A program made the translations under genes and the position numbers. From Microbulbifer halophilus (lineage in GTDB: Bacteria > Pseudomonadota > Gammaproteobacteria > Pseudomonadales > Cellvibrionaceae), in assembly GCF_026183675.1 (NCBI RefSeq), contig NZ_JAPIVK010000023.1:1-64000 (forward strand): DNA of 64,000 bases, given 5' to 3'. The notes beneath the pieces were generated by a model that was given only the letters and a program-made list of their open reading frames with translations, was not told where the DNA came from and made no database searches. Shown piece by piece: positions 1 to 64,000 of this stretch (its first letter is position 1; each line of letters begins with the position of its first letter).

Positions 1-1
1 G

Positions 2-151
2 GAAGGTACCGAGATGGTAATGCCGGGCGACAACGTCAAGATGAATGTGACCCTGATCGCCCCGATCGCCATGGAAGAAGGCCTGCGCTTCGCGGTTCGC
101 GAAGGTGGCCGTACCGTTGGCGCCGGTGTTGTGTCCAAGATCATCGAGTAA
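2..151 (+). CDS. tuf: Elongation factor Tu, C-terminal end (partial)
   Basis: This is the last 49 codons of EF-Tu, the GTPase that delivers aminoacyl-tRNA to the ribosome. The reading frame enters from outside the window at base 2. The visible residues are the typical beta-barrel domain III ending, with MPGDNVKM near the start and [13 protein letters not shown] followed by IE-stop. In most gammaproteobacteria one tuf copy lies just upstream of rpsJ, as here, but in this window about 1.5 kb of other DNA separates the two. A rho-independent terminator follows the stop. Identification is very secure; the partial state is only due to the window edge. Confidence 0.97.
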
Positions 152-176
152 TCGCTATTCCCGATCGATCTTGAAG

Positions 177-209
177 AAGGCCGCAGCGGAAACGCTGCGG
201 CCTTTTTTT
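177..209 (+). terminator. Rho-independent terminator of tuf
   Basis: A perfect 12-bp GC-rich stem (AAGGCCGCAGCG paired with CGCTGCGGCCTT) with a GAAA tetraloop is followed by a run of T. It lies 25 bases after the tuf stop and would end the str/tuf transcript before the S10 operon. Confidence 0.93.
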
Positions 210-217
210 ATGGTTGG

Positions 218-381
218 CTAGTGGGCCGCTTGTAAAGTTCGGTAACAAAGAAGCATAGCCAAATCGTTCAGATCAAGGCGAGAAAGCGCTGGAATAGCAG
301 CGTTATTTCAAGCTTTCTCAACGCAGAGCTGGACGATTTGGCGAAGCGAACTGTTGCCTAACTTTGCGAGCGGCCCACTAG
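218..381. repeat. 164-bp near-palindromic element (MITE-like)
   Basis: The ends are a perfect 13-bp inverted repeat (CTAGTGGGCCGCT at 218-230, its complement at 369-381). Behind them the arms keep pairing for roughly 70 more bases with mismatches, for example AAAGTTCGG/AAAGTTAGG and CCAAATCGTTCAG/CCAAATCGTCCAG, and the centre contains a further GAAAGC/GCTTTC stem. There is no ORF and no clear target-site duplication. It abuts the end of the PhoX remnant, whose stop codon (378-380) lies inside the element's right end. It looks like a non-autonomous mobile or structural repeat; no second copy was seen in this window. Confidence 0.75.
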
Positions 382-899
382 AGGCCGCCCTTGCGCCAGG
401 GGTCGCGGATCGCGAAGGTCACCCCGGCGGACTGGACATTGGCGAACAGCCGGTCGCCGTAGAAGGTGGCCCCGGTCCATTCCCGGCCGCGCAGGTCCCT
501 TCCGGATTCCCCGGCGATGGCCAGCGCGTAAAGGCCGCCGTCACACGGTCCTTTCCCGCGGCGGCGGTCGCCTCGCCAGTGGCTGGTGCCCGGCTGTACA
601 TACTTGTAGAAGCCACAGGGATTGGCGTCTTCCGTCTCGTGCAGGATGCCGGTGCGCGGATCCACCGCTACCGCCTCCTGGCTGAAGCCGCCGGCGGCCC
701 GCACCCGCCGGCCGCTGGCAGTGCCGAACGCCGGCACATCGAACACATAGCCGTGTTTGTAGCCGTCGTCGCGGCTGCCCCAGAGGTGGAAGGTCTCCTC
801 GCAGGAAACCCAGGAGTGCCAGGGAGTGGGGCCGTCGGCGCAGTTGCGGATGGTGCCGCCGTATTCGACCGGGTTGTACATGCCGCCCGTGCGCTGCAC
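378..899 (-). pseudogene. Remnant of a PhoX-family (DUF839) phosphatase gene
   Basis: The 173-codon frame contains hallmark stretches of PhoX-type secreted phosphatases: NCADGPTPWHSWVSCEET, then HGYVFDVPA, FSQEAVAVDPRTGILHETED, and a C-terminal FANVQSAGVTFAIRDPW. Family members are usually 400 residues or more. Here the N-terminal part, including any signal sequence, is missing. The middle also seems deleted, since the GGLYALAI segment runs almost directly into the C-terminal motif. The only available start is a GTG at 899 with no convincing ribosome-binding site. The stop lies in the flanking palindromic element. I read it as a decayed gene; a short functional product is unlikely but not excluded. 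Confidence 0.72.
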
Positions 900-981
900 T
901 GGTGGCTCTCGCCGGCGCCCGGGCCGCCGGGAGCGGCCGGGCGAATTATCGGTAGGGGCTCACTGGTATTCGTGCGCTGGC

Positions 982-1458
982 TCAGGGCCAGTCCTTGCTC
1001 AGGTCCGCACTGTGGCTGCCGGCAAACAGCTTCGCGAAACGGCTGCCGTCCATCTCCACCAATTCCTCGTGGTCGCCGGCTTCGAAGTAGATGGTGTCGC
1101 AGTGTCCCAGGCTGCTGTCCAGCAGGGTAGTGATACCGTAAGCCTGGCCGAGCGGCGGCAGGGCGCCCAGTTCGCAGTCGGGGAATGTCCGGCCCAGCTC
1201 GTCTTCCGGTACCATCTCCAGTTGGTTGCGGCCGGTTTCGTCGTGGACGGCGCGCATATCCAGGCTGCTGCTGGCCGGAATCACGGCCAGTACATAGCCG
1301 CGATCGTCCCTCATGAGTATGGCCTTGGCCACCTGGTCCTCGCGCACATCGGCGGCGTGGGCGCTCTCGCGGCTGGTGGCGCTGTGCGGGTGCTGTACCA
1401 GCTGGTAGTCGACCGATTGGTCGCGCAGGTACTGACTGACTGTGGCGGCAATGGTCAT
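982..1458 (-). CDS. YbaK/EbsC-type aminoacyl-tRNA deacylase domain protein
   Basis: This 158-residue protein matches the YbaK/ProX fold, which hydrolyses mischarged aminoacyl-tRNAs in trans. Visible family features are VAKAILMRDDRGYVLAVIPAS in the core, followed by LGALPPLGQAYGI near the C-terminal third. The start at 1458 was chosen because GGAGGG lies just upstream and homologous sequence begins there; an upstream in-frame start at 1575 would run through the S10 promoter. It is transcribed away from rpsJ. Which tRNA it edits cannot be told from the sequence. It shares the tuf-rpsJ gap with the PhoX remnant. Confidence 0.85.
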   Translation of the reverse strand: MTIAATVSQYLRDQSVDYQLVQHPHSATSRESAHAADVREDQVAKAILMRDDRGYVLAVIPASSSLDMRAVHDETGRNQLEMVPEDELGRTFPDCELGALPPLGQAYGITTLLDSSLGHCDTIYFEAGDHEELVEMDGSRFAKLFAGSHSADLSKDWP

Positions 1459-1555
1459 GGCATGTCCCTCCTCTTCGCTGCACGGTGTCCATTGTAGTTT
1501 CGGCGTGGGGGGAATCCGCATCACCGGGCCGCCACCGGGAAACTGCGCAATGCAG

Positions 1556-1584
1556 TTGACAGGAGGGCGGAGCACTCGTAGAAT
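1556..1584 (+). promoter_or_regulatory. Sigma-70 promoter of the S10 operon
   Basis: A perfect -35 TTGACA (1556-1561) and a -10 TAGAAT (1579-1584) are separated by 17 bp. The predicted leader before the rpsJ start is only about 65-70 nt, much shorter than the E. coli S10 leader that mediates L4 autoregulation, so that mechanism may be absent or moved. Confidence 0.88.
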
Positions 1585-1658
1585 TCGCGCTCCTTTTCGC
1601 CCGCCCTCGGGGCTGCGGAAAAGGACGTTCTTTAGTTTCCAAGTTGGAGTTTGATTCC

Positions 1659-1970
1659 ATGCAGGGTCAACGCATCCGAATTCGCCTGAAGGCGTTCGAT
1701 CACAAGCTGATCGATACGTCGACTCAGGAAATCGTCGAGACGGCCAAGCGCACCGGTGCGCAGGTCCGCGGACCGATTCCGCTGCCGACTCGCAAAGAGA
1801 AGTACACCGTGCTGGTTTCCCCGCACGTCAACAAGGACGCGCGGGATCAGTACGAGATCCGTACCCACAAGCGTTTGCTGGATATTGTTGAGCCCACCGA
1901 GAAGACCGTCGACGCGCTGATGAAGCTCGACCTGGCGGCCGGTGTGGAAGTTCAAATCAGTCTCGGCTAA
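1659..1970 (+). CDS. rpsJ: 30S ribosomal protein S10
   Basis: 103 residues, the same length as E. coli S10 (NusE), starting [20 protein letters not shown]10 sits in the 30S head and also joins the NusB antitermination complex. The ATG at 1659 is preferred over an in-frame upstream alternative at 1644 because the conserved N-terminus starts there. It is the first gene of the S10 operon, 75 bases after the -10 box. A 110-base spacer, longer than usual, separates it from rplC. Confidence 0.98.
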
Positions 1971-1986
1971 CACTTTAAATTAACTA

Positions 1987-2020
1987 CCGAATCCCGGGCG
2001 AAAAAGGTTCGGGTAGTGTA
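1987..2020 (+). other. Hairpin in the rpsJ-rplC spacer
   Basis: ACTACC and its complement GGTAGT flank a region with further GAA/TTC pairing, forming an imperfect stem inside an unusually long (110-base) spacer. It lacks a T-tract. A role as a regulatory structure within the S10 operon is only a guess. Confidence 0.35.
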
Positions 2021-2080
2021 ACGCTCTGAAACTGGGCGGCCGCAGTGGGTTAAAGCCCCGTGCACTGAGAGGTTGAAACG

Positions 2081-2716
2081 ATGACTATAGGTATTGTCGG
2101 CCGCAAAAGCGGCATGACTCGCATCTTCACTGAAGATGGCGCGTCCGTTCCGGTTACCGTTATTGAGGTAGCCCCCAATCGCGTCACCCAGGTGAAATCC
2201 GCGGAAACTGACGGCTATGCCGCAGTACAGGTTACTGTGGGCAACCGGAAGTCCTCCCGTGTCTCCAAGCCCGAAGCGGGCCACTTCGCCAAGGCCAATA
2301 CAGAGGCCGGCTCCCGTCTCTTCGAACTGCGCACTGACGGTTCCGACGAAACTTTCGAAATTGGTTCTGAGATCACTGTGTCCGGCTTTGAAGCCGGCCA
2401 GAAGATCGATGTAACCGGCTCTTCCAAGGGTAAAGGCTTCCAGGGCGGCGTTAAGCGCTGGAACTTCCGCACCCAGGACGCCACTCACGGCAACTCCCTC
2501 GCCCACCGCGCTCCCGGCTCCATCGGCCAGTGCCAGACGCCCGGTCGCGTATGGAAAGGCAAGAAGATGGCCGGCCACATGGGCGCCGAGCGTGTAACCG
2601 TGCAGAACCTGGAAGTGGTTCGTGTCGACGCCGAACGCAACCTGCTGCTGGTTAGGGGTGCCGTTCCCGGCGCGCCCGGCGGTGACGTGATTGTTCGTCC
2701 GGCAGTTAAAGCCTAA
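2081..2716 (+). CDS. rplC: 50S ribosomal protein L3
   Basis: 211 residues against 209 in E. coli. It begins [20 protein letters not shown] and contains the central loop [13 protein letters not shown] and [21 protein letters not shown] that reaches toward the peptidyl-transferase centre. L3 is an early 50S assembly protein. GAGAGG lies ahead of the ATG, and rplD follows after 18 bases. Confidence 0.98.
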
Positions 2717-2734
2717 GTCTGAGGGGAAATAGAT

Positions 2735-3349
2735 ATGGAACTGAATATCGCTACTCCCGAAGGCGCCAAAGGCACTGTAGCTGTCTCTGAAGTGACTTTC
2801 GGTCGTGAATTCAATCAAGACCTGGTGCACCAGGCGGTAGTGGCCTTTATGGCCGGCGCCCGCCAGGGTACCAAGGCGCAAAAGAATCGCGCTGACGTTT
2901 CCGGCGGCGGCAAGAAGCCCTGGCGTCAAAAAGGTACCGGTCGCGCCCGCGCCGGCACTATCCGCAGCCCGCTGTGGCGCAGTGGTGGCGTTACCTTCGC
3001 CGCCGAGCCGCGCGAATACAGCGTCAAGCTGAACAAGAAGATGTACCGCGCTGCGCTGCGCTGCATCCTGTCCGAGCTGACCCGTCAGGAGCGCCTGGTG
3101 GTAGTCGAGTCTTTCGACGTCGAGGCGCCGAAAACCAAGCAGCTGGTCAGCAAGCTGGCCCAGTTCGACTTGGCCGATGCGCTGATCATCACCGAAGAAG
3201 TGAGCGAGAACCTCTACCTGGCGGCGCGCAATCTGCACAAGATCGACGTTCGCGACGTGCAGGGCATCGATCCGGTCAGCCTGATCCGCTTTGACAAGGT
3301 CGTGGTTACCGTTGCGGCGCTCAAGAAAATTGAAGAGGTGCTGGGATGA
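2735..3349 (+). CDS. rplD: 50S ribosomal protein L4
   Basis: 204 residues (E. coli 201). The extended loop [19 protein letters not shown], which lines the nascent-peptide exit tunnel, is visible. In E. coli L4 also represses its own operon, but the matching long leader is not seen upstream of rpsJ here. Its stop overlaps the rplW start (ATGA at 3346-3349), implying translational coupling. Confidence 0.98.
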
Positions 3350-3648
3350 ATGAGCGACTCTACAAGGTACTGTTGGGCCCGGTAATTTCCGAAAAAGCTG
3401 CAGGGCTGGCGGACTCCGCCAACCAGGTGGTTTTCAAGGTCACCACCGATTCCAGCAAAGCTGAAATCAAGGCCGCGGTGGAGAAACTGTTCAACGTTAC
3501 CGTTGAGCGGGTTCGCACCGTGAGTGTGAAAGGCAAAACCAAGCGCACGCGTTTCGGCATGGGCCAGCGTAACGATTGGAAAAAAGCCTATGTTCGTCTG
3601 GCCGAAGGCAGCGACATCAACTTTGAAGATGCCGACGTAACGGCGTAA
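3346..3648 (+). CDS. rplW: 50S ribosomal protein L23
   Basis: 100 residues, equal to E. coli. Recognised by [18 protein letters not shown] and the [18 protein letters not shown] tail. L23 sits at the tunnel exit and docks trigger factor and SRP. Four-base overlap with rplD; rplB follows after 17 bases. Confidence 0.98.
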
Positions 3649-3665
3649 GTAAGGGGACAGTTGCA

Positions 3666-4490
3666 ATGCCGATTGTAAAAAGTAAACCGACCTCTGCCGG
3701 CCGTCGCCATCAGGTCAAGGTTGTAAACCCCGACCTGCACAAAGGTGCTCCCTATGCACCGCTGGTAGAGAGCAAGAGCAAGAGCGGTGGCCGCAACAAC
3801 GGTGGCCGCATCACCACCCGCCATATTGGCGGTGGTCACAAGCAGCACTATCGCAAGATCGATTTCAAGCGCAACAAAGACGGCGTTACCGCCAAGGTCG
3901 AGCGTCTGGAGTACGATCCCAACCGCAGTGCGCATATCGCCCTGATCTGTTATGCAGATGGCGAGCGTCGCTACATCCTGGCCCCGAAAGGCCTGAAAGT
4001 GGGGGCTGTGATTCAGTCCGGTGACGCTGCGCCGATCAGCATGGGCAATGCCCTGCCGCTGCGCAACATCCCGGTCGGTGCCGTGATTCACGGTGTCGAG
4101 CTGAAGCCGGGCAAAGGCGCCCAGCTGGCCCGTTCCGCTGGTGCCTCTGTGCAACTGGTGGCGCGCGAAGGTCAGTACGCGACTATTCGTCTGCGTTCCG
4201 GCGAAATGCGCAAGGTCCTGTCCGAGTGCCGCGCCACCCTGGGTGAAGTGAGCAACTCCGAGCACAGCCTGCGCAAGCTGGGTAAGGCCGGTGCCAAGCG
4301 CTGGCGCGGTGTTCGCCCGAACGTTCGCGGCGTGGCGATGAACCCGGTAGACCACCCGCACGGTGGTGGTGAAGGGCGCAGCTCCGGTGGCCGTCACCCG
4401 GTTACCCCGTGGGGCGTGCCTACCAAGGGCAAGAAAACGCGCAAGAACAAGCGCACCAGCAATATGATTGTACGTCGTCGCGGCAAATAA
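3666..4490 (+). CDS. rplB: 50S ribosomal protein L2
   Basis: 274 residues (E. coli 273). Motifs include [19 protein letters not shown] near the N-terminus and [15 protein letters not shown] near the C-terminus, which contains the conserved histidine of the peptidyl-transferase region. L2 is one of the most conserved 50S proteins and is needed for subunit joining. Standard position between rplW and rpsS. Confidence 0.99.
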
Positions 4491-4528
4491 GCCGGTGCGA
4501 TGTCTGAGCAGCTAAAGAGGAATCGACA

Positions 4529-4807
4529 GTGCCACGCTCATTGAAGAAAGGTCCCTTTATTGATCTGCATTTGATCAAGAAGGTGGAGGCGGCGATTGAA
4601 AAGAATGATCGTCGACCGATTAAAACCTGGTCCCGCCGTTCCATGGTAATGCCGGAAATGGTGGGCCTGACGATTGCCGTTCACAACGGTCGTCAACACG
4701 TGCCCGTCCTGATCAACGAAGAAATGGTTGGTCACAAGCTGGGCGAGTTCGCTGCTACCCGCACCTACCGCGGTCACGCTGCGGACAAGAAAGCGAAGAA
4801 GCGCTAA
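4529..4807 (+). CDS. rpsS: 30S ribosomal protein S19
   Basis: 92 residues, as in E. coli, starting [14 protein letters not shown] after the initiator. The start codon is GTG (4529), preceded by AAAGAGGA. S19 pairs with S13 in the 30S head. Confidence 0.98.
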
Positions 4808-4822
4808 GCCGAGGTTAAAACG

Positions 4823-5155
4823 ATGGAAGTAGCAGCAAAATTACGCGGCGCTCGTCTGTCGGCGCAAAAGGCGCGACTGGTAGCTGATCAGGTTCGCGGC
4901 AAAGGTGTCGAGGAAGCCCTGGATATCCTGGCGTTCAGCCAGAAAAAGGGTGCGGCGATCGTCAAGAAAGTTCTGGAGTCGGCCATTGCCAACGCCGAGC
5001 ACAATGACGGTGCAGACGTTGACGAGCTGAAGGTTGCCACGATATTCGTGGATGAAGGTATGACCATGAAGCGCATTCAGCCGCGCGCCAAGGGTCGTGC
5101 CGACCGTATTCTTAAGCGTACTTGTCACATCACTGTGAAAGTGGCCGAGAAATAA
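4823..5155 (+). CDS. rplV: 50S ribosomal protein L22
   Basis: 110 residues, equal to E. coli. Shows [18 protein letters not shown], then the loop [19 protein letters not shown] that reaches the constriction of the exit tunnel, where macrolide-resistance changes occur in other species. Tight spacing with rpsS and rpsC. Confidence 0.98.
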
Positions 5156-5174
5156 GAGAGCAGGCGAGATAACC

Positions 5175-5855
5175 ATGGGACAAAAAGTAAATCCTACCGG
5201 CATTCGTCTGGGTATCGTTAAAAAGCATACCTCCGTCTGGTATGCCGGCAGCGACGAGTACGCAGACAAGCTGTACACGGATCTGAAAGTTCGCGATTAC
5301 ATTCGCAAGAAGCTGGCTCACGCTTCTGTGAGCCGTATCGAGATCGAGCGCCCGGCGAACACCGCGCGTGTGACCATTCACACCGCCCGCCCGGGTATCG
5401 TGATCGGCAAGAAAGGTGAAGACGTAGAGCGTCTGCGCAACGAAGTCAGCAAGCAGATGGGCGTTCCGGTGCATGTCGACATCGAAGAGGTGCGCAAGCC
5501 GGATCTGGACGCGGCCCTGGTTGGCCAGAACGTGGCCCAGCAGCTGGAGCGCCGTGTCATGTTCCGTCGCGCCATGAAGCGCGCGGTTCAGAACGCCATG
5601 CGTCAGGGTGCCCAGGGCATCAAGATTCAGGTTGGCGGTCGTCTCGGCGGTGCCGAGATCGCCCGTTCTGAATGGTATCGCGAAGGTCGTGTGCCGCTGC
5701 ACACCCTGCGCGCGAATATCGATTATGCCACCGCTGAAGCCAGCACTACTTACGGCATCATCGGTGTGAAGGTCTGGATCTTCAAAGGCGAAGTCATCGG
5801 CGACGAAATGCCCGATGAACAGCCGAAGAAGACCCGCAAGAAAGCTGCTAAATAA
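5175..5855 (+). CDS. rpsC: 30S ribosomal protein S3
   Basis: 226 residues (E. coli 233). It begins [20 protein letters not shown] and has the KH-type RNA-binding [11 protein letters not shown] and the C-terminal [20 protein letters not shown]3 lines the mRNA entry site. The C-terminal tail is short and lysine-rich. Confidence 0.98.
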
Positions 5856-5866
5856 GGGGTACGCAG

Positions 5867-6280
5867 ATGCTGCAACCAAAGCGTACAAAATTCCGCAAGG
5901 TACAGAAGGGCCGCAACCGCGGTCTGGCTGATCGCGGTTCCAAAGTGAGCTTTGGCGAGTTCGGCCTCAAGGCCATCGGTCGCGGACGCATTACTGCGCG
6001 CCAGATCGAAGCGGCTCGTCGCGCCATGACCCGTCACATTAAACGTGGCGGCAAGATCTGGATTCGAGTGTTTCCGGACAAGCCCATTTCCAGTAAGCCC
6101 CTCGAAGTTCGGATGGGTAAAGGTAAGGGTAACGTAGAATATTGGGTAGCCCAGATCCAGCCGGGCAAGGTCCTCTATGAGATGGAGGGTGTTTCCGAGG
6201 ATCTCGCTCGCGAAGCTTTCGAGCTCGCAGCGTCCAAGCTTCCTGTGAAGACAACTTTCGTTAAGCGTTCGGTGATGTAA
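5867..6280 (+). CDS. rplP: 50S ribosomal protein L16
   Basis: 137 residues (E. coli 136). [20 protein letters not shown] at the N-terminus and [20 protein letters not shown] in the middle identify it. It binds near the A-site tRNA elbow. Its stop TAA shares one base with the rpmC ATG. Confidence 0.98.
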
Positions 6281-6486
6281 TGAAGACTGCAGATCTACGC
6301 GAAAAGTCAGTTGAAGAGCTGAACCAGGAACTGCTGAACCAGCTCGAGGCTCAGTTCAAGCTTCGCATGCAAAAGTCCACCGGTCAGCTGACTCAGACTC
6401 ATCTGCTGAAGCAGACTCGTCGCGACATTGCTCGCATCAAGACTGTGTTGACTGAACGGGCAGCACAAGAGACGGCAGGTAACTAA
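6280..6486 (+). CDS. rpmC: 50S ribosomal protein L29
   Basis: 68 residues, slightly longer than E. coli (63), forming the usual two-helix hairpin ([20 protein letters not shown], then [14 protein letters not shown]). It sits by L23 at the tunnel exit. The start overlaps the rplP stop by one base (TAATG), so translation is probably coupled. Confidence 0.97.
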
Positions 6487-6488
6487 TC

Positions 6489-6752
6489 ATGGCAGAAGCA
6501 AAACTCAAGCGTACTGCGACTGGCAAAGTCGTGAGTGACAAGATGGATAAAACCATCACCGTTTTGATCGAGCGCCGTGTTAAGCACCCGATCTACGGCA
6601 AAATTGTGAGCAAGTCCACCAAGCTCAAGGCACACGACGAGAACAACGATTGCGGCATCGGTGATGTTGTAACCATCGAAGAGTCTCGTCCGCTGTCCAA
6701 GAGCAAGTCCTGGGCTTTGCAGAAAATTGTAGAGCGTGCGGCGAAGGTTTAA
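6489..6752 (+). CDS. rpsQ: 30S ribosomal protein S17
   Basis: 87 residues (E. coli 84). The OB-fold signature [19 protein letters not shown] and KHPIYGKIV is clear. It is an early 16S-binding protein and the last gene of the S10 group; the spc group starts 34 bases on without an obvious terminator. Confidence 0.97.
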
Positions 6753-6786
6753 CCCCTAGCGCATTGAAGAGTTTCGGAGAGAGACG

Positions 6787-7155
6787 ATGATTCAAGCGGA
6801 ATCCTACTTAGAAGTAGCTGACAACAGTGGGGCTCGCCGCGTCATGTGCATCAAGGTGCTGGGCGGCTCCCATCGTCGTTATGCTGGCGTGGGTGATATT
6901 GTCAAGGTGACCGTCAAGGAAGCCATTCCCCGCGGTAAAGTGAAAAAAGGTCAGGTGATGAACGCCGTTGTTGTTCGCACCAGAAAAGGTGTGCGTCGTA
7001 CAGACGGCTCCCTGATCAAATTTGACGAAAACGCAGCGGTACTGCTGAACCCGCAGAATGCGCCGGTCGGCACCCGTATTTTTGGCCCGGTAACTCGCGA
7101 GCTGCGCGGTGAGAAGTTCATGAAGATCATCTCGCTGGCACCGGAAGTTATCTAA
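6787..7155 (+). CDS. rplN: 50S ribosomal protein L14
   Basis: 122 residues (E. coli 123). [20 protein letters not shown] and the [18 protein letters not shown] segment identify L14, which contacts the 30S subunit and binds the silencing factor RsfS. First gene of the spc group. Confidence 0.98.
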
Positions 7156-7178
7156 GCCCAAAGCGGAGAGATAGAGTT

Positions 7179-7496
7179 ATGCGCAAGATCAAGCGTGACG
7201 ACGAAGTGATCGTTATCGCCGGTCGCGACAAAGGCAAGCGCGGTTCAGTACGCAAGGTACTGAACGACGGCCGACTGATCGTTGCCGGTGTTCAGATGAT
7301 CAAGAAACACCAGAAACCAAACCCGCAGCTGGGCGTTGCCGGTGGCGTCGTGGAAAAGGAGGCCGCTATCCAGGCTTCCAACGTTGCCATCTACAACCCG
7401 AATACCCAGAAAGCTGACCGGGTAGGCTTCAAAGTACTGGAAGACGGCAACAAGATTCGCGTCTTCAAATCCAGCGGCGAAGCCGTCGACGCATAA
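7179..7496 (+). CDS. rplX: 50S ribosomal protein L24
   Basis: 105 residues (E. coli 104). The KOW motif [18 protein letters not shown] lies at the N-terminus, followed by [16 protein letters not shown]24 is an assembly initiator of the 50S subunit. GGAGAG precedes the ATG. Confidence 0.98.
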
Positions 7497-7514
7497 GCAG
7501 GTTGGGTAACTATC

Positions 7515-8054
7515 ATGGCAAAGCTGAAAGAGCTCTACGTTAAAGAACTCGCGCCCAAGCTGAAGGAAGAGCTGGGTGTCGACAATGTGATGGCAGTGCC
7601 TCGCATCACCAAGATTACCGTCAACATGGGTGTCGGCGAAGCTGTTGGTGACAAGAAGGTACTGGAAAACGCTGTCAGTGACATGACGGCGATTACCGGT
7701 CAGAAGCCCATCGTGACCAAGGCGCGCAAGTCGATTGCGGGCTTCAAGATCCGCGACGGCTGGCCGATCGGCTGCAAGGTGACTCTGCGCGGTGAGCGCA
7801 TGTACGAGTTCCTGGAGCGCCTGATCGACATCGCCATTCCGCGTGTCCGCGACTTCCGCGGTATCAGCCCGAAGCAGTTTGACGGTCGCGGTAATTTCTC
7901 TATGGGCGTAACCGAACAAATCATCTTCCCGGAAATCGACTACGACAAAGTCGACAAACTCCGCGGTCTGGATATTTGTGTTACCACAACAGCAGCTAAC
8001 GACGACCACGGTCGCGCGCTGCTGAAAGCGTTTAACTTCCCTTTCAAGGGTTAA
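7515..8054 (+). CDS. rplE: 50S ribosomal protein L5
   Basis: 179 residues, equal to E. coli. Shows [15 protein letters not shown] and DVDY-like C-terminal [14 protein letters not shown]5 binds 5S rRNA and forms an inter-subunit bridge with S13. Closely spaced with rplX and rpsN. Confidence 0.98.
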
Positions 8055-8063
8055 GAGGATTCC

Positions 8064-8369
8064 ATGGCGAAGAAATCCATGATTGCGCGCGATGAAAAGC
8101 GCGCTCGAACCGCAGCTAAGTACGCGCAGAAGCGCGCAGAGCTGAAGGCGATCATCGCCAGTACCACTGCTTCTGAAGAAGAGCAGTGGGAGGCTCAGCT
8201 CAAGCTGCAGAAAATGCCGCGCGATGCAAGCCCGGTACGCCAGCAACGCCGCTGCCGTATTACTGGTCGCCCCCATGCTGTTTACCGCAAGTTCGGCCTG
8301 TGCCGTAACAAACTGCGCGAAGCGGCCATGCGCGGTGATGTGCCCGGTCTGGTCAAGTCCAGCTGGTAA
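8064..8369 (+). CDS. rpsN: 30S ribosomal protein S14 (long, zinc-free form)
   Basis: 101 residues, matching the long E. coli form. The C-terminal part ([19 protein letters not shown]) lacks the paired CxxC motifs of the short zinc-binding S14, so this is the C-minus type. It starts [20 protein letters not shown] and lies 9 bases after rplE. Confidence 0.98.
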
Positions 8370-8408
8370 GAAGTCCAGCCGGTAAAAAGGCTTGAGGAGT
8401 CTAAATAA

Positions 8409-8801
8409 ATGAGTATGCAAGATCCGTTGGCAGATATGCTGACCCGCATCCGCAACGCCCTGGGGCGCGGAAAGGCGGACGTCACCCTGCCTTCATCAAA
8501 ACTGAAAGTGGCTGTAGCCGAGGTCCTGAAAGAGGAAGGCTACGTCAACGATTACAGCGTAAACGAAAGCGCCAAACCGGAGCTGACCATCGCCCTGAAA
8601 TACTTCCAGGGCAAGCCGGTTATCGCTGAACTCGGCCGCGTTTCCCGCCCGGGTCTGCGCTCTTACGCTGGTAAGAAGTCTCTGCCGTCCGTTCGCGGCG
8701 GTCTGGGCATTGCTATCGTCTCCACCTCCAGGGGTGTGATGACCGATCGCTCTGCGCGTCAGGCCGGCATCGGCGGCGAAGTGCTCTGCACCGTATTCTA
8801 A
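8409..8801 (+). CDS. rpsH: 30S ribosomal protein S8
   Basis: 130 residues (E. coli 130). [17 protein letters not shown] at the start and [20 protein letters not shown] at the end. S8 binds the central domain of 16S rRNA and, in E. coli, represses the spc operon. GAGGAG lies upstream. Confidence 0.98.
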
Positions 8802-8814
8802 GCGGGGGTTGATT

Positions 8815-9348
8815 ATGTCTCGAGTAGCAAATGATCCGGTAAAGATCCCCGCAGGCGTTACCGTCGATCTGAAAGGCCAGGATATCGCGGTAAAAGGCGG
8901 TAACGGCGATCTGAACATGGTAGTCCACAGCGACGTGGAAGTGGCCGAGGCGGAAAGCCAGCTGACTTTCAAGGCGCGGGATGAATCCAAAAAGGCCATA
9001 GCGCTGGCGGGTACCACGCGCGCTCTGGTCAGCAACATGGTGGTAGGTGTCAGCCAGGGCTTCGAGAAGAAGCTGCAGCTCAACGGTGTTGGTTACCGTG
9101 CGAAGGCGTCCGGTAAGTCCGTGAACCTGACCCTGGGCTTCTCCCACCCGATCGATTATCAGCTGCCGGAAGGTGTGACTGCGGAAACGCCGACCCAGAC
9201 TGAAATCGTACTCAAGGGCAGCGACAAACAGCTGCTGGGCCAAGTGGCCGCTGAGATCCGCGCATTCCGTCCGCCGGAGCCCTACAAAGGTAAGGGTATC
9301 CGCTACGCCGACGAACGCGTGTTCCGCAAAGAGGCCAAGAAGAAGTAG
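8815..9348 (+). CDS. rplF: 50S ribosomal protein L6
   Basis: 177 residues, as in E. coli. The ATG at 8815 ([15 protein letters not shown]) is chosen over an in-frame TTG two codons upstream because it matches the conserved N-terminus and is spaced correctly from GCGGGGG. C-terminal [12 protein letters not shown] is diagnostic. It sits near the factor-binding site. Confidence 0.98.
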
Positions 9349-9361
9349 GTAGGGCATAGAA

Positions 9362-9712
9362 ATGAACGTTAAGAAGCAATCTCGCTTGCGTCGTGCACGC
9401 CGTGCCCGCGCCAAGATTCGCGAGCTCGGCACTGTTCGCCTCACCGTGAACCGCACGCCGCGTCACATTTACGCACAGGTCCTGTCTGCCGAAGGCAGCA
9501 AGGTACTGGCTTCCGCCTCTACTCTGGACAAGGATCTGCGCGAAGGTAAAACCGGTAACGCCGATGCCGCCAAAGCTGTTGGCAACCTGATCGCTGAGCG
9601 CGCCAAGGCCGCCGGTGTCGAGCAAGTTGCCTTCGATCGCAGCGGTTTCAAGTACCACGGCCGCATCAAGGCTCTGGCTGACGCTGCCCGCGAAGCCGGT
9701 CTGAAATTCTAA
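9362..9712 (+). CDS. rplR: 50S ribosomal protein L18
   Basis: 116 residues (E. coli 117). [19 protein letters not shown] and [24 protein letters not shown] identify it. It binds 5S rRNA together with L5. Spacing to neighbours is about 10-13 bases. Confidence 0.98.
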
Positions 9713-9722
9713 GGGTTGAGTT

Positions 9723-10229
9723 ATGGCTAGAGAGAAAGACAAAAGCAACGACGAAGGCCTGCAGGAGAAGCTGGTCGAGGTCAATCGCGTTGCCAAGACT
9801 GTTAAAGGTGGTCGTATCTTCACCTTTACCGCACTGACGGTAGTTGGCGACGGCAACGGCCGCGTCGGCTTCGGCCGCGGCAAGGCCCGTGAAGTACCGG
9901 TTGCTATCCAGAAGGCAATGGAATCGGCGCGTCGCAACATGATCCAGGTGGACCTGAACGGCGAGACCATTCAGTATGCCACCAACGGTCGCCACGGTGG
10001 TTCCAAGGTGTACATGCAGCCCGCGTCCGACGGTACCGGCATCATCGCCGGCGGTGCCATGCGCTCCGTGCTGGAGATGGCCGGTGTGCACAACGTACTG
10101 GCGAAGTGCTACGGTTCCACCACTCCGGTGAACGTAGTGCGCGCGACCTTCACGGCCCTGGAGCAGATGCAGAGCCCGGAAGATGTTGCGGCCAAGCGCG
10201 GCAAATCAGTTGAAGAGATCCTGGGCTGA
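9723..10229 (+). CDS. rpsE: 30S ribosomal protein S5
   Basis: 168 residues (E. coli 167). Contains the double-stranded-RNA-binding-like N-terminal domain ([18 protein letters not shown]) and the C-terminal [14 protein letters not shown]5 contributes to decoding accuracy and mRNA unwinding at the entry channel. Confidence 0.98.
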
Positions 10230-10265
10230 TCGCCCCGGGGATAAGGTTATCAGTGGGTTATTACC

Positions 10266-10451
10266 ATGGCTAAGAAGACCATCAAAGTGACCCAGATCAA
10301 AAGCATCGCCGGACGCCTGAAAAACCATCAGGCATGCGTTGCGGGTCTGGGCCTGCGTCGGATCGGCCACACCGTGGAAGTGGAAGACACTCCCTCCGTG
10401 CGTGGCATGATCAACAAAGTGAACTATCTGCTCAAGGTAGAGGGGGCATAA
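10266..10451 (+). CDS. rpmD: 50S ribosomal protein L30
   Basis: 61 residues (E. coli 59). The family pattern [20 protein letters not shown] with [18 protein letters not shown] is clear. One base separates its stop from the rplO start. Confidence 0.97.
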
Positions 10452-10452
10452 C

Positions 10453-10887
10453 ATGCGTTTGAACGATTTGTCTCCCATAGAGGGCCACAAGCACAGTGCC
10501 AAGCGCGTCGGTCGCGGTATGGGCAGCGGCCTGGGCAAAACCGGTGGCCGCGGCCACAAGGGCCAGAAGTCCCGTTCCGGCGGTTCTGTGCGCCCGGGTT
10601 TCGAGGGTGGCCAGATGCCGCTGCAGAAGCGCCTGCCGAAGTACGGCTTCAGTGCCTACAGCGCCCGTTTTGCCGCTCAGGTGCGCCTGGGCGAGCTGAA
10701 TAGGGTAGACGCCGACACAATTGATTTGGCAGCGCTGAAGAATGCCGATATTATCGGCAGCCACGTAAAACGCGCCAAAGTGTTCCTTTCTGGCGAACTG
10801 ACCAAAGCGGTTACCGTTAAAGGTCTGGGTGTCTCCAAGGGAGCAAAAGCGGCCATCGAAGCCGTCGGCGGTAAAGTAGAAGACTAA
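10453..10887 (+). CDS. rplO: 50S ribosomal protein L15
   Basis: 144 residues, equal to E. coli. It has the glycine-rich, basic N-terminal extension ([20 protein letters not shown]) that threads into 23S rRNA, and a globular C-terminus with [17 protein letters not shown]. Directly precedes secY, the usual gammaproteobacterial arrangement. Confidence 0.98.
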
Positions 10888-10899
10888 ATCGAGGCCCCA

Positions 10900-12246
10900 A
10901 TGGCACGACCAGGAACCGGCGTAAACACCCCGGGAAACAGCAAGGGAATGGGCGAGCTCTGGGCTCGCCTTCGTTTTCTGTTTATCGCGATACTCGTCTA
11001 TCGCCTGGGCACCCATATTCCGGTGCCCGGTATTGACCCGGAAAAGCTGTCGAACCTGTTTAACCAGAACCAGGGCACCATCCTGGGGCTGTTCAACATG
11101 TTCTCCGGCGGTGCTCTGGAGCGGATGAGCATTCTGGCGCTGGGCATCATGCCCTACATCTCCGCGTCGATCATCATGCAGTTGATGACCGCGGTGACGC
11201 CCTCTCTGGAAGCGTTGAAGAAGGAGGGGGACGCCGGGCGGCGCAAGATCAACCAGTACACCCGTTACCTGACGGTGGTGCTGGCGCTGATCCAGGGGAT
11301 CGGCATGACCTTTGGTCTCGCCGGCCAGAATCTGGCCTACTCGGCAGAACCGGCCTTCGGTTTCTACTTTGTGGCTGTGATCTCGCTGGTGACCGGAGCT
11401 GTGTTCATGATGTGGCTGGGTGAGCAGATCACCGAGCGGGGCGTCGGCAACGGCATCTCCATGCTGATCTTCGCCGGTATCGTCGCCGGTCTGCCCGGTG
11501 CCATCGGCCAGGCGTTCGAGCAGGCGCGCCAGGGCGAGCTGCATATTCTGATGCTGCTGGCCATCGGTTTTGTCGCCATAGCAGTGGTCTACTTCGTGGT
11601 GGTGATGGAGCGCGGCCAGCGCCGCATTACCATCAATCACGCGCGGCGCCAGGCAGGGCGCTACTCCGCGGCCCCGGCCGCGCAGTCGAGCCATCTGCCG
11701 TTGAAGGTGAACATGGCCGGTGTGATTCCGGTGATCTTCGCCAGCAGTATCCTGCTGTTCCCGGCGACACTTGCACAGTGGTTCGGCGAGGGCGGTGAAG
11801 GTATTGGCGCGCAGATTCTGCAGTGGATGGCACTGCAGTTGGGGCCGGGCCAGCCGCTGAATATTATTTTGTTCGCCCTGTTGATCGGTTTCTTCTGCTT
11901 CTTCTACACGGCGTTGATGTTCAACCCGAACGAAGTGGCGGATAACCTGAAGAAGTCCGGCGCCTATGTGCCCGGCATCCGGCCCGGTGAGCAGACCTCG
12001 CGCTATATCGACAGCGTGCTGACCCGTCTGACCCTGGTGGGTGCCTGCTATATCGCGCTGGTTTCCCTGCTGCCGCAATTTTTGGTGGTGGGACTGAATA
12101 TCCCCTTCTATCTGGGGGGCACATCGCTGCTGATCGTTGTGGTGGTAGTGATGGACTTCATGTCGCAGGTGCAGTCGCACATGCTGTCACACCAGTACGA
12201 AGGGATGATGAAAAAGGCCAATCTGCAAGGCTACGGTCGTCGCTGA
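10900..12246 (+). CDS. secY: Protein translocase subunit SecY
   Basis: 448 residues (E. coli 443), an inner-membrane protein with ten predicted transmembrane helices. SecY forms the channel of the SecYEG translocon. Conserved segments visible are [14 protein letters not shown] in the first helix region, [21 protein letters not shown] (plug region) and the C-terminal cytoplasmic tail [18 protein letters not shown]. It is the penultimate gene of the spc group, 12 bases after rplO. Confidence 0.98.
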
Positions 12247-12287
12247 GGCGTCACCCGCTCGCAGTTTGAATGAATTGAGGTAAGGTC

Positions 12288-12404
12288 ATGAAAGTACGCG
12301 CTTCTGTTAAAAAGATCTGCCGTAACTGCAAAATCGTGCGTCGCAAGGGCATTCTGCGGGTAATCTGCAGCACCGACCCGCGCCACAAGCAGCGGCAGGG
12401 CTAA
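12288..12404 (+). CDS. rpmJ: 50S ribosomal protein L36 (zinc-binding form)
   Basis: A 38-residue protein, [20 protein letters not shown] at the start. It keeps the full zinc ribbon C11-x2-C14-x12-C27-x5-H33, so it is the C-plus form. In many gammaproteobacteria a C-minus paralogue serves under zinc shortage; whether one exists here cannot be seen. GAGGTAAGG precedes the ATG. It closes the spc group. Confidence 0.97.
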
Positions 12405-12423
12405 ACTCTCTCGGGGCTGATCC

Positions 12424-12475
12424 CGGGAGCGCGGAGCTCCGGCTCCGCTTGCGGGCCGCAAGGCCCGCTCCTACA
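12424..12475. repeat. GC-rich double-hairpin repeat, family B copy 1
   Basis: Two adjacent hairpins, GCGGAGC/GCTCCGC and GCGGGCC/GGCCCGC, give GAGCGCGGAGCTCC followed by TTGCGGGCCGCAAGG. A nearly identical sequence, inverted, lies at 44432-44477. It occupies part of the 378-base gap between rpmJ and rpsM. Confidence 0.7.
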
Positions 12476-12637
12476 GGAAGAATCAGTCGGTTGTCGCGGC
12501 CCCCGCGACAGGCGGCGGCACCGCAACCCCGCCAGGGGGCGCGGTGGAGATCGGAAAGTCAGAACTAGCCGGTCTCAAACAGGGGGCGCTGACTGTCGTC
12601 CACCTCCTCTTCGGTTGGCCGAAGGGGGCGTGGGCTA

Positions 12638-12666
12638 TTGCAATTTGGTGTCTGAAAAGCTATTCT
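12638..12666 (+). promoter_or_regulatory. Candidate promoter of the alpha (rpsM) group
   Basis: TTGCAA and TATTCT are 17 bp apart, each matching 4 of 6 consensus positions. A start near 12673 would leave a leader of about 110 nt ahead of rpsM, a length compatible with a translational control region such as the S4 target known in E. coli. The rest of the 12405-12782 gap contains repeat family B and a GC-rich palindrome followed by T residues near 12690-12700; no gene is seen. Confidence 0.4.
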
Positions 12667-12782
12667 TGCGCGCCTTTTTGGTGGCGCCGCCGGTTTTTTA
12701 GTCGCTGTCAGCGCCGTATTCGAAGCTGAGTCACACTCTTTATTCTATAAGTAGTGGCTCCCAATACGTGGAGTACGCCTCT

Positions 12783-13139
12783 ATGGCACGTATTGCTGGT
12801 GTCAATGTACCAGACCACAAGCACGCCGTGATCTCCCTGACCCATATCTACGGGGTCGGTCGCACCACGGCCAAGTCTATTTTGGCAGCGACTGGTATCG
12901 CTGAATCCACCAAAGTCCGCGACCTGTCCGAAGAGCAGATCGAATCCATCCGCGGTGAACTCTCGAAGCTCACTGTGGAGGGCGACCTGCGCCGCGAAGT
13001 GTCCATGAACATCAAACGCCTGATGGACCTGGGGTGCTTCCGCGGTCTGCGCCATCGCCGCAGCCTGCCGCTGCGCGGCCAGCGCACCAAGACAAACGCC
13101 CGTACCCGCAAGGGTCCGCGCAAGCCGATTCGCCGGTAA
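12783..13139 (+). CDS. rpsM: 30S ribosomal protein S13
   Basis: 118 residues, equal to E. coli. The start at 12783 ([20 protein letters not shown]) is chosen over an in-frame upstream one at 12768 because of family length. The C-terminal basic tail [15 protein letters not shown] contacts P-site tRNA. First gene of the alpha group, separated from rpmJ by an unusually long gap. Confidence 0.98.
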
Positions 13140-13217
13140 GCTCCTATTCAGATAGGGCTCGAATCCGCGGTTTAACAGCTCCCCCAGGGGACTTGATACA
13201 GGATTTAGGATACAGGT

Positions 13218-13607
13218 ATGGCTAAGCCAAAAACTACTGTTCGAAAAAAGGTCAGAAAGACCGTTGTCGACGGTGTTGCCCATGTCCACGCATCGTTTAA
13301 CAACACGATCGTGACCATCACCGATCGCCAGGGCAACACTCTCAGCTGGGCCACCGCCGGTGGTTCCGGTTTCCGCGGCTCTCGCAAGAGCACGCCGTTT
13401 GCAGCCCAGGTGGCCGCCGAGCGCGCAGGTACTGCGGCGCAGGAATACGGCCTGAAAAACCTTGATGTCGAAGTTAAGGGCCCCGGCCCGGGACGCGAAT
13501 CTGCTGTTCGCTCTCTGAACAACTGCGGCTACAAGATCACCAATATCACCGACGTGACGCCGATCCCGCACAATGGTTGTCGTCCGCCCAAGAAACGTCG
13601 CGTGTAA
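13218..13607 (+). CDS. rpsK: 30S ribosomal protein S11
   Basis: 129 residues (E. coli 129). Motifs [18 protein letters not shown], then [20 protein letters not shown] and C-terminal [16 protein letters not shown]11 lies on the 30S platform near the Shine-Dalgarno helix. Confidence 0.98.
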
Positions 13608-13622
13608 GAGGGGGCTGACAAA

Positions 13623-14243
13623 ATGGCACGTTATATTGGACCAAAATGTAAACTTTCCCGCCGGGAAGGTACCGATCTGCAGCTGAAAAGCGGGGTTCGT
13701 CCGCACGACTCCAAGTGTCGCGCGGAATCCAAGCCCGGCCAGCATGGCTCCGGACGAGGACGCCTGTCCGACTACGGCGTACAGCTGCGCGAGAAACAGA
13801 AGGTTCGCCGCATCTACGGCGTACTGGAAAAGCAGTTCCGCAACTACTATAAGGAAGCGGCGCGCCTGAAAGGTGCGACAGGTGAAAACCTGCTCCAACT
13901 GCTGGAGAAACGCCTGGACAATGTGGTTTACCGCATGGGCTTCGGTGCGACCCGCTCCGAAGCGCGTCAGCTGGTTGCCCACAAGGCGATTCTGGTTAAT
14001 GGCAGCACTGTGAACATCCCCTCCTACCAGGTGAAAGAGGGCGATGTCATTTCTATACGCGAGAAAGCCAAGAAGCAGATGCGTATCCAGAATTCCGTTT
14101 CCCTCGCCGCCCAGCGTGGCGATGTCGAGTGGGTAGACGTCAACGCGACCAAGCTGGAAGGCACTTTCAAGCGCATTCCGGATCGTGTGGATCTGCCGGC
14201 AGAGATCAATGAAAACCTTATCGTGGAACTTTACTCCAAGTAA
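13623..14243 (+). CDS. rpsD: 30S ribosomal protein S4
   Basis: 206 residues (E. coli 206). Starts [20 protein letters not shown]; the S4 RNA-binding domain is visible as [20 protein letters not shown]. The N-terminal zinc cysteines of the C-plus form are missing. S4 nucleates 30S assembly and regulates the alpha operon in E. coli. Confidence 0.98.
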
Positions 14244-14290
14244 GTAAGGCTCACCCACTTTAAGGAATGCAACTGTAAACAGGTATGGCT

Positions 14291-15295
14291 ATGCAGACTG
14301 CTGTCAACGAGTTTTTGACACCGCGTCGTATTGACGTCACCGAGTACAACCCGAACCACGCCAAAGTGGTTCTGGAGCCCCTGGAGCGTGGTTTTGGCCA
14401 CACTCTGGGTAACGCACTGCGTCGCATCCTGCTGTCCTCCATGCCGGGCTGCGCCGTCACCGAAGTGGAAATCGACGGTGTCGAGCACGAGTACAGCGCG
14501 ATCGAAGGTGTGCAGGAAGATGTAATCGAAATCCTGCTGAACCTGAAGGATATCGCCGTTGTCATGCACGGCAAGGATCAGGCCGTACTGAGCCTGAGCA
14601 AGAAGGGCCCGGGTGCGGTGACCGCCGGAGATATCCAGGTGGATCACGATATCGAGATTGTCAATCCCGAGCACGTGATCGCCAATATCACCGGTGACGT
14701 GGAACTGAGCCTGCGTCTGACCGTTGCGCGCGGCCGCGGCTACCAGCCCGCCGACGCCCGTCGCGAAGACGAGGAAGAGACCCGTTCCATCGGCCGTCTG
14801 CAACTGGATGCCTCCCACAGCCCGGTTCGCCGCGTGTCCTACGCCGTTGAGTCCGCGCGTGTGGAACAGCGCACCGACCTGGACAAGCTGGTGCTGGACC
14901 TGGAGACCAACGGTACCCTGGATCCGGAAGAGGCGATTCGCCGCGCCGCCACCATCCTGCAGCAGCAGCTGTCAGCGTTCGTGGACCTGCACGGCGAGAA
15001 GGAAGCCCAACCCAAGTCCGAGGAACCGGAAGTCGATCCGGTGCTGCTGCGCCCGGTGGACGATCTGGAACTGACCGTGCGTTCGGCCAACTGTCTGAAA
15101 GCAGAGAACATCTACTACATCGGCGACCTGATTCAGCGCACCGAAGTAGAACTGCTGAAGACCCCGAACCTGGGCAAGAAGTCCCTGACCGAGATCAAGG
15201 ACGTTCTGGCCTCCCGCGGTCTGTCCCTGGGCATGCGCCTCGAGAACTGGCCGCCGGCCAGCCTCAAGGGCGACAGCAAGCTGAGCCCCCTGTAA
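14291..15295 (+). CDS. rpoA: DNA-directed RNA polymerase alpha subunit
   Basis: 334 residues (E. coli 329). The N-terminal dimerisation domain shows [20 protein letters not shown]. The C-terminal domain, which binds UP elements and activators, contains [17 protein letters not shown] and [16 protein letters not shown]. The start at 14291 ([12 protein letters not shown]) is preferred to ATG 14285 because AGGT is correctly spaced from it and related proteins begin MQ. rpsD lies 47 bases upstream; rplQ follows after a 126-base spacer. Confidence 0.97.
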
Positions 15296-15340
15296 GCACT
15301 TGGCAGGTGCGGCTACCGCCGCGCCTAGTAGAAAGAACCC

Positions 15341-15408
15341 GAGCGGTGCCACGACTTCTGGCGAGACACCGCTCCAGCACGACTTGCTGAGACAGCAACT
15401 GAGGTCGT
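15341..15408 (+). promoter_or_regulatory. Two hairpins in the rplQ leader
   Basis: The 126-base rpoA-rplQ spacer contains a perfect 8-bp stem (GAGCGGTG at 15341-15348 with CACCGCTC at 15367-15374). It is followed by a nested stem, ACGAC/GTCGT enclosing TTGCTG/CAGCAA (15379-15408), that ends right at the AAGGA ribosome-binding site. There is no T-tract. It may tune rplQ translation or mRNA stability. Confidence 0.45.
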
Positions 15409-15421
15409 AAGGAATTGAGTC

Positions 15422-15814
15422 ATGCGTCATCGCTATAGTGGCCGTAAATTCAGCCGTACCAGCGCTCACCGCAAGGCCATGTTCAAAAACATGACCGCCT
15501 CTCTGGTAGAGCACGAACTGATCAAAACTACACTGCCCAAAGCCAAGGAGCTGCGCCGCGTTGCGGAGCCGCTGATTACCCTGGCCAAGAAAGACAGTGT
15601 CGCCAACCGCCGTCTGGCTTTTGCCCGTATCCGCGACAAGGACGCGGTCAAGAAGCTGTTCGACGAGTTGGGTCCCCGTTACGAAGCCCGTCCGGGCGGT
15701 TATATCCGCATCCTCAAGTGCGGTTTCCGCGCCGGCGACAAGGCCCCCATGGCCTATGTCGAACTGGTGGATCGTCCCGTCGCGGACGAAGAGAGCGAAG
15801 CCGCCGAGGCGTAA
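15422..15814 (+). CDS. rplQ: 50S ribosomal protein L17
   Basis: 130 residues (E. coli 127). [20 protein letters not shown] begins the protein, and [22 protein letters not shown] is in the second half. L17 lies near the exit tunnel on the solvent side. Last gene of the ribosomal run, followed by a strong terminator. Confidence 0.98.
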
Positions 15815-15834
15815 GCACCGGCGCTCCGCACACG

Positions 15835-15865
15835 AAAAAGGCCGGTCATTGACCGGCCTTTTTTA
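15835..15865 (+). terminator. Rho-independent terminator after rplQ
   Basis: AAAGGCCGGTCA pairs with TGACCGGCCTTT across a 1-2-base loop and runs into TTTTTT. A-rich sequence on the other side would also let it act weakly on the opposite strand. It ends the alpha group. Confidence 0.92.
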
Positions 15866-15931
15866 TTCGAGCCCAAGGGCTGTCCGCACCTGCGTAAAAC
15901 GGGCCGCCCGTTTCCGCGTAGAGGGTCCCGC

Positions 15932-16180
15932 ATGTCATTTGAAGAATTGCTTCGCAATCTCAACCCGCAGATCGTCGGCAGCCTGAAGCGGGCCATCGAG
16001 TTGGGCAAATGGCCCAATGGTGTCGCGATTACCGCTGAGCAGCGCCGGCTGTGTGCCGAGGCCGTGGCCAACTGGGAGCGCGCCCATCTGCCGGCGGAGG
16101 CCCATGTAGGTCATGTGCCGCCGAAAGAGACGCCCTGCGGCGACCGGGAGGAAGAGGAGCAGGAGCTCAACTGGGTCTAG
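15932..16180 (+). CDS. DUF1315 (YeaC-like) small protein
   Basis: An 82-residue soluble protein. The pattern LNPQIVGSLKRAIELGKWPN followed by GVAITAEQRRLCAEAV matches the DUF1315/YeaC family of uncharacterised gammaproteobacterial proteins. The C-terminus is acidic (DREEEEQELNW). The start ATG is preceded by GAGGG. No function is known for the family. It stands alone between the rplQ terminator and the next gene. Confidence 0.8.
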   Translation: MSFEELLRNLNPQIVGSLKRAIELGKWPNGVAITAEQRRLCAEAVANWERAHLPAEAHVGHVPPKETPCGDREEEEQELNWV

Positions 16181-16312
16181 TCCGGAAAGCTATGGCCCGC
16201 TCGTCCCCGCAGGATAGCCTCGCCCCGAGCCATAGCCGTAAAGAAGCCGGTTTGCTGATTCTCCCCGGCTGGTTACACTGCTTCCGTTACCCCGATAACG
16301 GAAGCGGCAAAA

Positions 16313-16939
16313 ATGCATAATAAAGCCCGTCTGTCTGTAATCCTCCTGCTGGCCCTGGGCACGAGTGCCGCAATTTGGCGCTATGTCCCCTTTCCTGCCT
16401 CCTCTCCCGGCCAGTCGCCCCCTGTTCAGCAGCAGGAAGTTGCCGCCGAAAGGCCGGATACTCCCGACGGAGACGATCTGCGCGCCTTGCTGTCTGATCC
16501 CCGCGTGGAGAAGTATCTGCAGCGCGAGGAGGACAAGGGGGCACTCGAGGCCTATTTCAATGGCGATGGCGGCGACCATACCAACGAAGAAATATGGCAA
16601 CTGATCGAGGCTGTCGAGCGCGAGGGACGGGTGATGGCCTACGAGGGCCTGGCGTTGAAACTCGCCTGGCTGGAGCGCAATAGTGCCAGTAAGGCTGAAT
16701 TCGATGCCGCGGCGCGGGAATTGATGGAAAAATACCGCCGGGAAGCGGAGTCCAGCGCGCGGGAGTACGATCCCTACGAAGATGTACCCGGCTTTGCCGA
16801 ATACAAGCGGGCGGAGCAACGTATCATCGAGCGGGTGAAGGCGATGGACAGTTTCCCCGATGGCGCGAGTCGCCAGGAGTACCTGCGGCAGCAACTGCAG
16901 GCGGCGCGGGAAAAAGCCTATTCGAATAGCGGGAATTGA
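16313..16939 (+). CDS. Unknown membrane-anchored helical protein
   Basis: I do not recognise this 208-residue protein. Residues 6-24 (RLSVILLLALGTSAAIWRY) form a signal-anchor-like helix, then a Pro/Gln-rich linker (27-45). The rest is charged and probably all-helical, with many Glu, Arg and Ala, e.g. AFDA-like repeats around residues 120-150 and a final RQEYLRQQLQAAREKAYS. The layout, a membrane anchor plus helical periplasmic arm, recalls lipase-foldase chaperones, but no motif supports that and no lipase gene is adjacent. It ends just before a 14-bp hairpin shared with the opposing esterase gene. Confidence 0.7.
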   Translation: MHNKARLSVILLLALGTSAAIWRYVPFPASSPGQSPPVQQQEVAAERPDTPDGDDLRALLSDPRVEKYLQREEDKGALEAYFNGDGGDHTNEEIWQLIEAVEREGRVMAYEGLALKLAWLERNSASKAEFDAAARELMEKYRREAESSAREYDPYEDVPGFAEYKRAEQRIIERVKAMDSFPDGASRQEYLRQQLQAAREKAYSNSGN

Positions 16940-16949
16940 ACAGCGAAGG

Positions 16950-16990
16950 CAATGACCAATGGGGTGTCGAGGCTTTCCCATTGGTCATTG
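16950..16990. terminator. Bidirectional hairpin between converging genes
   Basis: A perfect 14-bp stem (CAATGACCAATGGG with its complement) and a 13-base loop lie between the ends of the unknown gene (+) and the esterase gene (-). There is no strong T-tract on either side, so termination efficiency is uncertain. Confidence 0.55.
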
Positions 16991-17079
16991 TTATCTGTTC
17001 ATCCAGGTTTCGGAGTTGGATATATCAGCCGGCTCCTGGAACTGAACCCCGAAGCATGAGTTGTTAACTGTTTATTGAA

Positions 17080-18534
17080 TCAGAGCAGTCCCCCCACCAG
17101 ATCGTAGAACCAGTTGTGGTTGTTTTCGAAATCCGATACCTCGTCGGTTTCGTAGGCGCGCATCATGCCGCCGCCCTGGTGGTTGACGATATTGTCGAGG
17201 AAGTCCCGCAACACCAGGCCGTGCTCTGCGATTTCGCCGTACTCGAGGTCGAGAATCGTCGTGCAGTGGCTCTCGTTGAAGTTCCGGTACATGGGAAAAT
17301 AGTAGCCCCAGTTACTCGTCTGTTCGAGCAGCGGGATCAGGTTCTGGTGCGTATCCTGTTGCCACTTCTGCCGCAGTTTATCCAGGCGGGATTCCGGGTC
17401 GGGGTCGCTGTGGATATCCTCGTGGAAACGCTCATAGGAGTAGGACGAGAAATTACCATCGGCGAGGAAGTGGGTGATACCCAGCCGGTCCCCGGGAAAC
17501 TTGTCCGACAGCGCCGCGTAGAGTGAAGCCAGTTGGTTGTCGTCAAAGCCGGGGGTGATACTGGAGAGCATGTTGATCGGGTTCACCGCCTCCGGATCAT
17601 TGCCGGGGGTAAAGCTGGTCCAGGAATTCAATACTTCCCGGTGCAGCGGCAGCGAGGGATAAGCTACCGGGTCGTCGCTGTCCAGCGGGGCATGGTACAG
17701 CGGGCCGGAATCGTCGATCAGGTAACCGTGATTCACATCCATATCCGCGCGCAGTTTGGAGTAATTCAGCAGGGCGCCGATACTGCCGGCACTGCATCCC
17801 GCCGTGAGCATCTGCTCGGGTTTCTGCAGATTGTTTTTGATCCAGGATATTACCGACTGAACATTGCGCAGGCCGTTGTGGTGCCAGACCAGGTCCGGGT
17901 TTTCCCCAGTGGGGTCCTCGTAGATCTGGGTCTTGTCGCCCACGTAGATATCGCCTGTACAGTAGGGGACATAGACCAGGTTCCACTCGCCGGTCTTGAA
18001 CTGGTTGTAGGGATGGTGGGTGTAAATCAGCGGGGATACCGCCGCCGTGGCCAGGTTGGCGGAGTTTTCGAAGTCTAGCAGGTTGATGTTCTGAACATAG
18101 TTGTCGGGAATCCCATTGGGGTTGCGGGCCCCGCGAATACCGGTTTGCCCCGTGCAACTGGCGTAATCCCAGCAGGCGCCACCGCCCTCAAAATAAATAG
18201 CGGTATTGCTGGTATCCGGCACGCGACTGACAAAAAACTTGTAGGGTGAACCGTTGCCGCACATGGCCCCGCTACTGATGGGGACATCGACTTTCTGCCA
18301 GTTGTCGTAATCGGCGGGGTCGAAGTCGTCGTCGAAGGCCGGGTCGTCCGGGGTCAGCGGATACATGCCGCTGGCCTGGTCGGCGGAGACCTTGTTGTCC
18401 GGTTGTGCCGGCGAGACAAGATTGCCCAGGGTTTCCCAGAAACCGTAATCGCCCGGTTCTGCGTAGAGGTTAGCGCTGAATAGTGCCGAGCTGGCGACGA
18501 GGGCCAGCAATGAATGGCGGAGGGTTTTTATCAT
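17080..18534 (-). CDS. Pectin acetylesterase / Notum-like secreted hydrolase
   Basis: 484 residues. The start at 18534 is fixed by AAGGGG upstream and by a clear Sec signal peptide (TLRHSLLALVASSALFSANL, cleavage near AYA/EP). The mature protein has the pectin-acetylesterase/Notum alpha-beta-hydrolase signature: YFEGGGACWDY at about 114-124 (oxyanion region) and GCSAGSIGA at 246-254 with Ser248 as nucleophile. A catalytic Asp and His near the C-terminus (SHCTTILD) are plausible. Family members remove acetyl or acyl groups from pectin or other polysaccharides. The mature N-terminus is Asp/Pro-rich. The real substrate cannot be inferred. It is downstream of and co-oriented with the hydrolase and AraC genes, but 370 bases apart from them. 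Confidence 0.82.
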   Translation of the reverse strand: MIKTLRHSLLALVASSALFSANLYAEPGDYGFWETLGNLVSPAQPDNKVSADQASGMYPLTPDDPAFDDDFDPADYDNWQKVDVPISSGAMCGNGSPYKFFVSRVPDTSNTAIYFEGGGACWDYASCTGQTGIRGARNPNGIPDNYVQNINLLDFENSANLATAAVSPLIYTHHPYNQFKTGEWNLVYVPYCTGDIYVGDKTQIYEDPTGENPDLVWHHNGLRNVQSVISWIKNNLQKPEQMLTAGCSAGSIGALLNYSKLRADMDVNHGYLIDDSGPLYHAPLDSDDPVAYPSLPLHREVLNSWTSFTPGNDPEAVNPINMLSSITPGFDDNQLASLYAALSDKFPGDRLGITHFLADGNFSSYSYERFHEDIHSDPDPESRLDKLRQKWQQDTHQNLIPLLEQTSNWGYYFPMYRNFNESHCTTILDLEYGEIAEHGLVLRDFLDNIVNHQGGGMMRAYETDEVSDFENNHNWFYDLVGGLL

Positions 18535-18904
18535 TATTGATCCCCTTGAATGGAACGGAGTTTCTCTCTGGACTGCGTCGCCAGGCATGCGACGGGCCGT
18601 ACCGCAGGGGACAACGATACAGACTCATTCCCTATCTCGACCGACAAAGCCTGGACACACTTCCAGATCGCTTTTTCGGTAAAACGCCCTGAGCCTAGTG
18701 AAGAAACCCGGAGTGGTCCAGAGGATTTCCCGGCAAAACCAATCGGTCATCATAGACGTACCAGTCGAGACGGTCGCCAGTAAAACTGCGTCACGAAATC
18801 AGGGAGGAAAAGCCGTCCCGCCTCTATCGGTTCTCGGTTGAGGAAATATTGAAAGCGAGAGGGTGGGGAAGCTATCCCCACAGAGTCTCTGCCGAAGTGC
18901 CCGC
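18535..18904. other. 370-base gap upstream of the esterase gene
   Basis: No gene is supported here. It should carry the esterase promoter (minus strand), but no convincing -35/-10 pair was found. There is no repeat copy of the families seen elsewhere. Confidence 0.6.
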
Positions 18905-20380
18905 TCAAGGCCGCCTTGTAAACTCCCGCTCCAGGAAGCGTACCCCGCTGACATCGCCGGACTCGTCGACCAGGAAGTGCGCCACACTCCCCCCGCCGTT
19001 CACTTCGATACGAAAGGCATTGTCCCCGGCGTCGTAAATTTCGGCGGACGAGTGCGCCACACCCAGGCGCACTTCCAGTCCTTCCTCGCCCAGGCGCCAC
19101 TCCATAGTGCCGAGTTCGTTGTTTTCATAGATGCCGGCATAGGCTTCCAGCGGATGGTTCGGGAGGGATGCGCGCTGTTTGCGCTCCCGTAAATGTTTCG
19201 CGTAGCGCTCTCGATAGGCCGCCAGTCGCTGCTTCATGTCTTTCAGCCTGTGGGCAAAGCGTTTCGTTACCTCATCTCGATCCAGCAACCATTCGTAGAT
19301 ATAGTTCGCCATCAAGTCCACTGCGGGCGTGGTGGCATTGGCGAGCACCACCACACCGATATCGCGCTCCGGCATAAAGGACATGTGCGTGCGGTATCCG
19401 GAGAAGGCGCCGAAGCGGTGCAGCAGAGGCTCACCCTCATAGTCGCCGATATCCCAGCCGTATCCCCAGCCGGTGCGATGGTAGTCGCCGAATTGCCGGT
19501 CCTGTCTGGAGTGCCGCTGTTGCGTTAGCAGCAGCGGCGCTTCGGGCAGGAAGCGTTCACCTTCCATGTTTCCACCGGCGATATGCGCGGCTACAAAGCG
19601 TGCCAGGCTGGAGGCAGTGGAGAAATGGCCGCCCGCGGCGTGCAGGTTCGCATCTGCCTTGAGTAGCGGGATACGGCTGATCGTTGCTGTGGCTAGGTTG
19701 TGCGGCAGTGCTATGCGCTCCTCCGCCAGCTCCGAAACTTGTGCTGTGGTCTGCGCCATGCCCAGTGGCGCCAGCACTTCCGCTTCCACTGCCCGCTTCC
19801 AGCCGTGTACCCCTTCTCGGCCGAGTACCAGGCCGAGGAGGTTGTAGCCCAGGTTGTTGTAGTCAAAGGTTTTGCCGTTTTCAGAGGGCTGGTAATCCTT
19901 GAGCAGTGCCACCAGCTTGGCGCGGGTAAAGTCCCCGCTGTAGGCTGTGCGAAGCACTATCGGCCAGCGATCTTCCATGCCGTGGCGCATGGCCAGTAAC
20001 TCATCCAGAGTGACTCCCTGTGCATCCCAGGTAGCGCCTTCGAGTTCTGGCAGGTAGTCCACGAGTGGTGCATCCAGGTCGAGTTCGCCGCGGGCGGCCC
20101 GGAGGGCAACGGCCGAGGCTGTCAGGGCCTTGGTGCTGGAGGCGATGTAGAAGTATGTATCGTTGTTCACCGTTCGGCCGGTGTTTGCATCTGCAATACC
20201 AAAGCTGCGCTGGTGTACTATTCGGTCGCCCCGAATCACCGCGATACCCATGCCCGGTACCGCGCGCAGTGCCACCAGGCGCTCACCGAAATCCGTGACT
20301 TCTGCCCGCCAGTCCGCGGCCTGGGCAGACAGCCCCACTGCCCAGGTCAGTGCAAAGCCAATTACTCTCTCAAGTATCAT
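18905..20380 (-). CDS. Secreted serine hydrolase, beta-lactamase (class C/DD-peptidase) fold
   Basis: 491 residues from ATG 20380, which begins a signal peptide (MILERVIGFALTWAVGLSAQ, cleavage near AQA/AD). The beta-lactamase-family catalytic set is visible: S81-S-T-K84 (SxxK), Y174-N-N176 (YxN) and an HRFGAFSG segment in the position of the KTG-like box. A C-terminal domain of about 100 residues follows. These proteins include esterases, D-aminopeptidases and PBP4-like enzymes, so the label is fold-level only. The AraC gene ends 53 bases upstream on the same strand, which suggests co-transcription or local control. Confidence 0.83.
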   Translation of the reverse strand: MILERVIGFALTWAVGLSAQAADWRAEVTDFGERLVALRAVPGMGIAVIRGDRIVHQRSFGIADANTGRTVNNDTYFYIASSTKALTASAVALRAARGELDLDAPLVDYLPELEGATWDAQGVTLDELLAMRHGMEDRWPIVLRTAYSGDFTRAKLVALLKDYQPSENGKTFDYNNLGYNLLGLVLGREGVHGWKRAVEAEVLAPLGMAQTTAQVSELAEERIALPHNLATATISRIPLLKADANLHAAGGHFSTASSLARFVAAHIAGGNMEGERFLPEAPLLLTQQRHSRQDRQFGDYHRTGWGYGWDIGDYEGEPLLHRFGAFSGYRTHMSFMPERDIGVVVLANATTPAVDLMANYIYEWLLDRDEVTKRFAHRLKDMKQRLAAYRERYAKHLRERKQRASLPNHPLEAYAGIYENNELGTMEWRLGEEGLEVRLGVAHSSAEIYDAGDNAFRIEVNGGGSVAHFLVDESGDVSGVRFLEREFTRRP

Positions 20381-20433
20381 CCCGAAAACTCCGTTGTCGA
20401 CATTATCCGGAGCCAGTCTAGGGGCATCGCTGG

Positions 20434-21204
20434 TCATTTTTCTTGTACAAATGAAACCCGGGAAGCCAAGTCCCGGATTGCTCCGGGGCTTACTCCCGCC
20501 AGGGTGCGCAGATCGCGGCAGAAGTGGGAGTGGTCGGTGTAGCCGCAGGCGTGGGCAACTTCGCACAGATTGTGGCTGGAACCGGTCAGGGCGGCGATCG
20601 CACGGCGAAAACGTGCGAGTTTGCGGTATTGGGCCACGGAGACACCGTTGTGGCGTCGGAAGGCGCGCGACAGCGATACGGCGTGGACGCCGGCCAGCTC
20701 GGCGAGCCGCTGTACGCAGAGGGATTCCTCCGCGGCGTCGTCCAACTGCTCTTTGATCGGGCGCAACCAGGCGGGGGCCGCGTCCCGGCCAGGTTCTTCC
20801 GTCCTCGTCAGTTCGGCAAGCAGGTCGATCACCGCCTCCTCGATGGAGGTGGTGGGCGCACCGGAGGTCGATTGCAGCCGCGCGAGCAAGGCTACCATCT
20901 GCCGGAGTCCGGGACCATTGTGCATCCAGCGCCAGTTATCGTGCCCGTCGATGCCGGATTCATGCCAGAGCCGGTTGTCGGCGTCGAACTTGATCTGTAA
21001 CAGTCGGGCTCCCTCCGGCCCCACCCAATCGGTGTGGGACACCTCCGCCGGTTTGATAACCAGGCTGAATGGCGCGGCGGTTTCCTCGCGCCGCCGAACC
21101 TGTTCGCGCAAACTGCCGGCGATCAGGAAGCTGATGCCGTGATGGCTGTGGCTGTGTCGTCTTTGCCGGTAACCCGCTGCGTAGTGAACCAGTCGCACCG
21201 ACAA
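20434..21204 (-). CDS. AraC-family transcriptional regulator
   Basis: 256 residues. The N-terminal part is a cupin-like sensor region (HSHSHHGISFLIAGSL). The C-terminal 100 residues carry the two helix-turn-helix motifs: LAELAGVHAVSLSRAFRRHN and the second motif EVAHACGYTDHSHFCRDLRT followed by GVSPGAIRD. It lies just upstream of the serine hydrolase gene on the same strand and probably controls it and perhaps itself; two ACGCA-containing dyads lie upstream. The inducer is unknown. Confidence 0.88.
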   Translation of the reverse strand: MSVRLVHYAAGYRQRRHSHSHHGISFLIAGSLREQVRRREETAAPFSLVIKPAEVSHTDWVGPEGARLLQIKFDADNRLWHESGIDGHDNWRWMHNGPGLRQMVALLARLQSTSGAPTTSIEEAVIDLLAELTRTEEPGRDAAPAWLRPIKEQLDDAAEESLCVQRLAELAGVHAVSLSRAFRRHNGVSVAQYRKLARFRRAIAALTGSSHNLCEVAHACGYTDHSHFCRDLRTLAGVSPGAIRDLASRVSFVQEK

Positions 21205-21329
21205 GCCGTTGCCCGGTGTTTCGTGCAGGACCTGAAACTTTGCCGGCTTGTCCCGGGAATGAGCGTTAGTAGTAGACAGGGGGCAGCCTCTTTCGGATCA
21301 TCTGTGGTCGGAACCCTACGTTTTACTAG

Positions 21330-21341
21330 ACGCAGTTGCGT
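21330..21341. promoter_or_regulatory. Dyad ACGCA-GT-TGCGT upstream of the AraC gene
   Basis: ACGCAGTTGCGT is a near-perfect dyad about 130 bases upstream of the AraC start. A second site with the same half-sites lies at 21414. The pair may be regulator operators; this is inference from symmetry and placement. Confidence 0.35.
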
Positions 21342-21413
21342 ATAGGTCCAGATGCACTTCGGTCAGGCTTGAACAGACCTGCCTCTCGTGCTGCAGCCCC
21401 GGCTTTTAAATAT

Positions 21414-21434
21414 CACGCAGTAATTAGTTGCGTG
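21414..21434. promoter_or_regulatory. Dyad CACGCA-N9-TGCGTG upstream of the AraC gene
   Basis: CACGCA and TGCGTG flank an AT-rich 9-base centre. It shares half-sites with the 21330 dyad. It lies between the uvrA terminator and the AraC gene. No gene is seen in the 21205-21556 gap. Confidence 0.35.
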
Positions 21435-21460
21435 GCCGTTGGTGAATAGAAACTCGGACA

Positions 21461-21554
21461 CAAAAAAGGGCGAAACCGGAGCGGCCCGCCCTGTTGATAT
21501 CGGATGAGTTGGGTTTTGCTGGGCCCACCCTAAGCCACCGGCTGTTTCGCCCTT
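21461..21554 (-). terminator. Long-loop terminator of uvrA
   Basis: Read on the minus strand, AAGGGCGAAAC right after the uvrA stop pairs with GTTTCGCCCTT and is followed by a T run. The loop is about 67 bases and holds extra CCGG-containing pairings, so the structure is branched. Confidence 0.75.
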
Positions 21555-21556
21555 CG

Positions 21557-24382
<2,826 letters not shown>

Positions 24383-24398
24383 GCTCTACCTTCTTTTG

Positions 24399-24611
24399 AC
24401 TCAAGTTTCGGGGTTCAGTTCAGGGAGCTGGAGCGGGGTGCGCCTTTCTGGGACACGCCGTGAATACGTCCCTGTAGGCTTGTCTGCGAGGTGTCCCGGC
24501 CGCTCCAGGTATTCACGGCGCCTTCGGCCCCTCTCGCAGACAGTCCCAGAAAGGCGCCCCCCCGCTCCAGCTTGTGCCCCCCGCAGACACCATGAACTCC
24601 GAAACTTGAGT
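24399..24611. repeat. 213-bp branched palindromic repeat, family E copy 1
   Basis: Outer arms ACTCAAGTTTCGG (24399-24411) and its complement (24599-24611) pair perfectly over 13 bp. A second arm set of about 27 bp (CTGGAGCGGGG... CTTTCTGGGAC) pairs 24429-24454 with 24543-24570. Inside are GTCTGCGAG/CTCGCAGAC and GCCGTGAATAC/GTATTCACGGC stems. The folded form would be a multi-arm junction. It shares its core with copies at 26237 and 47306. It separates uvrA from its predicted promoter. Confidence 0.8.
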
Positions 24612-24642
24612 TTTGAGATGCCAGTCGGGAGGCCGGGAGCGG

Positions 24643-24673
24643 TTGCGCCGCCGGAAAAGCAGCCAAGTATAAT
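24643..24673 (+). promoter_or_regulatory. Candidate promoter of algA/manC
   Basis: A perfect -10 TATAAT (24668-24673) is preceded by TTGCGC at 24643 with 19-bp spacing, slightly long. It overlaps the -10 of a divergent promoter reading toward uvrA. Confidence 0.5.
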
Positions 24674-24693
24674 CCCGTCGTCAACTGTGCCAA
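24666..24693 (-). promoter_or_regulatory. Candidate promoter of uvrA, upstream of the palindrome
   Basis: On the minus strand TTGGCA (24693-24688) and TATACT (24671-24666) are 16 bp apart, 5 of 6 matches each. A transcript from here would pass through the whole family E repeat, giving a leader of roughly 275 nt. The two divergent -10 boxes overlap, so the promoters may compete. Confidence 0.55.
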
Positions 24694-24732
24694 AATTGCC
24701 CGCCAGAAAATGTCAGCAACCGATCGACACCT

Positions 24733-26139
24733 ATGATCCCCGTCATCCTCTGCGGCGGCACCGGCTCGCGCCTGTGGCCGCTGTCCCGCGAAGCCTATCC
24801 GAAACAGTTCCTGTCCCTGGCCGGTAGCGACACCATGCTGCAGGCCACGGCGCTGCGCCTGGACGGCCTGCCGGGCCTGCGGCCCCCGATTCTGGTCTGC
24901 AACGAGGAGCACCGTTTCGCCGCCGCCGAGCAGTTGCAGGAGATAGACCGCGCCGCCCAGTCGATACTGCTGGAGCCCTGTGCCCGCAATACGGCACCGG
25001 CCATCGCGCTGGCGGCGCTGGCCGCGCTCGAGGGCGGTGACGACCCGCTATTGCTGGTGTTGCCGGCGGACCACGCGGTCGCCGATACCGAGGCCTTCCG
25101 CGCGGCGGTGGCGCCCGCCGCGGGGCTGGCGGAGCAGGGCAACCTGGTGACCTTTGGCATAGTGCCCAGCTGCGCCGAGACCGGCTACGGTTATATCCGC
25201 CGCGGTGAGGGGATCGGCGATGGCGCCTGGAAAGTGGCGGAATTTGTCGAGAAGCCGGATCTGGCCACCGCTGAAAAATATCTCGCCAGCGGCGACTACG
25301 CCTGGAACAGCGGCATGTTCCTGTTCCGGGCCTCGCGCTATATCGAGGAGCTGGCACAACACCGGCCGGAGATACTCGAGGCCTGCCGCGCGGCCTTCGC
25401 CGGCGCTGCGCGGGACCTGGACTTCACCCGTATCGACGGAGAGGCCTTCGCTGCCTGCCCCGAGGATTCGGTAGACTACGCCGTGATGGAAAAGACCGAG
25501 TCCGCCATCGTTGTGCCCATGGATGCCGGCTGGAGCGATGTGGGCTCCTGGTCCGCGCTCTGGGAGCTGGCGGACAAGGACGACGACGGCAACCTGCTGC
25601 TGGGCGACGTGCTGACCGAGGACAGCGAAGGCTGTCTGGTGCGCGCGGACAGCCGCCTGGTGGGGCTGCTGGGGGTGCGCGACCTGGTGGTGGTGGACAC
25701 TGACGACGCGGTACTGGTCGCCGAGAAGCACCGTGTGCAGGACGTCAAAAAGCTGGTGACACAGCTCAAGCGCAGCGAGCGCAGTGAGGCGCAGAATCAC
25801 CGCAAGGTCTACCGCCCCTGGGGCTACTACGACTCGGTGGACGGCGGGCCGCGCTTCCAGGTCAAGCGCATCGTGGTCAAGCCGGGCTGCAAGCTGTCCC
25901 TGCAAATGCACCACCACCGCGCCGAGCACTGGATCGTGGTGCGCGGCACTGCCAAAGTGACCCGCGGTGACGAGGAGCTGCTGCTGACCGAAAACCAGTC
26001 CACCTATATCCCGCTCGGCGTCACCCACCGCCTGGAAAACCCCGGCACCATCCAACTGGAGCTGATCGAGGTGCAGTCCGGCAGCTACCTGGGCGAAGAC
26101 GATATCGTCCGCTTCGACGACACATATGGGCGCGCGTAG
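24733..26139 (+). CDS. algA: Mannose-1-phosphate guanylyltransferase / mannose-6-phosphate isomerase
   Basis: 468 residues, the size of bifunctional AlgA/ManC/XanB enzymes that make GDP-mannose for surface polysaccharides. The N-terminal nucleotidyltransferase has [20 protein letters not shown] and [13 protein letters not shown]. The C-terminal type II isomerase cupin begins about residue 355 ([20 protein letters not shown]) and has the metal-binding region [16 protein letters not shown]. The gene could equally be called manC. It is monocistronic, between uvrA and the MFS gene. The stop codon TAG lies inside a short hairpin repeat. Confidence 0.95.
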
Positions 26140-26160
26140 GGGCGAACCTTGTGTTCGCCC
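26136..26160. repeat. GGGCGAAC hairpin repeat, family D copy 1
   Basis: GGGCGAAC and GTTCGCCC form an 8-bp stem with loop CTTGT. GTAG precedes it, and the TAG there is the algA stop codon. The same design, with the same CTTGT loop, occurs inverted at 29133. It may serve as a terminator or mRNA 3' stabiliser. Confidence 0.7.
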
Positions 26161-26236
26161 TTTCGACTTGGGCGCTTCGTCCCGACTGGTGTCACTAAGC
26201 TGACTCCGTGGCGGCCCTGCTGCCGGGGAAAGGTTT

Positions 26237-26318
26237 CGGGATATGCCGTGAATCCATCCCTGGAGGCTTGTCTGCGAGGTGTCCCGGCCGCTCCAGGTAT
26301 TCACGGCGCCTTCGGCCC
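26237..26318. repeat. Family E repeat, truncated copy 2
   Basis: From TTGTCTGCGAGGTGTCCCGG through ATTCACGGCGCCTTCGGCCC it is identical to the core of the 24399 copy over about 50 bases. The GCCGTGAAT/ATTCACGGC stem is kept but the outer arms are missing on the right. It lies between algA and the MFS gene. Confidence 0.75.
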
Positions 26319-26378
26319 TACAGCCAGAGGTTTTGCCTGTTACAATGCGCGCCCAGTTTTGGCTGTCCCGGGCATTCC

Positions 26379-27542
26379 ATGAACTCCACCGAACGCCGCG
26401 CCCTCTCGGGCCTGGCCTCCCTGTACGTCTTCCGCATGCTGGGCCTGTTTATGGTGTTGCCGGTGCTGTCGGTCTACGGCGCCGACTACCGCGGCAGCAC
26501 CCCGGCGCTGCTGGGCCTGGCGCTGGGTGCCTACGGCCTGAGCCAGGCGCTGTTGCAGATACCGCTGGGGATGCTGTCGGATCGCATCGGGCGCAAACCG
26601 GTGATTTTCATGGGACTGGCGGTATTCGCGCTGGGTAGCGTGGTCGCCGCCATGACGGAGTCGGTCTACGGCCTGATCGCCGGGCGCCTGCTGCAGGGCT
26701 GTGGCGCCATTGCCGCGGCCACCATGGCGCTGATGGCGGACCTGACCCGCGACGAGAAGCGCGGCCTGGCGATGGCCGCGATCGGCGCCGCCATCGGGAT
26801 CGCCTTTATGCTGGCGATGATCCTGGGGCCGGCGCTGGCCGGGCTCGGTGGCCTGGCGGCGATTTTCTGGGTCACTGCGGCGCTGGCGCTGCTGGGCGCG
26901 CTGCTGGTCTGGCGGCTGGTGCCCACCCCGCGGGCGAACCCGCGAGCCGGCCTGCAGCGCGGCGACTTCCGCCGGTTGTTGCAAAGCGGTACCACCTGGC
27001 GGCTGGTGGGCGGGGTGTTTTTCTCCCACCTGCTGCTGACCGCACTGTTTGTCCCCCTGCCGCTGGAAATCGTGGCCAGGCTCGACTTGCCCAGCGCCGA
27101 CCACTGGAAGCTCTACGGCCCGTTGATGGTGGGCGCCTTCCTGCTGATGCTGCCGCTGATGCGCGCGGTGGAGCGCGGCGGTCGGGTGTCGCAGGCGCTG
27201 CTGCTGGGTATGCTCGGCCTGGGGGGCGGTAGCGCCGCGCTCCTGATGCCCTGGGGGGGCGGCACTGCGCTGGTGGCGCTGCTGGCGGTATTCTTTATCA
27301 TCTTCAATCTGCTGGAAGCGTTGCTGCCGGCCCAGCTGACGCGCACGGCGCCGGCGCAGTCCCGCGGTGCGGCGTCCGGCCTCTATGCGACCCTGCAGTT
27401 CCTGGGGGCCTTCTTCGGCGGCAGCCTCGGCGGTTACCTGTTCGGTCTCGGCGGCGCCCCGGCAGTGGCGCTGCTGGGCCTGGCGGTATCGGTACTATGG
27501 CTGCTGCTGTGGCTGCTGACGCTCGGGCGCACCCGGGGCTAG
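26379..27542 (+). CDS. MFS transporter (DHA1-type, YajR-like)
   Basis: 387 residues with twelve predicted transmembrane helices. The major facilitator motif A is present between helices 2 and 3 (GMLSDRIGRKP). The start at 26379 (MNSTERRALSGLASLYVFRM) is chosen because the upstream in-frame extension is repeat DNA. It probably exports small molecules by proton antiport; substrate unknown. In Pseudomonas aeruginosa an MFS gene also lies between uvrA and ssb, so this position is conserved. The extra C-terminal domain of E. coli YajR is absent. Confidence 0.9.
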   Translation: MNSTERRALSGLASLYVFRMLGLFMVLPVLSVYGADYRGSTPALLGLALGAYGLSQALLQIPLGMLSDRIGRKPVIFMGLAVFALGSVVAAMTESVYGLIAGRLLQGCGAIAAATMALMADLTRDEKRGLAMAAIGAAIGIAFMLAMILGPALAGLGGLAAIFWVTAALALLGALLVWRLVPTPRANPRAGLQRGDFRRLLQSGTTWRLVGGVFFSHLLLTALFVPLPLEIVARLDLPSADHWKLYGPLMVGAFLLMLPLMRAVERGGRVSQALLLGMLGLGGGSAALLMPWGGGTALVALLAVFFIIFNLLEALLPAQLTRTAPAQSRGAASGLYATLQFLGAFFGGSLGGYLFGLGGAPAVALLGLAVSVLWLLLWLLTLGRTRG

Positions 27543-27575
27543 CGCTTACCAACCGGCGGCGGCTCTTGTATGCTG

Positions 27576-27591
27576 CTGGATAAATATCCAC
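27576..27591. promoter_or_regulatory. SOS-box-like dyad upstream of ssb
   Basis: CTGGATAAATATCCAC resembles the gammaproteobacterial LexA box (CTG-N10-CAG, AT-rich centre) with a final C in place of G. It lies just ahead of a candidate ssb promoter. ssb is LexA-controlled in some relatives. Confidence 0.35.
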
Positions 27592-27593
27592 AA

Positions 27594-27623
27594 TTGACGC
27601 ATTCAAATTAGCGGAAGTATTTT
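27594..27623 (+). promoter_or_regulatory. Candidate promoter of ssb
   Basis: TTGACG (5 of 6) and TATTTT (4 of 6) are separated by 18 bp, 27 bases before the ssb start. Confidence 0.45.
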
Positions 27624-27649
27624 CCGAACCTGAACGAGAGGAGAGGCCC

Positions 27650-28231
27650 ATGGCCACTAGGGGTATCAACAAAGTCATTCTGATCGGCAATCTGGGCGTG
27701 GACCCGGAGACCCGCTTTACACCCAGCGGCGTGGCGGTGGCCAACGTGAGCCTGGCCACTTCCGACAGCTGGCGTGACAAGCAGACCGGCCAGCAGCAGG
27801 AGCGCACCGAGTGGCACCGGGTGGTTTTCTTCAACCGCCTGGCGGAGATCGTCGGCGAGTACCTGCGCAAGGGCAGCAAGGTTTATGTCGAGGGCCGCTT
27901 GCAGACCCGCAAGTGGCAGGACCAGAACGGCCAGGACCGCTACACCACCGAGATCGTCGCCAACGAAATGCAGATGCTCGACAGCCGCGGCGGTGGGGAC
28001 CAGGGCGGCTTCGGCGGCGGCCAGGGCGCCGGCTTCCAACAGGGGGGGCAGCCGCAGGGCGGCGGTTTCCAGCAGGGCGGCCAGCAGCAGGATCCCTACG
28101 CCCAGGGCCGCACGGCCCCCTCGCCGATGGCGCCCTCCAACCAGCCCGGCGGCGGCCAGGCGCCGGGCCAGCCGAACCAGGCTCCGGCCGGCGGCTTCGA
28201 CAACAGCTTCGACGACGACATCCCCTTCTAG
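27650..28231 (+). CDS. ssb: Single-stranded DNA-binding protein
   Basis: 193 residues (E. coli 178). The N-terminal OB fold, about residues 4-108, starts [19 protein letters not shown] and includes [21 protein letters not shown] flexible Gly/Gln/Pro-rich linker follows, and the protein ends DDDIPF, the acidic tip that recruits replication and repair partners. GAGAGGAG gives a strong ribosome-binding site. SSB coats single-stranded DNA as a tetramer. Confidence 0.97.
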
Positions 28232-28249
28232 GTCGGGCCGGGTTCGAGC

Positions 28250-29110
28250 GTGCCTGAGCTTCATACCGGGTATATCCCCGATACCGTCGCCGTGATCGGC
28301 GCCGGCAACCGCATCGACAGCGCGCTGCAGAAACGCCTGCAGCGTGTCGGCTTTCGCGTGCAGTTGCTGGCGCCGGAGCAGCTCGACGAGCTGCGCCCCG
28401 GCGCCATCGCCATCAACGCCTCCGCCTGCGCCGGCAACGACGGCATGTCGAAGGCGCTGAAGGTGTGCCGCGAGTTGGCGTTGGCGCAGAAGGACTGCAG
28501 CCATTTGGTACACCTGTCGTCCTACCGGGTGTTCGCCGGCGGCGAGCGCAAGCGCTACGACGAGGAGGACGAGCCGGCGCCGGTGACGGAGTCGGGGCTG
28601 CAGTGGCTCGCCTGCGAGCAGGCGCTGTTGGATTGCAAGAACCTCACCCTGCTGCGCTTCGGCTGGATGGTGGATCGCAGCGACGACGCGCTGCTGGGCA
28701 GAATCCTGCGCGGCCTGGTGGCACACAGGCCGATCGCCCTGGACGACCGCAGCGGCGGCAGCCCGGTAACCGTGGCGGACCTGGTCCGGGTGGCGGTGGC
28801 GGTGGCACAGCAACTGGCCAGTGGTGCGTCCGGCACCGGCATCTACCACTACGGCTCGTCGGACAGTTGCACCGCGCTGGAATTCGCCCGGGAAGTGGTG
28901 GAGCGGGCGCAGTCATTCTACGACGAGGATTTTGCCCCGGAACTGTCGGCGCTGCCGGAGGCGGAAACGGAAAATACCGGCAGCGCCGTGCTCGCCTGCA
29001 GCAAATTGCGCGATGTCTTCGGAATCCAGCAGCGCAGCTGGCGGCAGGGCCTCACGCGGCAGGTAGAGCTCTGGCTGGAGGCGGTTGAGAAGGGAAGCGA
29101 CCGGGCATAA
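28250..29110 (+). CDS. RmlD-like NAD(P)-dependent sugar-nucleotide reductase family protein
   Basis: 286 residues from a GTG start. It has an extended short-chain-dehydrogenase layout: VAVIGAGNRIDSALQKRL resembles a degenerate Rossmann nucleotide loop, HLSSYRVFAGG corresponds to the S-x-VF motif of dTDP-4-dehydrorhamnose reductases, and IYHYGSSDSCTALEFAREV to their C-terminal part. The canonical GxxGxxG and YxxxK motifs are not clear, so catalytic activity is uncertain. It follows ssb by 18 bases and may be co-transcribed. No rhamnose pathway genes are nearby. Confidence 0.7.
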   Translation: MPELHTGYIPDTVAVIGAGNRIDSALQKRLQRVGFRVQLLAPEQLDELRPGAIAINASACAGNDGMSKALKVCRELALAQKDCSHLVHLSSYRVFAGGERKRYDEEDEPAPVTESGLQWLACEQALLDCKNLTLLRFGWMVDRSDDALLGRILRGLVAHRPIALDDRSGGSPVTVADLVRVAVAVAQQLASGASGTGIYHYGSSDSCTALEFAREVVERAQSFYDEDFAPELSALPEAETENTGSAVLACSKLRDVFGIQQRSWRQGLTRQVELWLEAVEKGSDRA

Positions 29111-29132
29111 CTGCCAGCCGCGAGGGTGATCT

Positions 29133-29161
29133 GTAAGGGCAAACACAAGGTTTGCCCTTAC
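29133..29161. repeat. Family D hairpin repeat, copy 2 (convergent terminator position)
   Basis: GTAAGGGCAAAC and GTTTGCCCTTAC form a perfect 12-bp stem with loop ACAAG, the complement of the CTTGT loop in copy 1. It sits between the converging ends of the RmlD-like gene and fabB and could stop transcription from both sides. Confidence 0.7.
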
Positions 29162-29185
29162 GCATCGATGGCGGCGGCCGACGGC

Positions 29186-30409
29186 TTAGACCTTGTCGAA
29201 CACCAGGCACGCATTGGTACCGCCAAAGCCGAAGCTGTTGGACATGGCGCGCTCAATGCCGGTGTTGCGCACTTCCGTCACCAGATCCATTCCCGCTGCC
29301 TCTTCATCCTTGTTGTCCACATTGGCGGAGGCGGCGATAAAGTCGTTCTGCATCATCAGCAGGCAGTAGATGGCTTCCTGTACGCCGGCGGCGCCCAGGG
29401 AGTGGCCGGTCAGGGACTTGGTGGAGGCGAAAGCCGGCACCTTGTCGCCGAAGACGGCGCGCATTGCCTTGAGTTCGGCCACGTCGCCCACCGGTGTGGA
29501 GGTGCCGTGGGTGTTGATATAACCCACGTCGCCTTCCAGCCCCTGGCCGTCGAGGCCGGCCAGCGCCTGCTTCATGCAGCGCTCGGCGCCCTCGCCGCTG
29601 GGGGCGACCATATCGTAGCCGTCGGAGGTGGCGCCGTAACCGGTCAGCTCGGCGTAGATTCTGGCGCCGCGAGCCTTTGCGTGTTCCATTTCCTCCAGTA
29701 CCAGGCAGCCGCCGCCGCCGGCGATCACGAAGCCGTCGCGGTCGGCGTCGTAGGGGCGCGAGGCCTTGTCCGGGGCGTCGTTGTACTTGGTGGACAGGGC
29801 GCCCATGGCGTCGAACAGGTGGGTCAGGCTCCAGGCCAGTTCCTCGCCGCCGCCGGCGAAAACGATGTCCTGTTTGCCCATCAGGATCTGCTCGGCACCG
29901 TTGCCGATACAGTGGGCGCTGGTGGCGCAGGCGGAGGAGATGCTGTAGTTGATGCCCTTGATCCTGAACGGCGTGGCCAGGCAGGCGGAGACGGTGCTGC
30001 CCATCACCTGCGGCACGCGGAAGGCGCCCACGCGGCGCACGCCCTTTTCCTTCAGTACCTGTGCGGCGTCGATGATCTCGCGGGTGGAGGTGCCGCCGGA
30101 ACCCATGACGATGCCGGTGCGCGGGTTGGAGACATCGCTCTCCTCCAGGCCGGACATCTCGATCGCCTGCTGCATGGCGATATACGCGTAGGCCGCGGAG
30201 TCGCCCATAAAGCGCAGTTGCTTGCGGTCGATATGCTCCTTGAAGTCGATATCCACCTCGCCGCCGACCTGGCTGCGCAGGCCCAGTTCCTTGTATTCCT
30301 CCTGGAAACGGATGCCGCTGCGACCCTCTCTGAGGGAGGCAGTGACACTGTTGACATCGGTACCGATACAGGAGGTGATACCCATTCCGGTGACAGCGAC
30401 CCGTCGCAT
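29186..30409 (-). CDS. fabB: 3-oxoacyl-ACP synthase I
   Basis: 407 residues (E. coli 406). FabB elongates acyl-ACP and is essential for unsaturated fatty acid synthesis. The Cys-His-His triad is visible: nucleophile in [10 protein letters not shown] (about 163), HGTSTPVGD (about 298) and [12 protein letters not shown] (about 333). The start is ATG 30409 ([19 protein letters not shown]). fabA lies 56 bases upstream on the same strand, the usual fabA-fabB operon. Confidence 0.97.
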
Positions 30410-30465
30410 AGTGATCTCCAACTGAAAAGCTTTTCGACAGTGTACTTTGTTATTGTTCTGGAGCG

Positions 30466-30990
30466 TCAGAAGTTGTCGGTGCGGGCGAACAGACCCACGC
30501 GCAGATCCCTGGCACTGTATATTTCGCGGCCGTCTACGGAAACCGTGCCGTCGCCGATGCCCATTACCAGCCTGCGCTCGACCAGCCGGCTCATCTGGAT
30601 ATGGTAGGTGACCTTTTTGTTGGTCGGTAGAATCTGGCCGGTAAACTTCACTTCGCCGCAGCCGAGGGCGCGGCCGCGGCCGGGGTTGCCCTTCCAGGCC
30701 AGGAAGTAACCGAGCAGCTGCCACATGGCGTCGAGGCCCAGGCAGCCGGGCATCACCGGGTCGCCGGGAAAGTGGCAGTCGAAGAACCACAGGTCGGGGT
30801 GAATATCGAGCTCGGCGATCAGTTCGCCCTTGCCATAGGCACCGCCTTCCTTGGATACATGAGTGATGCGGTCGAGCATCAGCATATCGGGTGCGGGCAG
30901 CTGCGCGTTGCCGGGGCCGAACATCTCGCCGCGCGAGCAGGCCAGCAGTTCTTCTTTGTCGTAGCTGCTTTTTTGAACGAAGTTACTCAT
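30466..30990 (-). CDS. fabA: 3-hydroxydecanoyl-ACP dehydratase/isomerase
   Basis: 174 residues (E. coli 172). FabA dehydrates 3-hydroxydecanoyl-ACP and isomerises the product to the cis-3 isomer, the branch point to unsaturated fatty acids. The catalytic region [20 protein letters not shown] with its active-site His is intact. GGGAATAAG precedes the ATG at 30990. First gene of fabAB. Confidence 0.97.
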
Positions 30991-31051
30991 CTTATTCCCA
31001 TTTTTTTGGGTGTTCGCGCCACAGGGACTGGGCGTTTTTGCAAGAGCGGGC

Positions 31052-31079
31052 ATTCTAAAGACTGAGGATAGCTTGTCCA
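31052..31079 (-). promoter_or_regulatory. Promoter of fabA-fabB
   Basis: On the minus strand TGGACA (31079-31074) and TAGAAT (31057-31052) are 16 bp apart. The rest of the 31080-31357 gap toward galU holds no gene; several GC-rich short dyads (CCGCGG) are present. Only a partial resemblance to a FadR-type operator overlaps the -35. Confidence 0.7.
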
Positions 31080-31357
31080 GTCGGTCACTGTCCTTTTTGT
31101 GACCCGCAGTTGTTACTTTAGTCCCAACTGTGCCACGACCACCCGTCGCAGTGGAAGAGCCGGTTGGCACACGGGTTGCTGGTCCCTGTTTGCCCCTGCC
31201 CGGCGCGGCTTGCCGGCTGTTTTTGCGTGTAAGTGATAGCTGTAACCGATTTGTGATAAGTTGCCGCGTTAACCGCGGATACCGCGGTCCGGGTGCGATA
31301 CCGTTTCCGGCCTAGCGCGGGGAGCGCTGCATTCAAACAAGATGAATTGGGGAAAAA

Positions 31358-32206
31358 ATGCTTAGAAAATGTCTTTTCCCGGTTGCCGGTTATGGCACCC
31401 GGTTCCTGCCTGCCACCAAGGCCATGCCCAAAGAGATGCTGCCGCTGGTCAACAAGCCGCTGGTACAGTATGGCGTCGAGGAATCCATCGAGGCCGGCCT
31501 GGGCGAGATCGGTTTCGTGACCGGCCGCGGCAAGCGCGCCATCGAGGATCATTTCGATACCAATTTCGAGCTGGAGCACCAGATTTCCGGAACCGGTAAG
31601 GAAAAGTACCTGGACAGTGTGCGCAAGGTCATCGACGAGGCGAACTTCTCCTACACCCGGCAGGGGGAAATGCGCGGCCTGGGCGATGCCATCCTGCAGG
31701 GGCAGCGCCTGGTGGGCGACGAGCCCTTCGGCGTAGTGCTGGCGGATGACCTGTGCCTGAACGACGGCCTGGGCGTGCTGGGGCAGATGGTGCAGTTGTA
31801 CAAACAGTTCCGCTGCAGCATCGTTGCGGTGGAGGAAGTGCCGCGGGAGCATATCCACAAGTTCGGGGTTATCGCCGGCAACGAGATCAAGCCGGGACTG
31901 CACCAGGTGACCGATATGGTGGAGAAGCCGGCCGCCGAGGACGCACCCAGCAATCTGGCGATCATCGGTCGCTATATCCTCACTCCGGACATTTTCGACC
32001 TGATCCGCGAAACCCCACCGGGCAAGAACGGCGAGGTGCAGATCACCGATGCCCTGCTGACCCAGGCCCAGCGCGGTTGTGTGCTGGCATACAACTTCAA
32101 GGGGCGCCGTTTCGACTGCGGTTCCGTCGACGGCTTTATCGAGGCCACCAATTTTGTCTACGAGAATGTCTACCTGCCGAAGCAGGCCGAACTGGAGAAG
32201 AAGTAA
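31358..32206 (+). CDS. galU: UTP-glucose-1-phosphate uridylyltransferase
   Basis: 282 residues. It makes UDP-glucose for glycans and envelope sugars. The nucleotidyltransferase signature is PVAGYGTRFLPATKAMPKEM at 7-26, followed by VEKPAAEDAPSNLAIIGRYI. GGGG lies ahead of the ATG. The next gene starts at the base after its stop, so the two are translated from one message. Confidence 0.96.
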   Translation: MLRKCLFPVAGYGTRFLPATKAMPKEMLPLVNKPLVQYGVEESIEAGLGEIGFVTGRGKRAIEDHFDTNFELEHQISGTGKEKYLDSVRKVIDEANFSYTRQGEMRGLGDAILQGQRLVGDEPFGVVLADDLCLNDGLGVLGQMVQLYKQFRCSIVAVEEVPREHIHKFGVIAGNEIKPGLHQVTDMVEKPAAEDAPSNLAIIGRYILTPDIFDLIRETPPGKNGEVQITDALLTQAQRGCVLAYNFKGRRFDCGSVDGFIEATNFVYENVYLPKQAELEKK

Positions 32207-33571
32207 GTGACCGAGCTGACCTGTTTCAAGGCCTACGACCTGCGCGGCCGCGTGCCCGATGAGTTGAACACCGATGTCGCCTACCGGGTGGGGCGCGCCT
32301 TTGCGCAGTTTCTGGGAGCCCGGCGCGTGGTCGTGGGTCACGATATCCGCCTGACCAGCGGCGAGCTGACCGATGCCCTGGCCGAGGGGCTGCGCGATGC
32401 CGGTGCGGATGTATTCCATATCGGCGAGTGCGGCACCGAAGAGGTCTACTTTGCCACCTTCCATGGTCACTTCTCGGGAGAAAAGGCCGACGGCGGTATC
32501 TGCGTGACCGCCAGCCACAACCCGATGGATTACAACGGCATGAAGTTCGTGCGCTCCGGCAGCCGCCCGATCAGTGGCGATACCGGGCTCAGGGATATCA
32601 GGCGCCTGGCGGAGGACAACGACTTCGCCCCGGTTGAAAAGCGCGGCAAACTGCGGGACTACGCGCACCGCGAAGATTTCGTCAAACACCTGCTGGGCTA
32701 TGTCGACACCGACAAACTGAAACCGCTGAAACTGGTGGTCAACGCCGGCAACGGCGGCGCCGGTGCCGTGGTGGATGCGCTGGCCCCGCAGCTGCCGTTC
32801 GAGTTTGTGCGCGTACACCACGAGGCGGACGGGAGCTTCCCCAATGGCATTCCCAATCCCATCCTGACGGAAAATCGCGAGTCCACTTCGAGGGCAGTAA
32901 AGGAAAGCGGTGCCGATTTCGGTATCGCCTGGGATGGCGATTTCGATCGCTGCTTCTTCTTCGATGAAAACGGTGATTTTATCGAGGGTTACTATGTGGT
33001 GGGGCTGCTGGCCGAGGCCTTCCTGCTCAAGCAGCCGGGCAGCAAGGTCGTGCACGATCCGCGCCTGGTGTGGAACACCCAGGATATCGTTCGCGCCAAC
33101 GGCGGCGAGCCGATCGAGAGCAAGACCGGCCACGCGTTTATCAAGGAGCGCATGCGCAAGGAAAACGCCATCTACGGTGGCGAGATGAGTGCGCACCACT
33201 ATTTCCGCGATTTCGCCTACTGCGACAGCGGTATGATTCCCTGGCTGCTGGTGGCGGAGCTGGTCAGCCGCAGCGGCAAGCCCCTGTCGCAACTGGTGAG
33301 CGAACGCATGGCCGCCTTCCCCTGTTCCGGCGAGATCAATTCCAAGGTGGAAGATCCGGCGGCGCTGCTGAAAAAAGCCGGGAAACGGTATGGGGCGGAT
33401 GCAGAGAGCATCGAACACGTGGACGGTCTCAGCGTCGCCTTCGCGGACTGGCGCTTCAACCTGCGTATGTCCAACACCGAACCGGTGGTGCGTTTGAATG
33501 TCGAGTCCCGTGGGGACGAGGCGCTGATGCAGGAAAAGACCGGGGAATTATTGAAGCTGATTCGCGGCTGA
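32207..33571 (+). CDS. manB: Phosphomannomutase (ManB/CpsG type)
   Basis: 454 residues from a GTG directly after the galU stop. It is an alpha-D-phosphohexomutase: active-site serine loop in [14 protein letters not shown] (about 97-110), metal-binding DGDFDRC (about 243-249), and sugar-binding [12 protein letters not shown] (about 324-335). It interconverts mannose-6- and mannose-1-phosphate, feeding AlgA/ManC; some members also use glucose phosphates. Pairing with galU suggests a sugar-nucleotide supply operon. Confidence 0.92.
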
Positions 33572-33645
33572 CGCCGCGCCCAGGGTATACCCGGTGCAGG
33601 GAAAGAATCCCGTGCTGGGGCCTGACACTTGCCTCTCTAACATAG

Positions 33646-33683
33646 CTCCCCTCTCCCATCGGGAGAGGGGTTGGGGGAGAGGG
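33646..33683. repeat. CCCCTCTCC/GGAGAGGGG repeat, family C copy 1
   Basis: CTCCCCTCTCCC and GGGAGAGGGG form a stem with an AT-containing loop, followed by TTGGGGGAGAGGG. It lies between the converging ends of manB and ispB. Similar copies are at 36903 and 41389, all in the same orientation. Confidence 0.8.
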
Positions 33684-33698
33684 CGGTTACCGAAGCCC

Positions 33699-34661
33699 CT
33701 AAACCGTCCGCTCCACCGCAAAACTCGCCAGCTGTTGCAGTGCCGTTTTCTGATCACTGTCGGGCAGCAGGGCCAGCTGGTCCCTGGCGTTGTCCACCGC
33801 CGCCCGCGCCCGCTCCATGGTGTACTCCAGCGCTCCGCATTCCTCAATGGCCGTGACAATCTCTGTGAGCCTGTCGGCGCTGCGCTGCTCGATCGCCTCG
33901 CGCACCAGTGCCGCCTGGGTCCCGGAACCATTGGCCATGGTGTAAATCAGCGGCAGGGTGGGCTTGCCCTCGGCCAGGTCGTCGCCGACATTCTTGCCCA
34001 GCTCCTCGGCATTGCCGCGGTAGTCCAGGGCGTCGTCCACCAGTTGGAAGGCCAGTCCCAGGTGGCGGCCGTAGAGTTTGAGGGCGTTGCGCTGCCCGTC
34101 GGTACAGCCCGCCAGTACCGCCGCCGTCTCGCAGGCGGCCTCGAACAGGGCGCCGGTCTTCTTGTGGATCACCCTGAAGTAATTGTCCTCGCTCACTGCC
34201 GGGTCGCCGGCGTTGACCAGTTGCTGCACCTCGCCCTCGGCGATGGTGTTGGTGGTCTCGGACAGGATCGACATGATGTCCATATCCCGCAGGGCCACCA
34301 TCATCTGGAAGGCGCGGGAGTAGAGGAAGTCTCCCACGAGCACCGCCGGCGCATTGCCCCACCTGGCGTTGGCGGTGATACGGCCGCGGCGCATGTCGGA
34401 CGTGTCCACCACATCGTCGTGTAGCAGCGTGGCGGTGTGGATGAACTCGATGATCGCCGCCAGGTCGATATGATCGCGGCCGCAATAGCCCGCGGCGCGG
34501 GTACACAGCAGTACCAGCAGCGGCCGCAGGCGCTTGCCGCCCGCCTCGACCAGGTAGTGGCCGATATTCTCGACCAGGGGAACGTCCGAGTGCAGTTGGT
34601 CGATGATCCGCTGGTTGACTGCGGCGAAGTCGTCGGCCGCGACCCGGTGGAAAGGCAGCAT
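33699..34661 (-). CDS. ispB: Octaprenyl (long-chain polyprenyl) diphosphate synthase
   Basis: 320 residues. It makes the polyprenyl side chain of ubiquinone. Both aspartate-rich motifs are present: DDVVDTSDMRRG at about 83-94 and DDALDYRG at about 209-216. KRLRPLLVLL is the conserved N-terminal element. It is divergent from rplU, as in Pseudomonas. Chain length (C40 to C45) cannot be decided from the sequence. Confidence 0.95.
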   Translation of the reverse strand: MLPFHRVAADDFAAVNQRIIDQLHSDVPLVENIGHYLVEAGGKRLRPLLVLLCTRAAGYCGRDHIDLAAIIEFIHTATLLHDDVVDTSDMRRGRITANARWGNAPAVLVGDFLYSRAFQMMVALRDMDIMSILSETTNTIAEGEVQQLVNAGDPAVSEDNYFRVIHKKTGALFEAACETAAVLAGCTDGQRNALKLYGRHLGLAFQLVDDALDYRGNAEELGKNVGDDLAEGKPTLPLIYTMANGSGTQAALVREAIEQRSADRLTEIVTAIEECGALEYTMERARAAVDNARDQLALLPDSDQKTALQQLASFAVERTV

Positions 34662-34750
34662 TCGAGGGTTCCTTATACTACTTGCTGGGCGCCGCTCCGG
34701 CGATGTCGTCCGGGCGGCGAGGGTGTCATTGAGCGCTAAACAGTGCGCTA

Positions 34751-34779
34751 TTGTATCAATCTCGCGAATTGATTAGAAT
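34751..34779 (+). promoter_or_regulatory. Promoter of rplU-rpmA
   Basis: TTGTAT (34751-34756) and TAGAAT (34774-34779) with 17-bp spacing. The predicted leader is about 150 nt and contains several short GC-rich dyads. Confidence 0.8.
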
Positions 34780-34936
34780 CTGCGCCCCGCTTTGGCCGGC
34801 TCCCACGTGTGGGGATTGGTCGGGGGCGGATAGTTTTAACTACACGGCGCAAGCTCCCGAAATGCGGAGCAGTGACTGACCGGTACGCCGGCGTCCTCCC
34901 GCTGCTTCGTGTCGTCCATCCCGGAGCATAGAGAAT

Positions 34937-35248
34937 ATGTACGCTGTAATTGAGAGCGGTGGCAAGCAGCACCGCGTGGAAGAGGGCGAAGTACTTCGCC
35001 TGGAGAAGCTGGAAGTCGCCACCGGCGAATCCATCGATTTTGACAAGGTGCTGATGGTTGTCGACGGCGACAAGATTGACATCGGTGCCCCGGTCGTAGA
35101 CGGCGCTAAAGTGACTGCCGAAGTGGTGAACCACGCGCGCGGCGATAAGGTGAAGATCATCAAATTCCGCCGCCGCAAGCACTCCATGACCCGTCAGGGC
35201 CACCGTCAGTGGTACACCGAAGTTAAAATCACTGGCATCAAGGCATAA
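34937..35248 (+). CDS. rplU: 50S ribosomal protein L21
   Basis: 103 residues, equal to E. coli: [20 protein letters not shown] and [16 protein letters not shown]. It binds 23S rRNA near L20. The standard rplU-rpmA-obgE order follows. Confidence 0.98.
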
Positions 35249-35266
35249 GTAGAGGAGTAACGACTC

Positions 35267-35524
35267 ATGGCACACAAGAAAGCTGGCGGTAGTACGCGCA
35301 ATGGGCGCGATTCCGAGAGTAAACGCCTGGGCGTGAAGCGCTTTGGCGGCCAGTCTGCAGTGGCAGGCAACATCATCGTGCGTCAACGCGGCACCAAGTT
35401 CCACGCCGGCGTCAACGTTGGCATGGGCAAGGACCACACCCTGTTCGCCACCGCGGACGGCGTTGTGAAGTTCGAAGTGAAGGGCCCCCAGAGTCGCAAG
35501 TATGTTTCCATCGAAACTGCCTGA
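35267..35524 (+). CDS. rpmA: 50S ribosomal protein L27
   Basis: 85 residues. It begins [20 protein letters not shown], the gammaproteobacterial form whose N-terminal tail reaches the peptidyl-transferase centre without a cleavable leader. 18 bases after rplU. Confidence 0.98.
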
Positions 35525-35534
35525 GCGGTTCTGA

Positions 35535-36893
<1,359 letters not shown>

Positions 36894-36902
36894 TTCATCA
36901 TG

Positions 36903-36942
36903 CTCCCCTCTCCGCTTGCGGGGGAGGGGCTGGGGGAAGGGG
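36903..36942. repeat. Family C repeat, copy 2, overlapping the proB ribosome-binding site
   Basis: CTCCCCTCTCC pairs with GGGGAGGGG, then CTGGGGGAAGGGG. It fills the 52-base obgE-proB gap, and its last bases (GAAGGGG) sit 3 bases before the proB ATG at 36946, the expected Shine-Dalgarno place. Confidence 0.8.
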
Positions 36943-36945
36943 AAA

Positions 36946-38079
36946 ATGGACTCCGCATCGTCTCGCCAGCAGCTTGCCACCGCCAGACGCTGGGTCATCA
37001 AAATCGGCAGCGCCCTGCTGACCGACAACGGGCGCGGGGTCAACCGCGCCGCGATTTTCAACTGGGTGGAGCAGATCGCCGCGCTGCGCGATCGGGGTGT
37101 CGAGGTGATCCTGGTCTCCTCCGGCGCCGTCGCCGCCGGTATGGACCGCCTCGGCTGGCGCCGTCGCCCGGAATCCGTACACCAGTTGCAGGCCGCCGCC
37201 GCCATAGGCCAGAGTCACCTGGTGCAGGTCTACGAGCACGCCTTCGGCCAGTTCGATTGCCGCACCGCGCAGATCCTGCTCGATCACGACGACCTCTCCA
37301 ACCGCACTCGCTACCTGAACGCCCGCAGCACCCTGCGCACGCTGCTGTCCCTCGGCGCCCTGCCGATCGTCAACGAAAACGACACCGTGGTCACCGACGA
37401 GATCCGCTTCGGTGACAACGACACCCTGGCGGCACTGGTGGCGAACCTGGTGGAGGCGGACGCACTGCTGATCCTCACCGATGCCGACGGCCTCTTCACC
37501 CGGGATCCCCGCGACAATCCCGACGCAGAGCTGGTGGGCGAGGCCTCGGCCATCGACCCGTCGCTGATGGCCATGGCCGGCGGCTCCCGCAGCGGCCTCG
37601 GCCGCGGCGGCATGAGTACCAAGGTGCGCGCGGCGCAACTGGCGGCCCGCTCCGGTGCCTGCACGGCGATCGCCGGCGGTGCGCGGGAGGACGTTATCGA
37701 GCGCATCTGCGCCGGCGAGCCGCTGGGCACGCTGCTGCTGCCGGAGGCGGACCCGCTGACCGCGCGCAAGCGCTGGCTGGCGGGCCAGTTACAGCTGCGC
37801 GGTCGCCTGACACTGGACGCCGGCGCCGAGCGGGCGCTGCGGGAACAGGGCAAGAGCTTGCTGGCGGTCGGTGTGACAGCGGTCGACGGTCGCTTCCGTC
37901 GCGGCGACCTGGTGTCCTGCTGCAATGCCGAAGGCGGGGAGATCGCCCGCGGCCTGGCCAATTACGACTGTGGCGAGACCGCGAGAATTCTCGGCTGCTC
38001 CTCCGAGCGTTTTGCAGAGCTGCTGGGCTACCGCGACGACGACGAGCTGATTCACCGCGACAACCTGATTCTGCTTTAG
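36946..38079 (+). CDS. proB: Glutamate 5-kinase
   Basis: 377 residues. It phosphorylates glutamate in the first step of proline synthesis. The amino-acid-kinase domain shows [33 protein letters not shown] and [22 protein letters not shown]-terminal PUA domain (about 280-377) is present. The start at 36946 is taken because GAAGGGG, part of a repeat, is the ribosome-binding site; the upstream alternative at 36916 lies inside that repeat. Confidence 0.96.
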
Positions 38080-38125
38080 GGGCTGGGCGTCTCCTGGCGA
38101 ATACGATGGCGATACGGAGGGGAAT

Positions 38126-38746
38126 ATGAGCCTGGATTTTTTCAGGGGGGAATGGCGAAGGCTGTTGGTGGACACCCTGGTGGTGTTGATCGGTGTGCTG
38201 GCGGCGCTGGTGCTGAACAATGTCCGCGAGGACATCATGGCGAAGCAGGCCGCGCGGGGCGCCACGGCGCGTCTGGTGCAGGAGGTGGCGGATAACGCAG
38301 AAGCGCTGCGCGATACCCGCGAGGTGACGCAGCGGCGGTTATTGGCTCTGCGTGAACTGCGCGAAGAGCTGCCGGCCGATAAGAGTCTGAGAGAGCTGGT
38401 GGATCGCTTCCACGGCTACTGGGTGGTCGAGTTGAATGCGTCGTCCTGGGAGTACCTGTCCCGCAGTGCCCTGGCGGATTCGGTAGACCCGGATCTGCTG
38501 CAGCAGGCCTTCGCGCTGTACAAGGTCAACAGGCGCTTCGACCAGTTGAACGGCCAGATTCAGAATTTTGTCTACTCGGAAACCTTTGTCTCGCCGGACG
38601 CAGCGGCAACCGCATTGAACATTTCCGAGGCGATCATGACGCAGCAACTGCGATGGTCGAGGGAATTGTTGCCGCAGTACGAAGAGTTTCTCGACCACTA
38701 CGCCGAAGAGGGGCCCGGGGGGCAGAAAAAGGTCGCCCTGAAATAA
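38126..38746 (+). CDS. Unknown protein with N-terminal membrane anchor
   Basis: 206 residues that I cannot assign. Residues 13-31 (LLVDTLVVLIGVLAALVLN) form one transmembrane helix, followed by NVREDIMAKQA and a long helical, probably coiled-coil region (LVQEVADNAEALRDTREVTQ). The 'VVLIGVLAALVLN-WRE' start is common in uncharacterised bacterial membrane proteins. GGAGGGGAAT gives a good ribosome-binding site. It begins an accessory block between proB and rpsT. Confidence 0.65.
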   Translation: MSLDFFRGEWRRLLVDTLVVLIGVLAALVLNNVREDIMAKQAARGATARLVQEVADNAEALRDTREVTQRRLLALRELREELPADKSLRELVDRFHGYWVVELNASSWEYLSRSALADSVDPDLLQQAFALYKVNRRFDQLNGQIQNFVYSETFVSPDAAATALNISEAIMTQQLRWSRELLPQYEEFLDHYAEEGPGGQKKVALK

Positions 38747-38885
38747 CTCTTGGCGCGGGCGTTTTGTAGAGGGAGAGTCACCGGTTGCAGCCCGCACCAA
38801 ATATTGGCGCTGGAAAACCCTGCCTGCCGTCGGTTGTGGGTTAGCCTCTTGTCTCATCGGCCAGGGACTGTGCGAGGGATGTGCA

Positions 38886-39482
38886 ATGGATGAAATACAG
38901 CAGACAGAGCGGCAGATTACCGAGCTGATCGGGAAGCTGAATGCGCTGCGCAAAAAGCACTGCGGCAAGGCGGTGCACAACTATCTCTTCAGTACCCTGG
39001 ATGGCGAGGTCCCGATGCTGGACCTGTTCGCCGACCACAAGCGGCTTCTGCTGATCCACAACATGGGCCGGGGCTGTCGCTACTGCACCCTGTGGGCCGA
39101 TGGTTTCAATGGCCTGCTGCCGCACCTCGAATCGGCGATGTCCGTGGTGCTGGTGTCGAAAGATGCCCCGGATGTGCAGCGCCAGTTTGCCAACAGCCGC
39201 GGCTGGCGCTTCCGTCTCGCCTCCCACGGCGGCGGCGACTATATCCGTGAGCAGTCCGTGGTACCGGGGGAGGGCAATACGCCCGGTGCGGTGGTCTACG
39301 AGCGCGAAGGGGATACCATTTTCCGCAAGAACGGCTGCGTTTTCGGGCCCGGGGATATTTACTGCGCCATGTGGAGTCTGCTGGGGCTGGCGGGGCTCGG
39401 GGAGGAGGACTGGACACCGCAGTTCAGCTATGGGCAGAGCCCGCAGAAACTCGGCGACGGTGACGCCGGCCCGGCCGATTGA
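38886..39482 (+). CDS. DUF899-family thioredoxin-like protein
   Basis: 198 residues. The pattern LFADHKRLLLIHNMGRGCRY CTLWADGF (with a Cys-x2-Cys at about 62-65), later SVVLVSKDAPDVQRQFANSR and GWRFRLASH, matches DUF899, a family with a thioredoxin-like fold and unproven function. Its stop nearly meets the following Crp-like gene (17-base gap to the chosen start), so the two are probably one transcript. Confidence 0.8.
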   Translation: MDEIQQTERQITELIGKLNALRKKHCGKAVHNYLFSTLDGEVPMLDLFADHKRLLLIHNMGRGCRYCTLWADGFNGLLPHLESAMSVVLVSKDAPDVQRQFANSRGWRFRLASHGGGDYIREQSVVPGEGNTPGAVVYEREGDTIFRKNGCVFGPGDIYCAMWSLLGLAGLGEEDWTPQFSYGQSPQKLGDGDAGPAD

Positions 39483-39499
39483 ACGCGGGGATATTGTCG

Positions 39500-40120
39500 A
39501 TGACGGATTCCGCCGTACAACAGGAGCGGTTGCGCATGCTCCTGAGCCGGATAGTGACGATCCCGGATCCGGCCTGGGAAGCGGCGCGCCCTCTTTTTGT
39601 GTCGCGCCCGTTCGGCGCGGCGGCACATCTCGTGGAGGCGGGTGTGTCGACGGAGACCCTGTTTTTCCTGACCGAAGGCCTGGTCCGTTTCTATTACCTG
39701 GATGCGCAGGGGCGCGAATACAACAAGAGCTTTGCTGGCGAGGGGCTGGTGGTGACCAGCGTCTCCTCCCTGGTAACCGGAACGCCGTCGCCATTTTTCA
39801 TCCAGGCGCTGTTGCCTGTGCGGTCGCTGGCGATGGGATACCGGGATTATCTCGGACTGGCGGAGTCTTTTCCCGCGTGGCGGCAGTTGCAGTTGCGCCT
39901 GCTGGAGCAACTGGTGATCAAGAAGGAGCGCCGCGAGGCGGACTTCCTGCGCTTGCCCGCCGCGGAGCGCTACCGGCAGTTCCTGCGCGAGCATGCCGCC
40001 ATCGCCGACGCCATTCCCAACTACCATATCGCCTCCTACCTCGGCATTACCGAAGTGGCCCTGTCGCGTATTCGCAGGCGTCTGAAATTAACCGGGGTTA
40101 ATGACCCGGTAGTGGGCTGA
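39500..40120 (+). CDS. Crp/Fnr-family transcriptional regulator
   Basis: 206 residues. The N-terminal cyclic-nucleotide-binding fold (TLFFLTEGLVRFYYLDAQGR) lacks an obvious phosphate-binding cassette, and the C-terminal winged helix shows IASYLGITEVALSRIRRRLK. This helix-turn-helix style resembles Crp-like regulators common in Bacteroidota. The start at 39500 is chosen for spacing from GGGG; an in-frame TTG at 39479 overlaps the DUF899 stop. Likely regulates the neighbouring DUF899 and SDR genes; ligand unknown. Confidence 0.82.
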   Translation: MTDSAVQQERLRMLLSRIVTIPDPAWEAARPLFVSRPFGAAAHLVEAGVSTETLFFLTEGLVRFYYLDAQGREYNKSFAGEGLVVTSVSSLVTGTPSPFFIQALLPVRSLAMGYRDYLGLAESFPAWRQLQLRLLEQLVIKKERREADFLRLPAAERYRQFLREHAAIADAIPNYHIASYLGITEVALSRIRRRLKLTGVNDPVVG

Positions 40121-40159
40121 GCCGAAGCTGCATCTCTTTATCAGCAGGGAGATGCGCGA

Positions 40160-40897
40160 ATGAATCTGAGAGGCAATACCATCCTGGTCACCGGCGGCAG
40201 CGAGGGGGTCGGTTTCGCGCTGGCCCGCGCGCTGGTGGACCATAACCGGGTGATCGTCTGCGGGCGCAGTGAAGAGAAACTGCGCCGGGCCCAATCGGAG
40301 GTGCCGGAGCTGCATACCCGGGTCTGCGATATTACCGATGCTAACCAGCGGGGAGAGCTGCTCTCCGCCATCGAGCACGACTTTCCGGAGCTCAATATCC
40401 TGATCAACAACGCCGGCGGCGGACATCCGGTCGATCCACTGGATCCCGCCGCTGCAGAAATCGCACTGCACGCCGATATGGCCCTGAATTTTACCGCACC
40501 GGCCGAGCTGGCCACCCGGCTGTTGCCGCGACTGCGCGCCCGGCCCCGCGCGGCGATCGTCAACATCACCACCGGCCTGGTGTACCTGCCCAAGGCGGAG
40601 CTGGCATTTTACTGTGCGGCCAAGGCGGCGCTGCACTCCTACAGCCGCAGCCTGCGCTGGGCGCTGCGAGGAGCGTCGGTCGAGGTGTACGAGGTGTTGC
40701 TGCCGCTGGTGGATACCAATTTCCACCGCGGCAGGCTGCCGCAGAATATCCCCGCGATCAGCGCCGAGCGGGCGGCGCGGCTGGCCCTGAAGGGCATGCT
40801 GCGCGGCGCGCCGGAACTGCGCCCCGGGAAATCGGCGCTGGCGCGCTGGCTGGATTTCCTGGCACCCCGCCGCGGCCTGGCGGCGGTGAATGGCTGA
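40160..40897 (+). CDS. Short-chain dehydrogenase/reductase
   Basis: 245 residues. Rossmann motif TGGSEGVGFALARAL at about 11-25, NNAGGG at about 88, and catalytic Tyr-Lys in FYCAAKAAL (about 153-161). It resembles DltE-like oxidoreductases, but the substrate is unknown. GGGAGATG precedes the ATG. It follows the Crp-like gene by 39 bases and ends just before the rpsT terminator on the other strand. Confidence 0.85.
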   Translation: MNLRGNTILVTGGSEGVGFALARALVDHNRVIVCGRSEEKLRRAQSEVPELHTRVCDITDANQRGELLSAIEHDFPELNILINNAGGGHPVDPLDPAAAEIALHADMALNFTAPAELATRLLPRLRARPRAAIVNITTGLVYLPKAELAFYCAAKAALHSYSRSLRWALRGASVEVYEVLLPLVDTNFHRGRLPQNIPAISAERAARLALKGMLRGAPELRPGKSALARWLDFLAPRRGLAAVNG

Positions 40898-40907
40898 GGG
40901 GCGGGCA

Positions 40908-40936
40908 CAAAAAAGCCCCGCATCTGGCGGGGCTTT
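40908..40936 (-). terminator. Rho-independent terminator of rpsT (bidirectional)
   Basis: GCGGGGCTTT and its complement AAAGCCCCGC form the stem with a 4-5-base loop; on the minus strand a six-T run follows. It sits between the converging SDR and rpsT genes. Confidence 0.9.
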
Positions 40937-40963
40937 CGCAGGCGTCTTTTGAGTTGTCGACGC

Positions 40964-41230
40964 TCAGGCAGCCAGTGCCTTGACCTGTGAGTTCAGGCGG
41001 CTCTTGTGACGGGCGGCCTTATTCTTGTGAATAATGCCCTTGTCCGCCATACGGTCGATGACCGGAACGGCTGCTGCGTAGGCTGTCTTGGCTTTTTCCG
41101 CGTCACCTGCATCGATGGCCGCAACTACCTTCTTGATGTAGGTACGCACCATGGAGCGCAGGCTGGCGTTGTGGATACGGCGCTTGTCGTTCTGGCGCGC
41201 GCGCTTCTTCGCTTGAGGTGTGTTGGCCAC
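40964..41230 (-). CDS. rpsT: 30S ribosomal protein S20
   Basis: 88 residues (E. coli 87). [20 protein letters not shown] after the initiator is diagnostic. S20 binds the 5' domain of 16S rRNA. GGAG precedes the start. It is transcribed alone from a strong promoter at 41297. Confidence 0.97.
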
Positions 41231-41296
41231 CGGTTGCTCCTGTAGGAATCTCAGTAAATCTGTAACTAACGGGCCGGGGCCCGATCGGGACGCGAC

Positions 41297-41324
41297 ATTA
41301 TCGCCACGATTGGTTGTTTGTCAA
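41297..41324 (-). promoter_or_regulatory. Promoter of rpsT
   Basis: On the minus strand a perfect TTGACA (41324-41319) and GATAAT (41302-41297) are 16 bp apart. Confidence 0.85.
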
Positions 41325-41388
41325 CCGCGGGGAGCGTCCGGCCCCGGCTCGGCTTACGGGTCGCGGGACCGCCTGTCGCCGGAAGTTG

Positions 41389-41423
41389 CCCCTCTCCCTC
41401 CGGGAGAGGGTTGGGGAGAGGGG
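41389..41423. repeat. Family C repeat, copy 3
   Basis: CCCCTCTCC, then GGAGAGGG, TTGGGGAGAGGGG. It lies between the end of the pdsS gene and the rpsT promoter and could form the pdsS 3' hairpin. Confidence 0.8.
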
Positions 41424-41466
41424 AGTTGTGTAGCCCGCATTGGGGAGGGATATTCCACCGGAAGAA

Positions 41467-43524
41467 TCAGTGCAGCGGCAGCTCCAGGGTGAAAATGACC
41501 CCGCTGCCATCCTCCCGGTTGGCGGCGCTCAGCCGCCCCCGGTGGAAATCGGCGATCAAGCGGGCGATATGCAGCCCCAGGCCCAGGTGGCCGGCCTTGC
41601 CGCCGTCGTCCCGTACCGACACCAGTGAGTCAAAAAGCTTGTGGACATAGCCTTCCGGCAGTGGCGGTCCGTCGTTCTCGACCGATATCCGGTAGCGCTT
41701 ACCCTCCGAAGCCACTGCCAGCCGTATCTCGCTGCCGGCCGGCGCAAAGCTGCAGGCGTTGTCCACCAGCTTGTCCAGCAGTTGCGCCAGCAGTTCCGGC
41801 GCGCCGTGGAGCGGCAGTTCGCCGCCGGGCTTGTCCAGCGCGAAGTGGTGCTGCGGCTGGGCGTCGCCATAGCTCTGTACCAGTACCTGCAGCAGGTCCG
41901 CCAGATCGAAATCTTCCTTTTCCGCCCGCTGGATGCTGGCCTCCAGGTGGCTGGCGGCAGACAGGCTGTTGAGGATGCCGGACAATCGCGCGGCGCCGTC
42001 CGTGGCCCGCGCCAGGTAGCGGTCATTCTGCTCGTTCAGGTCACCGGCGCCGGGGGTGTCCAGAGCACCCGCGGCGAGATTGTCCAGAGAGGAGCGCACT
42101 ACTGCCAGCGGTGTGCGCAGCTCGTGGGACAGCTTGCCGGCGAGGGTGCGCAGGTACTGGTGGTACTGGTCCAGCTCCATCAGCAGGCTGGCGAAGGCGC
42201 GGTTCAGGGCGCCCAGCTCGTCGTTGCTGCGCGAGCGGGGAAAGCCGCCGCGCAGCTTGCCGCTGGCATCCACCGCGTTGCGCGCGGCGCGGTGCAGGCG
42301 GCGGATGCGCCAGGACAGCCAGCTGGCATAGCCGAGCAACAGCAGCAGGGCCACGCCGGCGGCGGCGCAACTGGTCAGCCACAGGCGGTGGGCGGCGGAT
42401 TGGGTCAGGGATTGCAGGGCCTCGCCGGACTGCAGTGCGATGACGCGGCCCAGCAGTGGACGCTCGACGATTTCGTCGGCGCGGGTGATCACCGGTACGC
42501 TGACGGCGCCCACGCGGCGCGCCAGCGGGGTGCGGAACCACTGTTCAACGGGGGCGCGGTCGGCGACCGGCATCTCCGGCAGCCCCCGCTCCGGCATCGG
42601 TGGCAGCGCCTGCCGTTCCAGCAGCCGGCGGTAGATCCAGTTGCGCAGCCAGGGCTCCTCCCCGGACTCCGCGGCCGGCTCGACGTCTATACGGCCGCTG
42701 CTGGCGATGGGGAAGCCCTCCTTGTCCACGACGGCCAGGCGCAGGTGCGGTCGCGCGAAGTGGTCCAGTTCCGCCTGCAGTGCCTCCAGCGGCTGCACCA
42801 GTTTGCCCGGTTGGCCGTCCAGGGGCAGGGTGCCGGCGCTGCGGGCCGGCTCTCCGCCATCGCTGAAGTGCCGGTCGAGCACTGTCAGCGAGAGTTCGCC
42901 GCCGGTCAGGCTGTAGGGCAGCGCCAGTTCCAACTGGTAGCCGTCCGGCGAGGTGGTCCAGCGGCCGCGCAGGCGCAGCTCGCGTTGGTAGTCGCCGCTG
43001 CGGGCGTTGTACCAGTGGGCGCGGGCGGCGCCCTGGCTGGCTACCGGCAGGGTGTAGTGCCGATTGCCGGTGTAGAGCTCGACGGTGTCGCCGCTGGCCA
43101 GCAGGCCGGTGCGCGGATCCCGGTAGGCGGGCGTGTCATCGGCCACGGTCAGCAACAGGTAGACCCGCTGCCCGCGGCGGCCCAGTGTGACCTGCCCCAA
43201 CTGTTGGCCGCTGTCGTCCGCGAGCGGTCGCGGTTTCAGCTCCCAGCTGCGCCATTCGTCGCCGTAGCCGTCCAGCATCGGCGCCCGGGGCAGGGGGTTG
43301 AGATACAGCTGGGCGCCGTCGGGGCGGCCGAGTCGCTCGGGATCCGGGGCTATCAGTTCCGGCGCGCTGGCCAGCCGCGCGGCCACGGCGCTGGCAGTGG
43401 CCTCCAGGGCCTGCATCTGCCCCTGCGCCAGGGCCCCGTCCACCTGCCGCAGGTACTGGCAGCCGGCCCAGGGCAGGGCCAGGGCGACGAGGCTGACGAG
43501 GAGGAGTTGGCGGCGGAGGTTCAT
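41467..43524 (-). CDS. pdsS: Dedicated sortase system sensor histidine kinase PdsS
   Basis: 685 residues. N-terminal transmembrane helix (about 5-22), a large periplasmic sensor (about 27-385) containing a carbohydrate-binding/DOMON-like stretch (DGYGDEWRSWEL and GDTVELYTGNRHYTLPV), a second helix (about 388-410), a HAMP-like linker, the H-box KLSHELRTPLAVVRSSLDNL, N-box DNACSFAP and G-box GHLGLGLHIA. Length and architecture match the kinase of the 'proteobacterial dedicated sortase system'. That subfamily normally accompanies a class of marine proteobacterial sortase and its LPXTG target, neither of which is seen here. It follows pdsR by 31 bases. Confidence 0.8.
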   Translation of the reverse strand: MNLRRQLLLVSLVALALPWAGCQYLRQVDGALAQGQMQALEATASAVAARLASAPELIAPDPERLGRPDGAQLYLNPLPRAPMLDGYGDEWRSWELKPRPLADDSGQQLGQVTLGRRGQRVYLLLTVADDTPAYRDPRTGLLASGDTVELYTGNRHYTLPVASQGAARAHWYNARSGDYQRELRLRGRWTTSPDGYQLELALPYSLTGGELSLTVLDRHFSDGGEPARSAGTLPLDGQPGKLVQPLEALQAELDHFARPHLRLAVVDKEGFPIASSGRIDVEPAAESGEEPWLRNWIYRRLLERQALPPMPERGLPEMPVADRAPVEQWFRTPLARRVGAVSVPVITRADEIVERPLLGRVIALQSGEALQSLTQSAAHRLWLTSCAAAGVALLLLLGYASWLSWRIRRLHRAARNAVDASGKLRGGFPRSRSNDELGALNRAFASLLMELDQYHQYLRTLAGKLSHELRTPLAVVRSSLDNLAAGALDTPGAGDLNEQNDRYLARATDGAARLSGILNSLSAASHLEASIQRAEKEDFDLADLLQVLVQSYGDAQPQHHFALDKPGGELPLHGAPELLAQLLDKLVDNACSFAPAGSEIRLAVASEGKRYRISVENDGPPLPEGYVHKLFDSLVSVRDDGGKAGHLGLGLHIARLIADFHRGRLSAANREDGSGVIFTLELPLH

Positions 43525-43555
43525 GGGGAATTTCGGGACCCGGGTCCCGTCCGAA

Positions 43556-44245
43556 TTAAACCTGCCACCGGTACCCCATCCCGTAGGCCGTGCCTATCGC
43601 ATTGAACTCCCCGTCCAGCGCCTGGAACTTGCGCCGGATGCGCTTTACGTGGGAGGTGATGGTGTTGTCGTCCAGTACCACGCGAGCCGCCTCCATGAGC
43701 TGGCTGCGGGATTTCACGTGGCCGGGGCGTTTTGCCAGGGCGTGCACTATCCAGAACTCGGTCACCGTCAGGTCGACGTGTAGGTTGCGCCAGTGGCAGT
43801 GCAGGCGGGAGATATCCAGTTCCAGGTCGCCCTGGGTCAGGGTTTCCGATTCCGCGCTCTGGTCCCTGAGCACGCTGACGCGGCGCAGCAACGCGTTGAT
43901 GCGCGCCTGCATGTGCGGCAGGGAAATATCCTTGGTCAGGTAGTCGTCGGCGCCCAGGCGCAGGCCGGAGATGATGTCCAGTTCCGAGTCGCGGGCGGTC
44001 AGGAACAGGATCGGCAGGCTCGGGGCCATGGCGCGCAGCTCTCGGCACAGTTCGAAACCGCCCTCCACCTCGGCGCCCAGGCCCACGTCGATCACCGCCA
44101 GGTCCGGCAGCCGCTGCTGGAAAGCCTCCAGGGCCTCGGGGCGGGCGCTGTACAGGTTGACCGTGTAGCCGCTGCGGCGCAGGGCGTCGCGGTAGTTTTC
44201 GGCGATGGCGACTTCGTCTTCGACGATGGCGATGGTGGCTGACAT
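43556..44245 (-). CDS. pdsR: Dedicated sortase system response regulator PdsR
   Basis: 229 residues, OmpR-type. The receiver has acidic pocket E9-D10, phosphoacceptor Asp53 (LAVIDVGLG) and Lys105 in the characteristic GADDYLTKDISLPH. The C-terminal winged helix shows LTVTEFWIVHALAKRPGHVK and VLDDNTITSHVKRIRRKF. The start at 44245 matches the receiver beginning MSATIAIVEDE; the upstream extension is rejected. The subfamily is the partner of PdsS. A TATAAA lies at 44264-44269 (minus strand) as possible -10, without a good -35. Confidence 0.83.
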   Translation of the reverse strand: MSATIAIVEDEVAIAENYRDALRRSGYTVNLYSARPEALEAFQQRLPDLAVIDVGLGAEVEGGFELCRELRAMAPSLPILFLTARDSELDIISGLRLGADDYLTKDISLPHMQARINALLRRVSVLRDQSAESETLTQGDLELDISRLHCHWRNLHVDLTVTEFWIVHALAKRPGHVKSRSQLMEAARVVLDDNTITSHVKRIRRKFQALDGEFNAIGTAYGMGYRWQV

Positions 44246-44314
44246 GGCGCAATCCGAATGATTTTTATACGAGTGTCCCGGCGCTGAATCATGCCTCAAT
44301 TGGGCGGATAAAAC

Positions 44315-44344
44315 CAAAAAAAGCGGGCATTGGCAGGGCCCGCC
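44315..44344 (-). terminator. Terminator between pdsO and pdsR
   Basis: On the minus strand GCGGGC and GCCCGC pair across a 9-base loop and are followed by seven T. It would end the pdsO transcript, so pdsR-pdsS probably have their own promoter. Confidence 0.8.
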
Positions 44345-44431
44345 AAGTACATCAAGTACAACAGGGTTGGCACAGGAGGGTATTGGGTGGTGGGATTTGC
44401 AGTCCTATGCGGTGAATTCCGGGGCCCCGAA

Positions 44432-44477
44432 GGGCGGGCCTGTGGCCCGCAAGCGGAGCTGGAGCTCCGCGCTCCCG
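44432..44477. repeat. Family B double-hairpin repeat, copy 2
   Basis: The reverse complement reads GGGAGCGCGGAGCTCCAGCT then CCGCTTGCGGGCC, matching the 12424 copy with very few changes. It lies in the pdsO-pdsR gap just after the pdsO stop. Confidence 0.72.
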
Positions 44478-44489
44478 ACGGGGTCCCGG

Positions 44490-45185
44490 CTAGAAAGTAC
44501 CGGCCACGGATTCGGACAGGTTGAAGTGGATGTCCACCCGGCGCTCCATGGCGTAGGCGTCCACATCGCCGCGGGGGGCGTTGGACTGGCTGGCGCCCAG
44601 GGCGCGGCGGCTGATGCGGGAGGCGTCGACGCCGTGGGTCTCCAGGGCGCGCTGCACGCTCAGGGCGCGCTGGTCGGACAGCACATTGTTGTAGCCGTCG
44701 CTGCCGCGGGGATCGGCACGGCCCTCGAGCTGGATCTGCAGTTGCGGGTGGCGGTTGAGGAAGTCGGCCAGCGCGGCCACCTGGCGCAGTTGGCCCTCCT
44801 GCAACTGGTCGTCGCCGGTGGTGAACAGCAGCTGGAATTGCAGTGAATCGGCGGCCAGTTCGTTGGCGTCGTTGGCGGACAGGCGCGCGTCGTCCAGTTG
44901 GCGGGCCAGGTTGCTGAGTTCGGTGCGGCTGTCGGTCAGTTGTGATGCCAGCATATCTGCCTCTTCTGCTTCTTCAATCTGCTCGCCCAGCCAGGCTCCG
45001 CCGAGGGCACCGGCGATGAATCCGACCGGGCCACCCACTGCGGCACCCGCTACAGCGGCGCCGGTGAATACAGTGGCCTGCTTGGCCGGAGTCAGTTTCG
45101 ATCCGCGAAACTCGTTTTGTTCGTCGGCCTGAGCGCCGCTTGCGATCAGGGAGCCCAGAGTTACAGCCATCAGTACTTTTTTCAC
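44490..45185 (-). CDS. pdsO: Sortase-associated OmpA-like protein PdsO
   Basis: 231 residues from a GTG with a strong AAGGAGAAGG site. A signal peptide (KKVLMAVTLGSLIASGAQA) precedes a glycine-zipper-like hydrophobic segment (AAVAGAAVGGPVGFIAGALG), a coiled coil (about 75-110) and an OmpA-C-like domain (LQIQLEGRADPRGSDGYNNV, LSDQRALSVQRALETHGV) that may bind peptidoglycan. This matches PdsO, the OmpA-like member of the proteobacterial dedicated sortase system. A terminator follows it. Confidence 0.8.
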   Translation of the reverse strand: MKKVLMAVTLGSLIASGAQADEQNEFRGSKLTPAKQATVFTGAAVAGAAVGGPVGFIAGALGGAWLGEQIEEAEEADMLASQLTDSRTELSNLARQLDDARLSANDANELAADSLQFQLLFTTGDDQLQEGQLRQVAALADFLNRHPQLQIQLEGRADPRGSDGYNNVLSDQRALSVQRALETHGVDASRISRRALGASQSNAPRGDVDAYAMERRVDIHFNLSESVAGTF

Positions 45186-45357
45186 AGTCCTTCTCCTTGC
45201 GGTTTTGTCTCTCGGTTCGGGCCTGTTCCGTTTCGGCGTTTCCGGCCCGGTCGAGAGTCATTTAACAACCGCAAGGGGGCACTGGCGTGGCGCCAGTGGG
45301 GCAGATTGCAGCGCAATTGTGGCGAAATATGGCAACTGCGCCGCAGTGCTCACTCGA

Positions 45358-45498
45358 TTACCGGTGGCGCCGGCGGTAGCGGCGGTCGCGCGGGGCATCT
45401 ATCCGCACCCGCACGCGTTGCGGGCGGGGGCCGAGCGCTACCGCGGCGTACAGCAGGATTGCCAGTGCCAGTGCGATAATCAGTGCGTTGATGGTCAT
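45358..45498 (-). CDS. Small single-pass membrane protein, Arg-rich tail
   Basis: A 46-codon ORF upstream of pdsO on the same strand. It has a strong ribosome-binding site (AGGAG, 7 bases before ATG). Residues 3-22 (INALIIALALAILLYAAVAL) would form one transmembrane helix, followed by a tail with 13 Arg in the last 22 residues (ending RRYRRRHR). I do not recognise a family. The clean site and hydrophobic/basic design favour a real gene, but high GC makes chance ORFs common. It lies 172 bases upstream of pdsO. Confidence 0.5.
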   Translation of the reverse strand: MTINALIIALALAILLYAAVALGPRPQRVRVRIDAPRDRRYRRRHR

Positions 45499-45551
45499 CC
45501 GTCATCTCCTTACGCCGTCAGTCCTTTGCGGCGCGCCACTTGCTCACTTTG

Positions 45552-45577
45552 AGTATAGTTTCCGGCACCCGTGCCGG
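45552..45577 (-). promoter_or_regulatory. -10 box plus operator-like dyad in the pds-murJ divergent region
   Basis: TATACT (45557-45552, minus strand) is a good -10 for the small ORF and pdsO. The matching -35 (CTACCG) is poor. In the spacer lies the dyad CCGGCACCCGTGCCGG (45562-45577; 7-bp arms), suggesting regulator binding. Confidence 0.45.
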
Positions 45578-45662
45578 TAGGTCGATTGCTGCCGTGGGGG
45601 CGGCGAAGTGCGATAGACTTGCCAGCCATTCAACTGCGAATCACCGTTTGGGAGTCACCGTT

Positions 45663-47273
45663 TTGCCGCCATCGCCCGCCAGTCAGGAAACCCCCCGGGA
45701 AAAATCCGGTGCCGCCGGTCTGCTGCGCGGCAGCTCTGTGGTCGGCGGCGCCACCATGCTCTCCCGGGTCATGGGGCTGGCCCGGGATATGGTTTTAGCC
45801 CGTTTTGCCGGTGCCGGCGATGCCGCCGACGCCTTTTTTGTGGCCTTCAAGATTCCCAATTTTTTCCGCCGCCTGTTCGCCGAGGGCGCCTTCGCCCAGG
45901 CGTTCGTGCCGGTGCTGGCGGAGTATCGGCAGGAGGGCGGTATCGCCGCCGCGCGGGCGCTGAACGATCGCGTCGCCGGGGCCCTGGGCGGCACCCTGCT
46001 GCTGGTGACCCTGCTGGGCGTGCTCTGCGCACCGCTGGTGGCGGGAATTTTTGCATTCGGCTGGTGGTGGGATGGCAGCGAGCGGGAGAAGTTCGATCTG
46101 GCGACGGAGATGCTGCGGATCACTTTCCCCTACCTGATGCTGATTTCCCTCACCGGTTTTGCCGGCGCGATGCTGAACAGTTTCGATCGCTTTGCGGTAC
46201 CGGCGCTGACACCGGTGCTGCTGAACCTGATGCTGATCGCGGCGGCGACCACCGCCACCGGCTGGTTCGAGCCGCCGATCATGGGGCTGGCCTGGGGCGT
46301 CCTGGCCGCCGGTGTGGTGCAGTTGCTGTTCCAGATCCCCTTCCTGATGCGCCGGGGGTTGTTGCCGCGGCCGCGCTGGGACTGGAACTACCCGGGGGTG
46401 CGCAAGATTCTGCGGTTGATGGCGCCGGCCATTTTTGGCGTCTCGGTCACCCAGATCAGCCTGGTGCTGGATACGGTGCTGGCCTCTTTCCTGCCCAGCG
46501 GCAGCGTGTCCTGGCTGTATTTCTCCGACCGGCTGACCGAGTTGCCGCTGGGGGTGTTCGGCGTGGCGGTGGGCACGGTGATCCTGCCGAACCTGTCGCG
46601 CCAGCACGCCGGCGGCGATCCGCGCCGCTTCCGCCACACGCTGGACTGGGCGCTGCGCAGTGTCACGCTGATATCCCTGCCGGCGGCGGTGGCGCTGCTG
46701 GTGCTGGCGGAGCCGCTGCTGACCACGCTGTTCCAGTACGGCCGCATGGAGCCGCGGGATATGGAAATGGCGGCCTGGTCGCTGCGCGCCTACTCCCTGG
46801 GGCTGCTGGCCTTCATGCTGATCAAGGTGCTGGCGCCGGGCTATTTCGCCCGCCAGGACACCTATACGCCGGTGCGTTTCGGCCTGATCGCCATCGGTGC
46901 CAAGATGGTGTTGAGCCTGGCCTTCGTGATTCCGCTGCACCACTACTTCCGGCTCGGCCATATGGGCCTGGCGCTGGCCACCGCCTGCCAGGCGGCCATC
47001 AATGCCTGGCTGCTGTATCGCGGCCTGCGCCGCGACGATGTCTACAAACCCGAGGCGGGCTGGGGCGCCTACCTGCTGCGACTGCTGGCGGCGAATGCGA
47101 CCATGGTGGCGCTGCTGTTCGGGGCCCTGTACCTGTGGCCGGAGTGGAGCGACTGGTCCTGGTGGCAGCGCGCCTGGCGTATGGGGGCGATGGTGGCCGG
47201 TGGCGGCGGCGCCTACGGCCTGGTGTTGCTGGCCTCGGGCCTGCGGCCACGCCATTTCCGTGCGACTTCGTGA
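45663..47273 (+). CDS. murJ: Lipid II flippase MurJ
   Basis: 536 residues (E. coli 511), with about fourteen predicted transmembrane helices. MurJ flips lipid II across the inner membrane for peptidoglycan synthesis. The N-terminal SSVVGGATMLSRVMGLARDM and DAFFVAFKIPNFFRRLFAEG AFAQAFVPV are characteristic. The TTG at 45663 is the likely start, with GGGAG 8 bases upstream; the further upstream frame lies in the regulatory region. In Pseudomonas murJ directly neighbours rpsT; here the pds block intervenes. Confidence 0.95.
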   Translation: MPPSPASQETPREKSGAAGLLRGSSVVGGATMLSRVMGLARDMVLARFAGAGDAADAFFVAFKIPNFFRRLFAEGAFAQAFVPVLAEYRQEGGIAAARALNDRVAGALGGTLLLVTLLGVLCAPLVAGIFAFGWWWDGSEREKFDLATEMLRITFPYLMLISLTGFAGAMLNSFDRFAVPALTPVLLNLMLIAAATTATGWFEPPIMGLAWGVLAAGVVQLLFQIPFLMRRGLLPRPRWDWNYPGVRKILRLMAPAIFGVSVTQISLVLDTVLASFLPSGSVSWLYFSDRLTELPLGVFGVAVGTVILPNLSRQHAGGDPRRFRHTLDWALRSVTLISLPAAVALLVLAEPLLTTLFQYGRMEPRDMEMAAWSLRAYSLGLLAFMLIKVLAPGYFARQDTYTPVRFGLIAIGAKMVLSLAFVIPLHHYFRLGHMGLALATACQAAINAWLLYRGLRRDDVYKPEAGWGAYLLRLLAANATMVALLFGALYLWPEWSDWSWWQRAWRMGAMVAGGGGAYGLVLLASGLRPRHFRATS

Positions 47274-47305
47274 ACCGGGGATTGAGTCGTAAGCTAGATC
47301 GGGGC

Positions 47306-47466
47306 GGTCCTGCTGCCGGGGGCTGTTTGCGGGACACGCCGTAAATACATCCCTGGCAGTTTTTTGCTCCTGCAAAAACTGCACTTCCGCCATCCGTGGC
47401 GGTCGTAGTTTGTCGGCGAGGTCCCTCTCGCCGACAGTCCCGCAAACAGCCCCCGGCAGCAGGACC
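47306..47466. repeat. 161-bp multi-arm palindromic repeat, family E copy 3
   Basis: The outer arms pair perfectly over 30 bp (47306-47335 with 47437-47466, containing GGGGGCTGTTTGCGGGAC). Inside are three smaller perfect stems: GCAGTTTTT/AAAAACTGC, CCGCCA/TGGCGG and TGTCGGCGAG/CTCGCCGACA. The result is a cloverleaf-like fold. The sequence ACACGCCGTAAATACATCCC links it to copies 1 and 2. It occupies most of the 289-base murJ-ribF gap. Confidence 0.82.
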
Positions 47467-47498
47467 TTCGCGTCGGACTTTGTTGATCTTTCCGAGCA

Positions 47499-47527
47499 CT
47501 GACCACTACCCTCGAATCCGCTATACT
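47499..47527 (+). promoter_or_regulatory. Candidate promoter of ribF
   Basis: CTGACC (47499-47504) and TATACT (47522-47527), 17 bp apart, 35 bases before the ribF start and just after the family E repeat. Confidence 0.6.
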
Positions 47528-47562
47528 GCGCCGCTCGATTTTGTGAGGATGGGAAGACCGCA

Positions 47563-48534
47563 TTGGCCCCTGAACGCGAACTGATCCGCGGGTTGCACAA
47601 CCTGCGTCCCCGCCACCGCGACTGCGTGGCCACCATCGGCTCGTTCGACGGTGTCCATCTCGGGCACCGGGCGATCATTGCACAGCTGAAGCAGCGGGCC
47701 GACGAGCACGGGGTGCCGTCGGTAGCGATCATCTTCGAGCCCCAGCCCCACGAGTTCTTTTCCGGCGAAAGGGCACCGGCGCGGCTGATGCGTTTCAAGG
47801 AGAAGGTGCTGTCGCTGTTCGAGGCCGGCGTGGATCGGGTACTGTGCCTGCAGTTCAACGAGAGGCTGCGCGGCCTGAGCGCCGAGGCGTTTATCCGCAC
47901 GGTGCTGGTGGACGGCCTGGATATCCGCCATCTGGTGGTGGGGGACGACTTCCGTTTCGGCTGCGATCGCAGTGGCGGATACCGCCTGCTGCAGAGGGTC
48001 GGTGCCGATACCGGCTTTACCGTCGAGGATACGGCCACGGTGGAGATTCGCGGCGAGCGGGTCAGCAGCACGCGCATCCGCGCCGCGCTGGAGGCGGGCG
48101 ATTTCGAGCTGGCGGAGGCGCTGCTGGGCAAACCCTACCGCATTACCGGCCGGGTGGCGCCGGGCCGCGCGCTGGGTCGCCAGCTGGGTGCGCCCACGGC
48201 CAATGTGCGCCTGCACCGCTACCGCTCGCCGCTGGTGGGCGTCTATACCGTGCGCACCCGCGCCACCGATGGCAGCGATATGGCGCCCGGACGCCAGGTG
48301 GTCGACGGCGTTGCCAATGTGGGTTTCCGTCCCACGGTGGAAGGCGAGGGCGCGCAACCGCTGCTGGAGGTGAATCTGTTCGATTTCAGTGGCGATCTCT
48401 ACGGCCGCGAGCTGGCGGTGGAGTTCTGTCACAAGTTGCGCGACGAAGAGAAGTTCGATTCGCTGGAAATCCTGAAAGCGCGGATCGCGCAGGATATCGA
48501 GGACGCCAAGGCCTGGTTCGCGCAGAACCCGTAG
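47563..48534 (+). CDS. ribF: Bifunctional riboflavin kinase / FAD synthetase
   Basis: 323 residues (E. coli 313). It converts riboflavin to FMN and then FAD. The N-terminal adenylyltransferase shows TIGSFDGVHLGHRAIIAQL and STRIRAALEAGDFELAEALL. The C-terminal flavokinase shows GRQLGAPTANVRL and VGFRPTVEGE. The start is TTG 47563, with GGGAAG spaced 6 bases upstream. It heads the ribF-ileS-lspA-fkpB-ispH series. Confidence 0.96.
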   Translation: MAPERELIRGLHNLRPRHRDCVATIGSFDGVHLGHRAIIAQLKQRADEHGVPSVAIIFEPQPHEFFSGERAPARLMRFKEKVLSLFEAGVDRVLCLQFNERLRGLSAEAFIRTVLVDGLDIRHLVVGDDFRFGCDRSGGYRLLQRVGADTGFTVEDTATVEIRGERVSSTRIRAALEAGDFELAEALLGKPYRITGRVAPGRALGRQLGAPTANVRLHRYRSPLVGVYTVRTRATDGSDMAPGRQVVDGVANVGFRPTVEGEGAQPLLEVNLFDFSGDLYGRELAVEFCHKLRDEEKFDSLEILKARIAQDIEDAKAWFAQNP

Positions 48535-48591
48535 TGTCGGGCCGACACCGACCCGGAACTTTTACAGACGTTTGATGCAAGCAGACATTCA

Positions 48592-51396
48592 ATGACCGAT
48601 TACAAAGCGACGCTCAACCTGCCCCATACCGATTTCCCCATGCGCGGCAACCTGCCGCAGCGGGAACCCAAGATGCTGCAGCAGTGGCAGCGGGGCAGGC
48701 TCTACGAAAAGATCCGCGCGGCCCGCGCCGGGCGCGAGCAGTTTATCCTGCACGACGGCCCGCCCTACGCCAACGGCGATATCCATATCGGTCACTCGGT
48801 CAACAAGATCCTCAAGGACATCATCGTCAAGTCGAAGACCCTGAGCGGTTTCGACGCGCCCTACGTGCCCGGCTGGGACTGCCACGGCCTGCCCATCGAG
48901 CACCGGGTGGAGAAGAAAATCGGCAAGGCCGGCGCCAAGGTGGACCACGGGACCTTCCGCCAGAAGTGTCGCGAGTACGCCGCGAAACAGGTGGAAGGGC
49001 AGAAGAAAGACTTTATCCGCCAGGGCATCTTCGGCGAGTGGGACAATCCCTACCGCACCATGGACTTCCAGTTCGAGGGCGACATAGTGCGCGCCCTGGG
49101 CCGCATCGTGCAAAACGGCCACCTGGCGCGCGGATTCAAGCCGGTCTACTGGAGCGTGGTGGGCGGCTCGGCGCTGGCCGAGGCGGAAGTGGAATATCGG
49201 GACAAGACCTCGTTTTCCATCGATGTACGCTACCCGGTCACCGAGGAGACGGCGCTGGCAATCGCCGACGCCGCCGGCGGCCACGCCGGTGACGGCCCGC
49301 TGTCGGTGGTGATCTGGACCACCACACCCTGGACACTGCCGTCCTCCCAGGCGGTTTCCGTCAACGGGGAGCTGGAATACGTGGTGGTGCAGACGGGCGA
49401 CAGCCGCATCCTGGTGGCGGAAGACCTGAAAGACACGGTACTGGAGCGCGCGGGACTCGAAGGAGAAGTGGTGGGCCGTATCCGCGGTGCGGCGCTAGAG
49501 CACCTGAAGATCCGCCATCCCTTCTACGACAAGGAACTGCCGATCGTACTCGGCGACCATGTCACCACCGACGCGGGTACCGGCTGCGTCCACACGGCGC
49601 CGGACCACGGCCCGGACGACTTCCTGGTGGGCCAGCGCTACGGTATCGAGACGCTCAATTACCTCGACGACAACGGCGTCTTCCGCGACAGCGTGCCGCT
49701 GTTCGCCGGCGAGCACGTCTACAAGGTGGACGACAGGATTGTCGAGGTGCTGGAAGAGAAGGGCGTACTGCTGCACAAGGACAAGCTGGAACACAGCTAT
49801 CCCCACTGCTGGCGCACCAAGACGCCGCTGATCTACCGCGCCACGCCGCAGTGGTTTATCAGCATGCAGCAGAACGACCTGCTGGATCACGCGCAGAAGG
49901 CCGCGGATAAAGTGCGGTGGATCCCCGGCTGGGGCAAGGCGCGTATCGACGCCATGCTGGATGCCAGCCCGGACTGGTGTATCTCCCGCCAGCGCACCTG
50001 GGGCGTGCCCATCGCGCTGTTCGTGCACAAGGAAACCCACGAGATCCACCCGGATACCCCGGAACTGATGGAGAAAGTGGCGGAAAAAATCGATGCCGAG
50101 GGCATGGATGTCTGGTTCGACCTGGACCCGCGCGAACTGCTGGGCAGCGATGCCGATCACTACCAGAAGGTCACCGACACCCTGGATGTCTGGTTCGATT
50201 CCGGCGTCACCCACTTCGCCGTGCTGGAGCGCCGCGAGGACTTGCGCTCGCCGGCGGACCTGTACCTGGAAGGCTCCGACCAGCACCGCGGCTGGTTCCA
50301 GTCCTCGCTGAAGACCTCCATCGCCATCAACGAGCGCGCGCCCTATAGACAGGTGCTGACCCACGGTTTCACCGTGGATGCTCAGGGGCGCAAGATGTCC
50401 AAATCCATCGGCAACACCGTCGCGCCCCAGGACGTCATCAACAAGCTGGGAGCCGACGTGTTGCGTTTGTGGGTGGCGGCTACCGACTTCAGCGGCGAAA
50501 TGGCCGTCTCCGACGAAATCCTCAAGCGCACCGCGGATTCCTACCGCCGCCTGCGCAATACCGCGCGCTTCTTCCTCTCCAACCTGGCCGGTTTCGATCC
50601 CGCCAGAGATCTGCTGCCGGAGAGCGAACTGTTGGCGCTGGACCGCTGGGCGCTGGACAGGGCGTCGCGGCTGCAGGACGAAATCATCGAAGCTTACGAC
50701 AACTACCAGTTCCACCAGATCTACCAGAAGCTGCACAACTTCTGCGTGGTGGAAATGGGCGGTTTCTACCTGGATATCATCAAGGACCGCCAGTACACCA
50801 CCAAGGGTGACAGCGTCCCGCGCCGCTCGGCACAGACGGCGCTCTACCATATCGTGCAGGCGTTCGCGCGCTGGATCGCGCCCATCCTCAGCTTTACCGC
50901 CGAGGAGGTCTGGCAGCAGCTTCCCGGAGAGAAAGCCGAGAGCGTCTTCCTGGCCGAGTGGTACGCGCTGCCGAAGCTGCCCGCCGGCACCGACAAGGGT
51001 GCGGATTACTGGGCGGCCATCGCCGATGTGAAAACCGCCGTGAACAAGGTGCTGGAGGAACAGCGCGGCGCCGGCAATATCGGCGGCTCCCTGCAGGCGG
51101 CGGTCACCCTCTACGCGGACGACGACCTGCGCGAGAAACTGTCGGAGCTGCAGGACGAGCTGCGTTTCGTGCTGATCTGCTCCTCCACCTCGGTGCAGCG
51201 CCTCAGCGACGCCGCCGGCGCCCACGCCACCGAGCTCGAGGGCCTGAAAGTGGACGTGCGCAAGGTGGATCACCCCAAGTGCGCGCGCTGCTGGCACTAC
51301 CGCGAAGATGTGGGTGCCGATCCCGAACACCCGGAGATTTGTTCCCGCTGCGTGGAGAATATTTCCGGTGCAGGCGAGGAGCGGCACTATGCGTAA
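48592..51396 (+). CDS. ileS: Isoleucyl-tRNA synthetase
   Basis: 934 residues (E. coli 938). Class I synthetase with [20 protein letters not shown] (HIGH motif, about 57-76) and [10 protein letters not shown] (KMSKS, about 600). The editing domain lies between, and the C-terminal zinc finger [12 protein letters not shown]...CSRC is intact. It is the bacterial type that is generally mupirocin-sensitive. Its end overlaps lspA by 8 bases. Confidence 0.98.
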
Positions 51397-51946
51397 TAAT
51401 GGTGGGCTCAGTCGCGGATTGAAATTGTTCGCCCACCCCTGGCGCTGGTACCTGCTGGCGCTGGTGATGATCGGCCTGGATATCGCCACCAAGGTGTGGG
51501 CGGTGGAACAGTTCCGCTACGGGCCGCCGCTGCAGATTATTCCCGGGCTGTTGCAGTTCACCTATGCAGAGAACTACGGTGCCGCCTTCAGCTTTCTCGC
51601 CGATGCCGGCGGCTGGCAGCGCTGGTTCTTCGGCGCCGTGGCGCTGGGCTTCAGTGTCATGATCAGCATCTGGCTGTGGCGCCTGCCGGCGAACAGGCGC
51701 TGGGAGCCGCTGGCGTTGGCGCTGATCCTGAGCGGTGCGCTGGGCAACCTCTGGGACCGCATGGTGCTCGGCTATGTGCGGGATTTTATTTCCGTCTACT
51801 ACGGAAGCTGGAGCTTTCCGGTTTTCAATGTGGCGGATATGGCGATCAGCGTCGGCGCCGCCATGCTGGTAATTGAACTGCTGTTCTTTTCCGACAGGGA
51901 CAGCGCCGGGGACAAGTCGCCCCGGGAAAAAGACGCGGAAGTTTAG
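51389..51946 (+). CDS. lspA: Prolipoprotein signal peptidase (SPase II)
   Basis: 185 residues with four predicted transmembrane helices. Catalytic aspartates are in [16 protein letters not shown] and [11 protein letters not shown]. It cleaves lipoprotein signal peptides after lipidation. The ATG at 51389 has GAGGAG upstream within ileS; the longer upstream frame is rejected. Confidence 0.96.
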
Positions 51947-51951
51947 AGAAT

Positions 51952-52392
51952 ATGGCCAACAATGTGATCGGCGAACACAGCCGCGTAACCCTGCATTTCA
52001 GCCTGCAACTGGACGACGGCACCGAGGTGGATTCCACTTTCGAGGGCGATCCGGCCACGTTCAGTGTCGGCGACGGCAGCTTGCTGCCCGGTTTCGAAAA
52101 GGCGCTGTTCGGGCTCGCGGCCGGCGACGAGGCAGAGATCGAGATTCAGCCCGAGGCCGGCTTCGGCCAGCGCAACCCGGAAAATATCCAGAAGGTGCGC
52201 CGCGACCACTTCTCCCCGGATATCGAGCTGGAGCCGGGTCTGGTAGTCTCGTTCGACAACGGCGGCGGCGAGTTGCCGGGCGTGGTGCGCGACATCGGCG
52301 AGGATGAGGTCACCGTCGACTTCAACCACCCGCTGGCCGGCCAGACATTGAATTTCCGCGTAAAGATTATCTCCGTTGACTCCATCCAGTAG
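51952..52392 (+). CDS. fkpB: FKBP-type peptidyl-prolyl isomerase (SlpA)
   Basis: 146 residues. VTLHFSLQLDDGTEVDSTFE and GLAAGDEAEIEIQPEAGFGQ are typical of SlyD/SlpA-class FKBPs, with an inserted chaperone flap (about 70-120). The His-rich metal tail of SlyD is absent. It starts 5 bases after lspA. Its usual placement next to ispH is conserved. Confidence 0.93.
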   Translation: MANNVIGEHSRVTLHFSLQLDDGTEVDSTFEGDPATFSVGDGSLLPGFEKALFGLAAGDEAEIEIQPEAGFGQRNPENIQKVRRDHFSPDIELEPGLVVSFDNGGGELPGVVRDIGEDEVTVDFNHPLAGQTLNFRVKIISVDSIQ

Positions 52393-52465
52393 GTGCCGGG
52401 ACCGCGGAGCCTCTTATTGGCGCTGAAGGCTCCAGCTCCGCTTCAAAGAGAGCAGTGAACTGACT

Positions 52466-53398
52466 ATGCAAATCCGACTCGCCAACCCCCGCGGCTTCTG
52501 CGCCGGCGTCGACCGCGCGATCGATATCGTCAATCGTGCCCTGGACGTGTTCGGTGCACCCATCTACGTGCGCCACGAAGTGGTACACAACAAGTTCGTG
52601 GTCGACAGCCTGCGCGAGCGCGGTGCCGTGTTCGTGGACGAACTCAGCGAGGTGCCGGACGACGTGATCGTCATCTTCAGCGCCCACGGCGTCTCCAGGG
52701 CGGTACAGCGGGAGGCCGCCGACCGCAGCCTGCAGGTCTTCGATGCCACCTGCCCGCTGGTGACCAAAGTGCATATGGAAGTGAGCAAGTTCAGCACCGA
52801 CGGCAGCGAGTGCATCCTGATCGGCCACCAGGGACACCCGGAGGTGGAAGGCACCATGGGCCAGTACGACACCGCCAACGGCGGCGCCATCTATCTGGTC
52901 GAGAACGAACAGGATGTGGCCGACCTGCAGGTGAAAAACGAGAAGGACCTGACCTTCGTGACCCAGACCACCCTCTCGATGGACGACACCGCCAGGGTCA
53001 TCGACGCCCTGCGCGCCCGCTTCCCCCATATCCGCGGCCCGCGCAAGGACGATATCTGCTACGCGACCCAGAACCGCCAGGATGCGGTCAAGCAGCTGGC
53101 TCTGGAGTGCGACATGGTCCTGGTGGTGGGTAGCCCCAACAGCTCCAACTCCAACCGCCTGCGCGAACTGGCCGAACGCTGCGGCGCCGCCGCCAGGCTG
53201 ATCGACGGCGCCGACGATATCGATCCCGCCTGGCTGGCAGGCAGCCGCACCATCGGCATCACCGCCGGCGCCTCCGCGCCCGAGGTGCTGGTGCGCGAGG
53301 TGATCGAGCGGCTGCAGGGGCTGGGAGCCGAGTTGCCGCAGGAGATGGTGGGGCGGGAAGAGAATATCAGTTTTTCCCTGCCCAGGGAGTTGCGCTGA
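52466..53398 (+). CDS. ispH: 4-hydroxy-3-methylbut-2-enyl diphosphate reductase
   Basis: 310 residues. Last enzyme of the MEP isoprenoid pathway, holding a [4Fe-4S] cluster. The cluster cysteines appear in [23 protein letters not shown] and, nearer the C-terminus, the AERCGAA region after [26 protein letters not shown] is the conserved substrate-binding part. Confidence 0.97.
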
Positions 53399-53544
53399 CT
53401 CCCGCTTCCCGGGGGCGCGGCGCTCCGCCTGTCGCTCACGCCGCGCCACTCGTCGCCTGCCCCCCTGAACCCTGCCTCCCGTCACTTACATCCCCGCCGC
53501 AGATTGATATAAGTGTGCCAGCTCGAATCCCATAAGGATAAGTA

Positions 53545-54072
53545 ATGAATACCTCCATCCGGTCTGGTGGCTTCACGCTCGTGGAGTTGATGGTTGTGGT
53601 GGCGATAACGGCCATCGTCGCCTCCATCGCCGTGCCGTCGTTCAATACCATGATCAAGAACAACCGGCTGACGGCCGCGGTGAACGATCTTTCCGGGGCG
53701 TTGAACTATGCCCGCTCCGAAGCGGTCCGCCGCGGGCGCGCGGTACAGGTGGACGCCCTTTCCGGCGACCTATCCAACGGCCTGCGAGTCTGGTTCGACG
53801 CCGATGGCGACGGCAACTTTGACGATGACGATTCCGAAGAGCTGCGTCTGGTGCGCCTGTCTTCTTCCGCCGATTTCGATGTCGAGGGCGATGTGGACGG
53901 CTCGACGAAAACCGATATCAGCCTGAGCTACAGCGCGCGCGGGTCCGTCGGCGGCGGTGGCAACCAGTTCAAGCTGACACTCTGTGACGACCGCAACGGC
54001 GATTACGGCAAGGAACTCAGCCTGCTCGCTACGGGTGTCCTGCGGCTCACTTCCAGTGTCACCTGCAGTTAG
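53545..54072 (+). CDS. fimU: Type IV minor pilin FimU/GspH-like
   Basis: 175 residues. The prepilin cleavage site is SGG/FTLVELMVVVAITAIVAS, with Glu5 of the mature protein. The body has the FimT/GspH fold pattern (NNRLTAAVNDLSGALNYARSEAVRRG). It is rich in Asp (DADGDGNFDDDDSEE), perhaps calcium-binding. Minor pilins prime pilus assembly and carry PilY1. First gene of the cluster, 146 bases after ispH. Confidence 0.85.
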   Translation: MNTSIRSGGFTLVELMVVVAITAIVASIAVPSFNTMIKNNRLTAAVNDLSGALNYARSEAVRRGRAVQVDALSGDLSNGLRVWFDADGDGNFDDDDSEELRLVRLSSSADFDVEGDVDGSTKTDISLSYSARGSVGGGGNQFKLTLCDDRNGDYGKELSLLATGVLRLTSSVTCS

Positions 54073-54083
54073 GGGAGGATTCC

Positions 54084-54551
54084 ATGAAGAAGCAGTCGGG
54101 CGCGACAATGATCGAGGTGCTGGTCACCATCCTGATCCTGGCGGTGGGGCTGTTGGGGCTCTCCTCCACCCAGATGATGAGCCTGAAGAACGGCAACAAT
54201 TCCCATCACCGCTACCTGGCGGCGCTGGCGTCGCAGGAGATGGCCGAGCGCATGCGGGCCAACCCGGACGGCGTTTCCCTGGGGAGCTACGACGATAAGG
54301 AAGTGGATGGCTCTGAAGCCGCCCAGGACTGCAGCACCGGCTGTACATCGCGTCAGCTCGCCGCCATGGATCTGTATGACTGGGGTCAGGTGATTGAAAC
54401 CAACCTCCCATCGGGTAACGGAAAAATCGTACGCAACGGCGATATCGTCACCTTTACCGTGAGCTGGGAGGAACAGCATACCGGCGAGGACCGCGCTACC
54501 ACCGACGGTGGCCTGGACGATTCGAGCTTCGAATTGGTGGTGGAACTATGA
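54084..54551 (+). CDS. pilV: Type IV minor pilin PilV
   Basis: 155 residues. Class III leader KKQSG/ATMIEVLVTILILAVG, with Glu5. LLGLSSTQMMSLKNGNNSHHR and ASQEMAERMRANPDG match PilV. ATGA overlap with pilW. Confidence 0.85.
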   Translation: MKKQSGATMIEVLVTILILAVGLLGLSSTQMMSLKNGNNSHHRYLAALASQEMAERMRANPDGVSLGSYDDKEVDGSEAAQDCSTGCTSRQLAAMDLYDWGQVIETNLPSGNGKIVRNGDIVTFTVSWEEQHTGEDRATTDGGLDDSSFELVVEL

Positions 54552-55594
54552 ACATGACTTCTCTCTCCCGGCAGCGCGGCCTGTCCCTGATCGAATTGAT
54601 GATCGCCATTCTGCTCAGCTCCATGCTGCTGTTGGGGGTGTTGCAGATTTTCGACAGCAACCGCGACACCATCCGTATGCAGACCGCTTTTGCGCGGGTG
54701 CAGGAGAGCGGCCGCTTTGCCACGGATCTGCTGACTCGGGAAATCCGCATGGCGGATTATTGGGGCTGTGCGCCGGATCCGGGCAGTATCAAGAATCATC
54801 TGGATACCAGTGACACAGATTACGATGCCAGCTATCTGGGTAACCTGGGCAATAACGGCGTTCTGGGAACGGACAACGCTAGCGGTGAAACCGTCGGCAC
54901 CAAGGCGGTGGCCGAGGGCTCCGATATCCTATACCTGCGTGGCTCCGAGAACGCTTGTGGAGGCACGGGGCGAATGGTGCCCAGCACGAATGCGGCCTCG
55001 CTGATGGCCACCCAGAACTGCGGTGTCGAGGAGGGGCAGACGGTGCTATTGGCCAATTGCCAGAGCGGTGAGCTGATGACCATTACCCAGGTCCAGGGCG
55101 GCAACGGTGGCAACTCCGATAAGCGAACACTGGTACACAACACCGGTAACAACAGCGCGGATGGCTGGATAAATAACGACACTAAAGAGCTGCAGCGGGA
55201 ATACGGCGCCGACGCTCGGCTGCTGGTGCCCTACCAGCGTATCTATTTCGTCGCCGACAGCGCGGCGGGCGACTCCTCCCTGTTTGTCAGCGAGAACGGC
55301 GGTGATGCCCAGGAGCTGATCCCCGGAATCGAGGACATGCAGCTGCTCTACGGCCGCGATACGGACGATGACGAGACGGTGGATACCTGGACCAGCGCGG
55401 CCGGCCTCACCGAGGCGGATATGGCTCTGGCACAGGCGATCAAGGTGCAGCTTGTGGCGGCCAACGAAGCCAATGTCAACGCCGACGATATGACCGTCAC
55501 TGACCTGGATGACGACGATACCACCTACACCGACGGCAGGCTGAGAAAGGTCTACCTGAGTACTGTCAAGGTGCGCAATCGGGGGAACATGTAA
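54548..55594 (+). CDS. pilW: Type IV minor pilin PilW
   Basis: 348 residues. The leader is RQRG/LSLIELMIAILLSSML. Long C-terminal globular domain with FARVQESGRFATDLLTREIR, the typical PilW helix. Overlaps both neighbours (ATGA, TAATG), so translation is coupled. Asp-rich segments near the C-terminus (DDDETVD). Confidence 0.87.
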   Translation: MNMTSLSRQRGLSLIELMIAILLSSMLLLGVLQIFDSNRDTIRMQTAFARVQESGRFATDLLTREIRMADYWGCAPDPGSIKNHLDTSDTDYDASYLGNLGNNGVLGTDNASGETVGTKAVAEGSDILYLRGSENACGGTGRMVPSTNAASLMATQNCGVEEGQTVLLANCQSGELMTITQVQGGNGGNSDKRTLVHNTGNNSADGWINNDTKELQREYGADARLLVPYQRIYFVADSAAGDSSLFVSENGGDAQELIPGIEDMQLLYGRDTDDDETVDTWTSAAGLTEADMALAQAIKVQLVAANEANVNADDMTVTDLDDDDTTYTDGRLRKVYLSTVKVRNRGNM

Positions 55595-56130
55595 TGCGGC
55601 AGATGCGAGGACAGAAAGGCGCGGTACTGGTGGTCAGCCTGATCGTGTTGCTGGTGCTGACCCTGATCGGTGTTTCCGGGGCGCGCACCGTGCTGCTGGA
55701 AGAAAAGATGACCTTCGCCTCCCGGGATGCCAAGACGGCACTGGAAGTGGCCGAGTCACTGGTAAAGCGGGGCGAGAAGTATGTCGATGGCGTCAACACC
55801 ACCGGCGATTTCGACACGAAAAACTGGTTGCACAATGAAGGAGAAGGTCCCGTGGGGCTCATGAACGCGGACACCTGGGGTGACAGCAACTCCTCGGAGT
55901 TCGAGGTGTCGATGGAGGGGCCGGACGGTAACAAGATGAAAGGCCGCATGTATATCGAGCTGGCGGGCAATGCCGACAAGGAGGATCCCGCCAACGATAT
56001 CACCGTCGGCGGCTACGGCCAGTCCACAGGCGGTGGTGAGATCAAGGTTTTCCGCATCGTTGCGCAGGGGATCGGTATTTCCGGCACCACCAAGCGCATC
56101 ATTGTCAGCCACTACGGCAAGCGTTTCTAG
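55594..56130 (+). CDS. pilX: Type IV minor pilin PilX
   Basis: 178 residues. Leader QKG/AVLVVSLIVLLVLTLIG; as is usual for PilX, residue 5 of the mature protein is not Glu. It ends with RIVAQGIGISGTTKRIIVSH. Ten bases before pilY1. PilX sits at the pilus tip with PilW and PilV. Confidence 0.87.
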   Translation: MRQMRGQKGAVLVVSLIVLLVLTLIGVSGARTVLLEEKMTFASRDAKTALEVAESLVKRGEKYVDGVNTTGDFDTKNWLHNEGEGPVGLMNADTWGDSNSSEFEVSMEGPDGNKMKGRMYIELAGNADKEDPANDITVGGYGQSTGGGEIKVFRIVAQGIGISGTTKRIIVSHYGKRF

Positions 56131-56139
56131 GGATTTCCC

Positions 56140-59100
56140 ATGAACAGAGCAATAATCAGAAAGAATACTCTCCGGGCACTGCTGTACGGTGTTTTCGGCT
56201 TTTCCACTACCTTTGCCACCTGTATCAGCGCCGAGCCGATTACCCTTTCCAACGCCCCGTTGCAGGCCTCCGGCAAAGCGCAGCCCAACCTGATGATCCT
56301 ACTGGACTCCTCCGGCTCCATGGATGATCGTCTCGATAGCGGCGAGAGACGCCTGGACGTGGCCAAGGCCGCTGCGACCGATGTGGTACGGGGCCTCGGC
56401 GATATCCGGGTCGGTCTGGCCAGGTTCGACTATGAACACGGGGCGGAAATCCTCAAAGGGCTCACCAGCATTTCCGAAAGTGGTGCACGCAGCGACCTGA
56501 TCACGAAAATCGGCGGCATTCGTGCAGAGGACTGGACGCCGCTGGCGGAGTCCATGGCCGATATCGGGCGTTACTTTGTCGAGGGCTATGACGACAGGTT
56601 CGTAACCATTCACCCGGGTACCGAGGACGAAGAGAGTGTTCTGGCCCGCGAGGTGCTCGCCAATCAGCCCCAGTACTCCTCCGTCCCCAAGCCGACCGCG
56701 GCGGACCCGGCGATCCAGTACTACTGCCAGAAAAACTTCATCCTGACTCTGACGGACGGTTTGCCGACTTATGACCAGAATGTCAGCGATTATCTGGAGG
56801 ATTACGATGGGGATTGCAGTGGCGATAATAGTGGAAACTGCAGCTCCTACGACAAAAAACACTCGGGCTATACTTATGAATCCCGGCGAAACAGGCCTTC
56901 GGATTATCTGGACGATGTCGCCGATGCGCTCTACGACATCGACTGGCGCCCGGACCTGACGGATCCCAATGACCCGGATCACAAGAACAATATTACCAGC
57001 TACTTTATCGGCTTTGCGGATTCCGATCTGGCCAACAACCAGTTGCTGAAAGATGCGGGCAGCCAGGGCGGCGGCAGCTACAAGTACGCGTCCAACTCCG
57101 CGGAACTGGTGACTTCCTTCAACGAGGCGATCGACGCTATTTCCAACTCGATCGGTACCCAGTCTTCGGTTTCGTTCAACTCCACCTCATTGGATACCGG
57201 TTCGGTAATCTACTCGGCCAAGTTCGATACCTCGGATTTCAGCGGGCGCCTCTATGCGCGCTATATGGATCCGGAGACGGGCCGCATTTCCAGCACTGCG
57301 TGGGAGGCGGCGGAAAAGCTGGCCGATGAATCGTCCAGCAGCCGCGAAATCATCACCTACTTGGACGGTAGTGGGGTGCCCTTTACCGAAAGCGAGCTGG
57401 ACGAGATCAGCGGAGCCCCCTCCTACACCATTACCGTGCGGGCGCGGGGGGAAGTAGGAGAAGAAAACATCAGCCTGAACGTCGGCGGTACCGCAATCGG
57501 TAGCTGGACACTGTCGAAGGGCTATCGAGAATTCACGGCCACCACGAACAATACGTCGGGGAAAATCCAGGTAGAATTTACCAATGACGTGGGTGAGCGC
57601 GATGTTCAGGTTGACTACATCCAGATTGATGGCACTACCCTGCAGGCTGAGGAACAGAGTGAAAATACCGGAGTTTGGGGTAATGGTGGCTGTGGAACTG
57701 GCGGTAGCAGCGAGTGGCTGCACTGCAATGGCTATATCGAGTTCTGTTCCATTGCCGGTTGCGAGTTGGCCGATGTGACCCCACAGCGGGCGGACCTGAG
57801 AGTGGACGACCACACAGGCACTGTCGACGATCAGTGGGATGATCGTCTGGACTATATTCGCGGCGATACCAGCAAGGACAGTCTGGACGGTTTCCGACCC
57901 AGGGGCGAGTTCACCAGTGGCAGTGCGGCCGGCAGCGAGATTCTGCTGGGCGATATCGTCCACTCCACCCCCATCTACGTGGGCGAGCCGGAGCTCAACT
58001 GGCCGGCGGAATTCGGCGGTAACAATCACAGTGACTCCTACGCCCAGTTCAAGATCGATGAGGAAGATCGAACGCCGATGGTCTATGTGGGGGCCAACGA
58101 CGGCATGTTGCACGGTTTCAATGCGGATACCGGCGAGGAAACCTTTGCCTATATTCCCTCCATGGTATTGAGCGACGAGCGCTACCAGGGGCTGCATGCA
58201 TTTACCAGTACTACCTACCCGCACAACTATTACGTGGATCTCACGCCCGCGGTGTCCGATGTGTATATCGATCCCGATGGCGGTAACTCGGAATCGTGGC
58301 GCACGGTGCTGGTGGGCGGCCTGCGCGGCGGTGGCAAGGGCTATTTCGCACTGGATGTGACCGATCCGGCGAACCTTGAGGAAGACAAGGCCGATGATGT
58401 CGTGCTGTGGGAATTTGACGGCGGTGACGACACCGGCCGCGCCAACCTGGGGTACGGCTATTCCGAGGCGCAGGTCGCCAAGCTCAATAACGGCAAATGG
58501 GCGGTTATCTTCGGCAATGGCTACAACAGCGACAACGGCGTTGCGGGCCTGTTTATCGTCTATCTCGAAGATGGTGCAGACGGGGAATGGAGCGCCGACG
58601 ACTGGGAGTTTATTTCCACCGGTTCGGGGTCTGAGAATGACCGCAAGAACGGTCTCTCCTCGCCGCGGTTGATCGACCTCAATGGCGATCGCGTTGTCGA
58701 CCGGGTCTACGCCGGCGACCTGATGGGCGATATGTGGGCCTTTGACCTGTCTGGCGATAGCGAAAACGACTGGGGCGTGGCTGACAACAAACCCTTGTTC
58801 AAGGCCTCCGGTGCAACGTCGGAGCCCAGCCAGGCGATCATGGCGGCGCCACTGGTGGCCCGCAACACCGCGGTCAGTAATGGAAGCGACCCCAACGTGC
58901 TGGTGATGTTCGGTACCGGCCAGTACCTGAATACCGGCGACCTCACCGACGATGATGCGGGGGCCTTCTACGCGGTGTGGGACAATGGAACGACGAATGT
59001 GACTGAATCCGACCTGGCGGAGCGGACCCTGACCGATGACGGTGTCGGACGCAAGATCCAGTCCGGCGATGATATCGACTGGAGCGAGCACCACGGCTGG

Positions 59101-59553
59101 AAAATGACCCTGGATAGCGGCTCCGGGAGCTACGCCGGCGAAAGGGTGATCACCGCGCCGACCCTGCGCCGCAATACGCTGTTTTTCAGCACCGTGTATC
59201 CGAATCCACAACCCTGTGCTTCCAGCGGCAAGGGGTACCTGATGGGGTTCGATTTCCGCACCGGCAAGGCCGGTGAGGATGCCGTCGCGGATATCAATAA
59301 CGACGGCGAAATCAACTCGGACGACGAAGGGTATGTAGGCAAGGAGTTCGGCGATGACTGCACCGGCGACAATTGCGACGGCGACGATGACAGCAACAGC
59401 GATGACGATCCCGGCATGCCCGGACAATCCGGCTTTATCGGCGATGTGCGCTGTACGCCCGGCAGCAACGGCGATGTGATCTGCGACGATATTGACGTGG
59501 GCGATGAAGAGCGGGAGGGCCGCCTGTCCTGGGAGGAGTTTGCGCCCCGGTGA
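56140..59553 (+). CDS. pilY1: Type IV pilus tip adhesin PilY1 with inserted CBM60-like module
   Basis: 1137 residues. Signal peptide at about 1-31. Von Willebrand A domain (about 48-330) with MIDAS motif LDSSGSMDDR and a distal TDGLPTYD. The conserved pre-propeller segment (GRLYARYMDPETGRI, then GVPFTESELDEI) is interrupted at about 428-535 by a separate module: SYTITVRARGEVGEENISLN, FTNDVGERDVQVDYIQIDG, then ENTGVWGNGGCGTGG and SEWLHCNGYIEF. This pattern matches calcium-dependent xylan-binding CBM60 domains. The PilY1 sequence resumes at RLDYIRGD and GDIVHSTPIYVG (propeller, about 600-1040). An EF-hand-like loop DINNDGEINSDD lies near 1050, and an Asp-rich tail follows. PilY1 caps the pilus, controls retraction and adhesion, and may bind polysaccharide here. 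Confidence 0.93.
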   Translation: MNRAIIRKNTLRALLYGVFGFSTTFATCISAEPITLSNAPLQASGKAQPNLMILLDSSGSMDDRLDSGERRLDVAKAAATDVVRGLGDIRVGLARFDYEHGAEILKGLTSISESGARSDLITKIGGIRAEDWTPLAESMADIGRYFVEGYDDRFVTIHPGTEDEESVLAREVLANQPQYSSVPKPTAADPAIQYYCQKNFILTLTDGLPTYDQNVSDYLEDYDGDCSGDNSGNCSSYDKKHSGYTYESRRNRPSDYLDDVADALYDIDWRPDLTDPNDPDHKNNITSYFIGFADSDLANNQLLKDAGSQGGGSYKYASNSAELVTSFNEAIDAISNSIGTQSSVSFNSTSLDTGSVIYSAKFDTSDFSGRLYARYMDPETGRISSTAWEAAEKLADESSSSREIITYLDGSGVPFTESELDEISGAPSYTITVRARGEVGEENISLNVGGTAIGSWTLSKGYREFTATTNNTSGKIQVEFTNDVGERDVQVDYIQIDGTTLQAEEQSENTGVWGNGGCGTGGSSEWLHCNGYIEFCSIAGCELADVTPQRADLRVDDHTGTVDDQWDDRLDYIRGDTSKDSLDGFRPRGEFTSGSAAGSEILLGDIVHSTPIYVGEPELNWPAEFGGNNHSDSYAQFKIDEEDRTPMVYVGANDGMLHGFNADTGEETFAYIPSMVLSDERYQGLHAFTSTTYPHNYYVDLTPAVSDVYIDPDGGNSESWRTVLVGGLRGGGKGYFALDVTDPANLEEDKADDVVLWEFDGGDDTGRANLGYGYSEAQVAKLNNGKWAVIFGNGYNSDNGVAGLFIVYLEDGADGEWSADDWEFISTGSGSENDRKNGLSSPRLIDLNGDRVVDRVYAGDLMGDMWAFDLSGDSENDWGVADNKPLFKASGATSEPSQAIMAAPLVARNTAVSNGSDPNVLVMFGTGQYLNTGDLTDDDAGAFYAVWDNGTTNVTESDLAERTLTDDGVGRKIQSGDDIDWSEHHGWKMTLDSGSGSYAGERVITAPTLRRNTLFFSTVYPNPQPCASSGKGYLMGFDFRTGKAGEDAVADINNDGEINSDDEGYVGKEFGDDCTGDNCDGDDDSNSDDDPGMPGQSGFIGDVRCTPGSNGDVICDDIDVGDEEREGRLSWEEFAPR

Positions 59554-59589
59554 TCGCCCGGCTGCCGGAAAAAACGGTAATTTAGTAAA

Positions 59590-59622
59590 GGGCCGGGCGG
59601 AAAACCGCTTTCCTCCCGGCCC
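59590..59622 (+). other. Hairpin between pilY1 and pilE
   Basis: GGGCCGGG and CCCGGCCC form a perfect 8-bp stem with an inner CGG/CCG pair. There is no T-tract, so it may reduce rather than end transcription into pilE, or protect mRNA. Confidence 0.5.
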
Positions 59623-59645
59623 GTCAAACATACGGTGAATAAAGA

Positions 59646-60101
59646 ATGAAAAAGCAGTTCGGCTTTACCCTGATCGAATTGATGATCGTGGTTGTAATTG
59701 TGGGAATTCTGGCCGCTATCGCCTGGCCCTCCTACCAGAACCAGGTTCGCTCCTCGAACAGGGCCGATGCTCAGGGCGCCTTGCTGGGGCTGGCGCAGGC
59801 GATGGAGCGGCATTTTACCCAGAACGGCTCCTATGAAGAGGCCGCCACCGGGGGAAGCGATACCGGCGCGCCGGACATATTCCCGACGGAATCCCCATTG
59901 GATGGCAGCAATAAAACCTATGATTTACGAATCACTGCCGCTGATGAAACTTCCTATACCCTGGAGGCGCAACCCAAAGGCAGCCAGGCCGACGACGGTG
60001 ACCTGCAACTGGGCTCCAGTGGCGAAAAAGCCTGGGATCGCGATAACGACGGTACCTTTGACGACCCCGGTGATATGTGTTGGAACACAGCTTGTAACTG
60101 A
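59646..60101 (+). CDS. pilE: Type IV minor pilin PilE
   Basis: 151 residues. Leader KKQFG/FTLIELMIVVVIVGILAA, Glu5 present, then PSYQNQVRSSNRADAQGALL and a C-terminal disulfide candidate (CWNTAC). It is the PilE minor pilin rather than the major pilin, judged from context after pilY1. No PilY2-like gene lies between. Its stop is one base from the opposing fimT stop. Confidence 0.87.
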   Translation: MKKQFGFTLIELMIVVVIVGILAAIAWPSYQNQVRSSNRADAQGALLGLAQAMERHFTQNGSYEEAATGGSDTGAPDIFPTESPLDGSNKTYDLRITAADETSYTLEAQPKGSQADDGDLQLGSSGEKAWDRDNDGTFDDPGDMCWNTACN

Positions 60102-60102
60102 G

Positions 60103-60663
60103 TTAGCCGGCGGCACAGTTCAACTTGTTGCCGCTGCCATCTTCCACGATGCCGTCGCCGTCTCCATCCCTGCCAAAATAGGGGCGGCCGGTGGCATTGA
60201 GTACGATGATCCAGCCGTAGTCGGGGGCACCGTCCGGCGGACAGTATTTGAAATTGCCCGTTTGCCTCTGTGTGTGGCCATCCGGGCGATACTGCAGATA
60301 ATCCTGGAGACTGTTCCATTCAAGGGAGGCATCGGCCGGGAGGTCTGAGATTTTCCTTTCTATTGTTTCGTCGCTCTCCCGCTCGTGGTTGCCGTTGCTA
60401 TCGACGAAAAGAAGTATGTATGCCGACCAGTCGCCGCTGCACTCCTCACCGTCGGTGCTCCCGCACAGGGTATAAATCTTCCCCTCACTGTAGGCCTTGC
60501 TGCGGGCGAGGGCGACCAGATCGAACAGCCGTTGGCGTTGTGTTTCGTTGCGGTGACGGTTGAGAAAATCCGCCATGGGCGGGATGGCGACAGCCATTAC
60601 GACCGCGAGGATGGTAAGGGTGAGCATCAGCTCGACAAGGGTAAAACCCGAAGCTTTCTTCAT
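60103..60663 (-). CDS. fimT: FimT/GspH-like type IV pseudopilin
   Basis: 186 residues. Leader KKASG/FTLVELMLTLTILAVV, Glu5 present, with RQRLFDLVALARSKAYSEGK typical of FimT. The start at 60663 is preceded by AGGAG that lies within an 11-bp hairpin. In Pseudomonas fimT also lies by the pilS-pilR and minor-pilin genes. In some species FimT binds DNA for natural transformation; the C-terminal tail here is not strongly basic (NKLNCAAG). Confidence 0.85.
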   Translation of the reverse strand: MKKASGFTLVELMLTLTILAVVMAVAIPPMADFLNRHRNETQRQRLFDLVALARSKAYSEGKIYTLCGSTDGEECSGDWSAYILLFVDSNGNHERESDETIERKISDLPADASLEWNSLQDYLQYRPDGHTQRQTGNFKYCPPDGAPDYGWIIVLNATGRPYFGRDGDGDGIVEDGSGNKLNCAAG

Positions 60664-60694
60664 GGTGCAAACTCCTCTTCCCTGAGTTTGCACC
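60664..60694 (-). promoter_or_regulatory. Hairpin containing the fimT ribosome-binding site
   Basis: On the minus strand GGTGCAAACTC and GAGTTTGCACC pair perfectly over 11 bp, with the AGGGAAGAG loop; the Shine-Dalgarno AGGAG spans loop and stem, and the stem touches the ATG. Folding would hide the start site. Confidence 0.6.
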
Positions 60695-60767
60695 AGCATA
60701 CCGATGGCTGCGCAAAAACCAATCACGATAGATTACAGTACGATCGTATAGGTTTTGCGGCCGGGGC

Positions 60768-62162
60768 TCAGTCCTCCAGCCCCAACTTCTTCAACCGATA
60801 ACGCAATGAGCGAAAGCTGATCCCCAGCTTCTGCGCCGCCGCCGTGCGATTCCAGCGGGTTTCGGTCAGTGTCGTTTCGATCACGCCCTTTTCGATATCC
60901 TGGAGAAAATCGTCCAGGGACGGGTAGCTGCCGGGGTCGAACTGGCCCGGGTAGCTTTCGGGCGGTGACGCTTCGGTGACCTGTCGCTGTGGCGTCGGTC
61001 GGGGCTGCGGTATATCCCGTTCCAGCAGCAGGTCCTCCACGCGAATCACCTGCTGGTCGCAGAGGGTAAAGGCCCGCTCGAGGATATTTTCCAGCTGGCG
61101 CACGTTGCCGGGGAAGGAGTAGTCCTGCAGTGCGCGCAGCGCTTCTTCGGACAGCCGGGGAGCTCCGACCCCGGCGTCGGCGGCGATACGGTCCATGATG
61201 ATGTTCGCCAGCAGGGGAATGTCCCGGCTGCGTTCCCGTAGCGGCGGCACGGCGATCTCGATGACGTTGATGCGGTAGTAGAGGTCGCTGCGGAAGCGGC
61301 CCTCGGCGACTTCCCGCGCGAGATCCCTGTGGGTGGCGCTGAGGATGCGCACATCCACGGGTACTTCCTCGCTGGCGCCGACCGGGCGCACGCATTTTTC
61401 CTGGATGGCGCGCAGCAGTTTTACCTGCATGTCGAGGGGCAGGTCGGCCACTTCGTCCAGGAACAGGGTGCCGCCCTGGGCGCTCTGGAAAAGGCCGGGT
61501 TTGTCCTTGTGGGCGCCAGTGAAACTGCCTTTTTTGTGGCCGAAGAATTCGCTCTCCATCAGCTCGGCGGGAATGGCACCGCAGTTGATGGGCACGAAAG
61601 GTCGGTCGGCACGGGCGCCCTGGCTGTGGATGGAACGCGCGGCCAGTTCCTTGCCGGAGCCGGACTCGCCGCTGATATAGATGGGGGCGTCGCTGCGCGC
61701 CACCTTGCCCACTTGGCGGCGCAGCCGCTGCATGTTTTCCGCTTCGCCGAGCAGTAGTTGGTCGGATTCCGGTGGTGCGGGTGTGTCGCCGGGCTTCTGC
61801 AGGCGCAGGGCCAGTTGCACCAGGCTTCGCAACTGCTCCAGGTCCACAGGTTTGCTGACGAAATCGAAGGCCCCCATCTTCAGGGCCTTGATCGCGGTGT
61901 CCATATTGCCGTGGGCGGTGATGATCGCAATCGGCAGGTCGCCGTCGCGCTCTTCCTGGACATGTCGAACCAGTTCCAGGCCATCGCCGTCAGGCAGGCG
62001 CATATCGGTGAGGCAGAAATCGTAGCGGTGTTCCCGCAGCAGCCGGTGGGCCGCGGCGAGATCGGCGGCCGTATGGCAATTGACGTCCATGCGACGCAGG
62101 GTGAGTGTCAGCAGTTCGCAGATATCCGGTTCGTCGTCGACGACCAGTGCCAGTGGTTGCAT
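60768..62162 (-). CDS. pilR: NtrC-family response regulator PilR
   Basis: 464 residues. Receiver (about 4-115) with DDEPDICE and DMRLPDGDG; AAA+ domain with Walker A GESGSGKELAARSIH (about 166), KKGSFTGAHKDKPGLF (sigma-54 contact loop) and Walker B-type GGTLFLDEVADLP; C-terminal Fis-type helix-turn-helix (NRTAAAQKLGISFRSLRYRL). It activates sigma-54-dependent pilin transcription. It lies downstream of pilS on the same strand. Confidence 0.94.
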   Translation of the reverse strand: MQPLALVVDDEPDICELLTLTLRRMDVNCHTAADLAAAHRLLREHRYDFCLTDMRLPDGDGLELVRHVQEERDGDLPIAIITAHGNMDTAIKALKMGAFDFVSKPVDLEQLRSLVQLALRLQKPGDTPAPPESDQLLLGEAENMQRLRRQVGKVARSDAPIYISGESGSGKELAARSIHSQGARADRPFVPINCGAIPAELMESEFFGHKKGSFTGAHKDKPGLFQSAQGGTLFLDEVADLPLDMQVKLLRAIQEKCVRPVGASEEVPVDVRILSATHRDLAREVAEGRFRSDLYYRINVIEIAVPPLRERSRDIPLLANIIMDRIAADAGVGAPRLSEEALRALQDYSFPGNVRQLENILERAFTLCDQQVIRVEDLLLERDIPQPRPTPQRQVTEASPPESYPGQFDPGSYPSLDDFLQDIEKGVIETTLTETRWNRTAAAQKLGISFRSLRYRLKKLGLED

Positions 62163-62278
62163 AGTGCCGTATGGTTTTATTGTTGGTGAATTCTCCAGGC
62201 GCTCAATTATGGCAGATTCCCGCGATCATTTGGTGCGGAGGGCGCCGGGAATTTTTCTCGGGAAATAGGTGCAGCCTG

Positions 62279-63874
62279 CTAAAAAAGTTTATCGGCGTGG
62301 GCGAACTCGATGCGAAAGCAACTTTTGTTGTCGTCACTGCGACAGTAGTAGAGATTGGCCTGGTTGGCCTCGCAGAGTTCCCGCGCGATGTAGAGGCCCA
62401 GGCCGCTGCCGCCCTGGCCGGTGGTGAAAAAGGGGTCGAAAATTTTGTCCCGGTGTTCCGGCAGTACACCGCGGCCGCGGTCCACCACGTCCAGCACGGC
62501 GCAGTCGCGTCCGCTGTTGCTATAGACGGTGATATCCACCTCGCGGCGCCCGGTGACGAGATGGGAGTGGTGCAGGGCGTTATTGCACAGGTTGGTGAGT
62601 ACCTGTGCCAGTTGATCGGGATCGAAACGGGCACTGATCGGTCTCTGGGACAGTTGCAGGCGTATCTGCGCGTCCTTCGGCGCACCGGCGCGGAAGTCGG
62701 CGATAAACTGTTCCAGCCAGCGATTCAGGTCGTTGCGTTGCGGCACCGCCGGGCGCCGGCGCGATAGCTGCATCACATTTTCCACTATCTGGTTTACCCG
62801 CTGGCTGTGGCGGCAGATGATCGAGGTCAGGTGGCGGTCCTCGTCGCCGAGGCTGTCGGATTCCGACAGCAGTTGCGCGGCGTGGCTGATGGCGCCCAGC
62901 GGATTGCGCACTTCGTGAGCGATGGAGCCGGTCAGGTGGCCCAGCGAGGCGAGTTTCAGTTTCTGTGCGGCCTGGGTGAGCTTGCGATTATCCTCCACGA
63001 ATACCAGCGTGCTGTCGTCGTTTTCGCGCCGCAGCTTGGCGAAGTTGAGCCGCAGTTCGCTGCCGTTGTCTGCGCTGAGCAGGGCACTGCCGCGGTTCCG
63101 GTTGCGGCGCCACTCGCGCACGACCCGATGCAGTTCCGCCTGGCGGTCGCCGCCCGGCTGCAGTGGCTCCCCCAGCAACTGGCGTGCGGCGCGGTTGATC
63201 AGCTCCGGTTTGTTGGCGGCGTCCATCACCAGCACGCCGGTGCGCATGCGCTCGATGATCTGCTGTGCCAACCGCTGCAGGTGGGCGGCCTGGCGGCTCT
63301 GCTGGTCGGCGCGCAGGGTGGCGCTGCGGATGCGCCCCGACAGGTACTGCAGCGTGCTCACGGTAGCGAACAGCAGTATACCGAGGCTGCCGGCGGAGAC
63401 GATGTCCTGGGTGTCGGCGCGCCCGAGGATCAGGCCGTAGAGCTGCTGGCCGATCACCGCGATACTGGCGACAGCGGCGAAGAAGGCTCCCATGCGCCGG
63501 TCGAGCAGCATGGAACCGACGGAACAGTTGATCAGCAGCAGATAGCCGAGACCGGAATTGAGGCCGCCGCTGGCCTGGATCAGCAGCAGGAAAGCCAGGA
63601 TATCGCAGCCGAGAATCAGCCCCACCTGGCCGGTATTGGTGCGATAGGCGACCCGGCGCAGGTGCAGCAGCCAGCCGAAGTTGAGCGCCGCATAGGCGAT
63701 CACGGTATTGAGATAGAGGGCCGGGGCCGTATTGCCCACGGCGCCCTTGCCGATGTCGGAAGTGAAGATTCCCAGCAGGATCAGCGCTATGGCCACGCGG
63801 TAGAAAGCGTAGATCCGCAGCAGTTCGTGGTGGTGCAGGGTGGATCCGCTGGCGCTCGACGCTGCAGTATGCAC
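62279..63874 (-). CDS. pilS: Sensor histidine kinase PilS
   Basis: 531 residues if initiated at the GTG at 63874, almost the length of P. aeruginosa PilS (530). The frame stays open to the window edge, but the upstream codons lack a start with a good site. The N-terminal half is membrane-embedded with about six helices (HHHELLRIYAFYRVAIALIL first), followed by a PAS-like segment, H-box GSIAHEVRNPLGAISHAAQL, N-box NLCNNALHH and G-box GQGGSGLGLYIA. It senses pilin levels in the membrane and phosphorylates PilR. Confidence 0.9.
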   Translation of the reverse strand: MHTAASSASGSTLHHHELLRIYAFYRVAIALILLGIFTSDIGKGAVGNTAPALYLNTVIAYAALNFGWLLHLRRVAYRTNTGQVGLILGCDILAFLLLIQASGGLNSGLGYLLLINCSVGSMLLDRRMGAFFAAVASIAVIGQQLYGLILGRADTQDIVSAGSLGILLFATVSTLQYLSGRIRSATLRADQQSRQAAHLQRLAQQIIERMRTGVLVMDAANKPELINRAARQLLGEPLQPGGDRQAELHRVVREWRRNRNRGSALLSADNGSELRLNFAKLRRENDDSTLVFVEDNRKLTQAAQKLKLASLGHLTGSIAHEVRNPLGAISHAAQLLSESDSLGDEDRHLTSIICRHSQRVNQIVENVMQLSRRRPAVPQRNDLNRWLEQFIADFRAGAPKDAQIRLQLSQRPISARFDPDQLAQVLTNLCNNALHHSHLVTGRREVDITVYSNSGRDCAVLDVVDRGRGVLPEHRDKIFDPFFTTGQGGSGLGLYIARELCEANQANLYYCRSDDNKSCFRIEFAHADKLF

Positions 63875-64000
63875 GGCTGGTTTCCGTTTTGTTGTTCTGT
63901 GTGTTGAGCCCCGGGGCTGTGGTCGTACCCCGGCTGATTCCCGAAACCCGAGTTGAAATTCGCCCGCCGCGGTGCGGTGGTCCCCCCGGTCACGGTACAA

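Follow-up and report, generated by a model that had tools for sequence, protein, structure and literature searches.

A CBM60 module embedded in a PilY1-type pilus adhesin of Microbulbifer halophilus

Introduction

PilY1 homologues are known to sit at the tip of the pilus and to take part in pilus priming. The PilC/PilY1 proteins are modular, and 68 InterPro architectures with differing N-termini are counted in the accessible part of one report (PMC8179133). In M. xanthus PilY1.1, genetic evidence ties a lectin-like domain that binds calcium, DUF4114, to exopolysaccharide-dependent twitching; according to the accessible sections of the source, the binding itself was not measured, and the exchange of PilY1 forms in this organism is proposed to adapt the tip (PMC9109919). 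In the excerpted text of PMC9934059, the S. sanguinis pilin PilC bears a functional lectin module for which glycan binding was measured. Modular and lectin-like PilY1s and pilus tips are, then, already in print.

Of the CBM60 modules, vCBM60 has been solved with cellobiose (title of 2xfd), and xylans, galactans and cellulose are reported second-hand as targets of a Cellvibrio CBM60 in the accessible part of PMC9107766. In the portions of the CBM60 literature available to us, the family is either mentioned by name alone or connected with enzymes, and pili do not come up. A preliminary description of the DNA examined here proposed a CBM60 module within a PilY1 protein and considered this arrangement not widely described. 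Our literature searches agree: the open-licence PubMed Central literature yielded no report of a CBM60 within a PilY1, no text there mentioned CBM60 and "type IV pil" together, and in the accessible parts of the open-licence PubMed Central texts naming both PilY1 and a carbohydrate-binding module no link between the two was found. Here we analyse this protein in the window, that is, the whole stretch of 64,000 nucleotides of M. halophilus DNA in which its gene lies.

Results

A pilY1 gene in a minor-pilin operon

A Pfam profile search of the open reading frame (ORF; Table 1) placed T4P_PilY1 (PF05567) at residues 603-956 (E 2.5e-54) and VWA_2 at residues 51-126, the latter slightly above its cut-off (E 5.4e-6, 27.4 bits versus 27). 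In a search of PDB sequences, the C-terminal domain of P. aeruginosa PilY1 (3hx6) matched residues 569-1063 (E 9.2e-64), and the same structure aligned to a model of residues 33-1137 with Z 27.5 over 420 residues. Solved VWA domains also aligned to the model (4fx5, Z 20.5; 7b7p PilB, Z 18.8), within model residues 13-334, which are residues 45-366 of the protein. An NCBIfam search of the ORF gave sub-cut-off matches only, the best being the Neisseria PilC tip adhesin NF040838 (91.4 bits against 350); since this equivalog cut-off was missed, the ORF is not filed as a Neisseria-type PilC. Its membership in PilY1 is given by the PF05567 propeller and by the minor-pilin operon, both of which are present.

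Table 1. Coordinates in the window of the pilY1 gene, its parts and its neighbours.
Feature	Coordinates	Strand	Basis and remarks
fimT-like minor pilin	53545..54072	+	GspH and N_methyl domains
pilV	54084..54551	+	TIGR02523 PilV, 84.1 bits (cut-off 52.2)
pilW	54548..55594	+	PF16074 PilW, E 3.9e-20
pilX	55594..56130	+	PF14341 PilX_N, E 9.2e-12
pilY1 gene with CBM60 insert	56140..59553	+	Uninterrupted frame, 1137 aa; PF05567, PF16841, VWA_2
VWA domain	56278..57153	+	Residues ~47-338, DSSGSM at 56-61; Pfam VWA_2, model aligned to solved VWA domains
Probable first propeller blade	57157..57381	+	Residues ~340-414, preceding the module; predicted from the model
Inserted segment	57391..57777	+	Residues 418-546; absent from close relatives (alignment with 21 PilY1s)
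CBM60 module	57421..57753	+	Residues 428-538; 2xfd/2xhh matches, PF16841, conserved columns
PilY1 beta-propeller per Pfam	57946..59007	+	Residues 603-956; PF05567, 3hx6
pilE-like minor pilin	59646..60101	+	N_methyl and ComP_DUS domains

The gene order fimT-pilV-pilW-pilX-pilY1-pilE is that of a minor-pilin operon. Two of these names are our assumption: we take the first gene to be fimT from the gene order, and the last is presumably pilE from its place in the operon. Downstream of the latter lie a second fimT-like gene on the opposite strand, a sigma-54 response regulator and a kinase with a PilS-like transmembrane domain. The source genome as a whole has one PilY1 propeller match. The PilT family model scores above its cut-off twice in this genome, but it also does so in 5 of the 14 genomes used as controls.

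The embedded module is a CBM60

The claim that residues of about 428-535 form a CBM60 module was borne out by profile and sequence comparison. In the Pfam search of the whole ORF, PF16841 (CBM60) gave a strong match at residues 430-507 (E 5.7e-10; 40 bits, cut-off 28.2), and on two excised stretches it scored 46 and 46.9 bits. When the whole protein was compared with PDB sequences, residues 428-538 matched vCBM60 2xfd/2xfe and 2xhh/2xhj with E of about 1e-35; the excised module matched 2xfd and 2xhh over 110-111 residues with values near 1e-37 (8.4e-38 and 1.2e-37, respectively). The strength of the match leaves chance as no explanation, and we regard the identity of the module as a CBM60 as close to certain.

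The conserved features of the family are largely retained. Taking as conserved those columns in which at least 90% of 24 CBM60 rows have the same residue, the window module keeps 31 of 33, the two departures being E in place of T at module position 15 and T in place of G at position 97. The motifs that had been read from the sequence (ITVRARG, FTND, DVQVDYI, NTGVW and SEWLHCNGYI) are each present in the ORF translation. N482, D483, D488, D492, C518, W526 and C529 are conserved and presumably make up the calcium/ligand site, with the putative calcium ligands among them. In a tree of 62 CBM60s the module is unplaced on a long branch (0.56), and consequently we name no donor; the long branch and the unsettled position also allow for a changed specificity.

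A clean insertion, probably within the propeller

The PilY1s of relatives were compared for the presence of the insert. Of 21 aligned relatives, 18 have about 10-12 residues at the slot, counted from the GVPFT-like residues to the next conserved stretch, and in the remaining three this point is occupied by an insert of another kind. The nearest module-free relatives align over residues 1-418 and from about residue 544 onward, not across the module; the nearest of them (G099) is 68% identical upstream of the module and 75% identical downstream. The PilY1 sequence that had been claimed for both flanks is thus found on both sides and, since close relatives lack the segment while the flanks align, the insertion is clean. 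Measured between residues 411 and 552, the slot stretch is 142 residues long in the window; it is 17-26 residues long in 41 of 45 PilY1 ORFs and 120-142 in the other four. GC3 is 0.636 in the insert versus 0.722 and 0.753 in the flanks, a modest sign, from composition, that the insert may be of foreign origin.

Residues 33-1137 were modelled with a mean pLDDT of 83. The module appears in the model as a run of strands at residues 429-537, within which the cysteine-bearing loop (residues 498-527) has low confidence (pLDDT <50). This separate run, together with the segment missing from 18 of the 21 relatives, speaks against the doubt, raised in advance, that the segment might simply extend the VWA or propeller fold. 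A fold search with the whole model returned no CBM60 entry among the best 50 matches; VWA and propeller entries fill these 50, and that search is therefore no test of the module.

A strand unit at residues 356-414 comes before the module. The strands of the probable first blade lie at model residues 324-331, 336-344, 351-357, 372-376 and 379-382 (protein residue = model residue + 32). Designed propellers of eight blades align over nearly their full chain (307 of 320 residues for 6tjg), starting at model residues 308-312 (about residue 340 of the protein). From these aligned ranges and strand lists we infer that the propeller probably has eight blades and that one of them precedes the module. 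The preliminary description had placed the module in the lead-in to the propeller, embedded and not at an end. Embedded it is; the lead-in, by the model, gives way to a position that seems to be within the propeller, one blade in.

Other inserts at the same point

The three relatives with a different insert (G069, G082 and G071) carry about 100 residues at the point occupied by the CBM60 in the window. No Pfam domain, CBM60 included, scores above its cut-off in this insert, a local CBM60 profile had no match in any of the three, and a profile-profile comparison with CBM60 was weak (probability 13.9%, E 0.002). When the 144 family genomes were searched with a profile of the alternative insert, the same three genomes only were found. 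A model of the G069 insert (three sequences, no templates) is all-beta with pLDDT of about 73-87 across the insert, in a model with a mean of 60, pTM 0.52 and unreliable flanks. Foldseek, run against 350,542 PDB chains, returned 2xhh and 2xfd as the best two for this insert (E 1.8e-3 and 3.4e-3, none below 0.001). With VIA-align, it reached Z 13.4 to 2xfd (rmsd 1.7 over 89 residues); its Z values to CBM60 structures were 13.4 and 12.7, versus 7.5 for the next entry, a sugar-binding protein. FTND and DVQVDY are replaced in the alternative insert, and the W/C loop is missing. On the strength of the modelled fold, we read these inserts as probable CBM60-fold domains with a lost or changed binding site. 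Together with the window module, they would mean that two PilY1 sublineages have carried modules of the CBM60 fold in this loop.

A tree built from 44 PilY1 flanks pairs the window protein with the module-free G099 as its sister (98/90), and G069, G082 and G071 fall in another branch (95/68) with one module-free copy. The module-bearing label needs at least three changes on this tree, and a single origin was obtained in 0% of 200 bootstrap trees. As many as 66 of 500 label shuffles matched the observed three changes, and the label is therefore hardly clustered. The tree is compatible with several gains at the one site as well as with a single gain followed by several losses.

A second place for long inserts lies inside the VWA, by the DxSxS motif (residues 56-72). 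It holds 121-384 residues in 27 of the 45 PilY1 ORFs, with the lengths unsure for 12 of these, which are cut at the N terminus by locus ends, and 11-28 residues in the other 18. Both places, in the VWA and in the propeller slot, are filled in none of the 45.

CBM60 in the source genome and its relatives

Six CBM60 places were found in the source genome, namely the window module and five others, to which it is 44-57% identical. The five are a GH43-CBM6-CBM60-GH10 protein, a GH11-CBM60-CBM10 xylanase, a CBM2-CBM60-glucuronoyl-esterase-type protein, an esterase-CBM60-CBM2 protein and a CBM2-CBM60-esterase; all of them also carry CBM2, CBM6 or CBM10, and two of the three CBM60 esterases are of generic type by Pfam. 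The region with two of the CBM60 enzyme genes has 86-89% DNA identity to a locus of Microbulbifer litoralis, in two overlapping stretches of about 3.2 kb.

CBM60 is present in 56 of 144 family genomes by the Pfam profile and in 54 by a protein query. We compared the positions of CBM60 and PilY1 in these genomes. Among the matches listed, 185 CBM60 places, which cover the stronger matches in 51 of the CBM60-positive genomes (G031 had no PilY1 match), were set against 100 PilY1 places; one of the 185, the window's own, lies within 12 kb of a PilY1. The propeller profile had no match in 14 CBM60-bearing ORFs, and it matched 46 of 46 PilY1 ORFs used as a control. A scan of named genomes with two patterns gave at least 20 loci, and at none of these 20 was there a convincing match to the PilY1 flanks (best E 0.008). 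In a class sample, CBM60 was found in 7 of 369 genomes, the window's own included, and the frames that carry it in the remaining six measure 378-996 aa; an order sample at E 1e-6 had CBM60 in 10 of 390 genomes, eight of them from the source's family. Two partial CBM60 matches, in G719 (frame of 1224 aa) and G401 (996 aa), were rejected, as neither was picked up again by the local CBM60 profile and no propeller was found. The CBM60-in-PilY1 arrangement is therefore rare, and others may exist given the sampling. Found in one genome among those searched, it cannot have its function vouched for by conservation.

Discussion

The window encodes a PilY1 with a CBM60, which by the model lies between blade one and the remaining blades, and we think the following account of its function fairly probable. 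As a non-pilin adhesin, the protein would prime and tip type IVa pili, with the VWA and propeller serving the usual PilY1 pilus priming and force sensing. The CBM60 would project from the propeller and grip a beta-linked polysaccharide through calcium, xylan being the most likely ligand and galactan or cellulose possible ones. Retraction of the pilus would then draw the cell onto a polymer that its own CBM60-bearing xylanases and esterases cut. Of the possible roles of the CBM60, we hold it most likely that the module, carried at the pilus tip, binds a beta-linked polysaccharide. The sequences themselves show the module, its insertion point, its conserved binding-site residues, the operon, the CBM60s of the xylanases and esterases and the PilT-family genes; what we infer is the fold in its context, display at the tip, the binding of calcium and of a ligand, and any influence on twitching. 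Support for this function comes from the CBM60 identity, the retained columns, the clean insertion, the minor-pilin operon, the five enzyme-borne CBM60s, the two PilT-family matches, 2xfd with its cellobiose and, from partly accessible texts, the targets in PMC9107766 and M. xanthus PilY1.1. It is weakened by the long branch, the low-confidence cysteine loop, the occurrence in a single genome, the loss of the ligand motif in the three same-slot modules and the control genomes in which the PilT model exceeds its cut-off.

Xylan is favoured because the genome's other CBM60s sit in xylanases and esterases. It is unlikely, though it deserves to be weighed, that the module binds another sugar than plant xylan, such as galactan, a polymer resembling cellulose or an exopolysaccharide from the biofilm matrix of the bacterium itself or of its neighbours, with the pilus serving cell-to-cell or matrix twitching as has been proposed for M. 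xanthus PilY1.1. The precedent of that protein (accessible sections of PMC9109919) and the galactans and cellulose reported second-hand for CBM60 (PMC9107766, in part) would suit such a ligand, as would the divergence of the module from the enzyme-borne copies on its 0.56 branch, but the 31 retained columns and the enzymes that carry the genome's other CBM60s argue against it.

We consider it improbable that the insert is a structural spacer or decaying passenger, a beta-sandwich which the loop tolerates and which no longer binds. In favour of this, three relatives have a CBM60-fold insert without calcium motif or cysteine loop at the same point, and most relatives are module-free, the slot being short in 41 of 45 PilY1 ORFs. 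The window copy, however, keeps its acidic residues, both cysteines and the tryptophan, and so diverged a passenger would be expected to have lost some site residues. Hardly any credence attaches to an assembly artefact, in which a CBM60 stretch from an enzyme gene was joined into pilY1: the assembly is still at draft stage, with 109 contigs, and the fusion is seen in one genome only, among the matches listed, but 44-57% identity shows that the module is no misplaced copy of the other five, the reading frame is intact and this position is filled by another insert in some relatives.

More tentatively, the loop between blades may be a reusable docking site, at which CBM60-fold modules were gained, lost or remodelled more than once in this genus; tandem pilY1 genes, as in G071 and G082, could then pair module-bearing and module-free tips. 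If this were true, one cell could fit pili with different tips for different polysaccharides. The place, probably inside the propeller, takes whole domains with the frame unbroken, which is useful for reading PilY1 diversity and might also serve for displaying binders on pili. If a polysaccharide-gripping PilY1 tip is what the window encodes, then one shared kind of binding module links polysaccharide-degrading enzymes and pilus retraction, and a degrader would have a direct, testable route to find and hold its substrate.

The new parts are the CBM60 in PilY1, its probable position within the propeller and the predicted recurrence of the CBM60 fold at the slot, the 68 architectures of PMC8179133 being known here by number and not by content. 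With P. aeruginosa PilY1 (3hx6) and the PilY1/PilC tip adhesins, the window protein has in common the VWA, the propeller and the minor-pilin neighbourhood; unlike them, it has a CBM60 which, by the model, lies inside the propeller. The module itself is of the same family as vCBM60 and the Cellvibrio japonicus CBM60 (2xfd, 2xfe, 2xhh and 2xhj) over its full length. However, 2xhh is the enzyme-borne CBM60 of a C. japonicus GH11 xylanase (PMC9107766, accessible part), whereas the window module is borne by PilY1. As far as the accessible text of PMC9934059 goes, S. sanguinis PilC also has a lectin module on a type IV pilus protein, but there the module is grafted onto a pilin, has a ConA-like fold and is directed at human glycans. 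M. xanthus PilY1.1 is likewise a PilY1, with a lectin-like module that binds calcium; in the accessible sections of its description, DUF4114 occupies the N-terminal part and is likened to LecB-type lectins, whereas the window protein has an enzyme-type CBM60 in what is probably a propeller loop, adjoining an intact VWA.

Variation in PilY1 length and gene number

PilY1 varies in length at a second place, inside the VWA domain. Beside the DxSxS motif, the VWA-internal stretch comprised 121-384 residues in 27 of the 45 PilY1 ORFs measured, lengths being unsure in the 12 of these cut at the N terminus by locus ends, and 11-28 residues in the others. A long stretch and a filled propeller slot, the site of the CBM60 module in the window's PilY1, never occurred in the same ORF of this set. 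A Pfam scan of four ORFs with the long stretch returned no family name for it.

Clusters of two to three pilY1 genes were present in 11 of the 20 regions fetched from relatives; the window's genome gave one PilY1 match. In two relatives' genomes (G071 and G082) the propeller slot carries a module in one pilY1 copy and none in the other.

Features of PilY1 and its surroundings
Feature	Location	Strand	Remark
Putative calcium loop, DINNDGEINSDDEG	59290-59331 (PilY1 residues 1051-1064)		C-terminal part; by eye
Long VWA-internal stretch	L047:4106-7459 and 26 other PilY1 ORFs		
Clustered pilY1 genes	L038, L039, L040, L042, L043, L044, L045, L047, L048, L053, L054		fetched regions
fimT-like minor pilin gene	60103-60726	-	second fimT-like gene; faces pilY1 operon
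Sigma-54 response regulator and kinase	60768-64000	-	kinase with PilS-like transmembrane domain; adjoin minor-pilin operon

Adjoining genes and a putative calcium loop

The response regulator and kinase are likely PilR and PilS. Within PilY1 itself, the tabulated C-terminal sequence resembles a calcium loop of the dockerin or EF-hand type; Pfam gave weak, sub-cut-off dockerin matches in the corresponding part of two related PilY1s.
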